Shown here one piece after another: positions 1 to 64,000 of a stretch of 64,000 bases of DNA. The stretch's first letter is position 1. Every line of letters begins with the position of its first letter. The stretch is from Gemmatimonadota bacterium (GTDB lineage Bacteria > Gemmatimonadota > Gemmatimonadetes > Gemmatimonadales > Gemmatimonadaceae). The stretch is from positions 1-64,000 of the forward strand of contig DAHUXM010000027.1 in assembly GCA_027307165.1 (NCBI GenBank). Direction: 5' to 3'. Made by a program: the position numbers and the translations under genes. The notes under the pieces were generated by a model. That model was given only the letters and a program-made list of their open reading frames with translations, made no database searches and had not been told where the DNA came from.

Positions 1-111
1 CGCCTACTTGAACCGCTCGGGTACCTTCCGCCGGCGGAATACGAAGCGCAGTTTCAGGAGCAGTTTCAGGAACTCCAGATCGCAACACCGGCGGCTGGAG
101 CACTCAAATAA
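1..111 (+). CDS. IS3-family transposase (OrfB), C-terminal 36 residues
   Basis: The frame is open from base 1 and ends at TAA 109-111. The tail contains RLLEPLGYLPPAEYEAQF, a characteristic end of IS3-family OrfB integrases, in which the RNase-H-like DDE domain is followed by a 'GY.PPAEYE' segment. Only the extreme C-terminus is present, so catalytic residues cannot be judged. The glutamine-rich end and the closeness of the stop to the terminal inverted repeat are normal for this family. Confidence 0.8.
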   Translation, partial: RLLEPLGYLPPAEYEAQFQEQFQELQIATPAAGALK

Positions 112-113
112 CC

Positions 114-141
114 GAGCCTCCGATAAACCCGGGGCGATTCA
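114..141 (+). repeat. IS3-type terminal inverted repeat (right)
   Basis: This 28-base GC-rich end begins GAGCCTCC and ends GGGGCGATTCA. Base 141 is taken as the outer boundary because the interrupted DUF499 reading frame starts at 142. The partner repeat is outside the window. Confidence 0.65.
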
Positions 142-323
142 GTGACAATCTTGGTGAGATCACGCGCTGGATGAGTGTTCTGAAAGAACAGCGTCGGATC
201 ACTGTACACGTCTGGCGCGCCATGGCCGGAAACGACGTCGCCGAAGTCTGCGGCGAAGATCGCGTCTTTAAGGTCACCGGAGAGAACGTCCTTACGCGGG
301 GTGCACGTTTTTAGGATACCCAT
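142..323 (-). pseudogene. DUF499-family ATPase, N-terminal 60 residues, interrupted by the IS3 element
   Basis: The 60 residues before the IS boundary carry the conserved start of DUF499 proteins: TCTPRKDVLSG, a short FAADFGDV stretch, VYSDPTLFFQNTHPA and then a helix. The family normally continues for about 1000 residues with a P-loop ATPase; here it stops at the insertion. Codons read beyond base 142 are IS sequence and not part of the protein. Known DUF499 proteins occur in anti-phage islands, for example with DUF1156 and DUF3780 proteins. The ATG is 57 bases downstream of the preceding same-strand gene, so it may belong to the same operon. A TATAAT (337-332 on the minus strand) lies just upstream and may give a nearly leaderless transcript. 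Confidence 0.75.
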
Positions 324-380
324 GGAGCTTAATTATATGGTCCAGGAGAGAGAGCATTATGAAGTAGTGTGATTCTGACC

Positions 381-1259
381 CTAGAGTCGATCCCGCTGAT
401 ATTGCAGATCAAGATCCACATCAAAGAGATCCAGATCCATCATCGTACTGTATGTGAATAGTAGATCGTTAATGCATTCTCCCTTTACAATCGTGATTCC
501 AGGAGCCGCATTGATCGATGTCATGAATGGAGTAAAGAAGTCGCGGTTGAATTCGCCAATCGAGATCTCATCATTGATCAACTTGCTATTGAGAACGAAG
601 TAAAATACGAGATTGTAATCCTCGTTGGGCCCGAGTTCTCGGTTATTCAGCACTTTTATATAGATATCTCGCAGCCGAGGACCCGCTTTTTTCTGGAGCT
701 GCCTAATCTTTGCGCGTCGCAGCTTCATTCGCTCCATGAGTGCATCAGGGAATGCGGTACGCTGATATCTGCGGCCTAACCAAGCTAGAACCAATTCTGA
801 GTCCGCATCCGATAGCGCGTTCGTATCCGGACGTGAGTCCGCTAAGGCTGGACGACTTAGGTCCCCGCGATCTCGGGAATTGAGCTCCACAGCGCCCTCA
901 TCCAATGACAAGTGCAATTTTCTAGGATTGCGCGCCCGTGTGAACTCTTCCGCAATGGCGTCGATCGAGCGGCCAATAATCACCTCGACAACTGGTTCGT
1001 GGTCGAAATCATGACAGAGTATGTCGCACGGATGCGATACGACAATAATTCTACTTGATGCATCTGGCGTTGTAGCACCCGGCCGCCATACTACTTGCGC
1101 CCGCAAGTCGTCGGGTAGGAACACTCCTGTTCGCCAGCGATGGCTGGCAATGCGTGTACGAAGCACGGTCGAACCGTTGCTGACTATGCCAGATCGTGTC
1201 TCGTCTTTATCCTTCGCTTCGGAAGTATTAGCTCTCGCGTTCGCACCAGGCATTGTCAT
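381..1259 (-). CDS. Conserved hypothetical protein with SHPCDI motif, defence-like context
   Basis: This 292-residue soluble protein has no signal peptide or clear membrane segment. The N-terminal half has VVSHPCDILCHD followed by EPVVEVIIGR and, further on, NPRKLHL. I recall an 'S-H/Q-x-CDI ... EPxVE ... NPRxLHL' pattern from unnamed proteins in variable genome regions, but I cannot name a family. The middle (about residues 155-215) is helical and charged; the C-terminal 75 residues are acidic. It starts 15 bases after the upstream membrane/HTH gene and is followed by the broken DUF499 gene, so it is probably cotranscribed with both. Base composition is clearly less GC-rich than the housekeeping genes of the window, suggesting transfer. 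A catalytic role for the Cys/His/Asp cluster is possible but unproven. Confidence 0.65.
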   Translation of the reverse strand: MTMPGANARANTSEAKDKDETRSGIVSNGSTVLRTRIASHRWRTGVFLPDDLRAQVVWRPGATTPDASSRIIVVSHPCDILCHDFDHEPVVEVIIGRSIDAIAEEFTRARNPRKLHLSLDEGAVELNSRDRGDLSRPALADSRPDTNALSDADSELVLAWLGRRYQRTAFPDALMERMKLRRAKIRQLQKKAGPRLRDIYIKVLNNRELGPNEDYNLVFYFVLNSKLINDEISIGEFNRDFFTPFMTSINAAPGITIVKGECINDLLFTYSTMMDLDLFDVDLDLQYQRDRL

Positions 1260-1274
1260 CTAGTTCTAGAACCA

Positions 1275-2198
1275 CTATACCTGACCACGGGCGCGTTGCG
1301 ATGTTACACGAATCCGACGCTGAACAGTCTCGGCGGGAGTAGCATCACTTGAATATGCGTCGATGATTTCGCTCAGCGAACGTTGATCGCCCATACGCAG
1401 TTCAGTAAACGCAGAGGCAGCAAGCCGCCTTTGAGCCTGCTCTGTTGATATTGTATTGAATGCAGCTGTTAGCCGAGCCTTCAATGCGCGTCTTGTTGAC
1501 GGGTTGGTGGCTGAGACGAACTCACGTAGTAGGAGTTTTACGGAGCGTCCTTCGCTTACTGGAGAAGACACATATGTGCCGAGAGGCTCGTCGCTTTTTT
1601 CGCTCCATTCCATTGCAAGATCCGAGAGTGCCGCCAATCGTTGCGTCGCAGCGGAGTACGGATTCGACCCATTCAACCATCCGTATACTGAACGTCGCGA
1701 AACATTGAGTACCCATGCAACCTCAGTCACATTCAGCGAAAGGAATCCCTGGATTGCCCCAAGCCGCTCGTTAGTCCCAACCGGGCTATGGCGTTGACTG
1801 GATACGCTGGCCTGATGCGGTTGCCAGTCTTGGACTGTCGGGCTCAAGAACGAGTCCCGATCCCATAGCGATGCGGCGTCCGCGGTCGGTGCTGCACGAG
1901 CCCCGGGCGGTGTCGCCTTTAGCGTACCTCCCGATCCCAACACCAGCGCTCCACACAACGCTATTACAATCGCTCCAGTCGATGGTGTCCAGTCCGGTCC
2001 GGAAGAGGAACCGTACCCGCCGACCAGCTTGAGCTGTTCCTCGGTCGATGAACCGATAGCACCGAGCTGATACCACTCGATAATTGGGATTTCGTGAGGA
2101 GCGCGAATTGCGTCGAGTGCCTCGAACAGCACTGAGGGATTGCTTGGGACTGGCGGATCGGGCGAAAGCGTGGCTTCTATCATTTGCATCCCCTTCAT
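1275..2198 (-). CDS. Membrane-anchored helix-turn-helix protein of the TIGR04255 cassette
   Basis: The 307-residue protein has three visible parts. The N-terminal region (1-70) is acidic. A single hydrophobic segment follows at about 73-92 (GAIVIALCGALVLGSGG). A helix-turn-helix lies at about 148-182 (LNVTEVAWVLNVSRRSVYGW), of the kind seen in XRE/MerR-like DNA-binding folds, and an alpha-helical C-terminus follows. It could sense a membrane or partner signal and act on DNA, or the HTH may bind a protein. ATG 2198 overlaps the upstream stop by ATGA. A second ATG at 2183 has AAGGGG at ideal distance and may be the true start (302 residues). It is sandwiched between the TIGR04255 gene and the SHPCDI gene. 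Low GC suggests recent acquisition. Confidence 0.6.
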   Translation of the reverse strand: MKGMQMIEATLSPDPPVPSNPSVLFEALDAIRAPHEIPIIEWYQLGAIGSSTEEQLKLVGGYGSSSGPDWTPSTGAIVIALCGALVLGSGGTLKATPPGARAAPTADAASLWDRDSFLSPTVQDWQPHQASVSSQRHSPVGTNERLGAIQGFLSLNVTEVAWVLNVSRRSVYGWLNGSNPYSAATQRLAALSDLAMEWSEKSDEPLGTYVSSPVSEGRSVKLLLREFVSATNPSTRRALKARLTAAFNTISTEQAQRRLAASAFTELRMGDQRSLSEIIDAYSSDATPAETVQRRIRVTSQRARGQV

Positions 2199-3115
2199 TC
2201 CCTCGCTGACTTTGCTACAGCATTGTTCACCTTGTCATTCGGAATCGTCTCCCCTGCCTCCGCTTTAGTTTGCCACTTCGCCCGTGCATGAGGGGTCGTC
2301 GCACTGGCGAATGCTTCGCTAAGAACACTATGAAGAGAATCCAGTATTCTCAACACGTTCTCTTCGGTCAGTTCGACATTCGTAGCTTCATTTTGGAAGT
2401 CAGCAAAATGATCAAAGTCCAACGTCAGCCCAGGCCGCGTCGCCGCATAAGTCTGATGCAGCTTTTCACCGTCAGGTGTACAAATGCGAAACGTGAGTGG
2501 ACTATCCGCTATGTCCGGCGGTAGTACCTGCGGCCCAGGCATACTGACACTTCGAACAATCAGTTGTCCAAGTCCCGTGGTGGCACTGGATACAACCTGA
2601 AGTGTCCTGGGACTATTAGGCAGAATCGACACATCTGAAAACGAGAACCCCACTAGACCGGGGACAACGTATTCTTCAATAGTATCGCCTTGTGCCGGCA
2701 CAACCCGGTCCGTGTACCGCAAGCCTACACGCTGAATGAGCGCACCCTCTGTTACACCGCCGCTACCAGTAAACACGGCCTCGAGAACTTTCGTGAGATC
2801 CTCGGCGAACCGCTCATAATCCTCATACTCACTTGTAGCAAATACAATTGAGTTTGAAGTTACCCATGCAACACGAGTCCGACTTCGGTGGAGGAATTGG
2901 AAACGGTCACTCATAGCGACGCGATTGCCCGCGGCATTTATTTGCGGGGAGATGTTGATCGCCAGATTCATTAGTTGCTGTTTTACGTAGTGCGGATATC
3001 CCGCTTTGATAAAGCGTCCTTGGATTTCTGGAATCCGTTCAACGAGAGGCAGCACTTGCGTGAAGACGACTTGCGCGAGCGTATGGATGACTGGTGCGTG
3101 ACTAAAGCGGGGCAT
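2195..3115 (-). CDS. TIGR04255 family protein
   Basis: The 306-residue product begins MPRFSHAPVIHTLAQVVF, matching the start of TIGR04255 proteins, which are sporadically distributed, about 260 residues long and of unknown function. Further family-like features are the mixed alpha/beta core with RVGLRYTDRV near the middle and a C-terminal segment LDFDHFADF followed by a helix with LDSLHSVLSEAF. An upstream in-frame GTG (3142) is possible, but the 3115 ATG fits the family start better. It is the first gene of the minus-strand cassette and overlaps the next gene. Members are often found beside unknown genes in variable islands; no biochemical role is established. Confidence 0.7.
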   Translation of the reverse strand: MPRFSHAPVIHTLAQVVFTQVLPLVERIPEIQGRFIKAGYPHYVKQQLMNLAINISPQINAAGNRVAMSDRFQFLHRSRTRVAWVTSNSIVFATSEYEDYERFAEDLTKVLEAVFTGSGGVTEGALIQRVGLRYTDRVVPAQGDTIEEYVVPGLVGFSFSDVSILPNSPRTLQVVSSATTGLGQLIVRSVSMPGPQVLPPDIADSPLTFRICTPDGEKLHQTYAATRPGLTLDFDHFADFQNEATNVELTEENVLRILDSLHSVLSEAFASATTPHARAKWQTKAEAGETIPNDKVNNAVAKSARE

Positions 3116-3151
3116 GGAATTCCCGGTCAGGGTCCTAATCACTGATGCAGT

Positions 3152-3168
3152 TTACTGAGACACAGTAA
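3152..3168. promoter_or_regulatory. Candidate operator upstream of the TIGR04255 cassette
   Basis: TTACTG-AGACA-CAGTAA is a perfect 6-base inverted repeat with 5-base spacer, 36 bases before the ATG at 3115. A related half-site, TTACAGTAAATTATAC, follows at about 3192. The surrounding 3143-3260 stretch is AT-rich against a GC-rich chromosome. The HTH protein of the cassette is the obvious candidate binder; this is inference. Confidence 0.35.
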
Positions 3169-3402
3169 TTATCGACGTCTCGCTTACAGCGTTACAGTAA
3201 ATTATACATGAAATGATACAGCAAAGCTTACGCCTAATCTGCTATAGCCACCTCTATAAGGCAAACTTTAATGCATACATACCGGCTGGACGCGTATGGT
3301 AGACGGCAGAGGGGAACGGGCTCCTCACAAGCCGTAACCGCCAGGAGATGATAAGCTGGACTGGACCGCCCTCGCCCTGACAGTCTGCGGGTAATCATTC
3401 TA

Positions 3403-4101
3403 TCACTTAGCGCTGTTCTCCAGCCCGGTCAGCAATGTGCCAACCACCTTCCGCGACATCCCCATCCTCGCCTCCGACCAGGCCCCATCCCGACTCTGCT
3501 TCCCCCCCAACCCCTCGTCGATAAACTCCCCCACCAACCCATGCAGCATCGCCGCGAGCGCGAGCCCGAAATCCTCGGCATCGCCCGCCCTTACCACCCC
3601 CGCCTTCTGCGCCTCTCTGATCGGCCTGACCAACGCCTCAAAGGCAGTCATCTTGATCGCCGCCAGCCGCGAGTACGCCTCGCTGCTCGAGTGCGGAATC
3701 TCCCCCGCCTGGAACATCTCGTCAAAAAACTCCAGCGGCCGAGCCAGCCGATGGCTGAACAGCACTCTATATAGATCAGGGTTCTGAACTCCGAACCCCA
3801 CATATCGCAGCCCGATCTCTACGATCCGTCCTCGCGGATCGCTCTTCGCCGGCGCCCGTTCCATCTCCGCGATCAGCTCGCCGAACCCTTCCTCGGCGAT
3901 CCAGGCCAGCAGTTCCGGCAGGCCGTGAGCGAAGTGACGGTATGGTGCTGCGGACGACAATCCCGCCGCCTTCGCCGCCGCCCGGACGCTCAGCCCGTCC
4001 AGCCCATCCGAGTCCAGAATCCGCCTGGCCTCCCGGGCTATCGCCCGCTTGGTATCCTGCTCGTCCACTGCAGCTGACTCCGCTCGGCCCTTTCCGGCCA
4101 T
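3403..4101 (-). CDS. TetR/AcrR family transcriptional regulator
   Basis: The 232-residue protein has the TetR N-terminal HTH at about 20-62 (ILDSDGLDGLSVRAAAKAAG then SSAAPYRHF). The following ligand-binding region resembles the WHG-type C-terminal domain (RYVGFGVQNPDLYRVLF). A strong ribosome site (GAGGGAGGAATTCC-ATG) supports this start. It is divergent from the retropepsin-like gene at 4245, and a perfect inverted repeat lies in the shared intergenic space, consistent with autorepression and control of the neighbour. The effector is unknown. Confidence 0.92.
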   Translation of the reverse strand: MAGKGRAESAAVDEQDTKRAIAREARRILDSDGLDGLSVRAAAKAAGLSSAAPYRHFAHGLPELLAWIAEEGFGELIAEMERAPAKSDPRGRIVEIGLRYVGFGVQNPDLYRVLFSHRLARPLEFFDEMFQAGEIPHSSSEAYSRLAAIKMTAFEALVRPIREAQKAGVVRAGDAEDFGLALAAMLHGLVGEFIDEGLGGKQSRDGAWSEARMGMSRKVVGTLLTGLENSAK

Positions 4102-4147
4102 GGAATTCCTCCCTCTTGCGCGATTTGACGGACGGGCGTAGCGTTAT

Positions 4148-4162
4148 GTAAGCAGTGCTTAC
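4148..4162. promoter_or_regulatory. Probable TetR operator
   Basis: GTAAGC-AGT-GCTTAC is a perfect palindrome with a 3-base centre, located 47 bases upstream of the TetR start codon and 83 before the divergent gene. TetR proteins usually bind such sites overlapping their own promoter. Confidence 0.6.
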
Positions 4163-4244
4163 TAACATAGCTTGCTAACGACTATAACATAGCTTCGCAC
4201 CGTGCCCGACACAACCACCTGACGCACCTTAACCAGAGGCTTCC

Positions 4245-5621
4245 ATGAAGACCTACAAGCTCGAAACCGTCGACGGTCACCTGCTCGCGCACCTTCCGCA
4301 GGCCCTTTCACTCATCGATACCGGCTCCCCACTATCGATGCAGCCACCGACAATCGTGCTCGACACCATCCAACGCCCGAACAAACACCTGCTCGGCAAC
4401 GATGAGCTCTCACGCAGCCAGATCCTGCTCGACTCCGTAAACGGCAAGTACGTCCGGCACGTGGACCGCATCGCCGGCGAGGAGTTCCCGCTCCGGCCAT
4501 GCCTGGGTGTCTTCCAGATCGCGCTCACCTTCCGCGGCGAGCAGTGGCACGCTTGCCTGGACAGCGGGGCGCGGCTGTCCTACGTAACCCCGGAAGCCGT
4601 CGACGGTCTCACCCCGATCGGTAACGAGCCGGACTTCCATCCGCTGCTCGGCAATTTCGACGTTCCGGTCTACGAGCTCACCATCACCGTCGGATCGCGC
4701 ACGATCACCGGACGATTCGGCGTGCTTCCCGAATCACTCGGTAGCCTCCTCACGATGTTCGGACTCAACGGCTGGATCCTGGGAAGCGACTTCTTCCGCG
4801 ACCGCAGCATCATCCTGGATCTGGACCACAACCTTGTCGTGGATGTGACTGAGACGCTCGCGCATAGAAGAAACCTGGAACGTGGCTCTGCGCAGGGCCG
4901 GAGAGAGCCGACGCTTTTGAACAGACTCCTTGAGATTGACGCGGCACGGCGGCCTGACTTCAGGCCTCGTCTCAGAACAGCCAAGCGCGACGCGCTGGAT
5001 TATCACATCAACGCTTTCGACGACGATCTACGCCTTGTCATCGGTGCCGTACGCGCAAACCGGACAGATCTTTCAGTCGCATCGTTCTGTCCCGGCGATC
5101 CACCGATGGTGCCGATGTATTCGGAACCAGCCAATGCATTCAGATCGCTTGACGATCAACGCTGGTTCCTGTGTTCTCTCTTCGCGTCCCAGTTGGTCGA
5201 TCAGGCATGTCACAGCGTTACAGGATCCGTCCGTCAGATGCGCGCTGGTACTCTGGGTCAGGTCCGACTCGTCGGTATGCTCGGAAGCTATCACGACACG
5301 ATGCACCCATCGTTTCTACTGCTCTCGTTTGGCCTCTACCGACTATCAATGCGCGACGAGGAGCGAATCGCCAACGGGATCAGGGCTGCACTCACCGCGG
5401 AGCTGAGGTACATGCATGCAACGGCAGATGAACGCAGCCGGATTCTCGCGAAACTCCGACATGCGATCGCTGCGGACTCAACACCGACATCGCTTCGTGC
5501 GTTCCTGCCGAACGGCGACGACTACGAGTGGAAGCCGAACTTCGAAGTCGTCGAGAAATTGAGAGTGGCTGCGGCGACAGTAATGGAGCACGTGATGAGT
5601 GATATGACACTACCCTGCTAG
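4245..5621 (+). CDS. Retropepsin-like aspartyl protease domain protein
   Basis: The N-terminal ~200 of 458 residues show a bilobal aspartic-protease pattern: LIDTGSPLS (Asp25-Thr-Gly), ACLDSGARLSYV (Asp106-Ser-Gly) and WILGSDFFRDRSIILDLD (177 onward), the last being the hydrophobic-hydrophobic-Gly motif that pairs with the active site. There is no signal peptide, so it is likely cytoplasmic. The C-terminal ~250 residues match nothing I recognise; they are helical, with an HDTMHP segment. The start has AGAGG six bases upstream. It lies divergent to the TetR gene and convergent with the TPR gene at 5628 (6-base gap). Whether two aspartates act together as in pepsin, or the domain dimerises, cannot be decided here. 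Confidence 0.65.
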   Translation: MKTYKLETVDGHLLAHLPQALSLIDTGSPLSMQPPTIVLDTIQRPNKHLLGNDELSRSQILLDSVNGKYVRHVDRIAGEEFPLRPCLGVFQIALTFRGEQWHACLDSGARLSYVTPEAVDGLTPIGNEPDFHPLLGNFDVPVYELTITVGSRTITGRFGVLPESLGSLLTMFGLNGWILGSDFFRDRSIILDLDHNLVVDVTETLAHRRNLERGSAQGRREPTLLNRLLEIDAARRPDFRPRLRTAKRDALDYHINAFDDDLRLVIGAVRANRTDLSVASFCPGDPPMVPMYSEPANAFRSLDDQRWFLCSLFASQLVDQACHSVTGSVRQMRAGTLGQVRLVGMLGSYHDTMHPSFLLLSFGLYRLSMRDEERIANGIRAALTAELRYMHATADERSRILAKLRHAIAADSTPTSLRAFLPNGDDYEWKPNFEVVEKLRVAAATVMEHVMSDMTLPC

Positions 5622-5627
5622 GTCGCG

Positions 5628-6713
5628 CTACTCGTCCGCAGTCTTCCTCAACCACTCGATCGCGCCAGGCACACTGTTCCACAATGATATCGCGGTGCTT
5701 GAATACAGTATCGCTTCAGAGTCATCACCGAATCCATATGAAATCGGCAGCTCGTCCGGCACTTCCTTAATTCCCATCAGGTAAGCTGGAACATACTTGT
5801 TGTCTGCGATCGCGCTCCGCAATGCCGTTGTCGCGCGCTTGCTGGCACCGGCCATTTTGAAGAGATGCAACGACCGTCCGTATGACCATTCCGCGGTCGC
5901 GTCGTCGTATCTGTTCAACAATTTCGTGACGTCGTTTCGCCGATCCGGTTCGGCGAGAAGCCAGTTCAGCAGGATGTAACGCACGCCCTGGTTGTCTCCG
6001 GGATTGAGACGCAGCATATCCTCCAGGTGCGTTATTGCGGCCGAGTGATTTCCCAGCATGCGCTCGGAGTTCGCCAAGCCGAAACGGGCACGCATGTATG
6101 GCCGAGTCTCGAGCAGGCCCCAGAAATGGCCAACATCGTCAACAAATGCATCCGACCCCAACACACGTTCGGCCGCGGCAACGCCGCGCTCGTACAACTT
6201 CTTCGCTTCCGCCGGCGAATCCGCAGCGAGATCGCCAAGAACCACATACGCGTCAGCGCAATCGGGCGATATTTTAAGCGCCTGCCTTGCCAGTCGGACC
6301 GACTCTTTTACAGTAGGAGCGTCCCACGCTTCGTAGATGAGATCCTGCGCCTCCGATAACGCGCTCTGTTTGTCACGTTCCGCACGTTTGGGCTTCCTGC
6401 CCGGGACACTTCGCACGCCGCCACCAATCGCGCCCGGCATATCGGCACTCAAGGCCATGCGCTGGCCAGCCATCAGGCCGCGCATGAAGGCTTCTGCTTC
6501 GCCTTTGGTCTTGAAGTCTTCTTCGGCGATCAGCTCGTGGATCTGTTGCATCATCTGCTCGAGCATGCCACCGGTATCCGGCAGCATGGGAGCGGATTGC
6601 ATTGGTTCGTGCAGGGACGGTGACCCCAGTCGTCCAATGATGCCACTTCCATCGCCGCTCGCCGGTTCCTTGCCGGTCCGCGGCGCGGGTCTGCGCAATT
6701 CGCGTTTCGTCAC
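5628..6713 (-). CDS. Tetratricopeptide-repeat protein (ST7-like)
   Basis: The 361-residue protein starts at GTG with a good AAGGAG nine bases upstream. The first 100 residues are low-complexity and contain a short helix (LEQMMQQIHELIAEEDF). From about 115, TPR helices follow (RQALKISPDCADAYVVLGDLA, then the ARFGLANSERMLGNHSAAITHLEDMLRLNP region), ending with a conserved segment around DNQGVRYILLNWLLAE and PISYGFGDDSEAILY. This order resembles the bacterial ST7/TPR family, which appears to be a protein-protein scaffold. It is convergent with the retropepsin gene and divergent from the WYL operon. No enzymatic residues are apparent. Confidence 0.75.
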   Translation of the reverse strand: MTKRELRRPAPRTGKEPASGDGSGIIGRLGSPSLHEPMQSAPMLPDTGGMLEQMMQQIHELIAEEDFKTKGEAEAFMRGLMAGQRMALSADMPGAIGGGVRSVPGRKPKRAERDKQSALSEAQDLIYEAWDAPTVKESVRLARQALKISPDCADAYVVLGDLAADSPAEAKKLYERGVAAAERVLGSDAFVDDVGHFWGLLETRPYMRARFGLANSERMLGNHSAAITHLEDMLRLNPGDNQGVRYILLNWLLAEPDRRNDVTKLLNRYDDATAEWSYGRSLHLFKMAGASKRATTALRSAIADNKYVPAYLMGIKEVPDELPISYGFGDDSEAILYSSTAISLWNSVPGAIEWLRKTADE

Positions 6714-7030
6714 TGGATGGGACTCCTTTATGGATTCCGTGATCCGGTTAGTTGTACAGGTCGGTGCACTGTCTAAGCGTAGTAACTTGTTGGCGCCGAG
6801 TCCATCCGGTGCATCATCTCGCCCCCGTCCAGTTGACCAGCGTCAGTGGTGCCCGGGACACGCCTGACCAATCGCCCGGCTGCCCTGCATGGCAGATGAA
6901 TGCCGACACAGGCCGATACGCACCGCCAAGCCCCGACGGGTACCCCGGGAATGTCTGGCGTACCGCCTATAATTGCTGCACCGTTATCACGTGGCCGTTC
7001 ACCCATAGCCTCCGTACCCCACCATCCCTG

Positions 7031-8158
7031 ATGCCATCCTCTACCAAGACGCAGCGCTGGATCGATCTCATCGCCGCCCTTCTCGCGAACCGGCTTCCCA
7101 GCTCGTTCGAGCGTCTCGCGCGCGAAGTCCCTGCGTACATGGCAGATGGCAGCGTGCAGGCTGGCAAGCCTTCCGCATCGGTCAAGCGCATGTTCGAGCG
7201 CGACAAGAAGGAGCTTCACGCGTTCGGGATCCCGATCGAAAGAATCGGCGACGACGGCGATCCCGATGCTGCATACAGCCTGCGCTCGAATGATTTCTAT
7301 CTTCCCTATCTCTCACTGAACACCCCCAGCGGAGCGAGGGCAACGAGCTCTGCAAGAAGCACCGATCGCTACGGCTACAGATCGCTCAGCAGGCTAGCCT
7401 TTGAGCCCGACGAACTTGCCGCACTCGCGTCCGCAGGCAAGCGCGCGCAGGAGCTCGGTGATCCCGCACTCGCCGTCGAGGCACGGAACGCGCTGCGCAA
7501 GCTGGCCTTCGATCTACCGATCGATCCCGATCACACCAACGGCGTCGACACGAAGCTCGACTCAGCTGGTGAGCGCATCGTACTTCCGCGCCCGGTGTCC
7601 AGCAGAGAAGTACTGCAATCGCTCGGCGATGCTCTCATCCGTCGCAAGACCGTTGAATTCAGCTACAACTCGATGAGCGCCGGAGTCGTGAGCGAGCGCA
7701 CCGTCGAGCCATACGGTGTCTTCTTTCTCAACGGTCACTGGTATCTCGCCGCGCGCGAGGCCGACACGGACGGCGACACGGTCAAGAACTTTCGCGTGAG
7801 CAGAATCAACAATGCGCGCGTCAACACCAGACGATCGGAAAGCGCGGACTACAAGATCCCGGCATCGTTCAAACTCCGCGATCACGGACAATCACGTCAG
7901 GCCTGGGAACTCGGTGGTGGCGAGACCATCTCCGCAGTAGTCGATTTCATCGGTGACTCCGGCGCAACGGTCGCCGGCGCCGAGCTCGGCGCTCCGGAGG
8001 ATGACATCCGTCACCTGCGGAGGTTTCGCGTGCGTCGCATGGATGCATTCGTTCGATGGCTGCTGTCATTTGGCGGCGAGGCAATTCCCCTACAGCCGCC
8101 AGAACTCGTGAATGCGTTTCACGAACAGATTGCGGCGACTCTCGCACTTTACGAATGA
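7031..8158 (+). CDS. WYL-domain transcriptional regulator (PafB/PafC type), first of pair
   Basis: The open frame begins earlier, but MPSSTKTQRWIDLIAALLAN at 7031 fits the family start. Residues 1-70 form an HTH-like domain (LIAALLANRLPSSFERLAREV), with a linker to about 190. The WYL domain spans roughly 195-300, with EPYGVFFLNGHWYLAARE and the arginine-rich strand KNFRVSRI. A C-terminal domain closes at 375 residues. WYL proteins bind single-stranded DNA or nucleotide ligands and control DNA-damage, CRISPR or defence genes; PafBC works as a heterodimer. The stop overlaps the start of the second WYL gene (ATGA), so the two are translationally coupled and probably form a complex. Confidence 0.88.
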   Translation: MPSSTKTQRWIDLIAALLANRLPSSFERLAREVPAYMADGSVQAGKPSASVKRMFERDKKELHAFGIPIERIGDDGDPDAAYSLRSNDFYLPYLSLNTPSGARATSSARSTDRYGYRSLSRLAFEPDELAALASAGKRAQELGDPALAVEARNALRKLAFDLPIDPDHTNGVDTKLDSAGERIVLPRPVSSREVLQSLGDALIRRKTVEFSYNSMSAGVVSERTVEPYGVFFLNGHWYLAAREADTDGDTVKNFRVSRINNARVNTRRSESADYKIPASFKLRDHGQSRQAWELGGGETISAVVDFIGDSGATVAGAELGAPEDDIRHLRRFRVRRMDAFVRWLLSFGGEAIPLQPPELVNAFHEQIAATLALYE

Positions 8159-9177
8159 GCCGAGCAAGCAGGGTTTCCGGCGATGGTGCGCGCGACGCAG
8201 GGCCCGCTGCACAGGACACCGCCGCGGCTCAGCTCCGTCGCCTTCTGCACGTGATACCGCGCATCGCCGACGGTCGGGAGCATCCCATCTCGCGCCTTGC
8301 GCGCATCGCTGGTGTGGAGGACAATCGCCAGCTCATCGCGGATCTCGAATCACTTGTCGATCGCTTCGACATGCCCGGTGGGTTTGTCGAGGGTGTACAA
8401 GTGTGGATCGACGGCAAGACAGTCTCGGTGGTGAGCGATCATTTCCGCCGGCCGATGCGACTCACCATGCCGGAACTGTGCGCGCTGCAACTCGGACTCG
8501 CCGTGCTTCGATCCGAGCGTCCACCGGCTGAGCACGCCGTCTTCGAGCGCACACTCGAGCGTCTTCGCAGGATCATAACTGTGCTTCCGCAGAACAGGGC
8601 GCAGGAAGACATTCGCGCAGCGAGGCTCGATGCGCCTGGCGACAGGACGCACCTGGCGGCGATTCGAAAGGCACTCGGTGCTCAGCACAGGATTCGGCTC
8701 GAATATCGTGGGGGAAGCGCGCACAGATCGACGTGGCGCACCGTCTGTCCTTACGGAATACTCTTCGCGAGCGGAGCGTGGTACGTCGCGGCGCACTGCG
8801 ACTCCAGCAACGGATTGCGTTTCTTTCGTCTCGACCGGATCGAAGCAACGGAGTCCACCGAAGAGCCGTACACCATCCCGCCTGAGTTCAGCCTCGATTC
8901 CATTGCCAGCAACGGGCAGGTTTTGGACGGGACGCCGATCACCACGATGCAGGTGCGCTACTCGGCCCGAATCGCGCGCTGGATCGCCGAGCGTGATGAG
9001 ATGACGCTCGAGGGCGACGGCACGCTCGTCGTCGATCATCCGGTGCATGACGTCGAGTGGGCGATTCGGCACGTGCTGCAGTACGGGCCGGACGCGGAGA
9101 TAGCAGCGCCGCCCGAGATGCGCGCGGAGATGGTACGGCGGCTGGTGACGATGCGGGACGGAGTGGGGACGGAGTAG
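8155..9177 (+). CDS. WYL-domain transcriptional regulator, second of pair
   Basis: The 340-residue partner of the preceding WYL gene starts at the ATG overlapping its stop. The N-terminus is a degenerate HTH (LLHVIPRIADGREHPISRLA); the WYL core has CPYGILFASGAWYVAAH and LRFFRLDRI, with the Leu of WYL replaced by Val. The C-terminal region ends HDVEWAIRHVLQYGPDAEI, the usual WCX-type segment. Gene order and lengths match PafB-PafC pairs. The likely role is a heterodimeric activator or repressor responding to a nucleic-acid ligand; targets are not visible. Downstream there is a 153-base gap before the porin-like gene. Confidence 0.88.
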   Translation: MSRASRVSGDGARDAGPAAQDTAAAQLRRLLHVIPRIADGREHPISRLARIAGVEDNRQLIADLESLVDRFDMPGGFVEGVQVWIDGKTVSVVSDHFRRPMRLTMPELCALQLGLAVLRSERPPAEHAVFERTLERLRRIITVLPQNRAQEDIRAARLDAPGDRTHLAAIRKALGAQHRIRLEYRGGSAHRSTWRTVCPYGILFASGAWYVAAHCDSSNGLRFFRLDRIEATESTEEPYTIPPEFSLDSIASNGQVLDGTPITTMQVRYSARIARWIAERDEMTLEGDGTLVVDHPVHDVEWAIRHVLQYGPDAEIAAPPEMRAEMVRRLVTMRDGVGTE

Positions 9178-9330
9178 GGACGGACTCCTGCATCCCCGCG
9201 ATTATGGCGGCGTGATCGCCCCGAAACCCGATTGTCAGAGCCTCCACCGACATTCTGAGCGTACCGGCGGCTAGCCCTTGCACGGATTCTCCGATGTCGG
9301 GTGCGCCCGCTCCAGCCTCAGGGGTCTGCA

Positions 9331-9891
9331 ATGAAGTTCTGTCTGTTCGGCCATGCGCGCTCACGGTCCAGTTCGCTGATTGTGGCGCTGACTACAGTTT
9401 CATTCTCTCTCGCGGTTCCGGCGATGGTTCGCGCGCAAGGTGTCGAGATTGGAACCGACGCTATTGTGCAGACATCGATTGGCAGCGCTCCAAGTGTGAC
9501 GACGGTAGCTATTCCGGCTGCATACATGCGCGTCGGTTTCTATCCCAGCTCGCTCGTTTCGCTTGAGCCGCGCGTCGGATTGATCTCGGCCATCGGCGGT
9601 GGATCGAAGTCGACGATCTATGCGGCCTCGCTCAGCATGCTGCTCCACCTTTCACAAAGTCGGACAGGGATCGGACCGTATCTGCGCCCATTCGCCGGGA
9701 TGACCGGGACGGCGGGCGATGTAAGCGCAACGCAGGCAAATGCGGGCGTCGGGCTTGGAGTCAATCTCCCGATCACAAACAGCCTCGCGACGCGCTTGGA
9801 GGCCAACTACGCGCACGCATTTTCCTCGAGTGACTTTGATAGTGCGAATGCGATCGGAGCCAGTATTGGCCTGTCGTATTTCATCCGCTGA
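9331..9891 (+). CDS. Outer-membrane beta-barrel protein
   Basis: The 186-residue product has a cleavable signal sequence (hydrophobic stretch 12-34 ending AMVRAQG) and then alternating beta-strands such as AYMRVGFYPSSLVSLEPRVG and a terminal strand ending in ASIGLSYFIR, with an aromatic next to the C-terminus. This is the usual pattern of small outer-membrane barrels of the OmpA/OmpX size class. No enzymatic motif is present. The ATG at 9331 is preceded by AGGGGTCTGCA, a fair ribosome site; an upstream in-frame start exists but would lengthen the signal unnaturally. Confidence 0.75.
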   Translation: MKFCLFGHARSRSSSLIVALTTVSFSLAVPAMVRAQGVEIGTDAIVQTSIGSAPSVTTVAIPAAYMRVGFYPSSLVSLEPRVGLISAIGGGSKSTIYAASLSMLLHLSQSRTGIGPYLRPFAGMTGTAGDVSATQANAGVGLGVNLPITNSLATRLEANYAHAFSSSDFDSANAIGASIGLSYFIR

Positions 9892-10274
9892 GTTTGAGGA
9901 GCTTGCACCTCATCGCAGCCAATCATCACTTCAAACCGACAGCTACATGTCGCTTTACAGCTTCCATGCACGTCGGTGGCAGGCTGTAAAGCACGGTCAC
10001 GCTCGAGTGTCCAGCACCGATGACGCACCGGCGTTCTGTTGGGGACCGCTGAGAAGCACCAGCGCACCAAGCCGGACAGCTTGTAATTCTGGCTCACCAC
10101 CGGAGCCTGTTGCCGGCAAGCGAAGGCTGTGTCAAGGTGAATACGCGAACACATGCAACTACCGGGTATATGGGCCGGCTGTGCTAGCGCCCCACGATTC
10201 GGATTGCGCGGATCTTCTTGCGGTCATTGCCGGGACGGGTAATTTCGTCCGCACATCCACCCAGAGTTTCGCGC
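9892..10274. other. 383-base intergenic region with one stable hairpin
   Basis: No convincing gene is visible; open frames here lack family features and a ribosome site. The only structure I see is the inverted repeat GCTTTACAGC (9952-9961) / GCTGTAAAGC (9983-9992) with a 21-base loop, 60 bases after the barrel gene. It lacks a T-run, so it could be a processing or rho-dependent end or an operator rather than an intrinsic terminator. Confidence 0.4.
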
Positions 10275-11123
10275 ATGACGACGCAGGAATTCGCAGTCCT
10301 TCGCACTCAGCTTCAGATGTCGGACGACGAGCTGGCCAAACGCCTCGGTGTCAGATCACAGTTGATCGCAAAGTGGGGCGACGGCCGCATCCCGATCGCC
10401 GAGCGATTTGAAGACGCACTTCACGCGATCGAGTACGACACCCGCGCCGAAAGTGTGCTCGCGGCGAGTGGACTCCCGCATTGCTCGGTCGCAGACGATG
10501 TTCGCGCCAGGATTGCGAGCGGCGCCGCGCTGACGGGTGCAGAGGTCCGCAGCGCAACGCGGCACGTCCGCCGGTGTCCGACGTGTCAGGCGCGTGAGCG
10601 CCACGTGATCGATCACATCGGCGTACGGAAGACGGCGACACGCGGTAATATCATGACCAGGGTCGTGGGCCAGGCGCTCTCGTACGCCGATCTCCTGCCG
10701 GAGTGGGCGCGACCCGCCGCACTGGGCGCCGCGCTGCTGTTCGGGATAGTCGCTGTGCGCATCGTGATACCATTGCTGTTCATACTTGTACTCGGTCCGC
10801 ACAGGTTAATTGGCGCTCTCCAGCTCTTGGGCGTGCCATTCATGGCGGCGCTTGGCGGCGCTGCAGGCGGGTTCGGCTATTCGTTCCTGGGCCGTCCACT
10901 GCGGAGCGTTCCAGTTGCGGGGCCATACCTGGCCGGTGTCGTCACGGTCTCGGCGTACATGGCTGCTCTGGAGTGGGTCTTCGGGAGACTCGGCAGCCCC
11001 ATGATTACCGCCACGAGCGACCTCATCATCTTCCTCGGTGGATCTGTCTTCTTCGGATTGGTTATGGGGCGGATGTGGTTCCGGGCGGACGAGACCGCTG
11101 TCACGCAACGTGCAGCGGTGTAA
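10275..11123 (+). CDS. HTH protein with zinc-finger-like motif and C-terminal membrane domain
   Basis: The 282-residue protein starts at ATG 10275. Residues 1-55 form an XRE-like HTH (LQMSDDELAKRLGVRSQLIA then KWGDGR). A motif around residues 75-110 has HCSVADD and HVRRCPTCQARERHV, a His/Cys cluster like the zinc-binding anti-sigma or DUF2892-type fingers. From about 135 there are at least four hydrophobic segments (AALGAALLFGIVAVRIVIPL, the LGGAAGGFGYSF region, AGVVTVSAYMAALEWVF and DLIIFLGGSVFFGLVMG). It may be a membrane-tethered regulator. I do not recognise a named family. The gene stands alone between intergenic stretches of 383 and 288 bases. Confidence 0.6.
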   Translation: MTTQEFAVLRTQLQMSDDELAKRLGVRSQLIAKWGDGRIPIAERFEDALHAIEYDTRAESVLAASGLPHCSVADDVRARIASGAALTGAEVRSATRHVRRCPTCQARERHVIDHIGVRKTATRGNIMTRVVGQALSYADLLPEWARPAALGAALLFGIVAVRIVIPLLFILVLGPHRLIGALQLLGVPFMAALGGAAGGFGYSFLGRPLRSVPVAGPYLAGVVTVSAYMAALEWVFGRLGSPMITATSDLIIFLGGSVFFGLVMGRMWFRADETAVTQRAAV

Positions 11124-11411
11124 CCAGGAATGAACCCATAGTCGTCGCGGTCGCATCACCGACCGACAGCCGTCATCGACCCCGCGCCGAGTCCGTCTCC
11201 ACTCCGTCCCGAGAGGCTGGTAATCAGCGGGCGCTCGCCGCACGAGAATGCTTGCACCGTCGGAATTGCGATATCCGCCCGTCGCGTTTCCCGGTGAATT
11301 ATCCGGCTCGATAAAGCCTACCGCTGGGCGCCGCAGGACGCACCCGGCGCCATGCCACCCCTGGCCGGATAGAATATTGCCAATATACACGCTACCGGGT
11401 AAATTGATTCC

Positions 11412-11648
11412 GTGACGCCCAAGCAGATCATCTACTCCGATCATGCTGAACGACGTCTCACTACTCGTAGAATCACCAGACAGAACGTGCGGCGACTTCT
11501 CGCAACGGGGACGCGTACGATGGCACCTACTGCTAGCGGCGCACAGCGTTGGCAATGCACCGGGAAGCTGGATGACCATGACGCCGCCGTGATATTTATC
11601 GAGGACGCAACGACGATCCTGGTGGTGACCGTCATGTGGGATGATTAA
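11412..11648 (+). CDS. DUF4258 domain protein (possible toxin)
   Basis: The 78-residue basic protein starts at GTG. It shows the DUF4258 pattern: YSDHAERRLTTRRITRQNVR, a GxR-like central strand and a C-terminal beta-pair ending ILVVTVMWDD. DUF4258 proteins resemble the RelE/HigB fold and commonly pair with a DUF2283 protein. The next gene begins 23 bases downstream and carries DUF2283, so the two are probably one operon. Catalytic residues of RelE-type ribonucleases are not clearly conserved, so toxin activity is inference. Confidence 0.75.
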   Translation: MTPKQIIYSDHAERRLTTRRITRQNVRRLLATGTRTMAPTASGAQRWQCTGKLDDHDAAVIFIEDATTILVVTVMWDD

Positions 11649-11671
11649 CAGACTTCCGAGAGAAGCGACCG

Positions 11672-12121
11672 ATGAAACTCACATATGACCCGCAGGCCGA
11701 CGCTCTCATGATCATCCTCGTTGAGCGCCGCACAAGAGCTGCTCAACGACATCTCGTCACCCGCGAAATCGCACCAGCCATGTACCTTGATCTGGATGCG
11801 CGCGGCAATCCCGTGTCCATCGAAATCCTCGATGCGAGCGCGCGCATCCCACGCAAGCAGCTCAACGCTCTCCCGTCACCAGCGCGAATCCTTTCGCTCG
11901 CACACGCGGCGAAGGAAAGCCGGCTCTCACCTGACACACTTCGGCGCCAGATCAACAACGGGCGGCTCAAGGCCACAAAACGGGGCCGAGATTGGGCAGT
12001 GTCGGCAACCGATCTTCTGAACTATCTGGAATCGCGGGACACTCGCGGACGACCATCGCGACTGGACCCGTCGGCCCGCTTCCAACTCGATCGTCGAAGG
12101 GTACTTTCCTCTTCATCCTGA
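11672..12121 (+). CDS. DUF2283 protein fused to an excisionase-like HTH (possible antitoxin)
   Basis: Residues 1-60 match DUF2283 (MKLTYDPQADALMIIL, AMYLDLDARGNPVSIEILDA). Residues 75-115 form a MerR/excisionase-type HTH (LAHAAKESRLSPDTLRRQIN, ending RDWAVSATDLLNYL). The 149-residue length is longer than lone DUF2283 proteins because of this second domain. The fusion gives the putative antitoxin a DNA-binding part, so it could autoregulate the DUF4258/DUF2283 pair. It ends 41 bases from the convergent kinase gene. The SD is GAGAGAAGCGACCG before ATG. Confidence 0.75.
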   Translation: MKLTYDPQADALMIILVERRTRAAQRHLVTREIAPAMYLDLDARGNPVSIEILDASARIPRKQLNALPSPARILSLAHAAKESRLSPDTLRRQINNGRLKATKRGRDWAVSATDLLNYLESRDTRGRPSRLDPSARFQLDRRRVLSSSS

Positions 12122-12162
12122 CAGGATCCTGGGTAAGCGGGGTGCGGTTATGATGGTGCCCC

Positions 12163-14121
12163 TCACCCCAATTCCGCCAGCAACTCCCTCAGCTCCCCCG
12201 CGCTCCCCGGCCGCCCACCCGGCTCCTTGTCCAGCAACCGCATTACCAGCCCCGACAACGGCAACGGCACACTCCCATCCCGCTCCGCGGGCGACACCGG
12301 CACTGTGTGCAGCACCTTCGCAATCAGCGCGATCGGTGACGCGCCCTCGAAGGGCAGCGCGCCGGTCAGGCACTCATATAGAACGACACCAACAGCGTAC
12401 AGATCGCTCCGCGCGTCCACTTCCTCGGCGAGTAGTTGCTCCGGCGCCATGTACGCCGGTGTTCCTATCACCATGCCGGCCTGGGTCAGTGTGCTGGTGT
12501 GTTGCGCCAGGCGCGCGATTCCGAAGTCCATCACCTTGAGCACGCCGTCAGGGTCCAGCAGCATGTTCTGCGGCTTGATGTCGCGATGGATCACGCCCTG
12601 GCCGTGCGCGACCTCCAGCGATGCCGCGAGCTGCTGCGCAATGCCGAGTGTCGATGGCACGCTCAGATGCCCGCGCATGTCGATCAGCTCGCGGACCGTG
12701 ATTCCCTCGACGTACTCCATCGTTACGTAGTACGCGCCGTCGTGCTCGCCAAGATCGTGGGTGCGCACAACGTTCCGATGCGAGATGCGCCGCGCAAGTC
12801 TGATCTCCGTCTTGAAGCGCTCCACTACGGTCGGATCGTCGCTCATCGCGTTGCTGCGCAACGTCTTGATCGCAACGTCCTCGGCGAGCTCCCGATCGCG
12901 CGCCTTGTATACCATCCCCATTCCGCCGCGGCCGACCACCCGCGTGATCTGATACCGGTTCGCGAACAGCTCGCCCGGTATCAGCGCGCCGTCGTCCGGC
13001 TCCTGTGTGTCGCCTGTGGCGGCGGCCGATCGCTTCGCTTCGTCCATTTCGCGACGAAGATTCGTCACGTGATCCTGCAGCCGCTGCTCGCGCGCTTTCA
13101 CTCCGACCGCCATCGAGTCGAACACGCGAGCAAGCCTCCCAAGCGCATCGCCGCGCTCCGCGACCTGCGCCAACGACCCCGCAGCGTATACCCCACGCTC
13201 AACCGCGGTCGCGGCCTCGGCGACTCGCTCCACCTGGCGCAGGTAGTCCACTTCCAGATTGCGCAGTCGCTTCTTCTCTATGGATGCACCGACGCGCGCG
13301 CGCAGGATCACCTGATCGAATGGCTTGGGAAGAAAGTCGTCCGCACCTGCCTCGATGCAGGCGGCGATCGTGGACAGATCGTCCGCAGCGGATATCATCA
13401 CTACCGGAATGTCACGCGTCGCCGGATCCTGCTTGATGCGGCGCAGCACTTCCCGACCGTCCATTCCCGGCATCCGAACGTCGAGCAGCACGACGTCGCA
13501 CGAAGCTCGCTGCACGATCTCCAGCGCCTTCGCGCCATCTCCTGCAGATACGACTGTATAGCCCTGACGCTCCAGATGCCGCTCGAGCACTGCACGGTTG
13601 TTCGGCTCGTCATCCACTATCAGGATCGTTCCGCGTCCCTCCGGCGAAATAGTTTCCGTCGCGGGAACCTCTCGCTCAAGCGTCGCAGCGGGCTCGATCG
13701 ACGCGCTACGCTTCGCTGCAACCAGCTGCTCGGTCGCATTACGGATCTTCCGCACGTCAGCCGAAAATTCCTCGTCGACGGTAGCATGATCCTGCGGGGT
13801 GAGCAGTGCGGCCATCGATTCCATGATCCGCGCGTGCGGCTCGCGCAACCTGTCGTACAACGCATCCACATCCCGCTGCGTCACATCGTGACCACCAGGC
13901 GAGAGCGATGCGTTGATCATCTCCAGTGCATCCCGCACCGCGCGCAACGACTCCTCCAGCCGCTCGCGCCGCGCTGCATGATCGGGACCTTCCGCATCCT
14001 CGAGCAGTAGCTCACAGTAGCCGACTATGTGATTCACAGGCGTGCGCATGTCGTGACGCAGTGTCGCCACTTCATCCGCGGACAGCGTGCGCAGTTGCGC
14101 CTGCTCACCCACTTCCGTCAC
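12163..14121 (-). CDS. Response-regulator/serine-threonine protein kinase fusion with N-terminal HisKA-like region
   Basis: Starting at GTG 14121, which overlaps the stop of the CheY gene (GTGA), the protein has 652 residues. Domains in order: a HisKA-like dimerisation helix (LRHDMRTPVNHIVGYCELLL) without an ATPase domain; a receiver domain (ILIVDDEPNNRAV, phospho-acceptor in VVLLDVRMPGMDG, lysine in FLPKPFD); a coiled-coil linker; and a Hanks-type kinase with GRGGMGMVYKARD, the VAIK lysine, HRDIKPQNMLL, DFG (VMDFGIARL) and APEQ. It therefore couples a two-component input to Ser/Thr phosphorylation. It is the last gene of the operon with CheY and the hybrid kinase. The histidine in the N-terminal helix could be a phosphotransfer site served by the upstream kinase; this is inference. 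Confidence 0.9.
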   Translation of the reverse strand: MTEVGEQAQLRTLSADEVATLRHDMRTPVNHIVGYCELLLEDAEGPDHAARRERLEESLRAVRDALEMINASLSPGGHDVTQRDVDALYDRLREPHARIMESMAALLTPQDHATVDEEFSADVRKIRNATEQLVAAKRSASIEPAATLEREVPATETISPEGRGTILIVDDEPNNRAVLERHLERQGYTVVSAGDGAKALEIVQRASCDVVLLDVRMPGMDGREVLRRIKQDPATRDIPVVMISAADDLSTIAACIEAGADDFLPKPFDQVILRARVGASIEKKRLRNLEVDYLRQVERVAEAATAVERGVYAAGSLAQVAERGDALGRLARVFDSMAVGVKAREQRLQDHVTNLRREMDEAKRSAAATGDTQEPDDGALIPGELFANRYQITRVVGRGGMGMVYKARDRELAEDVAIKTLRSNAMSDDPTVVERFKTEIRLARRISHRNVVRTHDLGEHDGAYYVTMEYVEGITVRELIDMRGHLSVPSTLGIAQQLAASLEVAHGQGVIHRDIKPQNMLLDPDGVLKVMDFGIARLAQHTSTLTQAGMVIGTPAYMAPEQLLAEEVDARSDLYAVGVVLYECLTGALPFEGASPIALIAKVLHTVPVSPAERDGSVPLPLSGLVMRLLDKEPGGRPGSAGELRELLAELG

Positions 14122-14486
14122 GCTACGCCAAGCAGTGTGTTCATCTTGAGCAGCAGCCGGTCGATCTCTACTGGCTTCGTATCGTAGTCGCTGCATCCGG
14201 CATCCATGGCCTTGTCCCGATCGCCTGACATCGCATGCGCGGTGAGCGCAATTATCGGAATGGTCTGCGTCTCCGGTGCGGCGCGCAGCTGCCGTGTCGC
14301 TTCCCAGCCGTCGATGACGGGGAGGCTCATGTCCATCAGGACTATATCATACGCGCCACTCCGCGCCATCTCCACGCCCTGCGCCCCGTCGAGTGCCATG
14401 TCGACCTCGAAACCTTTCTTCCGAAGTCTGCGCGACAACATGTCGCGATTCATCTCGTTGTCCTCCACCAGCAGCACCCTGGACAT
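14118..14486 (-). CDS. CheY-like single-domain response regulator
   Basis: The 122-residue receiver domain begins [16 protein letters not shown]. Asp52 in IVLMDMSLPVIDG is the phospho-acceptor, Thr is in ALTAHAM and Lys is in YDTKPVE. There is no output domain. Its start shares one base with the stop of the hybrid kinase (TGATG) and its stop overlaps the following kinase gene, so all three are translationally coupled. It probably shuttles phosphoryl groups from the hybrid kinase to the REC-Ser/Thr kinase or acts as a sink. Confidence 0.93.
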   Translation of the reverse strand: MSRVLLVEDNEMNRDMLSRRLRKKGFEVDMALDGAQGVEMARSGAYDIVLMDMSLPVIDGWEATRQLRAAPETQTIPIIALTAHAMSGDRDKAMDAGCSDYDTKPVEIDRLLLKMNTLLGVA

Positions 14487-17425
14487 CAACGCGTCTCCCC
14501 GCTCTGCGTGCTTCGTCTGATGCGATTGCCGAGCTGGGAGGCGATCTCCGAGAGCAGCTCGTCGCGCGAGTAATTTCCCTTCTGCAACACTGTCGTCACC
14601 TGTCCGTTGAGTTTGCTGCGCTCTGCGGCTGTCAGCTCCTTTGCCGTTACCACAATCACGGGAACGGTACTCGCGCGCGGCAGTGACCGGATCTCGGACA
14701 GAAACTCGAAGCCGTCCATCTCCGGCATCATGAGATCGAGCAGAATTATCGCTGGATCCTCGACGTCCATCCGCGCGAGCGCCTCGCGGCCGTTCGCGGC
14801 CACTCTCACCTGCCATCCCTCGGCTCCGAGCGTGCGCCGCAACAGATCGCTCGCAGACGGGTCGTCCTCCACCACGAGGACCGATCCGCCCTCTCCAATC
14901 GGCCGGTACTTAGCGAGCACTCGGCGCAACTGCTCGCGGTCGATGGGCTTGGTCAGATACTCCGAAGCGCCAAGTGCGAAGCCGGCTCGCTTGTCGTCCA
15001 CTATCGTGAGCATGATGACGGGCACGTCGCACAGCTCCGGGTCCGCCTTGAGCGCGGCCAGCACCGACCAGCCATCCATCCCGGGCATCATCACATCGAG
15101 CGTGATGGCATCCGGCCGGGTCTCGCGCGCGGCGCGCAGCCCCGCCTCTCCAGTCGCTGCCTCGTCGACGGTCAATCCTTCGCGCAGCAGGAACCTGCGC
15201 ATCAACGAGCGCACCGACGCCTCGTCATCGATCACGAGTACTCTGCCGGCACTCTGCGCGACGTCGCTCGCCGCGACCGGTGTCTCCGCCGGCGTGCTCT
15301 CGCCCACACTGGCGGGCAGACGAACTGTGAATGTCGATCCGCGGCCGTGCTCGCTCTCCACGGTAATAGTGCCGCCCATCATCTCGCAGAAGCGTCGCGA
15401 TATTGCGAGGCCGAGTCCGGTACCGCCGAACCGACGCGTTGTCGACGCCTCGGCCTGCGAAAATGCTTCGAACAGCTTGGCCTGTTGCGCATCGGTCATT
15501 CCGATCCCGGTATCCGAAACACGGAACGTGTATTCGTCCCGGCCACCTTGAGCGGTACGCGCACGCGTTACGTCGAGACGCACGGTTCCGTGATCGGTGA
15601 ACTTGGACGCGTTGGACAGAAGATTGAGAAGCGTCTGCCGCACCTTGATCATGTCGGCTCGCATCGCGCCGAGCCCGGGCGCACAGTTTACTTCGAGGTG
15701 ATTTCCGTTCTGTGCGATAAGCGGCTCGACGGTCGTCACGACGTCGTCAACGGTTGCGCGCACGTCGAACGTCTCGAGGTACAACTCCATCTTGCCTGCC
15801 TCGATCTTCGACAGATCGAGCACGTCGTTTATCAGCGCGAGCAGATGCTTGCCGGATGACCGGATCTTCGCAAGATCAGCGATGTAGGCGGTGTCGCCAT
15901 TCTCCTCCGCGTCTTCCTTCAGCATCTCGCTGTAGCCGATGATGGCGTTGAGCGGAGTGCGCAGCTCGTGACTCATGTTCGCGAGGAACCTGCTCTTGGC
16001 CTGATTCGCTGATTCTGCTTCGCGCTTGGCACTCAACAGATCGGTGACGTCGTGGTACAGAGCCATGATCCCGACATTCTTTCCCTCGACTGCGACCGGC
16101 ACGCCAGCCAGCTCCACGTCCAGCAGCGAGCCATCCTTGCGGCGACGCTTGCCGATCCCTCTCGCCGTGCGATGCGTTGCCTGACTCGTGTACGCCTTCG
16201 CCTCGGCTTGTGTCTCCGCCGTGTTGATCAGGTCGTCCAGATCGCGGCCGACGCCTTCCTCCTGCGTGTATCCGAACAATTTCTCGAAGGCGGGATTGAA
16301 TGACGTGATGCGTCCGTTGGTTTCGAGCGTCACGATTGCAACGGGACTGTTAACCACGACGGTCTCGAAATACTCCTTCTGCCGTTGTGCTTCGGTGTAC
16401 AGTCGCGCGTTCTCGATCGCGATTGCGGCTTGTGGCGCGAAGAGATTCAACAACCGCAGATCGTCGGCGCCGAACTGTCGCGCCGGGTCCGAGTGCACGC
16501 TCGCAATCGCGCCAACGAGTCGCTTACCGATCAGCAACGGTGCAGCCATCACTGCGCGCACGGTACTGCGCACGTCGGAATAGCTTCGTGAACGGCCCGA
16601 CCATTCGTCATATTCCGGAATGATCAACGGTTCGTGCGTCACGGCGACGGTACCCATGGCGCCTTCACCGAGTCCAAGACGGACGCCGGTGGAATCCTTG
16701 CCGATATGATGGCTCGCGACGATCACGAGCTCGCGCGTCTGCTCGTCGTAGATCGCGAGCTCGCCACCTGTGACGCCGAGCAGCGTGACGGCGCGCTCGA
16801 GCACGGCCTGGAGGAGTTTTGAGAGCTCACGCTCCGACGACAGATCGGCCATCGTGTCGAGCAGTGCCTTCTGTTCATCCGCGCGTCTGCGCTCACTGAC
16901 CAGCAACCTCGCGCGTCCGATCGCGAGACTTGCGAAGTCGGCCACCGCGCTGAGCACCTTGAAGTCGGACGGCGTGAACGCATTCGGCTCGGCGCTTTCC
17001 ACCACCAGCACACCGATCACCTGGCCATCGATGTGCAGTGGGACGTCCACCTCCGACCCGCTGTTGAGGCTGGGCAGATAGCTGCGCTCGCCCGCGACGG
17101 CGGCGGTGTAATGGAGCTTCGCGTCCTTCACCGCACGATCGCTCAGCCCCTGGCCGGGATGTACGCGCCAGGCCTTGGGAACATCCGGCCAGCCGATGCT
17201 GGCACGGAGCACGCGGTCACCCGTTTCATCCAGGAGAAAGGCGCCGAGGAAGTCGTAGCCCAGCGCTTCGTCATGGAGACCGTCGACCAGGCGCTGGCAA
17301 ACCTGCGCTTCGTCAGTAGCCGCTACAAGATCGACGGCCAGCCGCAGCAGCGCGGCCTGTCGATGTGCAAGAGTCCCACGTCGCGGCGTCCTGCGAGCCG
17401 CGGATTTAGAAGACACCTGGCGCAT
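14486..17425 (-). CDS. Hybrid sensor histidine kinase (GAF-GAF-PAS-HisKA-HATPase-REC-REC)
   Basis: The 979-residue cytoplasmic kinase has two GAF domains (about 25-175 and 190-345) and a PAS domain (350-470, [20 protein letters not shown]). The HisKA H-box is [20 protein letters not shown]. The HATPase has N-box [15 protein letters not shown] and G-boxes DTGIGM and [10 protein letters not shown]. Two receivers follow, with acceptors in [12 protein letters not shown] and [13 protein letters not shown]. The second receiver lacks the usual strand-5 proline after lysine. There are no transmembrane segments, so it senses cytoplasmic ligands, perhaps through the GAF domains. It is the first gene of the signalling operon and divergent from the L,D-transpeptidase at 17636 across 210 bases. 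Confidence 0.93.
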
Positions 17426-17635
17426 GGCGCTCTGTCCTCTTGCTTGTGAAACTGCCGGGTCCGACCGGTCAAGTATGCGGGCGGGACGTGGCCAACGCTA
17501 CAGGGAAAAACGAATTGTGTTCGGCCACCCGTGCGGGATGGCTCCGCCGCCTGCCGGCGGCCCCCATAATGCCGTAATGTTACCTGCCGGGGATGCCCAA
17601 CGCGCGCTCGGCCAATCAGTGACCGGGCAACTACG

Positions 17636-19324
17636 ATGACAGCGAACATGCTCCACAACCTGCCTCTCGCGCGGCGCCACGCCGTCGCCATTCTCACATC
17701 GATGGCCCTGGCGCTCACCGGCCTCCCCGTCGGCGCTCAGTCCTCCAGCGTCGGTTCGTTCGCGGAAGCGGCCGCACGCGCCGCGGCCACTGCCGGTGCG
17801 GGTTTCACCCGTCGATCGTCGCTCCAGCAGATGTACAACGGCACCGCTGTTCGGCCGTTCTGGACCGCGAACGGTCGTCCCACGCGGCAGGCCATGGCAG
17901 TAATCGGCATCCTCGGCGACGTCGCCACACGCGGCCTCGACGCGCACGATTACGCGTCCACCGAGCTTGCCACGATGGCCGGCGCGCTCGACGGACGCAG
18001 CGACTCGACTCAACTGGCCCGGTTCGATGTCGCGCTATCACGCTCGGTGGTCCAGTTGCTCGGCGATCTGCACGAAGGGCGCACGGATCCGAGCAGGCTG
18101 GGTTTTCATCTCCCTCCGTCGCACAGCAATCTGAATCTCGCAGCAATGGCGGTCGACGTAAGTACCGCCCCGGATCCGAACGTCGTGATGACATCCGCCG
18201 AGCCGGTGTATACCGGCTACAAGGCCCTCGAAACGACACTCGCGCGATACAGAACACTTGCCGCGGACACGAGTCTCAAGGCGCCGCCGCCAGCTACTCG
18301 CACGCTGCACGTTGGCGACAGCTATGCCGGTGCTGAAACACTTCGGCGGCTGCTCGTGGCACTTGGAGACCTGTCGTCGAGCGCCGCGGACGCGGACGCG
18401 GCGCAGGGTGCGCAGTACACCACGACTCTGTCGACGGCAGTGGCTGCATTCCAACGCCGGCACGGACTGGTTGCTGACGGCGTCGCGGGACCTGCGACGA
18501 TGCGGGCGTTGCGGGTTCCTCTCGTACACCGTGTGCAGCAGATCGAACTGACGCTCGAACGATGGCGCTGGCTCCCGGACAGCGTGCCTCCTCGCTACGC
18601 CGTGGTCAACATCCCGGGATTTCGACTGTACCTCTTTGAAAATGACCGGTACGCGTCGAAGCCCGAGATTCGCATGAACGTCATCGTCGGCCGTGCAGGT
18701 CGCAGGGCAACGCCGATCTTCACTGGCACGATGAACCAGGTCGTCGTTCGTCCCTACTGGGATGTGCCGCCCAGCATAGCGCGCAACGAAATCATTCCAG
18801 CGACTCGGCGCCGCTGGGGCTACTTCGCCGACCAGAATCTCGAGATCGTCAGCGGTGGCGACGTCGGTGCCAGCGTGTACCCCCTGAGTTCGGCGAATCT
18901 CTCGCGCGTTGCATCGGGATCGCTGCGAATCAGGCAGCGGCCGGGGCCGAACAATTCATTGGGGCTCATCAAATTTCTCTTTCCCAACGAGTTCAACGTG
19001 TACCTGCACGATACGCCAGCGCAGGCGTTGTTCTCGCAGTCGCAGCGCGATTTCAGTCACGGCTGCATCCGCGTCCAGGATCCACTGTCTCTCGCCGAGT
19101 TCGTACTTCGCAATCAGGACGACTGGAACCGCAGCTCCATAGATAGCGCAATGCACGGGACGAAGACGATGCGCATATCCGTGTCACGTCCAGTAGCGGT
19201 CTACGTTCTGTACCAGACTGCGGTCGTTGCTCCGGAGGGTACCGTGTATTTCTACGATGATCTCTACGGACACGATGCGACGTTGGCGCAAACGCTGGCA
19301 CGGAGTCGTCCACGGGTACAGTGA
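17636..19324 (+). CDS. L,D-transpeptidase, YcbB (LdtD) type
   Basis: The 562-residue envelope enzyme has a signal sequence (hydrophobic stretch around 17-34 ending VGAQ). It then has a YcbB-type N-terminal region, a peptidoglycan-binding domain at about 255-300 (FQRRHGLVADGVAGPATMRA), and the catalytic YkuD fold ending in FSHGCIRVQDP, where Cys477 is the nucleophile. It would form 3-3 cross-links in peptidoglycan, acting in the periplasm. Length and domain order match the YcbB group rather than the short ErfK group. The divergent intergenic region contains a GC-rich hairpin (17546-17561), GCCGCC-TGCC-GGCGGC. Confidence 0.92.
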   Translation: MTANMLHNLPLARRHAVAILTSMALALTGLPVGAQSSSVGSFAEAAARAAATAGAGFTRRSSLQQMYNGTAVRPFWTANGRPTRQAMAVIGILGDVATRGLDAHDYASTELATMAGALDGRSDSTQLARFDVALSRSVVQLLGDLHEGRTDPSRLGFHLPPSHSNLNLAAMAVDVSTAPDPNVVMTSAEPVYTGYKALETTLARYRTLAADTSLKAPPPATRTLHVGDSYAGAETLRRLLVALGDLSSSAADADAAQGAQYTTTLSTAVAAFQRRHGLVADGVAGPATMRALRVPLVHRVQQIELTLERWRWLPDSVPPRYAVVNIPGFRLYLFENDRYASKPEIRMNVIVGRAGRRATPIFTGTMNQVVVRPYWDVPPSIARNEIIPATRRRWGYFADQNLEIVSGGDVGASVYPLSSANLSRVASGSLRIRQRPGPNNSLGLIKFLFPNEFNVYLHDTPAQALFSQSQRDFSHGCIRVQDPLSLAEFVLRNQDDWNRSSIDSAMHGTKTMRISVSRPVAVYVLYQTAVVAPEGTVYFYDDLYGHDATLAQTLARSRPRVQ

Positions 19325-19365
19325 CGCGCCGGTTCTGCTGCATGTTCTGTGCGGCCCAACACTAC

Positions 19366-19677
19366 CTACGCGGCTCGCATCGGCCGGATTTTCGATAACG
19401 CCTTCACCGTCTTGCCAGCCCGGGCTACGTGATAGATATCACACCGAAGCTGCGCGTTGAGCCAGCTCTGCGCACTGACGCCAAAAAACTTCTCGAGGCG
19501 AAGTGCGGTATCAACGGTCATATTTCTCTTGCCGTGGACGAGTTCATTGAGCCGCGCATAAGTCACGCCAATCGATTTCGCGAGCTGTACCTGCGAAATC
19601 CCGAGCGGCTTTAGATAGTCGCCGAGGAGAATCTCTCCGGGATGCTGAGGCTCTCGCTCTTTTGGTACGCGAATCAT
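19366..19677 (-). CDS. higA: HigA-family antitoxin
   Basis: This 103-residue XRE-family protein has EPQHPGEILLGDYLKPLGIS and an HTH (QVQLAKSIGVTYARLNELVH), followed by LRLEKFFGVSAQSWLNAQ, the typical HigA sequence. It neutralises the HigB mRNA interferase and represses the operon. It is the second gene after higB, with a 72-base spacer that is longer than in most higBA operons and could hold a separate start signal. Convergent with the L,D-transpeptidase. Confidence 0.92.
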   Translation of the reverse strand: MIRVPKEREPQHPGEILLGDYLKPLGISQVQLAKSIGVTYARLNELVHGKRNMTVDTALRLEKFFGVSAQSWLNAQLRCDIYHVARAGKTVKALSKIRPMRAA

Positions 19678-19749
19678 GAATCAATTCCTCTGTGGTGTAC
19701 CATCCAATGCATCGATACGTGCGTCGGGAATAAAATGACGACGCTTACG

Positions 19750-20046
19750 TCAGTAGTGATAGTCCACGATCTGGACATCGCTTGCTCCATCATCCGTCCA
19801 TACAAAGCAGATGCGATATCGGTCGTTGATCCGAATGCTGTGCTGTCCAGCGCGATCGCCCTTGAGCAATTCCAGACGATTGCCGGGTGGAATACGCAGG
19901 TCCTCCAATCGCACCGCGTCGTCGATTCGGTCGAGCTTGTCTCCGGCAGTGCGAGCTAACTCTTCGGGGCACGTCTTCCGAGCTGCCTTGGTTGAAAATC
20001 CATTGAAAACGTCTTCCGTACCGCGATTATGAAATGAGCGGATCAC
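19750..20046 (-). CDS. higB: HigB/RelE-family mRNA interferase toxin
   Basis: Starting at GTG 20046 the product has 98 residues: IRSFHNRGTEDVFNG, LEDLRIPPGNRLELLKGDRA, GQHSIRINDRYRICFVW. These are hallmark HigB stretches with the Arg/Tyr/His residues thought to cleave ribosome-bound mRNA. A longer open frame extends upstream, but the added residues run through the promoter and are not family-like. Order toxin-antitoxin (higBA) is normal for this type. Confidence 0.92.
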   Translation of the reverse strand: MIRSFHNRGTEDVFNGFSTKAARKTCPEELARTAGDKLDRIDDAVRLEDLRIPPGNRLELLKGDRAGQHSIRINDRYRICFVWTDDGASDVQIVDYHY

Positions 20047-20079
20047 ACATGGGTTCTCTGGTCCTACCTGTTTGCCTGT

Positions 20080-20108
20080 ATTGTATATCGATATACGATA
20101 TATTGCAA
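20080..20108 (-). promoter_or_regulatory. higBA promoter with overlapping palindromic operator
   Basis: On the minus strand TTGCAA (20108-20103) and TACAAT (20085-20080) are separated by exactly 17 bases. A perfect 14-base palindrome GTATATCGATATAC (20083-20096) covers the -10 and spacer, the expected place for a HigA operator. The higB start codon lies 33 bases downstream. Confidence 0.65.
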
Positions 20109-20289
20109 GGGACATAAGTATCCCTGTTTTTGGCTGCTCGCCACGGACAGGGAACATCAGTCAGTATACGGACAATGGTCGTTCCCTATAGTACCGTATC
20201 CGTACCGGCGACATCCAATACCACACGCCGCGACGGGGTATCACTGAACGGCTCCACCATGCATTCGCTCGACACATTAGACTTCCATC

Positions 20290-20895
20290 ATGGCCATCAT
20301 CTCACGTGGCTTCCGCAGCCGGCGGCCTCCTGTGGATCCCGACCGCGTTCCGCCGGGCCAGTACGTGACGAACGACTTTCCGGTTCTGTCGGCCGGCCCT
20401 ACGCCGCACACTCCGCTCGACAAGTGGACGTTCACGATCCGCGGCCTCGTCGACACACCGAAATCGTGGACCTGGGACGAGCTCGCCCAACTCCCGCACG
20501 AGGACGTGAAGGTCGACATCCACTGCGTCACCAAGTGGACCAAGCTCGACACCATGTGGTCAGGCGTCGCGATCGATACGCTGTTGGACGGAATCGACAT
20601 CAGTAGATCGACGCACGTCACGGCATTCTGCGACGGTGGCTACACCACGAACGTCCCGCTCGCGGATCTCGTCAACGGACAGGCGTGGATTGCAATCGGC
20701 TACGACGGAGCGCCGCTGCACCCGGAACACGGCGGACCCGCGCGTCTGCTCGTGCCGCATCTCTACTTCTGGAAGAGCGCCAAGTGGGTGCGTGGACTCG
20801 AGCTGCGCGATCACGACGTTCCCGGATTCTGGGAAGTGAACGGCTACCACGACTACGGAGATCCATGGAAGGAGCAGCGCTACCAGGGCGACTGA
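20290..20895 (+). CDS. Sulfite oxidase-like molybdopterin oxidoreductase
   Basis: The 201-residue protein is a compact molybdenum-cofactor domain of the sulfite oxidase/YedY superfamily. DIHCVTKWTKLDTMWSGV contains the cysteine expected to ligate Mo, and GGYTTNVPLADL and GPARLLVPHLYFWKSAKW are further family motifs. There is no Tat signal, so it is probably cytoplasmic. A ferredoxin-NADP-reductase-like gene overlaps its 3' end by 31 bases, a pairing known for this subfamily, so electrons likely pass between the two products. The substrate is unknown. Confidence 0.92.
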   Translation: MAIISRGFRSRRPPVDPDRVPPGQYVTNDFPVLSAGPTPHTPLDKWTFTIRGLVDTPKSWTWDELAQLPHEDVKVDIHCVTKWTKLDTMWSGVAIDTLLDGIDISRSTHVTAFCDGGYTTNVPLADLVNGQAWIAIGYDGAPLHPEHGGPARLLVPHLYFWKSAKWVRGLELRDHDVPGFWEVNGYHDYGDPWKEQRYQGD

Positions 20896-21659
20896 TCTGG
20901 CGCTCGGCGCGCGTCGTCGAGATAATCGAAGAGACGCCGCGCGTGCGCACGCTTCTGCTGGACTGCCCGGACTGGCCTGGCCATCTCGCAGGCCAGCACG
21001 TGGACGTGCGGCTGACTGCGGAGGACGGCTACCAGGCGGAGCGCAGTTATTCCATCGCGTCAGCGCCTGCCGATGAAGTACTCGCGCTTACCGTTGAGCG
21101 CATCGACGACGGCGAGGTATCACCGTATCTCGTAGGCGAGCTGCGCGTGGGGGACGAGATGGAGCTGCGCGGACCGATCGGCGGCTATTTCGTATGGAGC
21201 AAGATGCGTGGTGGTCCGCTGCTCCTGCTGGCCGGTGGATCCGGCATCGTGCCATTGCGCTGCATCATGCGCCAGCATGCAGCGGTGATGAGCGACGCTC
21301 CGGTCAAGTTGCTGTACTCGGTGCGCTCGCAAGGGGAAATCATATATCGCAACGAGCTGGATCAGTTCGCGCGCAACGGAGTCGAAGTGATCTACACGCT
21401 CACCCGCGAGTGGCCCCCCGAATGGACAGGATACCATCGCCGCATCGACGGCGACATGCTGCGCGAGATCGCATGGCCCGCCAGCGATCGTCCACTCGCG
21501 TATGTCTGCGGACCTACCGCGTTCGTCGAGCGCGCAGCGAGCGAGCTGGTGGCATTGGAGTACGAGCCGGACAGAATCAAGACTGAGCGATTCGGTCCAA
21601 CCAACGACAGCACGATCGTCGACCGATCGGCGCGCGATAACACATCACCAATCACATGA
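20865..21659 (+). CDS. Ferredoxin reductase-type FAD/NAD(P) oxidoreductase
   Basis: The 264-residue enzyme has the FAD-binding motif RSYSIASAP (about residue 60), a beta-barrel domain, and an NAD(P) domain with LLLLAGGSGIVPLRCIMR and a terminal YVCGPTAFVE. It lacks a 2Fe-2S domain. The start at 20865 (MEGAALPG) lies within the upstream gene; it fits the family N-terminus (WRSARVVEIIEETPRVRTL). It probably delivers or takes electrons for the adjacent molybdoenzyme. Confidence 0.9.
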   Translation: MEGAALPGRLIWRSARVVEIIEETPRVRTLLLDCPDWPGHLAGQHVDVRLTAEDGYQAERSYSIASAPADEVLALTVERIDDGEVSPYLVGELRVGDEMELRGPIGGYFVWSKMRGGPLLLLAGGSGIVPLRCIMRQHAAVMSDAPVKLLYSVRSQGEIIYRNELDQFARNGVEVIYTLTREWPPEWTGYHRRIDGDMLREIAWPASDRPLAYVCGPTAFVERAASELVALEYEPDRIKTERFGPTNDSTIVDRSARDNTSPIT

Positions 21660-21670
21660 GTCGCTGACGC

Positions 21671-21710
21671 AACGAGTGCAGCCCGCGGATTCCCGAAGGC
21701 TGCACTCGTT
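21671..21710. terminator. Intrinsic terminator-like hairpin
   Basis: AACGAGTGCAGCC (21671-21683) pairs perfectly with GGCTGCACTCGTT (21698-21710), with a 14-base loop, followed by TCGTTTC. It is placed between the convergent reductase and the VYRE-repeat gene and may serve both strands. Confidence 0.7.
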
Positions 21711-21726
21711 TCGTTTCAAAGCAGCA

Positions 21727-22575
21727 TCAATGCCCGCGCGGCCACCCGTGATTCTGCTGGTTCGATTGGTCGTTGTCGGGGAGAGTCTTGCCAGTGCGGC
21801 TCGACTGACTCGACTGATTCGGCTGATTCGACGTCGTTGGAAGTGTCTTCCCGGACTGCGCGTGACCGCTCTGATATCCACCGTTTGGTGTTACACGATC
21901 GGGATAACGTTGCCGAGTCGGATAGCTGGTGGAGCGCTGTGGAGCGGGTAGCTCCTTTCCACCCTGCACACCGCGGTCACCGTACACCGGATCGCGATAC
22001 ACCGGCTCGCGATACACGGGCTCGCGATACACCGGCTCGCGATACACGGGTTGATATACCGGTTGCTGGACGATCACCGTCTGCGGATACGTGTTGTATC
22101 GACCGTAATTGCCGTACTGTCCATCCCGATCGTAGCCGCCGTAGTTGCCGTAGCGGCCGTAGTTGCCATCCGGCTGCCAGAATGCTGCTACGTCATACGC
22201 TCCAGCGCCGCCCTGCTCGTCACGAATGCGGACCACGGTCGTGTATCCGTTCTGCGCCGTGGGCTGCTCGATGACGTCGGCCCTGCCGCGTCCCTCGCGC
22301 ATCTGCACAGTCACGTAGCCGTCGACCGGCGGAAGCGCGCTCATCGCTCGCGTGTTGTCGTAACCGGTCATCTCGCGCGGCCCCATCGCCATCACGGAAG
22401 TGCGGCCACCCTGCATCTGAACGCGGATCTCCTGATCCACATTGCCACGCCACTCGAACAGCTCGCGCTGAGTCGAGCGCTGCGCGTTCGCGGGGGCGGA
22501 TATTGTCAGCGCCGCGAGTGGGATTGCGGCAACGTTTGCTACTCTGAGAACGGAACCAACGAATCCTGCCTTCAT
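21727..22575 (-). CDS. Secreted repeat-containing hypothetical protein
   Basis: The 282-residue product starts at ATG 22575 behind AGGAGG. It has a signal peptide (ends ISAPANAQ), then a beta-rich region of about 100 residues (FEWRGNVDQEIRVQM, a DGYVTVQMREGRG strand). A Gly/Tyr stretch (NYGRYGNYGGYDRDG) follows, then four copies of a PVYRE pentapeptide, and a Ser/Gln/Asn-rich, low-complexity C-terminus with two GKTLP motifs. It is probably periplasmic or surface-associated. No family is recognised. Confidence 0.7.
   Translation of the reverse strand: MKAGFVGSVLRVANVAAIPLAALTISAPANAQRSTQRELFEWRGNVDQEIRVQMQGGRTSVMAMGPREMTGYDNTRAMSALPPVDGYVTVQMREGRGRADVIEQPTAQNGYTTVVRIRDEQGGAGAYDVAAFWQPDGNYGRYGNYGGYDRDGQYGNYGRYNTYPQTVIVQQPVYQPVYREPVYREPVYREPVYRDPVYGDRGVQGGKELPAPQRSTSYPTRQRYPDRVTPNGGYQSGHAQSGKTLPTTSNQPNQSSQSSRTGKTLPDNDQSNQQNHGWPRGH
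21991..22050 (-). repeat. Four 15-bp tandem repeats coding PVYRE units
   Basis: Units alternate between CTCGCGATACACCGG and CTCGCGATACACGGG at exact 15-base spacing (21991, 22006, 22021, 22036), flanked by degenerate copies on each side. The repeat is in frame, so copy number could vary without frameshift. Confidence 0.85.
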
Positions 22576-22883
22576 GACAACCTCCTGTTGTCTTGCACGC
22601 TCTCGTTCAGAGTCGTGCTCATTCATCCACACGATTGGACGTGGACGACTGCGCTTGCGTTAAGGTATTCCCAGTCATTTTGAGAGTGAAAATCGGCTCC
22701 TGGCTGTCATGAAGATGACATTTTATTCACGCATGATTGCCTGTGTCGCGTCCGCACCGTCCGTGCGTTTGCGCTGGTCGCGCGACTTTGGCATGCAAGG
22801 CGCATAGGATGCGCACAAGGCGCCTTCACATTCGACCGCGTGCCGCGTCCAATCAACAGACACAACTCGAGAGGATGATTTCC
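22576..22883. other. 308-base divergent intergenic region
   Basis: This separates two divergent envelope-protein genes and presumably holds both promoters. It contains a short direct repeat of AAGGCGC (22796 and 22818 region). I see no gene or RNA structure that I can support. Confidence 0.4.
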
Positions 22884-23330
22884 ATGCGCTTTCGCACATT
22901 CAGTTTCGTCGCAGCGGTTGCACTGCTGGCGGCTTCCGTGGCCTGCACCGACAACACGTCACCGACCAACAGGTCGGCGGGCGGGACATATGACCTTCAA
23001 ACGGTGAACGGGACGTCGCTGCCGTATTCGTACAACACGAGCTCGGGTACGCTCACGATCGAGAGCGACATCTATACGCTCAACAACGACGGCACGTACA
23101 ACGAAGCGATCAACGAGACCATCTCCAACGGTTTCAGCAATACACCGACCAGCGACGCAGAGGCTGGAACGTGGTATCAGAGCGGGAACGCTGTCGTGTT
23201 CTCGCCAAACTACAGCACGCAGAACAACTACACGCAATACACCGGCGCGCTCTCAGCCAGCGGAACATTCAGCCACAGCTCGATAACGTTCTCGTACAAC
23301 GGAGTGGTGTGGGTGTACAACCACACATGA
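22884..23330 (+). CDS. Lipoprotein of unknown function
   Basis: The 148-residue protein starts at ATG 22884, which has GAGAGG at proper distance. A lipoprotein signal (AAVALLAASVAC, Cys at residue 21) is followed by a beta-rich region with repeated short strands (GGTYDLQTVNGTSLPY, GTYNEAINETIS, GTFSHSSITFSYNG). This arrangement resembles lipocalin-like/META-type lipoproteins frequent in Gemmatimonadota and Bacteroidota. Convergent with the PIN toxin. Confidence 0.7.
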   Translation: MRFRTFSFVAAVALLAASVACTDNTSPTNRSAGGTYDLQTVNGTSLPYSYNTSSGTLTIESDIYTLNNDGTYNEAINETISNGFSNTPTSDAEAGTWYQSGNAVVFSPNYSTQNNYTQYTGALSASGTFSHSSITFSYNGVVWVYNHT

Positions 23331-23344
23331 TGACGCGCAGCTCG

Positions 23345-23719
23345 TTACGCCTGGATCATCGGCACCCCATATATCGCCAACCTTCGATCCGCAGTGACGA
23401 GCGTGCACCCTTCCACGCTCGCCTGCGCGATCAGCATGCGATCGAAGGGGTCGCGGTGATGAAGCGGTAATGCAGAGGTGGCAGCTGCGTGCGCGAGCGT
23501 TACAGGAAGCTCCTTGAAGTTGTTGAAGACAAGGATGTCACCGAAACTCTGCGGAAATGCGAGCTTGCCTAGAGAACGCTTGATCTCAGCCTCCCACGCA
23601 GATGCGGCACTGACGTACACGTCGTCCGCTGCGCGAATAGCCACCCGTACTCGCTCTGCGAGCTTGCCAAGGTCGCCCTGCCACCACAGCAGAACGTTCG
23701 TATCGAGGAGAAGCTTCAC
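23345..23719 (-). CDS. vapC: PIN-domain toxin (VapC family)
   Basis: The 124-residue PIN protein has LLLDTNVLLWW (first Asp), an acidic residue in ASAWEAEIKRSLGKL, and HHRDPFDRMLIAQA with the third acidic residue, then LVTADRRLAIYGVPMI. These form the Mg-binding site of VapC endoribonucleases; this is the subgroup annotated as type II toxin VapC with DPFDRxLIAQA. It overlaps the antitoxin gene by ATGA. Confidence 0.92.
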   Translation of the reverse strand: MKLLLDTNVLLWWQGDLGKLAERVRVAIRAADDVYVSAASAWEAEIKRSLGKLAFPQSFGDILVFNNFKELPVTLAHAAATSALPLHHRDPFDRMLIAQASVEGCTLVTADRRLAIYGVPMIQA

Positions 23720-24024
23720 TTCTCTTCGATTTCTTCAGTGTTGTCGCTGGGCGGCTGGAGCACATCGTCCTCGCTTCCCTCAAAGGCAGCAAGGATGTCC
23801 TCCGGAAGCGGGTCGTCGAAGTCATCCGCAATCCAGATTCTCCCCTTCCACTGGCCAGGCTCACGTACCGGCCGGGACTCCTTGGCTAGCGGCACCAGGC
23901 GCGCCATGGGCTCGCCGGCGTTCGCGATGATGATCTCGCGGCCGGCCGCGGCCTCCTTCACGAGCTGCGAAAGATGTGTCTTGGCCTCGTATAGATTCAC
24001 CTGCTTGGGCGTGCTCTCAGGCAT
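23716..24024 (-). CDS. Phd/YefM-family antitoxin
   Basis: The 102-residue protein begins PESTPKQVNLYEAKTHLSQL, the DNA-binding start of Phd/YefM antitoxins, with GEPMARLVPL further on and an acidic C-terminal tail (DDFDDPLPEDILAAFEGSED) that would wrap the PIN toxin. ATG 24024 has GGGAGGA upstream. It is the first gene of the pair and likely represses its own promoter. Confidence 0.92.
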   Translation of the reverse strand: MPESTPKQVNLYEAKTHLSQLVKEAAAGREIIIANAGEPMARLVPLAKESRPVREPGQWKGRIWIADDFDDPLPEDILAAFEGSEDDVLQPPSDNTEEIEEK

Positions 24025-24040
24025 CGGTCCTCCCGAGTGA

Positions 24041-24069
24041 AAGTTAGGCTCGAATGCCGACTTGGTCAA
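24041..24069 (-). promoter_or_regulatory. Antitoxin/PIN operon promoter
   Basis: Minus-strand TTGACC (24069-24064) and TAACTT (24046-24041) are 17 bases apart. TGACCA-type half-sites recur just upstream (24064-24090), probable antitoxin binding sites. Confidence 0.45.
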
Positions 24070-24087
24070 GTTGGTTGGTCTATCTGG

Positions 24088-25356
24088 TCAGCCGCGCTGC
24101 GACCTTTCGCCGAGCTCGGCCAGGCGTCGATCCAGAAAGCGCTGCTCCTGCAACTGAGTCGCAAGGCTTCGCGCGGTCTTGTAAGAGATGATTGCTTCGT
24201 CCTTGCGATCTGCGCGCAACAACAGCGCGCCCCGCGCCGAATGCGCGAGATAGTACCCCGCAAGCTCCCCGTGCTGCATCAGACTGTCGATCAGCTCCAG
24301 TCCACGCGTCTCGCCATCCCGCATCGCGATCGCCACCGCTCGGTTCAGCTCGACCACCGGCGATTCGTGAATCCGGAGGAGCACGTCGTACAGTCCTACG
24401 ATCTCGCCCCAGTCGGTCTCCGCCGCCGTTCTCGCCTCTGCGTGCACAGCTGCGATCGCCGCCTGCAACGCGTAGGGCCCGACCCTTCGCGATGCGAGCG
24501 CGCGCGTGGTGAGCGTGATCCCTTCGCGAATCTTCGCCTGGTCCCAGAGTGTGCGGTCCTGATCGTCCAGCAGAATCGGCTCACCGTCACCAGCGATGCG
24601 TGCGGCCCGTCGCGAGTCGTGCAACAACATGAGCGCGAGCAGCCCATCCACCTCCGAATCTTCATGAAGCTCGGCGAGCATCCGCGCAAGACGAATCGAC
24701 TCCGCGCACATGTCCGCGCGCGTCAGCTCGTCACCGAACGTCGCTGAATAGCCTTCGTTGAAGATCAGATAGATGACCGCGAGCACGGCGTCGATTCGCT
24801 CCGGCAACTCGGCCTGCCCCGGAATCTCATACGGAATTCGCGCGTCCCTGATCTTGTTCTTCGCGCGCACTATGCGTTGCGCAAGCGTCGGAGCCGGTAC
24901 GAGAAAGGCGCGCGCGATCTCTTCCGTCGTGAGTCCGCCCACGGTTCTGAGTGTAAGCGCAACCTGTGCCTCGATTGCGAGCGCCGGGTGACAGCACGCG
25001 AAGATTAGTCGCAGTCTGTCGTCGGGAATCTCATCGTCATCGCCACCGTGAACGCTGATCGGGACGTGCGATTCCAGCTCCGCTGCTATCTCTGCGTGCC
25101 TCGCGTCGAACCTCGCACGACGCCTGATGTGATCTATCGCGCGAAAGCGTCCGGCACTTACCAGCCAGGCGCGAGGATTCGCCGGCACGCCATCGACTGG
25201 CCATTGCTCCAGCGCCGCCGCAAAAGCGTCGTGCAATGCTTCTTCCGCGACGTCGAAGTCACCGAGCAACCGAACGAGTGTTGCCAGGACGCGGCGCGAG
25301 TCGGACCGGTAAGTGCTCTCCACAAGCTCTCGCGCACGCGTCGAAGCATCTGTCAT
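24088..25356 (-). CDS. ECF42-type RNA polymerase sigma factor
   Basis: The 422-residue protein starts MTDASTRARELVESTYRSDS. Region 2 includes LLGDFDVAEEALHDAFAAAL and RAWLVSAGRFRAIDHIRR. Region 4 includes GGLTTEEIARAFLVPAPTLAQ. A long C-terminal DUF6596/TPR-like extension has YLIFNEGYSAT and LDDQDRTLWDQAKI. This arrangement, and the adjacency to a YCII protein, defines the ECF42 group, in which the C-terminal extension replaces an anti-sigma factor. The YCII gene is 16 bases upstream. Confidence 0.93.
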   Translation of the reverse strand: MTDASTRARELVESTYRSDSRRVLATLVRLLGDFDVAEEALHDAFAAALEQWPVDGVPANPRAWLVSAGRFRAIDHIRRRARFDARHAEIAAELESHVPISVHGGDDDEIPDDRLRLIFACCHPALAIEAQVALTLRTVGGLTTEEIARAFLVPAPTLAQRIVRAKNKIRDARIPYEIPGQAELPERIDAVLAVIYLIFNEGYSATFGDELTRADMCAESIRLARMLAELHEDSEVDGLLALMLLHDSRRAARIAGDGEPILLDDQDRTLWDQAKIREGITLTTRALASRRVGPYALQAAIAAVHAEARTAAETDWGEIVGLYDVLLRIHESPVVELNRAVAIAMRDGETRGLELIDSLMQHGELAGYYLAHSARGALLLRADRKDEAIISYKTARSLATQLQEQRFLDRRLAELGERSQRG

Positions 25357-25372
25357 TGCATTCGAGCCAGTA

Positions 25373-25726
25373 TCAGCTGTTGAATACCATGATGGGCCGT
25401 ACTTCCACCGAGCCAAGTTTGGCGCCTGGAATTCTGCCTGCGACCTGCAGTGCGTCGTTCAGATCCTTGGCCTCGATCAGATAATATCCGCCGAGCTGCT
25501 CCTTCGTTTCGGCGAACGGACCGTCGGATGTGATCGTCTTCCCGTTGCGAACGCGGATCGTCGTGGCCGACGACGTTGGCTGGAGCGCGTTACCGCCGAT
25601 GAAATGCCCGCTGGCCTTGATGTCCTCGCCGAATGCGTTGTACTCTCCCATCACCTTGCCCATCTCGTCCGGCGACATCTTTTGCCAGAGCGATTCCTCG
25701 TCGTAGATCAAGCAGAGGTACTTCAT
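25373..25726 (-). CDS. YCII (DGPF) domain protein
   Basis: The 117-residue protein starts MKYLCLIYDEESLWQKM with GAGGCG upstream. It carries SDGPFAETKEQLGGYYLIEA, the DGPF signature of the YCII family that accompanies ECF42 sigma factors. It is presumably the partner or target of the adjacent sigma factor; biochemical function is not settled for these proteins. Confidence 0.92.
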   Translation of the reverse strand: MKYLCLIYDEESLWQKMSPDEMGKVMGEYNAFGEDIKASGHFIGGNALQPTSSATTIRVRNGKTITSDGPFAETKEQLGGYYLIEAKDLNDALQVAGRIPGAKLGSVEVRPIMVFNS

Positions 25727-25897
25727 AATTCGCCTCACTGAAAGGGTGGTTTCCTGCATCTTCGTCCGGTAGTCGAGCGGCTCGGCACAAAATCGACAGT
25801 TGGGAAAAAAAACAGTTGTTACGCCCATCTAGCCCCAGTCAACGGCAGATAGATTTCACAAAACCTGCTTCATTGCATCCATTTCGCCGAGAGAACG

Positions 25898-26461
25898 ATG
25901 ACAGTAATCATCCGTACAGCCGCCGCCGCCGCCGCCGCATTGCTATTCACCGCCACGGCAGTCTCTGGCGCACAGACCACTACGCAGCTTGGCACGGGCG
26001 GCGGCGGCAGTCCGCACGTCAAGACGGACTGGACGATCGGTACTGCACACATCTCGATCTCGTATGGCCGCCCTTCGTTGAAGGGCCGCGCCGAGGCGAC
26101 GTTGATGCCAACTGGCAGGCCATGGCGTACCGGCGCGGATGAAGCGACGGTGCTCACCACGGACAGGAGACTCACCTTCGGATCTGTCGCGCTCGCACCC
26201 GGAAGCTACACCATCAATACAGTGCCGGGAGCAGCGTCGTGGCAGCTGGTACTGGGCAAGCTGGGCAGTCCCAAGCAGTGGGGAATACCGTATAAGAAGG
26301 AGCTGGAGATCGGCCGCGCCGCGATGGTACTTGGCAAGACCGCGGCGCCGGTCGAGCAGCTGACCATTTCCATCGATCCCGACAGATCCGGAAGTGGCGG
26401 AGTTCTCCGCATCGAGTGGGGAAGTACGAGCGCGGCGACGATGTTCACAGTCGGATCGTAA
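25898..26461 (+). CDS. DUF2911 secreted protein
   Basis: The 187-residue protein has a signal sequence (AAAAAAALLFTATAVSGAQ) and the DUF2911 core: ISISYGRPSLKGR, PWRTGADEATVLTTD, LAPGSYTINTVPG and WGIPYKKELEIGR. DUF2911 proteins are probable periplasmic beta-sandwich proteins common in Bacteroidota and Gemmatimonadota; function is unknown. Divergent from the YCII gene across 171 bases. Confidence 0.9.
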   Translation: MTVIIRTAAAAAAALLFTATAVSGAQTTTQLGTGGGGSPHVKTDWTIGTAHISISYGRPSLKGRAEATLMPTGRPWRTGADEATVLTTDRRLTFGSVALAPGSYTINTVPGAASWQLVLGKLGSPKQWGIPYKKELEIGRAAMVLGKTAAPVEQLTISIDPDRSGSGGVLRIEWGSTSAATMFTVGS

Positions 26462-26495
26462 ACAGGATCGGCGCACCCGCCGCAGCGTTACGCCA

Positions 26496-26873
26496 TCATG
26501 GCGCGGCTGCGGCCGCGCCCTTGATCCCTTTCGCAAGCTTATCGCCGATTCCCATTGCAATGAGGCCCACGAAAAGGTGCAGTACCTGGATCACCCAGTG
26601 CGCCGATCCCTGCATCAGTGTTCGCTGCGTCATGCCGAGCGCAAGGACCACGATTCCCCAGATGAAGCCAAGCGCAATGAGGCCACCTGATTGATGGGCA
26701 GCTATGGCGACGCCGGCGAGAACCCAGAGCGCGATCACGAACAGCAAGCCGATCAGCATGTGTGCGTTCACCAGCTGCAGCGCATGGCCGCTCCAGAAGA
26801 ACAGGCCCAGTATGATCAGTATCAAACCGAACAGACGCACGACAATCTGCGCCACTGCGGTAGTCGTCCTCAT
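26496..26873 (-). CDS. Small integral membrane protein
   Basis: The 125-residue protein starts at ATG 26873 with AAGAGGAG at good distance. It has four hydrophobic helices: VVRLFGLILIILGLFFW, MLIGLLFVIALWVLAGVAIA, GLIALGFIWGIVVLALGM and WVIQVLHLFVGLIAMGIG. It ends with an alanine-rich tail. It is a plausible four-helix inner-membrane protein of unknown role, convergent with the DUF2911 gene. Confidence 0.75.
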   Translation of the reverse strand: MRTTTAVAQIVVRLFGLILIILGLFFWSGHALQLVNAHMLIGLLFVIALWVLAGVAIAAHQSGGLIALGFIWGIVVLALGMTQRTLMQGSAHWVIQVLHLFVGLIAMGIGDKLAKGIKGAAAAAP

Positions 26874-27054
26874 CAATTGATTCTCCTCTTGGTCGACGCG
26901 GGACTGCAAACTCTCGGGGAACGATGGTGCAGATACTTTGGCTACGTCAAGTATCTGGCCGGGTCAATTATCGCGAATCTTCCGGAAGTGACCCGGAATG
27001 TGGTGTCGATGCATCTCCGAGCATATAACTACACATAACCATACAGACACACAC

Positions 27055-27549
27055 ATGCCGATCCATTCCGAGTTCTTCTTCTGTGCCTCGGCGTTCATAC
27101 TGGGAGTCGTAGCCGGAATGCGCAGCATGATGGCGCCGGCGGTACTGGCGCTGACGCTATGGCGTCGTCCGGAATACGTCCCCGCCAGTTCGCCGGTGCA
27201 CTGGCTTGCGGTCTTTCCCGTCGCTGTAGTCCTTGGCATCGCGGCACTGGGCGAGCTTGTAGCCGACAAGCTGCCGATGACACCAAACCGTACCGCGCTC
27301 GGGCCATTTGTATTCAGGCTCGTGACCGGCTCGATCACGGGGGCTGCGCTGGTGCAGGTCGGGGGAATCAATCCCTGGGCCGGAGCGGCATGCGGCGCGG
27401 TCGGCGCGATTGCCGGGACGTTCGGAATGTTTCACGCACGCAAGTTTGCCGGACGCGTTACCGGAATCAGCGATCCATACATCGGCGCGATCGAGGATGT
27501 GGTTGCGATCGCGATCGCAGCGACGGTCGTTGCGCGGCTTGTGGCGTGA
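27055..27549 (+). CDS. DUF4126 family membrane protein
   Basis: The 164-residue protein has FILGVVAGMRSMMAPAVLAL, LGELVADKLPMTPNRT and the AAGAACGAVGAIAG-like glycine/alanine helices (GAACGAVGAIAGTFGMFH), typical of DUF4126 proteins with about four membrane segments. The ATG at 27055 follows a short ACACACACA stretch and has no clear ribosome site. Function is unknown. Confidence 0.85.
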   Translation: MPIHSEFFFCASAFILGVVAGMRSMMAPAVLALTLWRRPEYVPASSPVHWLAVFPVAVVLGIAALGELVADKLPMTPNRTALGPFVFRLVTGSITGAALVQVGGINPWAGAACGAVGAIAGTFGMFHARKFAGRVTGISDPYIGAIEDVVAIAIAATVVARLVA

Positions 27550-27604
27550 TGGCGTGCGGATTCATCCGCGGTTCATCCAATTCCGATCTCACCTGAAGGG
27601 GCCA

Positions 27605-27624
27605 GGCGCGGATTCATCCGCGCC
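27605..27624. terminator. Convergent-gene hairpin
   Basis: GGCGCGGAT-TC-ATCCGCGCC (27605-27624) is a perfect 9-base-arm hairpin spanning the stop of the ATP-grasp gene. A weaker copy, GCGGAT-TC-ATCCGC (27556-27569), lies just after the DUF4126 stop. Both lie between convergent genes. Neither has a T-run. Confidence 0.5.
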
Positions 27625-28480
27625 CTACTACAACTACAACGGCCTCGGCGAAACGGGCGGCGCCAGATGTGGTGTGCGAGAAGAACAGCGACGGCTCCAG
27701 CATCTCGAGCTCGAGCAGCACGAAGCCGGCATCGGTTTCGATTCCATCCACGCGCGCGTACAGCCACGGCGACGGCGCGACATCCAGCACGCGCCGCGCG
27801 GCGCGTACGACTTCACCGTCCGGCTGGTCGGTGATCGATCGGCCGCCAAATCCGGTCTGGACACGAAAATCTCCTTCGGTTGGCATCTTCCGCACCGCGT
27901 GACTGAAGTCGCCATCGATGAACATCAGCGACCACTCGCCTCGCGTCTGAATCTCCGGCATGAACGGTTGCACCATTACATCACCGGCATCGAGTGACTC
28001 GGCGAATTGCGCGCCGACGTCGAGCACCGTTGCGTGCGACACGCGCCATGTACGGGTCGCGGCCGCCGAGATCACCGGCTTCACGACCGCATCCATCCAT
28101 CCGCGCTCCGCAAGCAGTCCGCCGAGGTCGGGCTTGGTGCCCTTTTCGAGCCATTCGGTTGGAACGGTGGCCACGCCCGCCCGCTCCAGATCACGGAGAT
28201 ACGTCTTTTCCATGTTCCAGCGTAGCACCGCTGCCGGATTCCACATCGGAGCGCCGGCGGCCTCGAGCGCATCGATCCATGCCCGAAATTCCGCGGCGCG
28301 ATGGTGGTAATCCCAGGTCGAGCGAATGATTATCGCGTCAAAAGCGGCCCAATCGACCGATGGGTCGTTCCATATCGCAGCGGCGACCCGAGCACGACGT
28401 CTTTCCAGCTGGGCGACCGCGAGCCGGTCATCCGGTGTCAGGTCCGGGTGAGCGGTTGAAGTAACGAATGCAATGTTCAC
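27614..28480 (-). CDS. ATP-grasp family ligase-like protein
   Basis: The 288-residue protein has the fold of RimK/glutathione-synthetase-type ATP-grasp enzymes: an N-terminal domain (FDAIIIRSTWDYHHRAAEF), NMEKTYLRDLERAGVATVPT, a nucleotide-binding lysine in DAVVKPVISAAATRTWRV, and the metal/ATP end (YARVDGIETDAGFVLLELEM, Asp and Glu). It probably joins an amine to a carboxylate using ATP. The substrate is unknown. It is a stand-alone gene on the minus strand, divergent from the acylase. Confidence 0.88.
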   Translation of the reverse strand: MNIAFVTSTAHPDLTPDDRLAVAQLERRRARVAAAIWNDPSVDWAAFDAIIIRSTWDYHHRAAEFRAWIDALEAAGAPMWNPAAVLRWNMEKTYLRDLERAGVATVPTEWLEKGTKPDLGGLLAERGWMDAVVKPVISAAATRTWRVSHATVLDVGAQFAESLDAGDVMVQPFMPEIQTRGEWSLMFIDGDFSHAVRKMPTEGDFRVQTGFGGRSITDQPDGEVVRAARRVLDVAPSPWLYARVDGIETDAGFVLLELEMLEPSLFFSHTTSGAARFAEAVVVVVGRG

Positions 28481-28507
28481 CAGACAATGATTTCATGATG
28501 CCGCTCC

Positions 28508-28559
28508 AGGAACAAGTGCCGGGAGCAAGTGCCGGGAGCAAGTCTCGGGGCAAGTGCGA
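28508..28559 (+). repeat. 13-bp tandem repeats upstream of the acylase
   Basis: Three and a half imperfect units of GGAGCAAGTGCCG run in the divergent intergenic region between the ATP-grasp and acylase genes. Positions could affect promoter spacing; no function is evident. Confidence 0.6.
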
Positions 28560-28676
28560 AGTGCGCGCCGATTGTCCATATTTTACGCGGACGAATTCAC
28601 CGTAGCTCTCGTTGCCGTTTCAGTGCCCGAATATCGGCGACAAACTGGCAAAATCATCGCTGGATCTGAGGCAGGA

Positions 28677-30851
28677 ATGAAAAGACTCGCTCTTGTAGTC
28701 GCTGTGGTATTGGGATCGGTCGCCCCACAACTCACCAACGCTCAGACCGCCCAGGACGTCGCACGCTGGCAGAAGGAGGCGCAGAGCGTCACGATCACCA
28801 GGGACGACTGGGGGATCGCGCACGTCCGCGGGAAGACCGACGCGGATGCTGTCTTCGGGATGATCTACGCGCAGGCGGAGGACGATTTCAATCGCGTCGA
28901 GACGAATTACCTGAATTCGATGGGACGTCTCGCCGAAGCGGAAGGCGAGTCGGCGATCTATCAGGATCTTCGCATGAAGCTTTTCATCGACCCTGATTCG
29001 ATGAAGACGCTGTATGCGTCGAGTCCCGAGTGGCTCAAGAAGCTGATGAACTCCTGGGCTGACGGCCTCAACTATTATATGTACAAGCATCCCGACGTGA
29101 AGCCGCGCGCGATCAAGCGCTACGAGCCGTGGATGGCGCTGTCGTTCAGCGAAGGGAGCATCGGCGGCGACATCGAGCGCGTGAACCTCAAGCAGTTGCA
29201 GGCATTCTACGGTGGTGGTCCGGTGACCGCCGAGCCGGCGTCGGGTGTTCTGCCGCCACCCGAGCCGGGCGGATCGAATGGAATGGCGGTTGCTCCGTCG
29301 AATACGAGAGATCATCATGCGCTGTTGTTGATCAACCCTCACACGTCGTTCTTCTTCCGGTCTGAATTGCAGATGACGAGCGATGAGGGACTCAACGCGT
29401 ACGGTGCAGTGACGTGGGGCCAGTTCTTCGTGTACCAGGGCTTCAACACGCGCGTCGGCTGGATGCATACGTCCAGCGCAGTGAACGCCGTGTCGGAGTT
29501 TCTCGAGACCGTCGAGAAGAAGGGCGATCGCTTCTACTACAAGTATGGAAACGAAGAGCGGCCAATGGTGACCAGAACGATCACCGTGCCATACAAGACC
29601 GCGAGTGGAATGGCCAGCAAGACGTTCACCGCCTATTACACGCTCCATGGCCCCGTCATAAGAAAGAGCGATGGAAGATGGGTGACGATCGAGCTGATGC
29701 AGCGTCCGCAGATCGCGCTGATCCAGTCGTACATGCGCACCAAGGCGATGAACTACAAGGAGTACGAGAAGACGATGGAGTTGCACGGCAACTCGTCCAA
29801 CAACACCATCTACGCAGACGCCGACGGCAACATCGCGTACTGGCATGCGAACTACATTCCGCGTCGCGACACGTCGTTCGACTGGACTCATCCGGTCGAC
29901 GGCAGCAATCCCAAAACGGTTTGGGGTCCCGTGTTATCGGTTGCGGAAACGCCGCATCTGCTGAATCCAAAGAACGGCTGGTTGTACAACAGCAACAACT
30001 GGCCGTGGTCCGCAGCCGGCGCGTACAGCCCGAAGCAGAAGGACTTCCCGAGCTACGTCGACGTCGGAGTCGAGTCCGCACGCGGGCTGCATGCGATCCG
30101 CGTTCTGTCCGACAAGAAGGATTTCACGATCGAGTCGTTGCGTGCAGCCGCGTATGACAGCTATCTGCCGGCGTTCGCGATCATGGTTCCACCACTGGTC
30201 AAGGCGTGGGACGATGCTCCTTCTTCCAATCCGCTCAAGGCGAAGCTCGCCGAGCAGATCGCGGTCCTGCGCAAGTGGGATTACCGTTGGGGCGTCAATT
30301 CAATTCCAACTTCGCTGGCGGTATTCTGGGGCACACAGCTCGGCCATACGAACCGCCGCGCAACCGCGGGAATGTCGCCGGAGAAGTACGCGGCCAACGA
30401 GGCGACGCCGCAACAGCAGCTGGAAGCTCTCGCTGCCGCGTCCGACAAACTCACAGCGGATTTCGGAACGTGGAAGACGCCCTGGGGCGACATCAATCGC
30501 TACCAGCGCAACAACGGTGACATCGAGCAGAAGTTCGACGACTCCAAGCCAAGCATCCCGGTCGGCTTCACGTCGTCGCTGTGGGGCTCGCTGGCTTCGT
30601 TCGGTGCGCGCCCGTATCCGGGAACGAAAAAGTGGTACGGCACCAGCGGCAACAGCTTTGTCTCGGTAGTCGAGTTTGGCGACAGCGTGCGAGCGGTGGC
30701 GATCACGGCTGGTGGCGAGAGCGGCCATCCGAGCTCGCCGCATTTCAACGACGAAGCACAACGGTATGCGACCGGTAATCTGAGACCGGTCTACTACTAT
30801 CCATCGCAACTGAAGGGACATACGGAGCGGGTGTATCATCCGGGGAACTAG
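28677..30851 (+). CDS. Penicillin acylase-family (Ntn) hydrolase
   Basis: The 724-residue secreted precursor starts MKRLALVVAVVLG with signal cleavage near LTNAQ. Family motifs: TITRDDWGIAHVRGKTDADA, the auto-processing site PGGSNGMAVAPS (Ser200 becomes the N-terminal nucleophile), LLINPHTSF, and the beta-chain HGNSSNNTIYADADGNIAYW with the oxyanion-type Asn. It should self-cleave into two chains and hydrolyse amide bonds of an acylated substrate in the periplasm or outside. An earlier in-frame start would add 41 non-signal residues. It is followed by a hairpin and the M1 peptidase, 88 bases on. Confidence 0.9.
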   Translation: MKRLALVVAVVLGSVAPQLTNAQTAQDVARWQKEAQSVTITRDDWGIAHVRGKTDADAVFGMIYAQAEDDFNRVETNYLNSMGRLAEAEGESAIYQDLRMKLFIDPDSMKTLYASSPEWLKKLMNSWADGLNYYMYKHPDVKPRAIKRYEPWMALSFSEGSIGGDIERVNLKQLQAFYGGGPVTAEPASGVLPPPEPGGSNGMAVAPSNTRDHHALLLINPHTSFFFRSELQMTSDEGLNAYGAVTWGQFFVYQGFNTRVGWMHTSSAVNAVSEFLETVEKKGDRFYYKYGNEERPMVTRTITVPYKTASGMASKTFTAYYTLHGPVIRKSDGRWVTIELMQRPQIALIQSYMRTKAMNYKEYEKTMELHGNSSNNTIYADADGNIAYWHANYIPRRDTSFDWTHPVDGSNPKTVWGPVLSVAETPHLLNPKNGWLYNSNNWPWSAAGAYSPKQKDFPSYVDVGVESARGLHAIRVLSDKKDFTIESLRAAAYDSYLPAFAIMVPPLVKAWDDAPSSNPLKAKLAEQIAVLRKWDYRWGVNSIPTSLAVFWGTQLGHTNRRATAGMSPEKYAANEATPQQQLEALAAASDKLTADFGTWKTPWGDINRYQRNNGDIEQKFDDSKPSIPVGFTSSLWGSLASFGARPYPGTKKWYGTSGNSFVSVVEFGDSVRAVAITAGGESGHPSSPHFNDEAQRYATGNLRPVYYYPSQLKGHTERVYHPGN

Positions 30852-30875
30852 CGGAGTCCGTTTCACTTATTGAAA

Positions 30876-30922
30876 CATGCGCCGGTCGCTACCATGCGGA
30901 TGGATGGCGCGACCGGCGCATG
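30876..30922 (+). terminator. Hairpin between acylase and M1 peptidase
   Basis: CATGCGCCGGTCGC (30876-30889) pairs perfectly with GCGACCGGCGCATG (30909-30922), loop 19. A smaller hairpin TTTCA-CTTAT-TGAAA (30861-30875) sits directly before it. It likely ends or attenuates acylase transcripts before the peptidase gene at 30940. Confidence 0.6.
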
Positions 30923-30939
30923 ACACGTAAGATTCCCGT

Positions 30940-32952
30940 ATGGCCACGTCGTATCGATCGATAGTCGCGCTGTTCCTCGCACTTGGCGCCGCGCCAGTGC
31001 TCCCCGCCCAATCCAGGCCCGCTCCGACTGTCACGTCGGACGGCATACTGCAGAGCAAGCGTCCCATTCCGGGCTCGGTTTACGAATCGCCCGGGTTTAC
31101 GCGCGCCGTTCTGAAGGGAACGCGCACGCGCACCGGCGTGCCCGGCCCGAACAACTGGGTTCAGCACGCGCGTTACAAGATCGACGCGAAGCTGGATCCC
31201 GCGACCAACACTGTCAGCGGGTCCGAGCACGTCGTCTATCTCAACAACTCACCGGATACGCTCCCGTATCTGATGGTGCATCTGTACCAGAACGTGTTCC
31301 GCCCCGAGAGCCAGCGGAGGGACGCGGCTCCGATTACCGACGGGATCAAGCTCGCGCGTGTTGCGGTGGAGGGAGTGCAGCTTGCGCAGCAGAATCAGAG
31401 CAGGCGCTCTCGCGGATCTGCGAATGCAGCGGGCTACAGCGTGGATGGTACCGTCATGCGGATCGCGCTCGCCAAACCACTCATGCCGCACGACAGCGTG
31501 TCACTCGATTTTGCGTGGTCCTACAATCCCGCGATGACTCCGTCCGATGGAAGGGAAGGGCGCGACGATCATCTCTATTTCATGGGATACTGGTATCCGC
31601 AGATCGCAGTGTACGACGATGTCGATGGCTGGGTCGCGGATCAGTACGTGCTGCAGGCAGAGTTCTACATGGAGCCCGCGGACTACGACGTCACGGTCAC
31701 TGCACCGCGCGGTTGGGTCGTCGGTGCTACAGGATCGCTCCAGAACGCGGATGCGATCCTCAGCTCCACTGCGCGCGCGAAGCTCGGCGAGGCTCGGCGC
31801 AGCGGCAAGGTCGTAACCATCAGCACGCCGAGTGATGGATCTGCAGCGTTCGCGAACAAGGCACCGATGGTGACGTGGCACTTCACGGCGCCGGACTTAC
31901 GTGATTTCGCATGGGGCGCCAGCGATCGCTATGTGTGGGACGCCACTCGCGCACTCGTGGCCGACTCGGGCCAGAAGGCCGATACCGTCGACATCTTCAG
32001 CTTCTATCGCATAAGTCCGGCTGCCGCGGCGTGGGCAGTCGGTGGCGCGCGATACACTCGCGATGCCATAGAACAGCTTTCCGCGTATCTGTGGAAATAT
32101 CCATGGCCGACGATGACGTCGATGGAAGGCGTCCTCACTGGCGGCGGCATGGAGTATCCGCGCATGACGTTGATGCAGCCGTGGGCTGATACGCTGTCGC
32201 TTGCCGGTGACCTCATGCACGAGACCGGGCACATGTGGTTCCCGATGATGGTCGGGTCCAACGAGACGCGCTACACCTGGATGGACGAAGGCTTCACGCA
32301 GTTCGACGAAGCGCAGGGACTGCGCGTGCTGTATGGAGAGCCGCGCAAGGGCGGGCGCATCGCGGACACCGAGCAGGGTCAACGCCTGCTGTACACACGC
32401 ACCGCGGCCGCGGGCGACGATCAGGTATTGATGACGCGTGGCGATCTGTTTCCGCCGGCGACGTACAACATCATGTTCTACGACAAGACGGCGCAGGTTC
32501 TCGCCGCCTTGCGTGGCATGTTGGGTGAGCCGACGTTCCATCACGCATTTCGCGAATACGGCAAGCACTGGGTGGGCAGGCATCCGTATCCGAACGACTT
32601 CTTCAATGCGCTGGATGCTGGTGCCGGACAGGACCTCAGCTGGTTCTGGAATACGTGGTTCTACAATGCATGGCCTCTGGATCAGGCAATCACGAGCGTG
32701 ACTCCCGACGCAAACGGCGTCGCGATAACGATCGAGGACCACGGTCTTGCACCGATGCCGGTGAAGCTGGCCGTAACACGCGCCGACAGGACCGTGCAAC
32801 GCATCGACATCCCGGTGGACGTCTGGCTCAATGGCGCACGGAGTTACGTTGCACACGTCGCGGCGACACCAGAAGTGGTGCGCGTCGAGATCGATCCGGA
32901 CGGATTGTTTCCGGATATCAACCGAAAGAATCAGCTGTGGGTCAAGCAGTAA
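30940..32952 (+). CDS. M1-family metallopeptidase
   Basis: The 670-residue exported protein has a signal (LFLALGAAPVLPAQS). The gluzincin site is HETGHMWFPMMVGSNETRY, with zinc ligands His427 and His431, catalytic Glu428, and third ligand Glu450 in WMDEGF, the exact spacing of M1 aminopeptidases. The GGGMEYPRM stretch replaces the usual GAMEN. It likely removes N-terminal residues from peptides in the periplasm. It follows the acylase and is convergent with the S41 protease; its stop codon lies inside the large palindrome. Confidence 0.93.
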   Translation: MATSYRSIVALFLALGAAPVLPAQSRPAPTVTSDGILQSKRPIPGSVYESPGFTRAVLKGTRTRTGVPGPNNWVQHARYKIDAKLDPATNTVSGSEHVVYLNNSPDTLPYLMVHLYQNVFRPESQRRDAAPITDGIKLARVAVEGVQLAQQNQSRRSRGSANAAGYSVDGTVMRIALAKPLMPHDSVSLDFAWSYNPAMTPSDGREGRDDHLYFMGYWYPQIAVYDDVDGWVADQYVLQAEFYMEPADYDVTVTAPRGWVVGATGSLQNADAILSSTARAKLGEARRSGKVVTISTPSDGSAAFANKAPMVTWHFTAPDLRDFAWGASDRYVWDATRALVADSGQKADTVDIFSFYRISPAAAAWAVGGARYTRDAIEQLSAYLWKYPWPTMTSMEGVLTGGGMEYPRMTLMQPWADTLSLAGDLMHETGHMWFPMMVGSNETRYTWMDEGFTQFDEAQGLRVLYGEPRKGGRIADTEQGQRLLYTRTAAAGDDQVLMTRGDLFPPATYNIMFYDKTAQVLAALRGMLGEPTFHHAFREYGKHWVGRHPYPNDFFNALDAGAGQDLSWFWNTWFYNAWPLDQAITSVTPDANGVAITIEDHGLAPMPVKLAVTRADRTVQRIDIPVDVWLNGARSYVAHVAATPEVVRVEIDPDGLFPDINRKNQLWVKQ

Positions 32953-33038
32953 ATCCAGTTTCGATTGCATTTTAGGTGACAGGCAGGGATATACATCCTT
33001 GCCTCTCACCTAAAATGCAATCGAGACTGGATTTACTG
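32947..33038. repeat. 92-bp near-perfect palindrome between convergent genes
   Basis: The left arm CAGTAAATCCAG... (32947-32990) and right arm ...CTGGATTTACTG (32995-33038) pair over 44 bases with three exceptions, two of them G-T, and loop ATAC. It begins 3 bases before the M1 stop codon and ends 7 bases before the S41 stop codon. It would be a strong bidirectional terminator, but its length and its sequence match to repeats near 43.2 kb point to a mobile or dispersed palindromic element. Confidence 0.9.
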
Positions 33039-33045
33039 ACTGCCT

Positions 33046-36000
33046 TTATGGCTCGTTCGGCACCAGTGGCTTCACTCTCTTTCCCCACATCGCCGGCGGT
33101 GGCTCATGCGTTGCGCGATCTACGGGATGCTCGGCGAGCATCTTCATCGCGGTAGCGACAGCCTGCTCCAGCTGAGCATCGTGTCCGTCAGCGACATCCT
33201 TCGGCCAGTCCTCGACGTCGATGTTCGGTGAAATTCCCTCGTTCTCCACCGCCCACGCCTTGCCGTCCTTCCTGAAGAATCCTCCGCGCGGCGCGTACAT
33301 GATTCCACCGTCGACGAACAACGGCGTATCCCATATTCCCACCAAGCCGCCCCACGTCCGTTTGCCAACGAGCGGACCCACGCCGCGCAACTTGAACATG
33401 TAGGGCATCAGGTCTCCACCCGATCCCGACATCTCGTTGATGATCATCACCTTGGGACCCCAGATTCCAGCTGCAGGGCTCGTGAACGGATACCTGTCAC
33501 CGACCGGATTGTTGAAGTAGCCGTCGATCGTGCGCTGCAATACGTCGATGATGTAGTCCGCAGCCGATCCGCCACCGTTGTAGCGCTCGTCGATGATCGC
33601 GCCCTTGCGATCCTGCTGCGCAAAATAGTATCTGTTGAAGCTGGTGTATCCGCCCTCTCCCGTGTTCGGGAGATGCACGTACGCAAGCTGTCCGTGCGAC
33701 AGCGAATCGACGATGTGACGGTTGCGCTCGACCCATGCGCGTGCGCGCAACCCGGCGTCGTTTGCTATTGGAATCACATTCACCCGACGCGCTCCCTCCA
33801 TCGTCGGGCGCGCACTGACTGTCACTTCCGTCTGGTGGCTCGCCGTTCCGTCGAATGCGCGGTAGATACTCTCCGGAGCGCGAACGGGGATTCCGTTTAC
33901 CGCAAGTATGTAGTCACCGACGTGCACGTCCACACCAGGAGCCGTGAGCGGAGCGCGCAGCTCCGGATTCCAGCTGTCTGTTCCGTAGATCTTCGTGATT
34001 CTGTAATAGCCGTTCTCGACGGCGAAGTCGGCGCCAAGCAACCCGACCGTCACACGCGGGACCGTTGGCATGTCGCCCCCACGCACGAACGAGTGGCCGA
34101 TCGCTATCTCCGAGCCCATCATGTCGAGCAGATAGTTGAGATCCGCACGGTGCATGACGTAGGGAAGCAACTGTCCGTACATCTCCTTCACCTTCGGCCA
34201 GTCGGTTCCCTGCAGATTCTTCAGATAGATGTAGTCGCGCTGATTACGCCATCCCTCGTCGAAGATCTGCTTGAACTCCGCCTTGGGATCCACCAGCATG
34301 CTCAATTGCGCGTTGAGCTTCCCCTTGCCTGCCGCCGGTGAAGTCGGCGACGTCGCGTCGACGAGAAACAGCGCACCAGTCGGGCCGGGTGTGCGGTACA
34401 ACAGCTTCTTGCCATCGGCACTTACAAAGAACTGCTGCACGTCGTGCACGAAATCGGTCGCCTTGCGATCCTTCAACTCGTATCTGTGAAGCACGGCGCC
34501 GAAAGCGGGATTGTCCTCGGTCCCGGTCTTCGGTACGTTCTCCATGAAGAACACGGTGCCTGCCGATCCGGCGCGCAGCTGATCATAACCACGCTCCGCG
34601 ATTCCCGACACCGCTACTATGCGCTGTTGCAGGCCGTCGAAGTCGATCACGACGTTGCGACGCGGCGCGAGCATCGCCTTGAGCGAATCCGACATCGGTT
34701 TCTTCGTCGTGTCGGATGTCGCCGTATCGGCCGCAGCCGCCTTCCGCGCACGCGGTGCGCGTGGTGGCATTCCCGGAACCGGTGGCTCACTCGGGATGCC
34801 TGCATCCTCGTCGCTCTCGGGGAGCAACGGTGATGGATCGGTCTTCTTCAATACCGCGAGATACAGCGCATCGGTCTCGGTGTGTCCGTAGCTGGACATG
34901 TCGAGCCAGCCGGAGCCGAGGCCGAAATCGGTCGAGGCAAGGAACCAGAGATACTTGCCGCTCGCATCCCACGCCGGCGCCTTCGCGTCCGCGAGACCAT
35001 CGGTCACCTGATGAGTCTTGCCGTCGGTAATGTCGTATACGAATATCGCGCGGTACAGCGATGGAAGCCGCTTTGCGTACGCAACCCAGCGCGAGTCCGG
35101 ACTCCACACCGGATCCAGTGACCGATCAGGTACCATGAACTCGTCACCGCCGATGTCGGTTGCCTTTCCGGTCGCGACGTCGACCACCCACAGCCGCAGA
35201 TCGGTATCCTGCAATACTATGTGCTTCCCATCGGGCGACCACGACGGCGTGTAGTAGTGGGTCGGATGCGGCAGCGCGATCGAGCGCGCCGGCTTGCTTC
35301 CGTCGGCGGATGCGATGACCAGCTGATACTCGCCGGATTTGTCGCTGAAGTACGAGATCCACTTGCCATCCGGCGACCATGCCGGATCACGCTCCGCGGA
35401 TCCGCTCGATTGCGTCATGTTGCGCACGTCGCCCTTCTCGGCGGGGACCGTGAAGATCTCGCCACGCGCTTCGATCGCCGCACGTTTGCCGGTCGGCGAC
35501 AGCGCGATGCTTGCGATGTTGCGCGATACGTCCTTCCATTGCGGCATCATCCATGGGAAATCGCCGGCCACGTTGATGTTCACCACGTGCTCGTGACCGG
35601 TCTTGGGATCCAGCTCGTGAACGTAGCCACCCTGCTCGAACACCATCGCGTCGGCGTCCGCGTCCAGCGTCTTGACATCGAAGTCCGAGAAATCCGTTAT
35701 CTGCTTCACCTGCTTGGATTGCATGTCGTACGACCACACGTTCGACACACCATCACGATCCGAGAGGAAGTACACCGTATGGTCGCCGTACCAGACCGGA
35801 TACATCTCCTTGGAGTTCGGACGCGGCACGGTGTCGACAGCCAGCGTCCTGGTATCCATGATCCAGATCGGACGATTCTGGCCACCGCGATAGTTGCGGC
35901 GCTCCTCGTCCCACGAGTTGTTCATCCTGTAGGCGATGTGCGCGCCATCGGGCGAGATGTGTCCCTGATATGCGCGATACATCGGCATCGCGACCGACGG

Positions 36001-36468
36001 CCCGCCTTCGACCGGAACCGTGTACCATCTGGGTTCGGGCGTCGGAAGATTGGATGATCGCGTCGACGCGTACACGATCGACTTCCCGTCCGGCGTCCAT
36101 CCCTGCACCTCATCCGGTGCCGGATGCCATGTCAGCCGTCGCGGCTCGCCACCCGCGGCGGGCACGACGTACACGTCTGTGTTGCCTCCGTACTCAGCGC
36201 TGAACGCGATCAGCCGTCCGTCGGGGGAGAAATGCGGCGACGACGTCTGACCCTGGAAACTCGTCAGTCGCTGCGCAGAGCCGCCCGCACGCGGAACGAC
36301 CCAGATATTGTTCGCATACGCGAAGGCGATCTGTGTTGCACTTACGGTTGGTGAGCGGAGCATACGCGTCTGAGCCGGCGCGATTGCCGGAATGAACCAG
36401 ACGATGGACGCGAGGCAGATGGCGCGACGCATGGGGGCGGGAGTGGGAGTTGGCGTGTCGGCGATCAT
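33046..36468 (-). CDS. Tricorn-like S41 peptidase with TolB propeller and PDZ domain
   Basis: The 1140-residue exported protease starts with a signal (IVWFIPAIAPAQ). Next come WD/TolB-type propeller repeats (LIAFSAEYGGNTDVYVVPAA, repeated SPDGKWISYFSD-like units), a core domain, a PDZ domain (VHVGDYILAVNGIPV), and the S41 catalytic part with Ser1016 in MSGSGGDLMPYMFK. The domain order is that of tricorn proteases. The start may instead be 36432 (MRRAICLAS). It likely degrades peptides, complementing the M1 enzyme with which it converges. Confidence 0.93.
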   Translation of the reverse strand: MIADTPTPTPAPMRRAICLASIVWFIPAIAPAQTRMLRSPTVSATQIAFAYANNIWVVPRAGGSAQRLTSFQGQTSSPHFSPDGRLIAFSAEYGGNTDVYVVPAAGGEPRRLTWHPAPDEVQGWTPDGKSIVYASTRSSNLPTPEPRWYTVPVEGGPSVAMPMYRAYQGHISPDGAHIAYRMNNSWDEERRNYRGGQNRPIWIMDTRTLAVDTVPRPNSKEMYPVWYGDHTVYFLSDRDGVSNVWSYDMQSKQVKQITDFSDFDVKTLDADADAMVFEQGGYVHELDPKTGHEHVVNINVAGDFPWMMPQWKDVSRNIASIALSPTGKRAAIEARGEIFTVPAEKGDVRNMTQSSGSAERDPAWSPDGKWISYFSDKSGEYQLVIASADGSKPARSIALPHPTHYYTPSWSPDGKHIVLQDTDLRLWVVDVATGKATDIGGDEFMVPDRSLDPVWSPDSRWVAYAKRLPSLYRAIFVYDITDGKTHQVTDGLADAKAPAWDASGKYLWFLASTDFGLGSGWLDMSSYGHTETDALYLAVLKKTDPSPLLPESDEDAGIPSEPPVPGMPPRAPRARKAAAADTATSDTTKKPMSDSLKAMLAPRRNVVIDFDGLQQRIVAVSGIAERGYDQLRAGSAGTVFFMENVPKTGTEDNPAFGAVLHRYELKDRKATDFVHDVQQFFVSADGKKLLYRTPGPTGALFLVDATSPTSPAAGKGKLNAQLSMLVDPKAEFKQIFDEGWRNQRDYIYLKNLQGTDWPKVKEMYGQLLPYVMHRADLNYLLDMMGSEIAIGHSFVRGGDMPTVPRVTVGLLGADFAVENGYYRITKIYGTDSWNPELRAPLTAPGVDVHVGDYILAVNGIPVRAPESIYRAFDGTASHQTEVTVSARPTMEGARRVNVIPIANDAGLRARAWVERNRHIVDSLSHGQLAYVHLPNTGEGGYTSFNRYYFAQQDRKGAIIDERYNGGGSAADYIIDVLQRTIDGYFNNPVGDRYPFTSPAAGIWGPKVMIINEMSGSGGDLMPYMFKLRGVGPLVGKRTWGGLVGIWDTPLFVDGGIMYAPRGGFFRKDGKAWAVENEGISPNIDVEDWPKDVADGHDAQLEQAVATAMKMLAEHPVDRATHEPPPAMWGKRVKPLVPNEP

Positions 36469-36525
36469 GAACAGCTGCAGGAATCAGCTGCGAAAATGCA
36501 CACGCCTTTCGCCCGCCGCTAGAGA

Positions 36526-36573
36526 CGGGATGCCGAGCGGTTGCAGGGCCGCCGCGAGCGGCTCGGCATCCCG
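36526..36573 (-). terminator. Hairpin downstream of the DUF4412-like gene
   Basis: CGGGATGCCGAGC (36526-36538) pairs perfectly with GCTCGGCATCCCG (36561-36573), 22-base loop, 5 bases beyond the stop of the upstream gene and 58 before the S41 start. It lacks a T-run. Confidence 0.5.
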
Positions 36574-36578
36574 GGCCG

Positions 36579-37394
36579 CTACATGGAGATATTCGTGTTT
36601 GTCGTGTATCGGTAACCTGACGGTATCTCGAACAACGCCGCCGGCTGCGGGCCCAGCTTGACGCTCGTTATCGCCATCGAGCGCGTATTGGTGTGCTGGA
36701 TTCCCTTCTCGTTGGCCGTGCTTTCCTTCATCTCGGTTCGCAATGGCGTCCCTTGGAGTGCCTGAGCGCGCACCCTGGTCTCCTCTTCGACAAAGTCGGC
36801 GTCGGTTTGCGCTTCTGCTGTAGCGGCGTGTTCGAGCAGCGCCATGATCGGGTTGTTCCCGAGATCGAGCCCCGGGCTGACCCAGTAGTCGGTGACGACT
36901 GTATGATGTTCGGTTCCACCGTCGAACCCCATCGCAACGATGTGCACGTCGAACTGCTCGGTAATCCGGATCTGCTCCGTTCCGTAGCCGAGCAGCTTCT
37001 GTCCCGTTGCTACGCGCCCGAACGAGATCCTGGTGTTCTGCACCTTGAACTTGACGAGGGGCGACACCGCCTTGAGCGACGTGCCGATGATGCGCTCGAA
37101 ACTCGGCGAGCTGATCTGACTCACTTCCTTGCGATCCGGATGCACGGACAGCATCCGCTTCCCGCCATCGGTGAGAATCATGTAGTCGCGCGAGTCGTTC
37201 CTGTCCATGTCGATGCGGGTGCGATCGCCATGTACCCGGACAGTCCCATTGGTCTCGGAGCCCGACTCGTCCTTCGTAGTGAACGTGTACATGTAGTCGC
37301 CAGCTGGAGGCGGTGCTGGCACGTCGCGGCATGAACGCGTCGCGTTGTTACCCGCCAGAGTGGCACCGATCAGCATCGCAATTGTCCCGATCAT
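36579..37394 (-). CDS. Secreted hypothetical protein (DUF4412-like)
   Basis: The 271-residue product has an N-terminal hydrophobic segment (IGTIAMLIGATLAG) and a beta-rich body: YMYTFTTKDESGSETNGTVR, DGGKRMLSVHPDRKE, a KVQNTRISFGRVATGQKLLG stretch and a C-terminal FEIPSGYRY. The pattern 'LLGYGTEQIRI...PSGY' resembles DUF4412 periplasmic proteins. There is one Cys in the mature part. It precedes the S41 gene on the same strand, separated by a terminator-like hairpin. Confidence 0.65.
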   Translation of the reverse strand: MIGTIAMLIGATLAGNNATRSCRDVPAPPPAGDYMYTFTTKDESGSETNGTVRVHGDRTRIDMDRNDSRDYMILTDGGKRMLSVHPDRKEVSQISSPSFERIIGTSLKAVSPLVKFKVQNTRISFGRVATGQKLLGYGTEQIRITEQFDVHIVAMGFDGGTEHHTVVTDYWVSPGLDLGNNPIMALLEHAATAEAQTDADFVEEETRVRAQALQGTPLRTEMKESTANEKGIQHTNTRSMAITSVKLGPQPAALFEIPSGYRYTTNTNISM

Positions 37395-37527
37395 TTCTCC
37401 CCCTGTTGTTCCGTACGAACCGCTACGCCAGATGGGTCACCGCAAACAGATAGACGGTTCGCGGAGCAACAGTGGAGGGCATGGTCCATGCAGCCTTCAT
37501 ACGTGCCGATTCAGCTCCGGAGGAGAG

Positions 37528-37707
37528 ATGGACAAGCGCGAAAAACCAGAGTCGAACGATCGTTCTAAACCAGATTCGACAGCCGGAACAAAGAAGCCGG
37601 TGCGCCCCGATCCGCCCCGCACCACAAGGGGCAAGTGGACTGTACCGAAATTCGGGTCCGCGGGTAGTGGCGGCGCGGAGCTGGAGCCCGGTCCGGAAAA
37701 AGACTGA
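37528..37707 (+). CDS. Small charged hypothetical protein
   Basis: This 59-residue protein is directly preceded by CCGGAGGAGAG, the strongest ribosome site in this area, so it is probably translated. It is mostly lysine, proline and acidic residues (DKREKPESNDRSKPDSTAG) with a short motif TRGKWTVPKFG, and looks unstructured. No family is recognised. Confidence 0.55.
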   Translation: MDKREKPESNDRSKPDSTAGTKKPVRPDPPRTTRGKWTVPKFGSAGSGGAELEPGPEKD

Positions 37708-37815
37708 TCGTGTAGCTGAACGTGTAGTTGCATATTCTTCACGTAGCGGCGAGGTACACACTTCGCCGCCAGGGTCTCCCTGCAACACGATCCGTCCGTA
37801 AAGGAGCGATCAGGA

Positions 37816-39612
37816 ATGGCCAGCGTGACAACTACCAAGGCGACACACAATGCACCGCACCTCGCGGCGCCAGACATCAACCCGTCGTTCACCAAGGGTG
37901 TCTTCCTCGGTGAGATTCGCGAGGATCTGGTCTTTCCGTTTCCCGTGATGTCGCCGGAAGAGACAGAGTCGCTTCGCATGATCATCGATGCGTTGCGCTC
38001 CTTCGCCGCCAGCAACATCGACTCGGCGAAGATGGATCACGATGGGAAGTTTCCCGACGAAGTCCGACACGGATTGCACGAGCTCGGCCTCATGGGCCTC
38101 AACATTCCGGAGGAGTACGGCGGCTTCGGTGCATCGGCCAAGGTGTTCAATCGCGTCTTCGGAGAGCTTGGCGGAACGGACCCGGCGCTCACCGTCTATT
38201 TCGGTGCGCACGAGTCGATCGGATGCAAGGGCATAACGCTCTTCGGCACCGACAAGCAGAAGAGCGAGTGGCTTCCGCGATGCGCGACGGGCGAGATTGT
38301 CGCAGGGTTCTGTCTCACCGAGCCCGGTTCCGGCTCCGACGCACAGGCGATGGCGTCCACCGCCGTACTCAGCGACGACGGAACGCACTACGTGCTCGAC
38401 GGCAGAAAGATCTGGATCTCGAACGCCGGCTACGCTGGCATGTTCACTGTCTTCGCCAAGGTGCCGGTGACGATCGATGGCAACATCAAGAAACGCGTCA
38501 CTGCCTTCATCGTCGATGCACACAGCGATGGCATCATACTCGGTCAGCCAGAGCAGAAGATGGGCATCAAGGCGTCCGACACGCGCACGGTCACGTTCGA
38601 AAAGGTACGCGTTCCCGTCGGGAACGTGCTCGGTGAAGTGGGACAGGGATTTCACATAGCGCTCGAGATTCTCAACTCGGGCCGGCTGGGCCTCGCTGCC
38701 GGATCGTCACGCGGCGCGCGCCGGATCATGACCGAAGCCGCCAAATACGCCAACCAGCGCGAGCAATTCGGCAGATCGATCGGCTCGTTCGAGATGATCC
38801 AGCGCAAGTTCGCGCAGACCGCCGCCGACATCTACGCCGCCGACTCCGCTGTGATGCTCACGTCCGAGATGATGGACCGCGGCGCGATAGACTTCTCGCT
38901 CGAGACCGCCGCGTGCAAGGTTTTCGCGTCGGAGCTCGCGGTGCACGCAGCGAGCGAAGCAATGCAGATCGCCGGCGGAATCGGATACTCGAAGGAATTC
39001 CCGTACGAGCGTGCGATGCGCGACTCGCGCATCAACATGATCTTCGAGGGCACCAACGAGATCCTTCGCGCGCTGATCGCGTTGAGCGGTCTGCAACAGC
39101 CCGGTGAGCGGCTCAGGAAACTCGGCTCCGCGTTCAAGGACCCACTGCACTCGATGGGGGAGATCAGCTCGTACATCGCGGGACGTGCGAAGCGCGTTGT
39201 GAAGAAACCGGAATTCACACGCGTGCATCCGTCGTTGGCCAAGGAGGCGGATCGCGTCGCGACGCTGATTCACACTCTCGCGCTCGCTGTCGAGAGCGCC
39301 GTGATGAAGCACGGCAAGAAGATCGTCGAGCGGCAGTTCATTCAGGAGCGAATGGCCGACGCTGCGATCGGCATCTACATGAGCACCGCCGTGCTGTCGC
39401 GAACGACCTGGGAGATCGAGCGCGCCGGAAGCGTCGATGCTGTAAAGCCCGAGATGGATTGTGCGCGCCTCTTTCTGGCGGATCGTTATCGCCAGGTGCG
39501 TCGCTCGATCCGACGCATATCACGCAACCAGGACGATCGAATGAAGGCCGTCGCGGAGCGCGTGCTGGAGACGTCCGAGGCAGCACCGATAGCGCCGTCG
39601 GATCGCGTGTAG
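37816..39612 (+). CDS. Acyl-CoA dehydrogenase, long-chain type
   Basis: The 598-residue enzyme has FAD/substrate motifs (CLTEPGSGSDAQAMAS, a WISNAG-type segment), a helical C-terminal domain and the segment AMRDSRINMIFEGTNEI; an extra ~170-residue C-terminal extension gives it the length of VLCAD/ACAD9-type proteins. AAGGAGCGATCAGGA precedes ATG 37816. It performs the first step of fatty-acid beta-oxidation with FAD. No other beta-oxidation genes are adjacent. Confidence 0.93.
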   Translation: MASVTTTKATHNAPHLAAPDINPSFTKGVFLGEIREDLVFPFPVMSPEETESLRMIIDALRSFAASNIDSAKMDHDGKFPDEVRHGLHELGLMGLNIPEEYGGFGASAKVFNRVFGELGGTDPALTVYFGAHESIGCKGITLFGTDKQKSEWLPRCATGEIVAGFCLTEPGSGSDAQAMASTAVLSDDGTHYVLDGRKIWISNAGYAGMFTVFAKVPVTIDGNIKKRVTAFIVDAHSDGIILGQPEQKMGIKASDTRTVTFEKVRVPVGNVLGEVGQGFHIALEILNSGRLGLAAGSSRGARRIMTEAAKYANQREQFGRSIGSFEMIQRKFAQTAADIYAADSAVMLTSEMMDRGAIDFSLETAACKVFASELAVHAASEAMQIAGGIGYSKEFPYERAMRDSRINMIFEGTNEILRALIALSGLQQPGERLRKLGSAFKDPLHSMGEISSYIAGRAKRVVKKPEFTRVHPSLAKEADRVATLIHTLALAVESAVMKHGKKIVERQFIQERMADAAIGIYMSTAVLSRTTWEIERAGSVDAVKPEMDCARLFLADRYRQVRRSIRRISRNQDDRMKAVAERVLETSEAAPIAPSDRV

Positions 39613-39619
39613 TGTGGGT

Positions 39620-39646
39620 TTGACTAGTCTGGTCAGACCATATATT
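39620..39646 (+). promoter_or_regulatory. Antitoxin/PIN promoter with palindromic operator
   Basis: TTGACT (39620-39625) and TATATT (39641-39646) flank the palindrome TGGTCAGACCA (39630-39640). The ATG at 39655 is only 8 bases beyond the -10, so the message would be almost leaderless. The palindrome shares TCTGGTCA with the other PIN operon's upstream region (24083 area). Confidence 0.55.
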
Positions 39647-39654
39647 GTTAACGT

Positions 39655-39930
39655 ATGCGCGACACGTATTCCCTTTATGAGGCCAAGGCCAAGCTATCCG
39701 CGATAGTTCGTCAGGTGCGGGAGGGCCATCCGGTCGTGGTCACTTTGCATGGCGAGCCGGCGGTGGAGATTCGGGCCGTGTCGGGTGCGCGAGAAGGCAT
39801 CGATGCCAAACTTGACAGGATGGCCGAGTGTGGGGAGCTCCTGCGTCCCAGTGGGCCTCGACGGTCATTCCCGAGGATTGCGCGGCGGCCAGGTGCGCTC
39901 GAGCGCTTTCTTGCTGATAGAGGCGAATGA
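39655..39930 (+). CDS. Phd/YefM-type antitoxin
   Basis: The 91-residue protein begins RDTYSLYEAKAKLSAIVRQV, then GHPVVVTLHGEPAVEIRAV, standard for this antitoxin family. The C-terminus after residue 60 is basic and proline-rich, unlike the acidic tail of the first antitoxin. It overlaps the PIN gene by ATGA. Confidence 0.9.
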   Translation: MRDTYSLYEAKAKLSAIVRQVREGHPVVVTLHGEPAVEIRAVSGAREGIDAKLDRMAECGELLRPSGPRRSFPRIARRPGALERFLADRGE

Positions 39931-40325
39931 CGCAAGGAAGCAACTCCGGAGTCGCCTACGTCGACACGTCGTGTCTGGTATCAGTCGCTCTGGGTGAGCG
40001 TGGCGCGTCCGCACTCGACCGCCGGCTGAGTACATTCGGCGAGCTCGTTTCTTCCAACCTGCTCGAAGCTGAATTGCGGTCCACGTTGACGCGCGAAGGC
40101 GTCGTTCTGGATCCGGGCTTTCTCGCGGACATATCGTGGGTGCTTCCTGCCCGTCCGCTGAGTTCGGAGATCGAGCGCGTAGTGGCCGCTGGCTACATAC
40201 GGGGCGCCGATTGCTGGCATCTGGCAGTGGCGTTGTACATCGCGGATGATCCTGCCGAAATCACCTTTGTCACGCTGGACAACAAACAGCGCGAGGTTGC
40301 ACGGTTGCTGGGTTTCGGTACCTGA
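39927..40325 (+). CDS. PIN-domain toxin (VapC-like)
   Basis: The 132-residue PIN protein has AYVDTSCLVSVALGE (Asp), SNLLEAELRSTL (Glu), GADCWHLAVALYIAD (Asp) and FVTLDNKQREVARLLGF, the acidic residues of the metal site. It is likely an endoribonuclease, neutralised by the coupled antitoxin. It converges with the next gene 10 bases away. Confidence 0.9.
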   Translation: MTQGSNSGVAYVDTSCLVSVALGERGASALDRRLSTFGELVSSNLLEAELRSTLTREGVVLDPGFLADISWVLPARPLSSEIERVVAAGYIRGADCWHLAVALYIADDPAEITFVTLDNKQREVARLLGFGT

Positions 40326-40335
40326 CCTACGCCTG

Positions 40336-40626
40336 CTACCCGGCCTTTCTAACCCCGAATCTGATTTCCATCTGCGGTCTGGGCTCTGCTCGTTCAGGTT
40401 CGTCGAGCTCGGTGGACTCGTCCACCAGGTGGCTCAGCTTGTAAAAGAGATGGAGGGCCTGGATCGGGGCGATGTGGCTGGTCGGGCCGGCCTTGGCTAT
40501 TACCGTCGCTTCCTCGCGAACGCTGCGTGGAAGCTGCCGAGCCTGCGGGAGGGCCAGGAGCCGGTAGATCTCGATCGAGTGGCGGGCCAGCAATGCTGCG
40601 CAGAGTGCGTCAAGGAAGGCTAGCAC
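40336..40626 (-). CDS. Hypothetical protein
   Basis: This 96-residue frame starts at GTG with GGAG upstream. It contains a helical stretch (LAFLDALCAALLARHSIEIY), a conserved-looking RSVREEATVIAKAGPTSHIA and an acidic segment ESTELDEPERAE. It lies antisense to nothing else and has a credible composition, but I recognise no family and the gene is small. Confidence 0.45.
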   Translation of the reverse strand: MLAFLDALCAALLARHSIEIYRLLALPQARQLPRSVREEATVIAKAGPTSHIAPIQALHLFYKLSHLVDESTELDEPERAEPRPQMEIRFGVRKAG

Positions 40627-40695
40627 AAGTTCTCCGTCTTTCAGGTCTTAATGTACATATTGCAACTATTATCGGCAAAATGGAAGGGTAATTAA

Positions 40696-41661
40696 TCACA
40701 AAGTGGTAACAATTCGAGCAGGATTTGGTCTCTTCATTATCGGCCCCCAGAGATCGCCGACCGTCTCGAGACGGGCTGCCAGGGTGCGGATCGTGAAGTC
40801 TCTGGGATCCAGGCCGGGTGTCAGCTCGTCCCAGCGCAGCGGCGTGGATACCGATGCCTCCGGACGAGCCCGTACGCCATAGGCGGCCGCGATGGTCTTG
40901 CCACGGGCGTTCTGGCCAAAGTCCACGTAGATCTTCGAGCTGCCACGCTTGCTTATGGGCCTCACTACCGTAGCGGACTGCGGATGGGCACCGGCAACCG
41001 CCTCGGCGATCAAACGGGGGACGCGCTCCGCTACCGCGTCCGTGGACTTGGGCGGAAGCGGGATGACGATGTGGATTCCGGTGGCGCCGGATGTCTTGAC
41101 TCCCGCATGAAGACCGAGATGGTCGAGCGCTTCCTTCACCCATAGCGCGACTTCGATGACACGCGCGAATGGAGACTTCGGACCGGGATCCAGGTCGATG
41201 ACGGTGAAGTCGGGGTCGCTCAGCGATCCCACCCGCACGTTCCACGGATTGCATTCGAAGGCGCCGATCTGCGTGCAGTAGAGAGTCGTGCCAAGCGTGC
41301 CGCCGATGATGCGTTCCTGGATTTCTCCGGCCGGCGACTTTATCGACTCCACGCGGACGACGTCGGGCGGATTGGGCGGAGCCTTTTGCTGGAAGAAGAA
41401 CTTGCCGGCGACGCCGTCGGGGAAACGCTTGAGTGACAGTGGTCGATCCGCCAGCACCGTACGCAGGTACGGCCACACGCTGGTGTAATAGCGCATGACT
41501 TCGCCCTTGGTGATTCCGGGCTTCGGGAAGAAGACCTTCGCAAGGTTCGACACCTTCAATGAACTGTCGCGCCCCAGTTGAATCACTCCGTCGCCACTCT
41601 CGGCTTCGACGGCCTGAAGTTGATCGGTGATCTTTCGGAGCGCTGCAGCGGACGGCGTCAT
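40696..41661 (-). CDS. ligD: LigD polymerase (non-homologous end-joining primase-polymerase) domain protein
   Basis: The 321-residue archaeo-eukaryotic primase-type polymerase has LSLKRFPDGVAG, the catalytic FTVIDLDPG (Asp146 and Asp148), LHAGVKTSGATGIHI and KIYVDFGQNARGKTI. In full LigD this fills gaps at double-strand breaks. Here it is a separate gene with the phosphoesterase 10 bases upstream; no ATP-ligase domain and no Ku are in the window. Confidence 0.93.
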   Translation of the reverse strand: MTPSAAALRKITDQLQAVEAESGDGVIQLGRDSSLKVSNLAKVFFPKPGITKGEVMRYYTSVWPYLRTVLADRPLSLKRFPDGVAGKFFFQQKAPPNPPDVVRVESIKSPAGEIQERIIGGTLGTTLYCTQIGAFECNPWNVRVGSLSDPDFTVIDLDPGPKSPFARVIEVALWVKEALDHLGLHAGVKTSGATGIHIVIPLPPKSTDAVAERVPRLIAEAVAGAHPQSATVVRPISKRGSSKIYVDFGQNARGKTIAAAYGVRARPEASVSTPLRWDELTPGLDPRDFTIRTLAARLETVGDLWGPIMKRPNPARIVTTL

Positions 41662-41671
41662 GCAGCTGCGA

Positions 41672-42472
41672 TCAGGGTGATGAATGCCAGACGCGCGTGC
41701 CGTCAGCTATCTCGTCCATGGTGCGGTTTGTCGTCACCGACTTCACATACTTCGTGGTGAGTATCGATTCACTTTCGGGATGCGCATCTTCGTCGCGGTG
41801 CTTGATGAGAAGCCATGATGGCTTGGATGCGCTTCTGCCGAAGCCGCGCGTGCGCACGAGTGCGTAGGATCCCTTGATGCGTTTTCCGTGAAAGTTGATC
41901 TTGAGCTCGCCGCGCTCGTACTGATCGTGGGCCGCCGAGTTCATGTCGTCGTCAGGTGGATTCTCGATCTCGTAGGTGCCGTTGTCCCACAGCATCACAG
42001 TGCCGCCGCCATACTCGCCGGACGGAATCGTTCCCTCGAAGCTGTTGTACTCGACGGGGTGATCCTCGACCTGCATTGCGAGACGCTTCACGCTGGGATC
42101 GGCGGATGGTCCTTTGGGCACGGCCCAACTCTTCATCACTCCGTCGATCTCGAGTCGAAGGTCGTAATGAAGTTGAGTGGCGGCATGCTTCTGAATCACG
42201 AACTGGAGCTTCTTCGTGGCTGCGGAACGTGAGGGCTTTCGCGCGCGCGTAGATGCGCCCGAAGGCTCCATCGTTTTCTCGAAGTCGCGTTTGCGCTGGT
42301 ATTCCGCAAGCTGCTCCGCGGCGCTCGGCGCTTTCTTCGCCGCGGTCCTGCTCGTCGATTTGCTTGCAGTTTTGCTCGCAGTCTTGCTTGCAGTTTTGCT
42401 TGCAGTCTTGCTTGCAGTTTTGCTCGCGATCTTGCTTGCGGATTTGCGCCCGGTCTTCTTGCGAACGGCCAT
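41672..42472 (-). CDS. LigD 3'-phosphoesterase domain protein with Lys/Ala-rich N-terminal tail
   Basis: The 266-residue protein begins with a repetitive, basic N-terminus (seven ASKT units after AVRKKTGRKSASKI), similar to histone H1-like DNA-binding tails. The phosphoesterase core follows from about 70: KHAATQLHYDLRLEIDGVMK, QVEDHPVEYNSFEGTIPSGE, a GGGTVMLWD strand and WLLIKHRDEDA. It trims 3' ends during end joining. The tail may hold the enzyme on DNA. It is probably an operon with the polymerase. Confidence 0.9.
   Translation of the reverse strand: MAVRKKTGRKSASKIASKTASKTASKTASKTASKTASKSTSRTAAKKAPSAAEQLAEYQRKRDFEKTMEPSGASTRARKPSRSAATKKLQFVIQKHAATQLHYDLRLEIDGVMKSWAVPKGPSADPSVKRLAMQVEDHPVEYNSFEGTIPSGEYGGGTVMLWDNGTYEIENPPDDDMNSAAHDQYERGELKINFHGKRIKGSYALVRTRGFGRSASKPSWLLIKHRDEDAHPESESILTTKYVKSVTTNRTMDEIADGTRVWHSSP
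42358..42432 (-). repeat. 12-bp tandem repeats coding SKTA units
   Basis: Units such as TTGCTTGCAGTT repeat about six times with small changes, coding Ala-Ser-Lys-Thr repeats in the phosphoesterase tail. Copy number is a multiple of three bases, so variation keeps the frame. Confidence 0.85.
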
Positions 42473-42527
42473 GGTCAGTCGTGGCGGCGCTGCGTGAAAC
42501 AGAAAAGATCGGACGACGCGATTCGCA

Positions 42528-42737
42528 TCATCCGATCTTCACGACGTCGGCAGCTTGCGGGCCTTTTTGACCCTGAACGATTTCGAACTCGACCTTGTCG
42601 CCTTCAGCGAGCGACTTGAAGCCGTCCGATTTTACAGCACTGTAATGAACGAACACATCCGGGCCGCCTTCGCGTGAGATGAAGCCGAAGCCCTTGGCGT
42701 CGTTGAACCACTTGACAGTTCCTTTGATCCGTTCCAT
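42528..42737 (-). CDS. Cold-shock domain protein
   Basis: The 69-residue CSD protein has [19 protein letters not shown] (RNP-1) and VFVHYSAV (RNP-2), ending DVVKIG. It is an RNA chaperone that binds single-stranded nucleic acids. GGAGGATACCCCGGGC precedes the ATG. Sits between the phosphoesterase and a zinc-ribbon gene, all minus strand. Confidence 0.95.
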
Positions 42738-42784
42738 GCCCGGGGTATCCTCCGGAGTTTATCCGGGGCAAGTTTTGTGCACCA

Positions 42785-42997
42785 TCATGCTGCGCCAGCT
42801 ATGTAACGCGCGATGCGCCCGCATTTGACGCAGCGAAGCGTCACGTGCGACTGCGGTGGTGGCGGCGTAATGTGTGGCTCGCGCTCGATGTTCGCAGCTC
42901 CACAGGCAGGACAGCTCAATGGATCGCCAGTGCGATCTCTGCTTACGAGTGCCAGGACCTGGGCTGGGTTGTAAGTATTCGGTCGGGGTTTGCGCAT
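42785..42997 (-). CDS. Zinc-ribbon protein
   Basis: The 70-residue protein has two CxxC pairs (LSCPACGA and RCVKCGRI), forming a rubredoxin-like zinc ribbon. It starts MRKPRPNTYNPAQVLALVSR. It is probably a small nucleic-acid or protein-binding factor; function is unknown. Confidence 0.7.
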   Translation of the reverse strand: MRKPRPNTYNPAQVLALVSRDRTGDPLSCPACGAANIEREPHITPPPPQSHVTLRCVKCGRIARYIAGAA

Positions 42998-43379
42998 ACT
43001 ATCCTACGAAATGCCGAACGATTGTTCGACCTGGTTGGCTGTAGTGCTGGGGACGTGCCATGAGGCACGTCTACGTACCGCCAGCTCAGAATGGACGCAC
43101 CGACGGATAACCTGAATAGTAGTAGCTCAAGTCCGCGGATGGTCCTCCGCCCGTCTTATACCTGACGTGGAACTGAAGGTTCCGTTGCGAGGATTCGGGT
43201 TCGATTGCACCCGATACGTGACGTGGAACCGAAGGTTCCATTGGCATGATTCGCGTTCGATTGCATCCAAAGTGACAGGCACGGATGCATCCGTGCCCCA
43301 CATTCGCCCGGCGTCTTCGCTGGTGGGGAGCGTCACCACAGCAGAAGATCGATAATACGGGACCTCCCGAGGCATGGGG
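42998..43379. other. 382-base intergenic region with palindromes and tandem repeats
   Basis: No gene is convincing. A hairpin GACGTGCC-ATGA-GGCACGTC lies at 43052-43071. Tandem repeats follow at 43163-43297 and are described separately. The open frames here are short and merely read through the repeats. Confidence 0.6.
43163..43297. repeat. Tandem 56-bp repeats ending in a 20-bp perfect palindrome
   Basis: Two units start TGACGTGGAAC at 43163 and 43219 (period 56) and end in GTTCGATTGCA; a third, divergent unit starts TGACAGGC at 43273. Inside unit two GGAACC-GAA-GGTTCC is a small hairpin. Unit three holds the perfect palindrome GGCACGGATGCATCCGTGCC (43278-43297). The stretch TTCGATTGCAT...GTGACAGGCA also occurs in the arm of the palindrome at 32947-33038. 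Confidence 0.85.
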
Positions 43380-44369
43380 TCAGTCCCAGTCGTGCCCTCT
43401 TCTATAGACGTGGCGTTTCACGCGCCATGGTTTGGTGTCGCTGGTCTCTCGGCCGGAGGCAAAATTGGTCGGGTCGTCTATGGAGTCGCTCATGTCGCAC
43501 GCCTTGGCCGACGCCTCGTCGGCCCAGTGCACTATCTCGGCTTCCACGGTCATGGGCTGCACGGGACTTCCGAATTCGAGGCTGCCGTGGTGGGAGAGGA
43601 TCATGTGCTGGAGCTCGAGGATCTGACCTTCGCTGCAGATAGGGGCGCCGAGTTGGGCGAGCGCGCGCTCGAGCATTAGCGCGCCCAGGACTACGTGGCC
43701 CAGTAGAAGTCCGCAGGGAGTGGTGGAGAAGCCGGTGGGGGCGACGTCGTATGCTTCGACCTTGCCGATGTCGTGCAGCAGTGCGCCGGCGAAGACGAGA
43801 TCCTGGTTTGCACGTGTGGTGCGTGCGGTGGCTCGCGCAATGGAAGCGACTTCGAAGGTGTGGAGGAGGAGTCCGCCGAGTTTGGCGTGATGGCCGGCGG
43901 GTGATCCCGGAGTGCGCTCGAAGCGAACGCGGAATTCGTCGTTGGCGAAGAAGAGATCGACGACGCTCTTGAGCGTGCGCGACTGCATTGCCGCGCGCTG
44001 CTTGTCCATCCAGTCCCAGAGGACTGTGCAGTCGCCGACCGACTCGAGGAATGAGAGGACGTCGACCTGGTTTTCGGGGATGACGCGGAGCGGGGCCGAG
44101 AGGGCGAGCTGGCGTTTAGCGGAACCGTTGCGGCCGTAGAGTGCGACGTCGCCGATCGCCTGGACGACTTTGCCGCGGTCCGCGCCGTCTGCCCAGTCGA
44201 GCTTGTCGGACCAGATGGGCGAGGTGTCGATTCTGCCGGAGGAATTGCCGAGTGTGAGGATCGCGAACGGGTCTCCGTTGGCGGTCTTTTTTTCCGTGCG
44301 TTCGAGCACGAGGAAATCACTCTGGACCCGCTCGCGCTCCTGGAGCGCAGGGATGTTGACGGCTGGCAT
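43380..44369 (-). CDS. HD-domain exoribonuclease-like protein (YhaM type)
   Basis: The 329-residue protein has an OB-like N-terminus (VQSDFLVLERTEKKTANGDP) and an HD domain with HHAKLGGLLLHTFEVA, then GALLHDIGKVEAYD and the metal-ligand ILSHHGSLEFGSP. This is the layout of YhaM 3'-5' exoribonucleases. An in-frame TTG (44405) is less likely. It is divergent from the ERF-like gene. Likely role in RNA or single-stranded DNA turnover. Confidence 0.88.
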   Translation of the reverse strand: MPAVNIPALQERERVQSDFLVLERTEKKTANGDPFAILTLGNSSGRIDTSPIWSDKLDWADGADRGKVVQAIGDVALYGRNGSAKRQLALSAPLRVIPENQVDVLSFLESVGDCTVLWDWMDKQRAAMQSRTLKSVVDLFFANDEFRVRFERTPGSPAGHHAKLGGLLLHTFEVASIARATARTTRANQDLVFAGALLHDIGKVEAYDVAPTGFSTTPCGLLLGHVVLGALMLERALAQLGAPICSEGQILELQHMILSHHGSLEFGSPVQPMTVEAEIVHWADEASAKACDMSDSIDDPTNFASGRETSDTKPWRVKRHVYRRGHDWD

Positions 44370-44423
44370 CGTGATGAAGGTGATGGTGCGGGGTCGATCC
44401 GGCAATAGCGGGAAGAGGCTTCC

Positions 44424-44450
44424 TTGCTTTCGGTATTTGTTCGGTATAAG
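44424..44450 (+). promoter_or_regulatory. Weak promoter candidate for the sigma/LexA-like operon
   Basis: TTGCTT (44424-44429) and TATAAG (44445-44450) have a short 15-base spacer. TTCGGTAT-type direct repeats overlap them. It lies 30 bases before the ATG at 44480 and after the divergent YhaM start. The spacing is poor, so this is tentative. Confidence 0.3.
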
Positions 44451-44479
44451 CTTTTCTCATCTACCACGCCGAGTGCGCC

Positions 44480-45097
44480 ATGCCGAAAACAGATGTCTGG
44501 TTCGATCCAAGCCGGTACGCGACAGTCGCGGAGCGGATAGCGCTGTTCTACAAGAGTCATCCGGGCGGGCGGATACTGACGGAGCTGGTGAACCGTGATA
44601 CGGAGTCGGTGACGTTCAAGGCGCTGGTATTTCGGGGCGAGGGGGATACCGTGCCGGCTGCGACGGGATGGGCGACGGAGCGTGAGGGGGACGGCGACAT
44701 CAATACGGTGGCGTGTCTGGAGAACACGGAGACGTCGGCGATCGGGCGCGCGCTGGCGAATCTCGGGTACACGGCGGCGCGCGAGCGTCCCAGTGTGGAG
44801 GAGATGGAGAAGGCGGGGCGAGCGCGACGAAACCGCGGAATGGCGGCCAGAAGAGCTGATGCTGTCGCGATCATGGCGGAGCAATCGCCGGAGTACCGGA
44901 GCGCCTCCTCCGACCTGCTCGGCCTGCTCGTCGAGGCTGAGCAGGCCGGGCTGCCGAGTGACAGGGCTCAGCGTCTCCGCGACAGGCTGGAGCGCGGGCC
45001 GGCGATTCTTCCGTCCCGGATGGTTGAGCTGGAGCGGTCGCTGAGGAACTGGCTTTTCAGAAAGGAGAATGTCACCGGGTCTCGTCTATCCCCATGA
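44480..45097 (+). CDS. ERF/single-strand-annealing-like protein (tentative)
   Basis: The 205-residue protein has VTFKALVFRGEG, an acidic central region and ENTETSAIGRALANLGYTAA (about residues 81-100), the 'ETSAIGRALa.lGy' motif seen in phage ERF/Rad52-like single-strand annealing proteins. The C-terminal half is alpha-helical and Arg-rich. It lies 37 bases before the sigma gene. A recombination role fits the LexA-like neighbour, but the match is one motif, so function is uncertain. Confidence 0.5.
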   Translation: MPKTDVWFDPSRYATVAERIALFYKSHPGGRILTELVNRDTESVTFKALVFRGEGDTVPAATGWATEREGDGDINTVACLENTETSAIGRALANLGYTAARERPSVEEMEKAGRARRNRGMAARRADAVAIMAEQSPEYRSASSDLLGLLVEAEQAGLPSDRAQRLRDRLERGPAILPSRMVELERSLRNWLFRKENVTGSRLSP

Positions 45098-45134
45098 GCG
45101 GCGGAACGTGAGCTGAACGCGAAAGGGGGCGGAC

Positions 45135-45839
45135 GTGGAGGGTTGGCGGTTTGGGGAGCGGAGCGACATCGAGCTGCTGACCGGGATCCGGCGGAATGAG
45201 CTGCGAGCGCTACGCGAGTTCGTCGTCCGGTACGAGCCTGTGCTTCTGGACCAGGCTCGGCGGCTCTCCGTAAGCCCGAGCGATCGGGGGACGATCGTAA
45301 CCGGATTCCTGGACGACATCCTGGTCAAGCTCGCCAATACGAATGCCGAGTCACCGCGGTCGCTGACTGCATTCGTGATCACGTCGTTCCGCAACTGCGT
45401 GATCGATCTGCATCGTGAGGCGACGGTGCGTGAGCGGCATGCGCGATCGGAGGAGGAGGCGATCGGCACGGAGTACGTGGTGCGTGCCACGTGCTCCGAG
45501 TTCATGCTGCGCGCGGCGCGGGGAAATGGTGACGGCGAAGAGTCGTCATCGGCTGCGGCCACCAGACTGGTTCATGTGCTCCTGGATGGATGCTCATCGG
45601 ACGAGCGACAGCTGCTCGTATGGAGCGCGCACCGCGTTCCGTTGCGTGAGTGCGCCGCGTGGCTCGGAATCGGTTACGACGCGGCCAAGCAGAAATTGTC
45701 GCGGCTGCGTGCGCGGCTCGTACGCGACAGCATCACGCACCTGTCCTCCCTTGCCGAACCGGATCGCGGAGAGCTCTGGCATCTGCTGCGTCGTGCCGGC
45801 ATACGAATCAATGATGGCGGAATGAGGTCCACAGCATGA
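45135..45839 (+). CDS. ECF-like sigma factor coupled to a LexA-like autoprotease
   Basis: The 234-residue protein begins at GTG (AAAGGGGGCGGAC upstream). Region 2 is around RSLTAFVITSFRNCVIDLHR; region 4 is PLRECAAWLGIGYDAAKQKL followed by SRLRARLV, an HTH of the ECF type. Length and separate regions fit an ECF sigma factor with a longer linker between regions 2 and 4. Its TGA overlaps the ATG of the next gene (ATGA), a common arrangement for sigma/anti-sigma pairs. No canonical anti-sigma gene follows; instead the LexA-like gene does. Confidence 0.7.
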   Translation: MEGWRFGERSDIELLTGIRRNELRALREFVVRYEPVLLDQARRLSVSPSDRGTIVTGFLDDILVKLANTNAESPRSLTAFVITSFRNCVIDLHREATVRERHARSEEEAIGTEYVVRATCSEFMLRAARGNGDGEESSSAAATRLVHVLLDGCSSDERQLLVWSAHRVPLRECAAWLGIGYDAAKQKLSRLRARLVRDSITHLSSLAEPDRGELWHLLRRAGIRINDGGMRSTA

Positions 45840-46576
45840 ACGGAAGGAATCAGAAGCATTCATATCGCCAGGATGTCGGTGGTAGCGACGATACCAATTC
45901 ATTGATCCGATTCCTGGGCGATGCATTGGATGCGAGCGGTGATTGCAGCGCGTACGAGGACGATCGGTTTCTCGCGTGGCTCGAGCGTGAAGTGCATGGA
46001 CGGAGTTCTGATGCGGATCGGCAGTCGAGCACGCGTGCGGCGCAACAGATCGCGAAACGTGCTCAGGCGCGCATTCGTGCGTCGCGCGTAGCTGGAGCGC
46101 TGCCGGCGCGTTCGTTCATAGTTCGTCCTGCCGCGCTGGTGGGGAACTTCGATCACGTCGCACGAGCAGCTTCGGAGTCCGGTTGCGCGCCGTGGGTGGA
46201 ATCGCTCGCGGTCGCGGCTGGTACGGGACGTGAGATCTGGGACGAGCCGTGCGAGCAGTGGGTGGAGCTGCCAACGGGATTTGCGGGTGCGGGCAATCTC
46301 GCGCTCACTGTTACGGGTGACAGCATGACGCCCTGTCTCGAGAGTGGTGACGTGATTCTCGTGAACACACGCAAGGCTGTGACGCGTGACTGCATGGTCG
46401 TCGCGCGACGCGCGGATAATGGTTACGTGGTGAAGCACGTGACGCGATGCGGGCGGGGAGCGCTCGAGCTGTCGTCGTTCAACAGCGCGTACGAGCCGTT
46501 TGTGATCGACCGCGTGCCGGGGGCTGTGGTGGGAGTGGTGATCGCGAAGCTGGTTCGTGACGGGGAGGCGTCGTGA
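45836..46576 (+). CDS. LexA/UmuD-type self-cleaving protein, putative sigma regulator
   Basis: The 246-residue protein carries an S24 domain at its C-terminus: TGDSMTPCLESGDVILV with Ser163 and GYVVKHVTR with Lys200. The 37-residue Ser-Lys spacing equals that of LexA. VAAG at 126-129 places an Ala128-Gly129 bond 35 residues before the serine, the same distance as the LexA cleavage site. The N-terminal 120 residues are not the LexA winged-helix; they are acidic then Arg-rich helices (AAQQIAKRAQARIRASRV). Self-cleavage on RecA-ssDNA would split this domain from the protease, which suggests a damage-released regulator of the sigma factor with which it is coupled. This last step is inference. Confidence 0.8.
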   Translation: MNGRNQKHSYRQDVGGSDDTNSLIRFLGDALDASGDCSAYEDDRFLAWLEREVHGRSSDADRQSSTRAAQQIAKRAQARIRASRVAGALPARSFIVRPAALVGNFDHVARAASESGCAPWVESLAVAAGTGREIWDEPCEQWVELPTGFAGAGNLALTVTGDSMTPCLESGDVILVNTRKAVTRDCMVVARRADNGYVVKHVTRCGRGALELSSFNSAYEPFVIDRVPGAVVGVVIAKLVRDGEAS

Positions 46577-46638
46577 GGGCGCTGGCGGACAGTCCACAGG
46601 CAAGTGCTTCACACACGCTTCTTACGATCGGAGGGACA

Positions 46639-48033
46639 ATGCAGCAACATGATGTATCCACTCAGGACAGGATCACGAACGTCGTGGCTACGGCGATTGC
46701 GATAGCCGGTGCGATCGTTGCCTCGCCGTCGGCCGTCGAGAAGTTACCGGCGACGGCGGTGGCTGTTCTCAAGACTGCAGCGACGCTGGGACATACGACG
46801 CAGCCGTTGATCGTGACACTGATCGGGATTGTTGTAGCAGCGGTGACGCATCCTCCGGCGTGGCTGAGCGGGCTCAAGCCCCTGCGCCGATCCATACCCC
46901 GATCTTCCGAACCCCATGCAACATTTATCAATAGATTTGATACAGTCACCGAAGGAACGCGACCGCCACACCTGGACGATTCACGAATGACTGATACAGC
47001 TCCGCCAGCCGGCAAACAACCACAGCGCGGACCATTTGCGTGGGTGCACGCCTTCACGGGTTTCTATCCGGCGATGGCCGAAGAATTTTCGCATCTGGAT
47101 CCGGTGACGCGGTTCCTGTACGCGTCGCGCAGCGTCATCCTGGTGATCTCCGCACAGGCTGCTTTGATCGCCGGACTGCTTGCCGTGATCGCCGGCGGGT
47201 TCGAGCCCATTCCGTTCGTGCTGGTGCTGGGTGGCTACGTGGTGCTCCACGCGATCAGCAACCTGTCCAACGATTATTTCGGATATCGAAGAGGACATGA
47301 CACTGCGGACTCGCCGCGCCGACGCTACACTCTGCATCCGATTGCAAGCGGAGCAGTCACACCGCGGCTGCTGATCACCGGGATCGTCATTCTCTCCGTC
47401 ATCGCAGCGGCGATTGCGGTGTACTTCGTCACGTTGCGCGGACGAAATGCACTCGGACTGGTAATTGCAGGCGCACTACTGCTCTACGCATACGACGCCG
47501 CCCCGAAAGCATTGAAGGAGCTCGGGCTCGGTGAGGCTGCTGCGTTCGTCGTTTGGGGACCACTGATGATCGGTGGCGGCTACTACGTCATCACCGGGCA
47601 GTGGTCGGCGGCCGCGTTTCTCGCATCCGTACCATACGGGCTCGGCGTCGCGTCGATTCTCATTGGAAAGCACATAGATCAGCGCGGCTTCGACTCGTCG
47701 CAGGAGCAGCGGACGCTGCCGGTCCTGCTTGGCGAACGTCGCGCGCGATTGTTGAATCAATCCGTGCTGATCGCCATGTACGTTGTGATCGTAATCGCGG
47801 TCATCACGCGCGCGCTGACGCCATTCGCACTGCTGGTGGTGTTCGCGGCCCCGCGCGCGATACGCGCGCTCCGCGTGATGTCGCGACCCGCGCCGGCAGA
47901 AGCGCCGGCTGGATATGTTGGATGGCCGCTATGGTATCATCGGATGTGCCTGGTGCACAATCGCGCGTTCGGCTGGCTGTACATCGCAGGCCTCGGAGCA
48001 GGCGCGCTGTTCGCAACCTTTCTCGCGCGCTAA
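46639..48033 (+). CDS. menA: MenA-type prenyltransferase with N-terminal holin-like membrane extension
   Basis: The core from 46987 (MTDTAPPAGKQPQRGPFAWV) is a UbiA-superfamily prenyltransferase with the two Asp-rich motifs NLSNDYFGYRRGHDTAD and GKHIDQRGFDSSQEQRTLPV and eight or so membrane helices. It matches 1,4-dihydroxy-2-naphthoate prenyltransferase (menaquinone synthesis). The frame continues upstream without a stop to ATG 46639, which has a strong GGAGGGAC site. The extra 116 residues contain two hydrophobic segments (VVATAIAIAGAIVASPSAV and TQPLIVTLIGIVVAAV). Either a fusion protein is made, or 46639 and 46987 are both used. It follows the LexA-like gene. Confidence 0.85.
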   Translation: MQQHDVSTQDRITNVVATAIAIAGAIVASPSAVEKLPATAVAVLKTAATLGHTTQPLIVTLIGIVVAAVTHPPAWLSGLKPLRRSIPRSSEPHATFINRFDTVTEGTRPPHLDDSRMTDTAPPAGKQPQRGPFAWVHAFTGFYPAMAEEFSHLDPVTRFLYASRSVILVISAQAALIAGLLAVIAGGFEPIPFVLVLGGYVVLHAISNLSNDYFGYRRGHDTADSPRRRYTLHPIASGAVTPRLLITGIVILSVIAAAIAVYFVTLRGRNALGLVIAGALLLYAYDAAPKALKELGLGEAAAFVVWGPLMIGGGYYVITGQWSAAAFLASVPYGLGVASILIGKHIDQRGFDSSQEQRTLPVLLGERRARLLNQSVLIAMYVVIVIAVITRALTPFALLVVFAAPRAIRALRVMSRPAPAEAPAGYVGWPLWYHRMCLVHNRAFGWLYIAGLGAGALFATFLAR

Positions 48034-49301
48034 TTGCCGACCATCCGCGCCAGTTTCCGTATACTCCATATTCCGAACGCAGGTCCAATAGTGAGCAAGG
48101 CGAACGCCCAGCGCCAACTCACCAACTGCGCCATGTGCGGAATTCCCTGAATCGTCACCATCGTCAAGAGAAAGCCGAGTGAGGTCTGCACGGTAAGTGC
48201 AGTCCCCACGGCGTGCGGTGGGACGCTTTCCGTAACGAGTACCGAAAACTGCGCGCTGTCCGCGATGACGAAGAAACCCCACACGAGCGCAACCGGAACG
48301 ACTATCCACAACGTCATGCCGAAGGTGAGTCCGATGAGCAACGCACACAAACCGCTCACCGTCATCGCAACAGTTACAAGCCATTCGCGCCCGCGACGGT
48401 CCGCGACCAGACCACCCCAGATGCATCCCGCTCCACCGATCGCGAGCGCGGCGAACGATACCGCTGACGCAATGGAAGTCGCACCGCCTGCATGACCCTG
48501 GTGCGCGATGATGCTCGCCGAGATGAACAATGGCAGCCACGTCCACGCTGCATACAGCTCCCACATGTGACCCAGATATCCACCGGTAGCGAGCCGGAAA
48601 CGCGGCTCGCGCATGATGTCGGCAACGAGTCTCCATGAGAACGGACGCGGCGGAAACGGATACGGCCCGTCGCGATATCCGAACGTCACGAGTGCCGCTG
48701 CAAGGAGTGCGGCAACCGACGCGGTGAGAACCACAGGGCGGATGCCAGCGCCGGGAATTGCGTGCACGAGATAGGGCGTCGCCTTTCCAACCGTCAGCGC
48801 GCCAACTATCCCGCCGACGGCGAGACCGCGGCGCGCGCGAAACCAGGTCGATATCATCTTCATCGCCGGCGGATAGACAGCGGCGAGTGCGATGCCGGTG
48901 AGCATGCGACACGCGAGCGCGGTACGAAATCCCGGTGCCAGAAGCAGCGCGGCATTCGACGCCGATCCAACCAATGCGCCGACGGCGAACAGACGACCGG
49001 CTGGTACGATGTCGACCACGTTGAGTGTCGCGAGCACCGCGGTGCCGACGACGAAACCAAGTTGTACGATGGTCGTAAGCCAGCCGGATTGCGATGCGCT
49101 GAGATCCCACAACGTGCGATACTGTGCCGACACCGCACTCGCCGCGAACCAGAGCGACATTCCGAGCAGCTCAGCGCACGCAAGCAACACGAGCATGCGC
49201 CAGCGCGATGGATGCGTGTCAGCTGCCGCCGACTGACCAGTGCTCGGCGCGCCGGAATCCACGGCAGCTACACGTGGCGCGAACGAATTCGGTGGGACCA
49301 T
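48030..49301 (-). CDS. MFS transporter
   Basis: The 423-residue protein has about twelve hydrophobic segments. The first half includes LACAELLGMSLWFAASAV and the loop-2 region GFVVGTAVLATLNVVDIVPA; RPFSWRLV and a middle loop separate it from a second half with WGGLVADRRGREWLV. These are features of major-facilitator permeases, probably exporters. Convergent 4-base overlap with the MenA gene. An earlier in-frame start at 49343 adds little. Confidence 0.9.
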   Translation of the reverse strand: MVPPNSFAPRVAAVDSGAPSTGQSAAADTHPSRWRMLVLLACAELLGMSLWFAASAVSAQYRTLWDLSASQSGWLTTIVQLGFVVGTAVLATLNVVDIVPAGRLFAVGALVGSASNAALLLAPGFRTALACRMLTGIALAAVYPPAMKMISTWFRARRGLAVGGIVGALTVGKATPYLVHAIPGAGIRPVVLTASVAALLAAALVTFGYRDGPYPFPPRPFSWRLVADIMREPRFRLATGGYLGHMWELYAAWTWLPLFISASIIAHQGHAGGATSIASAVSFAALAIGGAGCIWGGLVADRRGREWLVTVAMTVSGLCALLIGLTFGMTLWIVVPVALVWGFFVIADSAQFSVLVTESVPPHAVGTALTVQTSLGFLLTMVTIQGIPHMAQLVSWRWAFALLTIGPAFGIWSIRKLARMVGN

Positions 49302-49380
49302 GAGGGATGAAACTGGCCATCCAGCAGCTCCGCCGCAATCCAATGGACGGGTCAGCGCTCGTCCGCAGGAGCGATCCGTG

Positions 49381-49986
49381 CTACAGCCAGCCCTTCTCTC
49401 TCGCTATCCGAGCTGCTTCCACCCTCGTCGATGCGCCCAGCTTCGACATCGCCTCCGACAGATAATTGCGCACGGTTCCCTCCGACAGGGAGAGCATCGA
49501 CGCTATCTCGGCGCTGGTCTTTCCTTCGCCGGCAAACCGCAACGCCTGTCTCTCCCGATCAGTGAGCGGATCGGGCGCGCTCCACGCCTCGGCGGCAAGA
49601 TCCGGATCCACCGCGCGAAGTCCAGCGTGGACACGGCGCACCGCGCTCGCCAGCATCTCCGGCGGGCTATCCTTCAGCAGATATCCGCTGGCGCCGGCTT
49701 CCAGCGCGCGCCGCAGGTATCCGGCACGTGCGAATGTCGTAAGAATCACGATTCGCGTGGACAACCTGAGTCGCTTGAGCTCCGCCGCCACCTCGAGACC
49801 GGTGAGATGCGGCATCTCGATATCCGTCAGCAGGACGTCGGGCGCATGCTCCAGCACGAGTGACACCGCCTCGCGTCCGTCATGCGCGCGTGCGACGACA
49901 CTGATATCAGGCTCGATCTCCAGAAGCGCAGTCAGTGCGCCGAGCACCATTCCCTGATCCTCGGCTACGATCACACGAATCGTCAT
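49381..49986 (-). CDS. NarL/LuxR-family response regulator (DesR-like)
   Basis: The 201-residue regulator has a receiver with MTIRVIVAEDQGMVLGALTA, Asp55 in VLLTDIEMPHLTG and Lys in YLLKDSPPE, and a LuxR HTH (DRERQALRFAGEGKTSAEIA, then LSEGTVRNYL). Its start overlaps the kinase's stop. It is the last gene of the ABC-permease-kinase-regulator operon. Confidence 0.95.
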   Translation of the reverse strand: MTIRVIVAEDQGMVLGALTALLEIEPDISVVARAHDGREAVSLVLEHAPDVLLTDIEMPHLTGLEVAAELKRLRLSTRIVILTTFARAGYLRRALEAGASGYLLKDSPPEMLASAVRRVHAGLRAVDPDLAAEAWSAPDPLTDRERQALRFAGEGKTSAEIASMLSLSEGTVRNYLSEAMSKLGASTRVEAARIAREKGWL

Positions 49987-51125
49987 GCCGGTATCGCGAG
50001 TCGCGCGGATGTTGAAGCGTCTGGTTGCGAAGACGCAATCGACGCGAGAGTCACACGAATACGCGTGCCGTTGATCGACTCGACGGAGATATAGCCGCCA
50101 AGCGACGCCACACGCTCGCGCATTCCGGTAACGCCGTTGCCATCAGGCGCGTTCTTGCCGGTGCCATCATCCTGAATCGAGAAAGTCCTCACACCGTTCA
50201 GGTTGGTGAGGGCGATGTCGCAGGACTTCGCGCTGGCATGCCGGACCACGTTGGTCACCGCCTCGCGAAGAACCAGTGACAGAACCGCTTCTTCTGCAGG
50301 AGATAGCTGCACCGGCTCGATGCTCGCGCGCATCTCGACCCCCGCTGCCTGCAGCATCGAGTCGACCCTGGCGATTTCACTCGCCAATCCAGTGTCACGA
50401 TAGCCAGCGACCGCGGCTCTCACCTCCGAAAGCGCGTCGCGCGAGATACGCTCGACGTCTCTTATTTCCACCGCGGCACGTGCCGGATCGCGATCGGCGA
50501 GACGCGATGCAAGCGATGCCTTGAGCGTGATGAGCGAGAGCGTGTGGCCGAGCAGATCGTGCAGGTCGCGCGCGATACGCTCGCGCTCCGCAAGCTTGGC
50601 GAGATGTGCGATTTCCTCGTTGGCGCGACGCAGCCGCGAATTGGTTTCGCGGACTTTCGCGAAGTGGCTATTGGTGAACCCGACGACAGCACTCACCAAC
50701 GCCTGCCAGATCCATGTCTCGGGCGGCAGGCGCAGCACTGCTGCTTCGAGCAGTGCGGTGCCGATGACGAGAAGAATTGCCTGCGTGGCGCGTCGTTGAG
50801 GCCGCAGATTGCCGGCGAACGACGCTGCGTATACGGTGAGTACTGGAGCGCCGGGATTCACCGGAGTGAGCACCAGTCCGAGCGTTGCGATGCTCGCGAT
50901 TATCCAGTACTTCTCGCGGACGGTCTCGCACCAGAAACCGCGAAAATACAACGGCAGGAAGAGAAGGCCGCCGAGTATGGTGGCCGTCCAGACGCCGACG
51001 CCCGCGTGGCCCAGTATGGGCCACATGAACAGCACCGGAAAGTAGATGAGCCACGCGAAGGGCGTCCAGCCGACTTCAGGGTTGTCTGGAAGGATCCGAA
51101 AACGCGCCAACGGAGTGAGGCTCAC
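49983..51125 (-). CDS. Sensor histidine kinase (DesK type)
   Basis: The 380-residue kinase has about five membrane helices in the first half, then a HisKA_3 H-box (RERIARDLHDLLGHTLS), and a HATPase with DDGTGKNAPDGNGVTGMRER. It is the DesK type, which senses membrane state. It pairs with the overlapping DesR-like regulator and lies 6 bases after the ABC permease gene, implying that the two-component system reports on or controls that exporter. Confidence 0.94.
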   Translation of the reverse strand: MSLTPLARFRILPDNPEVGWTPFAWLIYFPVLFMWPILGHAGVGVWTATILGGLLFLPLYFRGFWCETVREKYWIIASIATLGLVLTPVNPGAPVLTVYAASFAGNLRPQRRATQAILLVIGTALLEAAVLRLPPETWIWQALVSAVVGFTNSHFAKVRETNSRLRRANEEIAHLAKLAERERIARDLHDLLGHTLSLITLKASLASRLADRDPARAAVEIRDVERISRDALSEVRAAVAGYRDTGLASEIARVDSMLQAAGVEMRASIEPVQLSPAEEAVLSLVLREAVTNVVRHASAKSCDIALTNLNGVRTFSIQDDGTGKNAPDGNGVTGMRERVASLGGYISVESINGTRIRVTLASIASSQPDASTSARLAIPA

Positions 51126-51131
51126 GGCGTG

Positions 51132-51956
51132 TCAGCCGTACGTCTTGCCGTCATCCCGACGGTACGCGATAAGGGCGACGATGGTGAAGAGAGCGCCAAA
51201 TCCGAGAAGTGCCACAATGTGTCCTGGTGCGTGTGACGCGGGCTCGACCCCAACAGCGTCGAGCGCCAGGCGTCCAAGATGGTATGGTGGCAGTGCCACC
51301 GCAAAGCCCTGCAGAAATCGTGGCAGCATCTCCGCCGGGATGAAAAGACCCGAGAAGAACGCCATTGGAAGATAGATCACATTGACGATCGCCGCCGCGG
51401 AATTCGGGCCGGCGAGGTAGCCGACCGCGAGCCCCATCGCGCAGAACGGGATTGCGCCCAGCGTCTCGGTGGCCAACAGTGCGATCCATTGCGAGGGAAG
51501 CATCCGGACGTGCCCAAACACAGCACCGATGATACACATGAGGAGCATCAGCACGGTGCTGATGACAAGCGTCGTTACGTACTTCGCCGTGAAGTATGCG
51601 GAGACCGGCAAGGGGCTCGCGCGCTTGACCGCCAGCCATCCCTGTCCGCGCTCGACCGCCACGCCGACGCCAAGCGCGAACAGGGAGATGCCTATCACAC
51701 CGAACGCGCCGTACGTGGCGAGCATGTACGTCGCTGCTGCGCGCGCATTGTTTCCACCCGAAGGCATCACGAGACCAAACAACACGTAGAACATTATCGG
51801 AAATCCGATCGTCGGGATCATGAAGGCAGGAATTCGCATCTGCTTGATGATCTCGTACTTCGCTTCGGTAACGTACACACGAAGTGGTGATTGATTGCGG
51901 CTCGTCGCGAGCAATTCGCTCGACGGCGATGACGCTGCGGTTGCCATGGTGCTCAT
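51132..51956 (-). CDS. ABC-2 type transporter permease
   Basis: The 274-residue permease has six hydrophobic segments (IPAFMIPTIGFPIMFYVLFG, FGVIGISLFALGVGVAVERG, and others) and the typical ABC-2 ending with ALPPYHLGRLALDAVG. It starts at ATG 51956 overlapping the ATPase stop. With the ATPase it forms a drug- or lipid-type exporter. Confidence 0.93.
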   Translation of the reverse strand: MSTMATAASSPSSELLATSRNQSPLRVYVTEAKYEIIKQMRIPAFMIPTIGFPIMFYVLFGLVMPSGGNNARAAATYMLATYGAFGVIGISLFALGVGVAVERGQGWLAVKRASPLPVSAYFTAKYVTTLVISTVLMLLMCIIGAVFGHVRMLPSQWIALLATETLGAIPFCAMGLAVGYLAGPNSAAAIVNVIYLPMAFFSGLFIPAEMLPRFLQGFAVALPPYHLGRLALDAVGVEPASHAPGHIVALLGFGALFTIVALIAYRRDDGKTYG

Positions 51957-52852
51957 GCTGCCTCCTGTGAGCCGGTGAGCGCGAGGAATGCTTCTTCGAG
52001 CTGGATACCGGACACTTCGAGATTGGAAAGAGATTCGTCGTTCCACAACAACTCTCGCGCGACACCCTCGGCGTTGGTCACCACCAGCTCTGCGTTGCCG
52101 TGGTCGTAGCGCAACTCTGTGACGCCTGGAATCGCACGCAGATCCGCTTCCGCCAGTCTTGTGGTGCAACGGATCTTGCGTCCGGAGACTCGTTGCTTGA
52201 TCTGCGCCGGCGTTCCATCTGCGATCACCGATCCGTGATCGATTACGACGATGCGGTCGGCGAGCGCGTCGGCTTCTTCCAGGTAATGCGTAGTGAGCAG
52301 CACGGTGCGTCCTCGCGATACGAATCCGCGAATCTGCTCCCAGAAGCTCCGGCGAGTCTCGACGTCGAAGCCGAGTGTAGGTTCGTCGAGGAATAGCATG
52401 TCCGGATCGCCGCAGATGGCGAGTGCGAACAAGACACGCTGCCGCTGGCCGCCGGACAGGTCGCCGAACTTGCGATCCTCCAGGCCATCCAGTCCGGCTG
52501 CAGCGAACACGTCTGCAGCAGGCATTGGATGGGGATAGTAACTGCGAAAGAGATCGATGTGCTCGCGCACGCGCAGCGTTTCCGGAACCTTGGCGACCTG
52601 CAGCATCGCACCAATGCGCCGACGCGACGACGTGCGTCGCGGATCGTTACCGAACAGCGTCACCGATCCTGAATCTGGCGCGGCGAGACCGAGCAGGAGC
52701 TTGACAGTAGTCGTCTTGCCGGCGCCGTTCGGGCCGAGCAGTGCGATTACGCCGCCGGGTGCGATGTCGAGTGAGACATCACGCAGGGCGACTGTGTCGC
52801 CGTAGCTCTTGAATACCGACGATAGTTGTGCAGCTGGAATCGCATTTGTCAT
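51953..52852 (-). CDS. ABC transporter ATP-binding protein
   Basis: The 299-residue ATPase has Walker [11 protein letters not shown], signature LSGGQRQRV, Walker B MLFLDEPTLGFD and an H-loop (LLTTHYLEEADALADR), typical of DrrA/CcmA-like exporters. It is the first gene of a four-gene operon (ATPase, permease, kinase, regulator). The gene begins at ATG 52852; the longer open frame has no coding support. Confidence 0.94.
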   Translation of the reverse strand: MTNAIPAAQLSSVFKSYGDTVALRDVSLDIAPGGVIALLGPNGAGKTTTVKLLLGLAAPDSGSVTLFGNDPRRTSSRRRIGAMLQVAKVPETLRVREHIDLFRSYYPHPMPAADVFAAAGLDGLEDRKFGDLSGGQRQRVLFALAICGDPDMLFLDEPTLGFDVETRRSFWEQIRGFVSRGRTVLLTTHYLEEADALADRIVVIDHGSVIADGTPAQIKQRVSGRKIRCTTRLAEADLRAIPGVTELRYDHGNAELVVTNAEGVARELLWNDESLSNLEVSGIQLEEAFLALTGSQEAA

Positions 52853-53065
52853 TGGAAACACACCTCGTACGCTCCGATTGATGCCGTGATGATGGCCACC
52901 GGGGATCTGGTGACAGATGGAGTATCTCGGCGCGTGCAACCCGTCGGTAGTGAAGCGTGTCACCAGTATGACATGACAACTGTCAGATCGACCGCGAGTG
53001 CCCCGTGACAAGTGCTGTATGTCTGCCGTAATTTGCCACGTATGAACACACCAACAAGCATGTGA

Positions 53066-53407
53066 ATGAGCACACCAACGATTACTCCGGACGACTTCTT
53101 TGCGGCAGATCTGCGTGTTGGGCGTGTTCTGTCCGCGGAGCCGTTTCCGGAAGCGCGCAAGCCGGCTATCAAGCTGCGTATCGATTTTGGGGAGCTGGGC
53201 GTGCGGAGGTCGAGCGCGCAGTTGACGGCTCATTACACGCCCGACGAGCTGGTGGGGCGGTTAGTGATCGCGGTGGTGAACTTCCCGCCGCGTCAGATCG
53301 GGCCTTTCATCTCCGAAGTACTGGTCTTGGGGGCGTGCACCACACCGAGTGACGTGGTGCTCCTGGCGCCCGATATGGACGTTCCTGTGGGAACGCGGAT
53401 TTCCTAA
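53066..53407 (+). CDS. csaA: CsaA-type tRNA-binding domain protein
   Basis: The 113-residue protein begins STPTITPDDFFAADLRVGRV and includes PEARKPAIKLRIDFGE, VVNFPPRQIGPFISE and LLAPDMDVPVGTRI, the CsaA OB-fold pattern. CsaA binds tRNA and has chaperone-like activity as a dimer. It is a stand-alone gene on the plus strand. Confidence 0.92.
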   Translation: MSTPTITPDDFFAADLRVGRVLSAEPFPEARKPAIKLRIDFGELGVRRSSAQLTAHYTPDELVGRLVIAVVNFPPRQIGPFISEVLVLGACTTPSDVVLLAPDMDVPVGTRIS

Positions 53408-53428
53408 CCAGTGGGCAGAGCCGGTGTC

Positions 53429-53632
53429 CTACACGGGTCGTTGTTGCGGAATCAGAAAGCCGGCGGCGAGGTCTCGGCTTCGGTCTTCGGATTCGTCGGG
53501 CTCTGGAGCCTCGTCACGTGTTGCGAATGGATCGGGCCAGTGCTTGAGGTAGGCCTTGAGTAGATCGGACGTTTGTTCGATGGCCGTCTGGCGTTTTCCT
53601 CTGGAGATTCTGGGGTGGAGCTCTAGTGCCAT
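53429..53632 (-). CDS. Small hypothetical protein
   Basis: The 67-residue protein has a helical N-terminal part (RQTAIEQTSDLLKAYLKHWP) and an acidic, charged second half. It has no clear ribosome site beyond AGGATAGG at a distance of ten. It is a small acidic protein of unknown function with moderate support. Confidence 0.4.
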   Translation of the reverse strand: MALELHPRISRGKRQTAIEQTSDLLKAYLKHWPDPFATRDEAPEPDESEDRSRDLAAGFLIPQQRPV

Positions 53633-53735
53633 TTGGGGTGCCTATCCTGGGTTGAGCGTCGGAACCGCACCGTGCAGGATGCGCACCACCGAACCCGGTG
53701 GGGGTCGATCGAATCCGTAAGGATTCGATGCCGAG

Positions 53736-54377
53736 TCAGGCGCGCGAGCTTTCGGGAGGGTAGGTGTAGATCGCCGTTGGCAGCCCTTCGGGCTTCATCT
53801 GACGCAGCTCGATGAAGGAGAAACCGATCTTCTCGAGCAGCTTGATGGAGCGCGTGTTGTCGGGCGAGACCAGGGCCAGGGTGCGCGGCGCCTTGAGTGT
53901 GGTGCGGGCGAATTCCAGCATCGCGATCGCCGACTCGGTGGCGAACCCCTGGTACCAGAAGTCGGGGAGGAAGGCGTAGCCAAGGTCGGCGTCCTCGAAC
54001 TGGACCCGCTTGAGGAGTCCGCAGATCCCGATCGGGACGAAGGTGGTCTTCAGCGTCACCAGGTAAAGGCCGTGGCCGTGGCGCTCGTAGCTCGCGATCG
54101 GCCCGTTGAGCAGATAGGCGACCGCATCGTCGCGGGTTCGGATGCCCCGGTCGCCGATATTGGCGATGAACGATGGATCGTTGACGAGCTCGAGAATGAA
54201 ACCGGCGTCGTCGGTGGTGAAGTGACGGAGGAGGAGCCGGTCGGTTTCCAGCACAGTGGTCGGAGCCTGTGGGGTCACCGGCGACACCGCCGAGGCGCAC
54301 TGGGCGCGTGGTTTGGTTTCGGCATGCAATGGCAGGCTACATTTGGAGACGGTGTGCCGGAGAGATGTACCGGACAC
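53736..54377 (-). CDS. GNAT-family N-acetyltransferase
   Basis: The protein has [40 protein letters not shown], and [20 protein letters not shown], the acetyl-CoA binding pattern of the RimJ/RimL-like group. The family N-terminus suggests a start near 54281 (VTPQAP) rather than 54377; the first 32 residues are not conserved. Divergent from the EttA gene. Confidence 0.88.
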
Positions 54378-54419
54378 GCATGTCGTTCTTATAGAGTATC
54401 ACAGTTTTCGAGGCGTTCC

Positions 54420-56096
54420 GTGGCACCACAGTTCATATATGTCATGAAGGATCTCCGGAAGGTAGTTCCACCTTCGCGCGAGATACTGAAGGGAATCTGG
54501 CTCTCGTTCTATCCAGGCGCAAAGATCGGCGTGCTCGGCGCGAACGGCGCCGGCAAGTCGTCGTTGCTGCGTATCATGGCCGGCGTCGATCAGGATTTTC
54601 AGGGTGAGGCGTGGGCGCACGCGGGGACGCGGATCGGATATCTCCCCCAGGAACCGCAGCTGGACCCCACAAAGAACGTACGCGAGAACGTCGAGGAAGG
54701 GGTGAAGTCGACGCGGGATCTTCTCACGAAGTTCGAGGAGATCTCGATGAAGTTCGCCGAGCCGATGAGCGATGATGAGATGAACAAGCTGCTGGACAGC
54801 CAAGGACGCGTGCAGGAGCAGATCGACGCGGCGAATGCGTGGGAGCTGGACCGCACGATCGAGATCGCGATGGACGCGCTGAGACTGCCGCCCGGTGATG
54901 CTGCGGTGACGAATCTGTCGGGCGGTGAGAAGCGTCGTGTGGCGCTGTGTCGCGTGTTGCTGGAGCAGCCTGACATGTTGCTGCTGGACGAGCCGACGAA
55001 TCACCTCGACGCGGAATCTGTTGCGTGGCTGGAGCGGCATCTCGCGGACTTCAAGGGAACCGTCGTTGCGATCACGCACGATCGTTACTTCCTGGACAAC
55101 GTCGCGCAGTGGATCCTGGAGCTGGACCGCGGCGCGGGAATACCATATGAAGGGAACTACACGTCGTGGCTGGAGCAGAAGCGCGCGCGTCTGCAGCTGG
55201 AAGAGAAAACGGAATCAGCGCGTCAGCGCACACTCGAGCGTGAGCTGGAGTGGGTGAGGATGGCGCCGCGCGCGAGGCAGGCGAAGAGCCAGGCGCGCGT
55301 GAAGCGATACGAGGAACTGGCTGAAGCGGACACGGCCGAGAAGACGATGTCGCATGAGATAGTGATTCCGCCACCGCCCAGGCTTGGCAACGACGTCGTG
55401 ATTGCGAAGGGATTGAAGAAGGGCTACGGCGACAAGTTGTTGTACGACGATCTCACGTTCTCGCTGCCGCGCGGCGGGATCGTCGGCGTCATCGGACCGA
55501 ACGGTGCTGGTAAGACGACGATGTTCCGGATGATCGAGGGGACTGAGAAGCCGGATGCGGGATCGTTGACGATCGGAGATACGGTTGTGCTCGCGTACGC
55601 GGATCAGGAGCGCGCGCTGGACGGAACCAAGTCGGTGTACGACGAGGTGAGTCAGGGGCACGATCTGATTCAGGTCGGTAAGCGCGAGATGAATGCGCGC
55701 GCATACTTGTCGACGTTCAACTTCAAGGGAACGGATCAACAGAAGAAGGTCGGCGATCTGTCGGGTGGAGAGCGGAATCGTTTGCAGCTCGCGAAGGTGC
55801 TGAAGGCGGGCGGGAATCTGTTGCTGCTGGACGAGCCAACGAACGATCTCGACGTGGATACGTTGCGCGCGCTGGAAGATGCGTTGATCGATTTCGCGGG
55901 ATGTGCGGTGGTTATTTCGCACGATCGTTGGTTTCTGGATCGCATTGCGACGCACATGCTGGCGTTCGAGGGGAACAGCGAGGTGGTGTGGTTCGAGGGG
56001 AATTACAAGGAGTACGAGGCGGATCTGCATAGACGGAAGGGCATAGACGCGGATCAGCCGAAGAGGATCAAGTACAAGGCGTTGGTGCGGGGGTAG
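54420..56096 (+). CDS. ettA: ABC-F translational factor EttA
   Basis: Starting at GTG 54420 ([17 protein letters not shown]), the 558 residues match EttA length. There are two ATPase domains: Walker [10 protein letters not shown] with LSGGEKRR and [11 protein letters not shown], and GPNGAGKTT with LSGGERNR and [11 protein letters not shown]. The arm/linker [16 protein letters not shown] follows the first domain, as in EttA. EttA binds the ribosomal E-site and gates entry into elongation by ATP level. The GTG start is supported by family alignment. Confidence 0.95.
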
Positions 56097-56210
56097 GGCG
56101 TCATCCGTCCTCTATGGCGGATTCTAACCACATACCGTACAATGTTACCCGTAGCCATTTCGATTCAATTACCGTAACATCCGCAGTTTAATAATTCAAC
56201 CGCGCACGTA

Positions 56211-57284
56211 ATGCTGGCACGATCTCCGTGGGGGCCGTTATACGAGCGCGATCTCGATTTGGTCCTGCTCGATCTCCTATACTCGAACGCGTCATTTCGT
56301 CGACAGTTGCTCGCGACGATAGCCCCAGACGTGCGCAACGACCCCGAAGCTGATTTTATAGGCGCATGGCATTCGGTGATCGACGATCTGGGCCACGAAT
56401 CAGACATCGAAGCGGAATGGCGCACCCCAGTTGGGACGTTCACGCTTCTGATAGAGGACAAACTCGGTGCGCGTTGCCAGCCAGATCAGGCTCTTCGCTA
56501 TCTTGCTCGTGCTGCGCGTTATCGAGAGAGCGGACGATCGGCTGCCACGCGCACACTGCTGGTGGCGCCGGCCGAGTATCCCGCACGGCACGCCGAAGAT
56601 ACTGCGCCGTTCGAGGCATATCTCGCGATCGAGCAGATCGGCGCGTGGACCGATGCAGGGTCAAACGGTGGGCGCGGCGTATATCTCACGCGAATGTTAC
56701 AGCATGCGATCGATCGTGTCACACGCACGCATACCACTCGCAGCAGCACATCATCAAGTCCAACGCGAATCGACGGCCGCACGGCCGCCGGCGATGTCGC
56801 GGATGACGGGCCCTCCGCCGCGAAGGTTGCGATGGTGCCCATTTATGCGATACTCCGTGAAATCCTCGCACAACTCGGCTCTAACCTCACGATTACGTCT
56901 TCCGGGACGTGGGTGTACTTCACGTTCCCAGAGCGCCGGACAAATGTCATGCTGCGGTACCGGCTCACCGACGGATGGGCGGAACTCAGCTTCGTCAAGA
57001 AGACCATTCCTGAAGAGCGGGTCGTTCAGGTCTTCCGCGCGAACCCGCTCAAAGGAGGAGATGTGAGCACGCGTGGAAAGACCGAAACGGCAATCTGGAT
57101 GCCGACTCCCGAACTTGATCTCGAAGCTGGCGTTGCTGGTCAGCGCGACCGCGTGCTCGCTGCATGCGGTGTGGTTGAAACATTGAGGCGATGGTACATG
57201 CAGCATGCGGACACATTGCATTCGACAGGTGAGGTCATGAGTACTGACCACACACAGCGCGCCGGAGCCACACGGCCAGACTGA
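56211..57284 (+). CDS. PD-(D/E)XK nuclease superfamily protein
   Basis: The 357-residue protein has an N-terminal nuclease core: helix with LYERDLDLVLLDLLY (Glu), HESDIEAEW (Asp65), then LLIEDKLGARCQPDQALRYL (Glu82-x-Lys84), the metal-binding triad pattern. The C-terminal half after about 200 is of unknown fold (PIYAILREILAQLGSN, WVYFTFPERR). It has no methylase neighbour, so it is a solitary nuclease-like gene, with AT-rich flanks unlike the local GC. It could be a DNA-damage or anti-phage effector. Confidence 0.72.
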   Translation: MLARSPWGPLYERDLDLVLLDLLYSNASFRRQLLATIAPDVRNDPEADFIGAWHSVIDDLGHESDIEAEWRTPVGTFTLLIEDKLGARCQPDQALRYLARAARYRESGRSAATRTLLVAPAEYPARHAEDTAPFEAYLAIEQIGAWTDAGSNGGRGVYLTRMLQHAIDRVTRTHTTRSSTSSSPTRIDGRTAAGDVADDGPSAAKVAMVPIYAILREILAQLGSNLTITSSGTWVYFTFPERRTNVMLRYRLTDGWAELSFVKKTIPEERVVQVFRANPLKGGDVSTRGKTETAIWMPTPELDLEAGVAGQRDRVLAACGVVETLRRWYMQHADTLHSTGEVMSTDHTQRAGATRPD

Positions 57285-57409
57285 CCACACGTGACGTCTA
57301 TTCCTGAGTAACGAATAGGCTCCCAAGTGATAGGTGCCCAGTGCGTGTGTTTGCGCATATCGACTTGACCCGAACAGCGTCTCATATCTGATCTCAAGGC
57401 TTCTGCCCG

Positions 57410-58045
57410 ATGCATAGAATTTCTGGAATCTTCGTACTCTGCCTGGGCGCCATTTCTGCGTGCACGCAAGCCCAACAGCCACCGACGCATGACACCACTG
57501 CGGCAGGCGAAATTGCCGATGCGAAACTGCTAGACAGGCCCATCACCGTACTCGACTACGCACTCTTGAGAATCCACGATGAGCTCACTAACGATGCTCC
57601 GTTCATCAAAGAAATGCACCTCTGGCGAGCTTGGGTGGTAAGCGGAATGGAAATGCCGACCGAGGTCACCGCCATTGCGTTAGCGCCCGATTCGGCACAT
57701 GTGATCGTGGGCTACGATGTATCGACTGGAAGCCTCACGCAGCGTGCGCGCGAGGTGTGCCGCACCATTGATGGATTTGCCAGCAGAACTACCGCGGCTG
57801 ATTCGGGCACCCGCAGGATTCGGTGGGCACGAGACAATGTGCTGTCACGCTTCATGCCGCGTGCCACCGCAGCATCGGTAACGGCGGAAGTCAGATCTCG
57901 AGCGAATGATGACTTGCAGCGACGCATGTCAGTCGTCATCACGATCTACGAGCGCTCCACACGGCGCTTCACGAAATGCGAGCGTCAAGCGCTGAGCGAT
58001 TCGATGACCGTAGAGGAGCAGACAGCCGGAGGGAAGGACGAATAG
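57410..58045 (+). CDS. Lipoprotein, unknown function
   Basis: The 211-residue protein has a lipoprotein signal (VLCLGAISAC, Cys18), then a mixed alpha/beta region with LLDRPITVLDYALLRIHDEL and a C-terminal helical part. No family is recognised. It sits between the nuclease and Fic genes. Confidence 0.6.
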   Translation: MHRISGIFVLCLGAISACTQAQQPPTHDTTAAGEIADAKLLDRPITVLDYALLRIHDELTNDAPFIKEMHLWRAWVVSGMEMPTEVTAIALAPDSAHVIVGYDVSTGSLTQRAREVCRTIDGFASRTTAADSGTRRIRWARDNVLSRFMPRATAASVTAEVRSRANDDLQRRMSVVITIYERSTRRFTKCERQALSDSMTVEEQTAGGKDE

Positions 58046-58235
58046 CCGTTCGTTGAGGTGCGACAGAAGCTTCCAGAGAATTCGCGATAGCACATGTTCG
58101 GAACATGAAACGCTGCGGCAGCCGGAAGGGTGAAGGGCGGGCTGGGGTCGCCTTCCCAAGAATTGGCTATTAAGCGATAAGCTATTATCCTTTATTAAAG
58201 CCGATAGTTAATAAACAACTCTAATCAGCCCACTC

Positions 58236-59405
58236 ATGCCGCGACGGACAACGGGTCACTGGCGGACCATCTCGACCGTTGGAGGGGAGCGCGCCCGGGC
58301 GTATGTACCTGTTCCACTGCCGCCGTCGCCCTCTCTGAGAATCGATGGCCGCCTCCGGGACCGCCTCGATGCGGCGCTCCTCGCACTGGGCCGACTGGAC
58401 AGCGTGTCCACGCTGCTGCCGGACACGGGCCTCTTTCTGTACATGTATGTGCGGAAGGAGGCGGTCCTGTCGTCGCAGATCGAGGGTACTCAGTCATCGC
58501 TCTCCGATCTTCTGCTCTACGAGGCGAATGAGTCTCCCGGCGTGCCCCTCGACGACGTCGTCGAGGTTTCGAGCTATGTAGCGGCCATGGAGCATGGCCT
58601 GGCGCGGATTCGCGATGGCTTCCCACTCTCCAACCGCCTGATCCGCGAGATCCACGGCATCCTGCTCCATGATGGCCGGGGTGCGGACAAGAGCCCCGGT
58701 GAGTTCCGACGCTCGCAGAACTGGCTCGGCGGAACTCGGCCGGGCAATGCACGCTTCGTCCCGCCACCGCCGGAGGAAGTGCCCGCGTGCATGGGGGCGC
58801 TGGAGCGCTGGCTGCACGACGAGCCCGAGCGCACACCAACGCTGCTGAAAGCGGCGCTGTCGCACGTTCAATTCGAGACGATCCACCCGTTCCTGGACGG
58901 TAACGGCCGCGTAGGTCGGCTACTCGTCCCTCTTCTCTTCTGCGTCGAGGGCGTACTCCACGAGCCGCTACTATACCTGAGTCTGTACCTCAAACAACAC
59001 CGGGACGAATACTACGAGCTGCTCGACCGGGTGCGGAGGAGCGGCGATTGGGAAGAGTGGCTCGGCTTCTTCGCGGACGGTGTGCGTGAGAGCGCAGAAG
59101 GCGCGGTGACGACAGCGCAGCGTCTCACTGTGCTGGCGCGTGATGATCGCACGCGTATCGAACGAGACGGCGGACGCGCGGCGGGGACGATGCTGCGGCT
59201 CCAGCAGACGCTGCTCGAGCATCCGATTCAGTCTGCGACGCAGCTCGCCGAGCGCACGATGCTCTCGATGCCGGCGGTGAACAACGGGCTCACCGCGCTC
59301 GCGACGAGCGGAATCATTCGCGAGCTGACCGGTCGGCGTCGAAACCGGCTGTACAGCTACGCATCCTATCTGCAGATCCTGGGCGAGGGAACCCAGCCGC
59401 TCTGA
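58236..59405 (+). CDS. Fic/DOC-family protein
   Basis: The 389-residue protein has the inhibitory helix SSQIEGTQSS (Glu83) at the N-terminus, the catalytic HPFLDGNGRVGRL (His217) and a C-terminal winged helix (IQSATQLAERTMLSMPAVNN). It is the class II Fic architecture with a self-inhibiting Glu; members add AMP to target proteins. Upstream is an AT-rich leader with GCTATTA repeats. Regulation or toxin role not decidable. Confidence 0.93.
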   Translation: MPRRTTGHWRTISTVGGERARAYVPVPLPPSPSLRIDGRLRDRLDAALLALGRLDSVSTLLPDTGLFLYMYVRKEAVLSSQIEGTQSSLSDLLLYEANESPGVPLDDVVEVSSYVAAMEHGLARIRDGFPLSNRLIREIHGILLHDGRGADKSPGEFRRSQNWLGGTRPGNARFVPPPPEEVPACMGALERWLHDEPERTPTLLKAALSHVQFETIHPFLDGNGRVGRLLVPLLFCVEGVLHEPLLYLSLYLKQHRDEYYELLDRVRRSGDWEEWLGFFADGVRESAEGAVTTAQRLTVLARDDRTRIERDGGRAAGTMLRLQQTLLEHPIQSATQLAERTMLSMPAVNNGLTALATSGIIRELTGRRRNRLYSYASYLQILGEGTQPL

Positions 59406-59495
59406 ATCAACGGTGCTGTGCGAGGCGCGTAGGTACACTGAATTGGACCCGCGACCATCCTGGCGCGCGGTGAGTCCGGCCGTCCAAGTCCTCAG

Positions 59496-60116
59496 CTACC
59501 AACCACGAGGCTTGACCCACGTTCCAGTCTCGTCCCTGACGATATCCGGGAACTGGCTTGCGCCAAGCGCGCCCGGTCGAATGACTTTCACGAACGATGC
59601 TGTCTCACGGAGTTTCACCGGAACGGGAGTCCTCGGGCTGAGCACACCGACAGGTAGATGGAGACGATGTGCCACGACATCTATTGGCATGACGAGGTCG
59701 GAATCGCTCGAGATGATTCCCGCAATGTCGAATTTGCTCTCGTACGCATCGCAGAGTAGTTGGGTTGCGATGTTCACATCGGACCCCTTCTCTTCTGTCT
59801 TCATGTATCTGACCCATCTTGGTGGCGGGGCCAGGTTGAGGGCAAGCGTAGAGTGCGAGAGAAAGTGACCGAAATAGATCTCGATCTCAGGTAGTATCTT
59901 CAACGCACCGATATATGCCTGCTGCCGAATGGCCTGACTCGGATCGCCAGGTCTCGGTGAAATGCGCGCAGTAAAGTATTTCACCTTCACTACGCGCGCT
60001 CGAGGGAGCATGACACGCGCGAGCGCGACAAGATTGAGCCACTTGTAAGGTGATTTCTTGAGACAGCGATTGTACAGGTTGAATCCATCAACATACACGT
60101 ACGCCCGCTGAGCCAT
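59496..60116 (-). CDS. NYN-domain (PIN-like) ribonuclease
   Basis: The 206-residue protein begins MAQRAYVYVDGFNLYNRCL, the NYN signature, with EEKGSDVNIATQLLCDAYES and IISSDSDLVMPI as the acidic metal-binding residues. NYN proteins are Mg-dependent endoribonucleases. The leader has two perfect hairpins (see 60137-60183), which suggests RNA-level control of the gene. Confidence 0.93.
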   Translation of the reverse strand: MAQRAYVYVDGFNLYNRCLKKSPYKWLNLVALARVMLPRARVVKVKYFTARISPRPGDPSQAIRQQAYIGALKILPEIEIYFGHFLSHSTLALNLAPPPRWVRYMKTEEKGSDVNIATQLLCDAYESKFDIAGIISSDSDLVMPIDVVAHRLHLPVGVLSPRTPVPVKLRETASFVKVIRPGALGASQFPDIVRDETGTWVKPRGW

Positions 60117-60136
60117 TTTTCACCCCTGAAAAAGCA

Positions 60137-60183
60137 GAAGCCGCCTTTCGGCGGCTTCGCGCCCTGTCGTCGAAGCGACAGGG
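60137..60183 (-). promoter_or_regulatory. Two-hairpin leader upstream of the NYN gene
   Basis: Hairpin one: CCCTGTCG (60162-60169) with CGACAGGG (60176-60183), 6-base loop. Hairpin two: GAAGCCGCC (60137-60145) with GGCGGCTTC (60150-60158), 4-base loop, followed on the minus strand by TGCTTTTTC, a T-run. Together they form a tandem structure ending 20 bases before the ATG. It could be an attenuator, a substrate for the NYN enzyme, or an RNA partner. Confidence 0.6.
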
Positions 60184-60273
60184 GGGGTTGACACTAAACA
60201 TAGGGCCTGCGGACTCTCGGCGTCAAGTCCTCGTTCTGCATGCGCGTGGGCATTTTCGTGCATCGAGCGGTTG

Positions 60274-61224
60274 TCACCATGCTGATGCCCGTGATGCAAT
60301 CGAAAATGTAAATGGCTCTCCGACAAACTGCCGGACCCGACATCCTCCGATACGCGCAGGCTCGAACTCGGCTGTCGATAGCCATCGCGTGACGGAATCC
60401 AGGAAGTCGTTGTAGGCGTCGAGCATTCGTCCGGTTGGTCGCTTCTTTGTTGGAGACCAGACTTCCTTGATCGATCCAGGAATCGCGCGGCCCGTCGAGT
60501 CGACCTGGAACTCCAGGATAATGACTGCAGTGATGCCTTCGCGCAGTTCGGCAGATGGGTACTCGGGCTGTGACTTGCTCGTAAGCCTTACGGGCACTTC
60601 AGGCGGGAAGAATACGGAGAACACAGGAAAGGCGATGCGCGGTGGGTGCGTTAGCTGACGTTTGCCCGGGAGTGTCAGCTCGAAGCTGATCCCGAATTTC
60701 AAGGAATCAGCACGCGTACCCTCGGGCCAGAATGGTCCCTCTCCCTCGTCCGTGGTCTTGTGTGCAGCTGCAAGCAATGTTGCCGCTGCGATGGAGTCAG
60801 TATGTGGCGAAAGCAACCGAAAGACTGGGGGTGCGTTACGATAGACGGTGACGCCGAGCGGAGTGTGTCGCTCGATCTTGCGCCAGGTGATGTCGGGTTC
60901 GCCGGGCGGAAGCGTGTCACCTCTTGCGTTGAGAAGGCTACGCATCCGGAGCGAAACCGACTGTGCAAAGATATCCGCCATCTCTGCGATGCCGGAATCG
61001 GTTGGCTCGTTGACGTCGGCGCGAATGTAAACGATGCGTGGAATCGATGCCGGGGTCGAGAGTGTATCCAGGCATGACGCGGCATGTGTTATTGTGCTAC
61101 CATCGGCTGCTTGCGCGGAAAGTTTGTGCAGCGACAGAAAAGCGCACGCGATCGCTGCCAGCCAGACGGGGCGATTCAAATATTGTGTGCCTTGCATGAT
61201 GCGTGAAAGTGTCGGATCGAACAT
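60274..61224 (-). CDS. TonB C-terminal domain protein (energy-transducer-like)
   Basis: The 316-residue protein has an N-terminal hydrophobic segment (PVWLAAIACAFLSLHKLSAQ) and a TonB-like C-terminal domain from about 215 (PEYPSAELREGITAVIILEF, with VDSTGRAI and FEPARIGGCRVRQFV). It lacks the proline-rich stretch of TonB. The start may be 61197. It may act as a periplasmic energy-coupling or scaffold protein. Confidence 0.7.
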   Translation of the reverse strand: MFDPTLSRIMQGTQYLNRPVWLAAIACAFLSLHKLSAQAADGSTITHAASCLDTLSTPASIPRIVYIRADVNEPTDSGIAEMADIFAQSVSLRMRSLLNARGDTLPPGEPDITWRKIERHTPLGVTVYRNAPPVFRLLSPHTDSIAAATLLAAAHKTTDEGEGPFWPEGTRADSLKFGISFELTLPGKRQLTHPPRIAFPVFSVFFPPEVPVRLTSKSQPEYPSAELREGITAVIILEFQVDSTGRAIPGSIKEVWSPTKKRPTGRMLDAYNDFLDSVTRWLSTAEFEPARIGGCRVRQFVGEPFTFSIASRASAW

Positions 61225-61483
61225 GTACGCATGGTTCCGAAGCTGCAGACACCGGCAAAGACCGCGCGGCGGCGTCCGCTAATGTAATGCTCCCATGGGA
61301 GACAAGCTTGCGGGCCTGATCGTTCGGTCTGAGCGGCATTGGTCCGGTCCAGGGGCGACGTCGCGCTTCCGGCGTCACGGCCAGCAACCGCCGCGGCGTC
61401 TAACGCGTACTTTATTCGACGAGTATTTTCGCAGCTAGAATTTGCGCTCTCAGTCCAGCATCCTTTCCGAAGGCCCATTCCGA

Positions 61484-64000
61484 ATGCCGATTTCACGATT
61501 GATCACTACCGCTGCCTTTGGTATGGCGGCACTCACACCTGTCGCCGCCACTGTCGCCAGTGCGCAGTCCACCGATGCCCTCTACGCCGAGATGCACTGG
61601 CGGGAGATCGGGCCGACGCGCGCGGGGCGCGCCCGGGCACTCTCCGGGGTGGCCAGCCAACCGAATGTCTTCTACGTCGGCTACGACAACGGCGGCGTCT
61701 GGCGGTCCACAGATTACGGCTCGAACTGGGTCCCTCTGTTCGATAACGAACCAACGGGATCGATCGGCGCCATAGCCGTCGCGCCTTCGGATCCGAACAT
61801 CATCTATGTAGGAACCGGCGCCGGAATCATTCGACCGGATCTCTCGGTCGGCGACGGCATGTACAAGTCGACCGACGCTGGCAAGACGTGGACGCATCTG
61901 GGTCTCCGTGAGACGCAAATGATTGCGAACATCGAGGTCGATCCCACGAATCCCAACCGGCTGTTCGTCGCGGCACTTGGCCATCCCTACGGTCCGAATG
62001 CCGAGCGCGGAATATTCCGCTCGACTGATGGCGGCAAGACTTTCGAGAAGGTGCTTTACAAGGACGAGTACGTGAGCGGCAACGACGTTCGCATCGATCC
62101 AAAGAATCCGAACATCGTTTACGCTGCGCTCTGGCAGCAGCAGCAGAGTTACATCGAAGGCGCTGAGTTCGGCGGCACGGAAGGGGGAATCTTCAAGTCG
62201 ACGGATGGCGGCACTACGTGGAAGCAACTCACGAATGGGCTTCCGGCAGGGGTGATCGAAGCAAACCTCGGCGTCTCGATGAGCTCGCCGAGCACTATCT
62301 ATGCGATGGTGGCAGGCACATCCGGGTCCGCAACACCAGCTCGCGGTGGAACGACTGGAACGATTGGTTTCTACAAGTCGACCGATGCAGGCGAGCACTG
62401 GACACTTGCAGCGCGAGATGCGAACAACCCAGGGGCATCGCCGAACGCGGTGCTGGATCCGCGTCCACTCGTGCGTATCGGCGGCGGCGACCTTCCGACG
62501 ATCGCAGTGGATCCAAAGAATCCAAACGTCGTCTACAGTGCATCGACGGTGTTCTGGCGCACTGAAGATGGAGGTGTCACATGGAGCGCGGTGCGCGGTG
62601 CACCGGGCGGCGATGATTATCAGAAGGCATGGGTAAACCCGAACGATACGAACATTCTGCTCGTCGTCTCGGATCAGGGCGCGATCGTTTCGGGCAATCG
62701 TGGCGTGTCGTGGAGCAACTGGTACAATCAGCCGACGGCTGCGATGTACCACGTGTCGACGGATGACGCATTCCCGTATCGCGTGTGCGGCGGCCAGCAG
62801 GATTCTGGCTCCGCCTGCGTGGACAGCAGATCGATGGATGGTGAGATCACGTTCCACGACTGGCATCCGGTGAACATTCAGGAATACGGCGTTGCGGCGA
62901 GCGATCCGAAGAATCCGGATCTCGTTTTCGGAAGCCAGCGCACCAACATCTCGCTGTACAACCGCACGACCGGTCAGACGACAAACGTAGGTCCCGACGC
63001 GGAAGCGCGCGGCACCGAGTTCGGTCGCAATGTGCGCACGATGCCGATCATGTGGTCGCCGGTGAATCACAACGTTCTCTTCTATACGTCGAACGTCGTG
63101 TGGAAGTCGACCGATCAGGCGCACAGCTGGACGCGCATCAGTCCCGATCTCGCGCGCCAGACGTGGGCCGTGCCGGCCACAGTCGGAAAGTATTCCAGCA
63201 GCGTGAAGCCGGCGCCACAGGGAAGCATCACCGCGCTCTCCGCGTCGCCGCGGGACGTGAAGGTGATATGGGCTGGCACCGACGACGGCAACATCCAGGT
63301 GACGACGAACGGTGGCGCTACGTGGACGAACGTAACACCTGCCCAGATCAAGCCATGGACGCGCATCTTCAACATCGATGCGGGCCACTTCGATACACAG
63401 ACCGCGTATGCAGCGGCAAATACGATGCGTATCGACGATCTCAATCCGCATCTCTGGCGCACACATGATGGTGGCAAGACGTGGACCGAGATCGACAACG
63501 GGATTGCGCCCGGCGCTGCCACGAATTCCATCCGCGAAGATCCGCACAAGAAGGGATTGCTGTATGCGTCGACGGAAACTCAGGTGTGGGTGTCGTTCGA
63601 CGACGGTGATCACTGGCAGTCGCTCAGGCTGGACATGCCGGCAGTGTCGGTGCGCGACATACAGATCAAGGACGACAGCATCTGCATGTGCTCCGATCTC
63701 ATTGCGGGAACGCACGGGCGCGGCTTCTACATTCTGGATGACGTGACACCGCTGCGCCAGGCTGCGGAGGCTCGCAGCGCCAATGGTGCGTATCTGTTCA
63801 AGCCGCAGACGGCATTGCGTATTCGCCTTGCGACCAACGATCCGACGCCGTGGCCACCCGAGCTTCCCGCGGGGGAGAATCCGCCGAACGGCGCGATCAT
63901 CGACTACTATCTGTCGTCGAGCGTGTCGGGGCCGGTGACGATCGACATACTGGATGCAGGTGGCAAGGTGGTTCGCACCTACACGAGTGAGCTCAAGCGC
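61484..64000 (+). CDS. VPS10/Asp-box beta-propeller exo-protein (3' end outside window)
   Basis: The open frame from ATG 61484 stays open to the last base (839 codons) and is truncated by the window. It has a signal (GMAALTPVAATVASAQ) and many Asp-box-like repeats: YKSTDAGKTWTHLG, FRSTDGGKTF, FKSTDGGTTWKQL, WRTEDGGVTW, WKSTDQAHSW and WRTHDGGKTW, as in sortilin/VPS10 glycosyl-hydrolase-like proteins that are abundant in Gemmatimonadota. It is probably exported and acts on polysaccharide or protein; no catalytic residue can be assigned. Antisense to it is a 740-codon open frame that is only a shadow. Confidence 0.9.
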   Translation, partial: MPISRLITTAAFGMAALTPVAATVASAQSTDALYAEMHWREIGPTRAGRARALSGVASQPNVFYVGYDNGGVWRSTDYGSNWVPLFDNEPTGSIGAIAVAPSDPNIIYVGTGAGIIRPDLSVGDGMYKSTDAGKTWTHLGLRETQMIANIEVDPTNPNRLFVAALGHPYGPNAERGIFRSTDGGKTFEKVLYKDEYVSGNDVRIDPKNPNIVYAALWQQQQSYIEGAEFGGTEGGIFKSTDGGTTWKQLTNGLPAGVIEANLGVSMSSPSTIYAMVAGTSGSATPARGGTTGTIGFYKSTDAGEHWTLAARDANNPGASPNAVLDPRPLVRIGGGDLPTIAVDPKNPNVVYSASTVFWRTEDGGVTWSAVRGAPGGDDYQKAWVNPNDTNILLVVSDQGAIVSGNRGVSWSNWYNQPTAAMYHVSTDDAFPYRVCGGQQDSGSACVDSRSMDGEITFHDWHPVNIQEYGVAASDPKNPDLVFGSQRTNISLYNRTTGQTTNVGPDAEARGTEFGRNVRTMPIMWSPVNHNVLFYTSNVVWKSTDQAHSWTRISPDLARQTWAVPATVGKYSSSVKPAPQGSITALSASPRDVKVIWAGTDDGNIQVTTNGGATWTNVTPAQIKPWTRIFNIDAGHFDTQTAYAAANTMRIDDLNPHLWRTHDGGKTWTEIDNGIAPGAATNSIREDPHKKGLLYASTETQVWVSFDDGDHWQSLRLDMPAVSVRDIQIKDDSICMCSDLIAGTHGRGFYILDDVTPLRQAAEARSANGAYLFKPQTALRIRLATNDPTPWPPELPAGENPPNGAIIDYYLSSSVSGPVTIDILDAGGKVVRTYTSELKR

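Follow-up and report, generated by a model that had tools for sequence, protein, structure and literature searches.

Does the group of genes at the left end of this Gemmatimonadota contig form a single foreign cassette, and what might such a cassette do? In the 64,000-nucleotide stretch analyzed here (the window), four open reading frames start at this locus on the minus strand. A sequence-only reading had taken them for a four-gene foreign defence cassette, less GC-rich than its surroundings. The strand and spacing that it described were all confirmed (an ATGA overlap at 2195-2198 and gaps of 15 bases at 1260-1274 and of 57 bases at 324-380), and so was the composition, as the three leftmost kilobases (51.4, 55.2, and 52.4% GC) are the three lowest of the 64. 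We also judge the foreign origin to be right. Base 1 of the window is base 1 of its contig (C7), and positions 1 to 141 (plus strand) are the right end of an insertion sequence, which from the transposase C-terminus and the end sequence we take to belong to the IS3 family. All 141 bases of this end recur without a mismatch at the end of contig C11, and three further places in the genome are 84 to 88% alike up to base 141, past which the flanks of the copies diverge. Since the contig ends there, in a sequence common to C11, the left side of the locus is not readable.

The insertion sequence interrupts the last of the four genes. Its open reading frame has 85 codons (66-323), of which residues 7 to 61 alone match HmaC/DUF499 (PADLOC PDLC00662, E 4.3e-8), so that what remains at 142 to 323 on the minus strand is the 5' end, some 61 codons, of a gene for a DUF499/HmaC ATPase. 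The genome is 98% complete, and a Pfam search (PF04465) found no second DUF499 gene; neither the remainder of the gene nor a DUF1156 partner was found elsewhere in it. The match limited to residues 7 to 61, the insertion-sequence end, and the lack of another DUF499 gene together indicate a broken fragment rather than a working member. Of the BREX-related Hma set (DUF499 ATPase, methyltransferase, and helicase), only this 61-codon piece is present. Among Hma/DUF499-centred BREX-related systems (PMC12839542), it is this broken neighbour that has its counterpart, while the other three genes correspond to no component and the genome carries no other DUF499 or DUF1156 gene.

The site nevertheless once held a DUF499 gene, and a methyltransferase-helicase set lies there in a sister species. 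One alternative is that the remaining genes are an accessory (sensor or regulator) of an adjoining DUF499 BREX-related system. The 57-base gap at this locus would suit that view, as would G269, where a different TIGR04255 cassette lies ca. 4.5 kb upstream, on the same strand, of a DUF499-methyltransferase-helicase-like set whose full-length DUF499 ORF starts with a sequence 79% identical over 62 amino acids to the fragment. Both families were also found together in 10 genomes versus 3.6 expected (from 40 and 36 of 395, same-clade effects included). However, TIGR04255 was near only 1 of the 41 DUF499 places in the phylum, none of the nine annotated plasmid neighbourhoods has DUF499 beside the other three genes, and a tblastn search of 80 loci with the stub and two Meiothermus Hma-type proteins retrieved only G269 (with the stub) and L108 (a helicase-like match). 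We consider an accessory role of this kind very improbable and do not accept DUF499 as the fourth gene of the cassette, which is thereby reduced to three.

These three genes, encoding a TIGR04255 protein (gene 1), a helix-turn-helix (HTH) protein (gene 2), and a protein with WRQG and S-[HQ]-x-C-D motifs (gene 3), move as a single unit with a fixed gene order. Wherever gene 3 was found, the whole trio was nearly always present. It was complete in all 9 plasmid records and in all 5 genomes of the phylum with gene 3, and incomplete in just 1 of 26 loci on genome contigs and 1 of 5 viral contigs; three of all these loci repeat others. The neighbour order that the sequence-only reading proposed to look for recurs elsewhere for three genes but not for DUF499. 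Genes 2 and 3 are adjacent in all trio loci, the putative regulator preceding the candidate effector, and in one locus (L037) genes 1 and 2 are fused into a single ORF. Distance correlations over 30 loci (r of 0.956, 0.958, and 0.924, the last for genes 2 and 3) indicate co-inheritance, with none of 2,000 permutations as high. The trio plasmids range from 201,822 to 585,976 bases, and the trio also occurs on temperate-phage contigs, in one viral contig (L180) beside an integrase, and on many chromosomal contigs; a blastn search with the trio of a Klebsiella plasmid found none in E. coli genomes. The cassette seems to have gone unnamed until now.

Gene 1 (2195 to 3115, minus strand) has its preferred start at the ATG at 3115, although the earlier reading had extended it to a GTG at 3142. 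Its assignment to TIGR04255 was correct (NCBIfam model, E 7.7e-31; score of 107.8 bits, cut-off 30), and in the literature searched we found no paper on this "sporadic" family. The predicted model (pLDDT 80.6, pTM 0.80) matched guanidino kinases and TBP with Z values of up to 8.3, which we read as a common arrangement; SecB was absent among the fold matches listed, an absence that is no proof, and by sequence there was no match to solved structures. TIGR04255 genes also occur with other downstream genes, once with one for a RES-domain protein.

Gene 2 (1275 to 2198, minus strand) encodes 307 amino acids and is a candidate autorepressor or antitoxin. It had been described as a membrane HTH protein. 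The HTH part of that description stands, with matches that are weak and sub-threshold and a motif conserved across 26 sequences, and there is one N-terminal hydrophobic stretch (residues 75 to 93, Kyte-Doolittle mean of 1.95). However, a mean of at least 1.6 was reached in only 12 of the 26 sequences (at least 1.3 in 21); a role at the membrane would not extend to all members and was dropped as a defining trait.

Just ahead of gene 1 lies a direct-repeat element (3183 to 3220, minus strand) of TGTMAA boxes 12 bp apart, in the window TGTATC, TGTATA, and TGTAAC at that distance followed by TGTAAG 8 bp on. The three-box pattern appeared once in the 64 kb (0 expected) and once in the 3.7-Mb genome, with 0 matches for the reversed pattern. 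Relatives carry related boxes, mostly spaced 12-7-12 versus 12-12-8 here. With patterns chosen after inspection of the sequences, the exact four-box element was found in 20 of 184 loci, once in each, and at least 20 of the 24 box positions were retained in 22 of 36 trio loci compared to 5 of 700 random pieces. Scanning 2.9 million viral contigs for the exact four-box pattern alone gave two matches, both with TIGR04255 directly behind, one with the whole trio and the other cut at the locus end. The element tracks the HTH gene: boxes were seen in none of 32 TIGR04255 loci lacking gene 2 and were kept in two loci (L100 and L102) with genes 1 and 2 and no gene 3. In L023 and L182 the four-box form scored no better than shuffles, L182 having one box pair. 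Consensus promoters ahead of the trio were no more frequent than in shuffles, and the upstream region has none. We infer that the boxes are a candidate operator for gene 2.

Gene 3 (381 to 1259, minus strand) encodes the candidate effector, 292 amino acids with a predicted MazF/CcdB-fold domain at about residues 35 to 170 and a C-terminal domain. The description of the middle two genes as undescribed was right, gene 2 having only the sub-threshold HTH and gene 3 no match in Pfam, NCBIfam, or PADLOC. The AlphaFold model of gene 3 (pLDDT 83.8) matched CcdB (Foldseek E 7.5e-3, probability 1.00) and MazF (VIA Z 9.3, rmsd of 3.3 over 102 residues), and all 50 matches listed are of the MazF/CcdB type (Z 7.3 to 9.3), so that gene 3 is predicted to contain this fold. 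By sequence, the best match to solved structures had an E value of 0.98, and PemK (PF02452) was absent from the Pfam matches of 13 members. A profile of gene 3 aligned to one of PemK (19 sequences) with hhalign gave a probability of 0.2%, like reversed, column-shuffled, and unrelated controls, which gives no support to homology to MazF/PemK by sequence. A subset of four small QG..CD proteins scored slightly higher against the PemK/MazF profile (2.0%, E 0.024), aligned in the register that the fold would predict but not significant. Nine residues are invariant in 25 sequences (C78, D79, E88, E92, R113, W160, R164, Y165, and R167); the first five are not the residues described for MazF, whose catalytic arginine is not conserved here.

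In the best reading, to which we give an even chance, the trio is a tripartite toxin-antitoxin-like module that regulates its own expression and moves horizontally. The HTH protein would bind the boxes and keep the operon low and, together with TIGR04255, would hold gene 3 inactive; it might also anchor the complex in the membrane in those members that have the hydrophobic segment. TIGR04255 would be an exchangeable sensor or adaptor. Gene 3 would be a growth-arresting effector, its N-terminal half carrying the predicted MazF and CcdB fold; it would have its own Cys-Asp/Glu/Arg site, probably directed at RNA or a nucleic-acid enzyme, and would be released by an invading phage or upon loss of the element. 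The sensor/effector pair proposed earlier for genes 2 and 3 becomes plausible as a regulator/effector pair. Alternatively, gene 2 could regulate the operon and gene 3 be an SH3-barrel enzyme or binding protein serving another plasmid or phage function, for which the lack of a sequence link to MazF/PemK and the differing invariant residues would speak. We think this unlikely, given that toxins of one fold fill the list of matches and that the pattern of loss fits a toxin: genes 1 and 2 are kept where gene 3 is lost (L100, L102), intact gene 3 is never alone, and gene 3 without gene 2 was found only in damaged form (L040 and L184), as expected if it were toxic by itself.

Compared with type II toxin-antitoxin modules of the MazEF or CcdAB kind, the toxin-like reading shares a regulator gene directly before a gene for a predicted MazF/CcdB-fold product, the two adjacent and co-inherited in one operon, and a (here candidate) operator before the operon. 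It differs in the third gene, in a gene 3 that is 2 to 3 times longer, has a different set of invariant residues, and lacks detectable sequence homology to MazF, and in the hydrophobic segment that gene 2 often carries. Toxin-antitoxin-chaperone systems, for example CmdTAC (PMC11618068), likewise place three genes side by side, with one that could detect phage and set a toxin free, but their chaperones are described as SecB-like, whereas the fold matches listed for TIGR04255 are to other proteins. The RptR-controlled defence island (PMC12255303) has other genes and another repressor (6-bp palindrome TAGCTA in 9-bp repeats).

On the toxin-like reading, the trio would probably act against phages, a role supported by its location. 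PADLOC-DB 2.0.0 (2023) had no match for the three genes, nor for 13 gene-3 and 11 gene-1 members. No enrichment of known defence genes was seen nearby: 119 neighbour proteins matched 113 families versus 122 for 119 controls located on the same contigs (119 of 150 retained control ORFs, 153 called, with a crude ORF caller; the output lists 25 families for each set), and the controls themselves include strong Hma matches. This result, with the nine plasmids and the temperate-phage contigs, would agree with an addiction module that keeps plasmids and prophages in the cell and has no anti-phage role. We regard that as rather unlikely, considering the many chromosomal contigs with the trio and a site that lies beside the DUF499 fragment here and holds the methyltransferase-helicase set in the sister species. 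Two of the plasmids carry, 2.5 to 2.9 kb downstream of the trio, a DNA methyltransferase together with a restriction S subunit. Defence and addiction are not mutually exclusive.

A wider and more doubtful reading, possible although we would not expect it to hold, is that these are widespread modular immune cassettes, in which TIGR04255 senses phage and can be exchanged, the HTH protein is an adaptor bound to the operator (and in many members tethered to the membrane), and the MazF-fold effector acts through a new Cys-Asp active site. Plasmids and temperate phages would have spread them over several phyla, and the direct-repeat operator alone would suffice to recognize them. TIGR04255 now has partners and an associated regulatory element, as well as a role that can be tested. 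If the toxin-like reading is true, the trio would be a new tripartite system with a new effector family, and the operator would provide a simple DNA signature for finding further cassettes.

The sequence-only reading had placed a four-gene foreign cassette at 142-3142, and its ORFs, common strand and spacing (an ATGA overlap followed by gaps of 15 and 57 bases) proved correct, as did its low G+C content, the first three kilobases (51-55%) being the lowest three of the 64. As a unit, three of the four genes keep the same order elsewhere, namely those for a TIGR04255 protein (gene 1, 2195-3115), an HTH protein (gene 2, 1275-2198) and a protein with a WRQG...S-[HQ]-x-C-D motif (gene 3, 381-1259), all on the minus strand, but the fourth, a DUF499 fragment (142-323, minus strand), is absent beside all nine plasmid copies of this trio.

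Distribution was followed with gene 3, which belongs to no known family, as the query. It occurs in 5 of 395 genomes of the phylum, own genome counted, always in the order TIGR04255, HTH, gene 3 (5/5). The nine plasmid records carrying it, from Gloeocapsopsis, Gloeocapsa, Robbsia, Klebsiella, Mesorhizobium, Meiothermus, Acinetobacter and two Pseudomonas, all hold the whole trio in varying surroundings. The trio was also found at 25 of 26 gene-3 loci on genome contigs (at the remaining one, L040, gene 3 lacks its start), in four of five viral contigs, the fifth holding a gene-3 fragment, and on one Acinetobacter phage record. These counts overlap in part: loci L026 and L033 lie on contigs already counted with two of the five phylum genomes, and L034 shares its species with plasmid L021. 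Pairwise protein distances over 30 loci were strongly correlated (r of 0.956 for genes 1 and 2, 0.958 for 1 and 3, and 0.924 for 2 and 3; 0 of 2000 permutations reached the observed values), which shows joint inheritance and says nothing on function. In Rugamonas (L037:8702-9985), genes 1 and 2 read as a single ORF, which lacks gene 2's hydrophobic segment. The trio is undescribed in the sense that open-access literature, searched by title or abstract opening, yielded no description of it, and the full text of 5.39 million open-access papers yielded no mention of TIGR04255.

The left edge accounts for the fourth gene. Base 1 of the window is the first base of contig C7 in a genome of 3.7 Mb and 37 contigs; the end of another contig, C11, is identical to bases 1-141, three further places in the genome are similar, and the flanking sequences part ways at base 141. 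We take these 141 bases to be the end of an IS3-type transposase, and the "DUF499" ORF therefore holds only about 61 genuine codons. These match HmaC of PADLOC (E = 4.3e-8), and the fragment shares 79% identity with the beginning of an uninterrupted, full-length DUF499 ORF from another genome of the phylum, G269. PMC12839542 ties the DUF499 family to BREX-related defence. Elsewhere in the 3.7-Mb genome neither a second DUF499 gene nor a DUF1156 gene was found. Across the phylum, DUF499 occupies 41 places in 36 of 395 genomes, only one of them near a TIGR04255 place, although adjacency across the contigs of fragmented assemblies can escape such a count. That case, in G269, combines a different TIGR04255 cassette with a following DUF499-methyltransferase-helicase-like set, whose members other than DUF499 were named from sequence. 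On one strand of L178:1817-11720, in the same genome, lie DUF499, whose start is the one with 79% identity to the window's fragment, a small ORF, a DUF1156-like ORF and a large helicase-like ORF. Farther along the window, on the plus strand, are two adjacent ORFs that we take to resemble WYL-type regulators (6752-9177), and, at 11412-12121, a short ORF with a DUF2283/HTH-like one behind it, the two presumably resembling a small toxin-antitoxin pair.

Ahead of gene 1 lies a repeated-box element, a candidate operator (3183-3220, minus strand). In nine aligned upstream regions, four boxes, TGTMAA-N6-TGTAAA-N-TGTMAA-N6-TGTMAA, are nearly or fully intact in eight. At least 20 of the 24 positions match in 22 of 36 trio loci, always 51-67 bases ahead of the start of the TIGR04255 match, a score that 5 of 700 random pieces from the same loci also reached (some may overlap the element). 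The exact pattern is present in 20 of 184 loci, in a single copy each. As an independent test, it was scanned as DNA, blind to protein, over 2.9 million viral contigs, giving two matches, both with a TIGR04255 ORF directly behind; one has the complete trio and the other ends at the locus boundary. The window carries a variant with three boxes at 12-bp spacing and the fourth 8 bp further. Its three-box form has no second copy, either in the window (expected 0, 100 shuffles) or across the 3.7-Mb genome, where the reversed pattern used as control gave 0; this shows rarity and not independence, because the pattern was derived from the window. The three boxes are also present in L026, of the same phylum, and a weaker form (16/18) in L127; neither score was reached in 500 shuffles. 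In a clade that has diverged, and whose gene 3 carries "TQTCDI", TTCACA-N6-TTCACA lies ahead of gene 1 in four of five loci, and nowhere else among 187 loci bar duplicates of those four. Counting against the element, four-box scores were low in L023, L180-L182 and several distant loci, L180 and L182 having one box pair each, and L089 of the diverged clade has no boxes. The boxes go with the HTH gene: none was found at the 32 loci where TIGR04255 occurs and gene 2 could not be recognised, and they are kept in L100 and L102, where genes 1 and 2 are present and no gene 3 was detectable, as autoregulation would predict. L100 also has a stray TIGR04255-like fragment downstream.

The AlphaFold model of gene 3 (25 sequences, pLDDT 83.8) matched CcdB in Foldseek (E = 7.5e-3, prob 1.00). 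In a second structure comparison, all 50 rows were MazF-, CcdB- or CptIN-type toxins covering residues 35-170; Z was 9.3 for the first row and 7.3 for the fiftieth, above the respective backgrounds of 7-8 and 4-5 stated for models without a clear match. A MazF/CcdB-type fold is predicted for residues 35-170, which need not imply the same function; comparison of sequence profiles gave scores against PemK/MazF equal to controls, leaving homology unsupported. Invariant residues are C78, D79, E88, E92, R113, W160, L161, R164, Y165, R167, F170 and F241. In the model, C78-D79 would sit in the loop that follows the barrel strand which in MazF bears active-site residues, as the model's strand order and the structure of MazF suggest.

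Context bears on what the trio does. The sister genome G190 (same genus) shares the chromosomal site beside a TetR gene, its DNA being 87% identical from base 3457 of the window. Left of that gene lie a methyltransferase with a DPPYG motif, an ORF resembling a helicase and two small ORFs (L057:656-5374 and L179:16358-18991; names read from sequence), the small ones presumably DUF4393-like and DUF3800-like, so that the site resembles a hot spot of defence genes. Also counted for defence were the DUF499 gene that stood 57 bases from the trio, two plasmids on which, 2.5-2.9 kb past the trio, a DNA methyltransferase accompanies a restriction S subunit, and a viral contig in which the trio adjoins an integrase. 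Counting against it, PADLOC found no defence enrichment around 20 loci: 113 families were matched among 119 neighbour proteins and 122 among 119 control proteins taken from other stretches of those 20 contigs or plasmids. The strong matches to HmaA and HmaC among the controls very likely come from L172, on a Meiothermus taiwanensis plasmid some 50 kb away from the trio there, which makes that set weaker as a defence-free background. Taken together, a defence role appears likely from context, and a pure addiction module fits almost as well.

TIGR04255 itself is found in 40 of 395 phylum genomes, with changing partners. A QG...CD gene lies downstream, by pattern, in 11 of the 42 places with downstream DNA, and L119 is a twelfth case recognised by eye; the window and genome G338, outside the 42, also have one. 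Profile comparisons linked gene 3 to the TQTCDI clade (E = 2.4e-8) and to small QG...CD proteins (E = 1.9e-5, prob 78%). At L120:4101-5826 and L121:4114-5896, TIGR04255 is followed by smaller QG...S-x-S-C-D proteins, the middle gene is unlike gene 2 and boxes are absent; this is possibly a second class of the same kind. An alternative TIGR04255 cassette is that of L096:3932-7058 (genome G069), where TIGR04255 is part of a 678-aa ORF; behind it come an ORF of 179 aa and a protein with a RES domain (E = 1.1e-11), a domain whose toxins are reported to deplete NAD. Most other places have different neighbours or none recognisable. A constant first gene with changing downstream genes would fit TIGR04255 as a sensor or adaptor.

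What the first reader, a model, noticed from the sequence alone, without database searches (positions are those of the whole stretch)
45135..46576. Sigma factor coupled to a LexA-like autoprotease lacking a LexA DNA-binding domain
The sigma stop overlaps the next start (ATGA). The second product has Ser163 and Lys200 37 residues apart, as in LexA, and Ala128-Gly129 exactly 35 residues before the serine, as in LexA. Its N-terminal ~120 residues are not a winged helix. The geometry is seen directly; the idea that cleavage would free or inactivate a regulator of the sigma factor, making a damage-triggered sigma switch, is inference. I know of no described ECF/LexA-like pair.
Basis: partly seen in the sequence, partly recalled or inferred. 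Interest (0 to 1): 0.85.

Follow-up and report, generated by a model that had tools for sequence, protein, structure and literature searches.

The report
SOS-controlled sigma factor with LexA-like partner
In soil bacteria of the phylum Gemmatimonadota, a small operon switched by the DNA-damage repressor LexA encodes a sigma factor and a LexA-like self-cutting protein without a DNA-binding domain, and a shared DNA signal suggests that the sigma factor turns on giant RHS-repeat (toxin-like) proteins, which would be a new way to tie DNA damage to such weapons.

Summary
In detail: an ECF-type sigma gene (45135-45839) overlaps, by ATGA, a gene for an S24 protein (45836-46576) with LexA geometry (A128-G129, S163, K200) and no recognised DNA-binding domain. 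In Gemmatimonadota the pair is conserved: sigma lies directly upstream in all 22 loci with room, and Ala-Gly, Ser and Lys are invariant in 23/23 S24 proteins. (1) A phage-type, Mgm101-like gene (44480-45097) leads the operon in 16 loci. (2) A box TTCGG-N6-TTCGG (44429-44448) precedes nearly every copy; the same box precedes lexA, imuA-imuB-dnaE2, a SplB-like gene and ruvB, so it is the LexA/SOS box. (3) A second element (YGTMAC-N6-GYGTCT; 45070-45087) precedes sigma and also RHS-repeat and small membrane-protein genes at unlinked loci, and is nearly absent from same-genus genomes lacking the pair. A sister species carries a CHAP endolysin, a holin-like gene and an RHS gene directly downstream. 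Best reading: a LexA-controlled sigma regulon for RHS/membrane cassettes, with the S24 protein as a RecA-cleavable brake on sigma. LexA control and the regulon are well supported by sequence; the brake is inference.

The parts
44429..44448 (+). LexA/SOS box TTCGGTATTTGTTCGGTATA (TTCGG-N6-TTCGG), inside a sigma-70-like promoter TTGCTT-N17-TAAGCT (44424-44452, read by eye; a strict consensus scan does not call it)
   Evidence: negative strict scan
44480..45097 (+). First gene of the operon: phage-type protein (phrog_11717), annotated mgM101-like in one phage; model has an alpha-beta3-alpha core; directly before sigma in 16 loci
45070..45087 (+). Regulon element TGTCACCGGGTCTCGTCT (consensus YGTMAC-N6-GYGTCT) before sigma; copies before RHS-repeat and small membrane-protein genes elsewhere
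45135..45839 (+). ECF-type sigma factor gene (234 aa, GTG start), with a conserved C-terminal extension
45836..46576 (+). S24 (LexA-like) autoprotease gene (246 aa) without a recognised DNA-binding domain; N-terminal ~120 residues variable and probably helical
46217..46222 (+). Codons of the putative cleavage site A128-G129
   Evidence: invariant in 23/23
46322..46324 (+). Codon of catalytic S163
   Evidence: invariant in 23/23
46433..46435 (+). Codon of catalytic K200
   Evidence: invariant in 23/23
46639..46890 (+). Holin-like membrane protein remnant, running in frame into a UbiA-family gene; in sister genome G022 an intact version follows a CHAP endolysin and precedes an RHS gene
   Evidence: holin similarity weak, best E=0.005

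Best explanation
This is a LexA-repressed (SOS) operon encoding a phage-type Mgm101-like protein (probably DNA annealing), an ECF-type sigma factor and an S24 autoprotease without a recognised DNA-binding domain. When damage makes RecA filaments, LexA is cleaved and the operon is transcribed. The sigma factor then activates a small set of promoters marked YGTMAC-N6-GYGTCT: its own gene, giant secreted RHS-repeat (polymorphic-toxin-type) genes and small membrane-protein genes. The S24 protein most likely binds sigma through its variable N-terminal region and holds leaky sigma in check in undamaged cells; RecA filaments would trigger cleavage at A128-G129 and release sigma, so that LexA and the S24 protein form two locks opened by one signal. 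Shown from sequence: conservation of the pair, catalytic geometry, LexA box, shared element. Inferred: sigma-S24 binding, RecA-triggered cleavage, direction of control, sigma acting at the element.
For: Pair adjacent in 22/22 loci with translational coupling. AAG, S and K invariant in 23/23. S24 domain nearest to LexA, UmuD and lambda CI by profile and fold. LexA box before the operon in nearly all loci, directly before sigma where the first gene is missing; the same box before imuA-imuB-dnaE2, SplB-like, ruvB and lexA itself in the same genome, reversed-pattern control 0; across the phylum it mostly precedes imuA-type genes. Regulon element before sigma and before RHS genes at unlinked loci, scarce in same-genus genomes without the pair; a lineage-specific version before near-identical small membrane proteins at unlinked loci in genus g11. 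RHS identity.
Against: No direct evidence that S24 and sigma interact or that cleavage happens. The N-terminal model is of low confidence (pLDDT about 30-57) and no anti-sigma family matches. The 6-bp gap of the element is too short for a usual -35/-10 pair, so sigma may not be the protein that reads it. Most 2-mismatch hits of the element are not before RHS genes, and not all RHS genes have it. The pair is patchy in the phylum.
Confidence: 0.5

Rival explanations
1. The S24 protein works like UmuD: cleavage activates it, and the processed form then helps the annealing protein, sigma or RNA polymerase, rather than releasing an inhibited sigma.
For: UmuD also is an S24 protein without a DNA-binding domain inside a LexA-controlled operon; UmuD' structures are among the profile and fold matches; the first gene of the operon is a DNA-recombination-type gene.
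Against: UmuD NCBIfam score 25.2 against a cut-off of 110; the region before the cleavage site is about 127 residues, against 24 in UmuD (general knowledge); no UmuC-type polymerase in the operon; the constant partner is sigma (22/22), not the annealing gene, which is missing in L036, L049 and L055.
Confidence: 0.2
2. The S24 protein is a DNA-binding repressor after all: its N-terminal region is an unrecognised DNA-binding domain that reads the YGTMAC-N6-GYGTCT element, which is partly palindromic in some lineages.
For: The element has an invariant 6-bp gap, odd for a sigma promoter, and reads as a palindrome in some loci (for example ACACCGCGGTGT in L041); S24 domains dimerise in known repressors (general knowledge).
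Against: No DNA-binding family matches any of 11 members; the N-terminal region is the least conserved part whereas the element is conserved; the element is not palindromic in other lineages, including the window's.
Confidence: 0.15
3. The operon is a relic of a domesticated phage; the S24 gene is a decaying repressor and the association with sigma, endolysin and RHS genes has no common regulatory logic.
For: Phage-type first gene and, in G022, endolysin and holin-like genes; patchy distribution; decayed downstream part in the window.
Against: No virus contig found carries sigma, and the viral S24 hits have ordinary DNA-binding N-termini; no phage structural genes seen in the flanks; catalytic residues, box and element are kept across genera, which points to selection.
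Confidence: 0.1

Closest known systems
LexA repressor
   Same: S24 domain with Ala-Gly cleavage site and Ser/Lys dyad at the same spacing
   Different: No LexA winged helix (PF01726); the genome has two canonical LexA genes besides; always beside a sigma gene
UmuD
   Same: S24 protein without a DNA-binding domain, in a LexA-controlled operon
   Different: Long variable N-terminal region instead of a 24-residue arm; partner is a sigma factor, not a polymerase; far below the UmuD model cut-off
ECF sigma factor with soluble anti-sigma factor
   Same: Two-domain sigma gene translationally coupled to a downstream putative regulator; the element lies before sigma and other genes
   Different: The partner is an S24 autoprotease; a 2022 review of non-canonical ECF mechanisms names no LexA, S24 or DNA-damage case (PMC8999054)
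PrtR/PrtN and AlpR/AlpA damage switches of Pseudomonas, LexA-controlled colicin operons (general knowledge, not tested)
   Same: DNA damage leads to toxin and lysis genes; in PrtR and AlpR a LexA-like protease holds back an activator
   Different: There the protease binds DNA; here the activator is a sigma factor, the protease has no known DNA-binding domain, and the apparent targets are RHS-repeat cassettes at several loci

Membership tests
LexA | Ala-Gly site, catalytic Ser and Lys at LexA spacing in an S24 domain | tested here: met
LexA | N-terminal LexA winged helix (PF01726) | tested here: not met
   Not found in the protein; PF01726 hits in the genome are elsewhere
LexA | RecA-stimulated self-cleavage | not testable with these tools
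   Needs purified protein
UmuD | Match to the UmuD model above its curated cut-off | tested here: not met
   25.2 bits against 110
UmuD | Adjacent Y-family polymerase gene (umuC) | tested here: not met
   Neighbours are a phage-type gene, sigma and variable downstream genes
ECF sigma factor | Sigma regions 2 and 4 without region 3 | tested here: met
   Profile hit to CnrH over both domains; r2 or r4 in 4-5 of 11 members; the window protein alone is below curated cut-offs
ECF sigma factor | Own promoter with -35/-10 elements of usual spacing | tested here: inconclusive
   Shared element before sigma and targets, but a 6-bp gap
Anti-sigma factor | Binds and inhibits the partner sigma | not testable with these tools
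   Only gene coupling and co-conservation shown
SOS (LexA) regulon | Operator shared with lexA and core SOS genes of the same genome | tested here: met
SOS (LexA) regulon | LexA binds the box and damage induces the operon | not testable with these tools
   Needs gel shift and expression data

The most novel reading that the evidence does not exclude
A RecA-cleaved, LexA-like anti-sigma factor: a damage-triggered sigma-factor cascade in which LexA and an S24 anti-sigma are two locks on a regulon of RHS-type toxin and membrane-protein cassettes.
Probability: 0.45. Interest if true: 0.9.

Novelty: new variant of a known kind. Interest (0 to 1): 0.8.

Why it matters
If right, bacteria can couple the SOS response to a dedicated sigma factor, and the S24 autoprotease module can control a protein (sigma) instead of binding DNA. 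It would give the giant RHS-repeat proteins of a soil phylum a trigger, supply an SOS box for Gemmatimonadota, and offer a sigma switch driven by DNA damage.

Tried and rejected
Phage origin of the pair: no sigma profile hit in 86 viral loci, and the viral S24 hits carry ordinary DNA-binding N-termini; in the phage and plasmid collections the only pair found is on the 1.04-Mb replicon of Gemmatirosa kalamazoonensis, itself one of the phylum loci (G079). The idea that the TTCGG box is read by the S24 protein was dropped because many genomes without the pair have the box, before imuA-type genes. Fold search of the first gene's model gave no significant PDB match, so its annealing role rests on one phage annotation and a plausible core fold. 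A strict sigma-70 and terminator scan found nothing at the sites tested; hairpins after S24 in several loci were seen by eye only. AlphaFold on four sequences did not settle the N-terminal fold. Literature searches found no S24/ECF pair and no LexA motif for the phylum, but the library holds open-licence papers only.

Full report
What is there. The window lies in a 3.7-Mb genome of the phylum Gemmatimonadota (named from the titles of relatives). At 45135-45839 is an ECF-type sigma gene and at 45836-46576, overlapping by ATGA, an S24 gene. The S24 product has A128-G129 35 residues before S163, and K200 37 after it. Pfam sees only Peptidase_S24 as a credible match, and the same holds for all 11 diverse members tested. 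AlphaFold gives a fair S24 domain, whose nearest PDB matches are LexA, lambda CI and UmuD, and an unreliable helical N-terminus.

Conservation. A search of 395 genomes of the phylum gave 23 close relatives of the S24 protein with their loci. In all 22 loci with upstream sequence the sigma gene lies directly before it, mostly with ATG starts 4, 11 or 14 bp inside the sigma gene. A few metagenome copies carry frameshifts or cut ends (L037, L038, L045, L050). A127-A128-G129, R132, W142, G161, S163-M164, P166 and K200 are invariant, while the N-terminal 120 residues vary widely. This is what selection for a working autoprotease would leave.

The sigma factor. It is divergent: no Pfam match for the window protein alone, TIGR02937 at E=1.9e-7 below its cut-off. 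A profile of 11 members hits CnrH over both sigma domains and other ECF structures, and single members match Sigma70_r2 or r4. All members share a C-terminal extension after region 4, and most a motif (C)SE-x3-RAS in the linker.

Third gene. The gene at 44480-45097 belongs to a phage-type family (phrog_11717), annotated mgM101-like in one phage; its model has an alpha-beta3-alpha core but no significant PDB match. It stands directly before sigma in 16 loci, and G047 and G206 show the same order at contig ends. Distant relatives in other families of the class stand without sigma.

LexA box. Upstream of the first gene is TTGCTTTCGGTATTTGTTCGGTATAAGCT (window 44424-44452). The repeat TTCGG-N6-TTCGG is conserved in all 16 loci. 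In 19 of 21 loci it is the only match with up to 2 mismatches on the coding strand; where the first gene is missing it stands directly before sigma (L047, L049, L055; L047 is close to a contig end). L036 has it before sigma in the opposite orientation (read output), and L044 is cut at a contig end, its genome showing box and first gene on another contig end. In the window's genome the other exact copies precede an imuA-imuB-dnaE2 cassette and a SplB-like radical-SAM gene, and one-mismatch copies precede ruvB and a PAS-domain gene; the reversed pattern gives 0 (gene names from reading the translations). The canonical LexA on contig 12 has TTCGGGCATTCTTCGGATAA before its own gene. Across the phylum 100 of 395 genomes have exact copies (reversed control: 1), many without the pair, and of the 30 loci read most with a recognisable gene precede imuA-type genes. 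So the box belongs to LexA. It resembles the direct-repeat box of Caulobacter, GTTC-N7-GTTC (PMC9578287).

Regulon element. Before sigma lies a second element with an invariant 6-bp gap: TGTCACCGGGTCTCGTCT in the window and lineage-specific forms elsewhere. Matching copies lie downstream of S24 in 8 loci (consensus). In G000 and G022 it was found 9 and 7 times with up to 2 mismatches (about 2 expected per genome; reversed control 1 each), against 1 and 0 in G190 and G300 of the same genus, which lack the pair. The hits include sites 89 and 101 bp before RHS genes at unlinked loci, and one before the RHS gene of the G022 operon; the rest are unexplained or chance. In genus g11 the form TGTAACCNTCCGGCGTCT recurs at unlinked loci, five of them with 0-1 mismatches (about 0.02 expected per genome), each before a small membrane protein of 36-62 residues; in G313 one of these is followed by a secreted protein and a long RHS-like gene. 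RHS assignments rest on TIGR03696 and PF05593. In another set of four genomes all exact sites are at the sigma locus itself. The 6-bp gap does not fit a usual -35/-10 pair, so which protein reads the element is open.

Downstream genes. In G022 the S24 gene is followed by a CHAP endolysin (phrog_9589, E=3.8e-13), a weakly holin-like protein and an RHS gene. Seven loci have RHS genes close downstream. In the window only the holin-like remnant is left, running into a UbiA-family gene.

Mechanism. LexA control of a sigma factor is well supported by sequence (about 0.9 in my judgement), and the link between the pair and RHS/membrane cassettes fairly well (about 0.75). That the S24 protein is a cleavable brake on sigma is the simplest reading of a translationally coupled partner with an intact autocleavage site and no recognised DNA-binding domain, but it is inference (about 0.5). 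Since RecA filaments would cleave LexA and the S24 protein together, the brake would mainly silence leaky sigma in undamaged cells or set a higher threshold.

Membership and novelty. By curated cut-offs it is neither LexA nor UmuD; it may work like a LexA-type switch coupled to an ECF sigma. No description of such a pair was found in the open-licence library.

Noticed in passing
G000 contig 12 (L091) and contig 37 (L092): The genome has two canonical LexA genes; only the first shows the TTCGG-N6-TTCGG box in the 300 bases before its gene.
   Followed up: partly
window 40696-42472: LigD polymerase and LigD 3'-phosphoesterase domains are encoded by two separate neighbouring genes near the operon; distant relatives of the operon's first gene also stand near LigD polymerase genes in G006 (L125) and G346 (L130).
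   Followed up: partly
L053 7638-8132: A second, short sigma-like gene follows the S24 gene directly, before a secreted protein and an RHS gene.
   Followed up: no
L036, L037, L040, L041, L053 downstream of the S24 gene; L281: A secreted protein family with a KPVVVFRF-like motif precedes the RHS genes; function unknown.
   Followed up: no
sigma protein, window 45135-45839, residues about 118-128: The linker between the two sigma domains carries a motif like CSE-x3-RAS in most members; meaning unknown.
   Followed up: no
G000:C16:43207 (L231) and G022:C1:677721 (L228): A near match of the regulon element lies before an ordinary ECF sigma gene, but there TTAAC-N16-CGTC reads as a standard ECF promoter.
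   Followed up: partly
window 46573-48033: A UbiA-family prenyltransferase frame is fused to the holin-like remnant at its start, the mark of a deletion relative to sister genome G022.
   Followed up: partly
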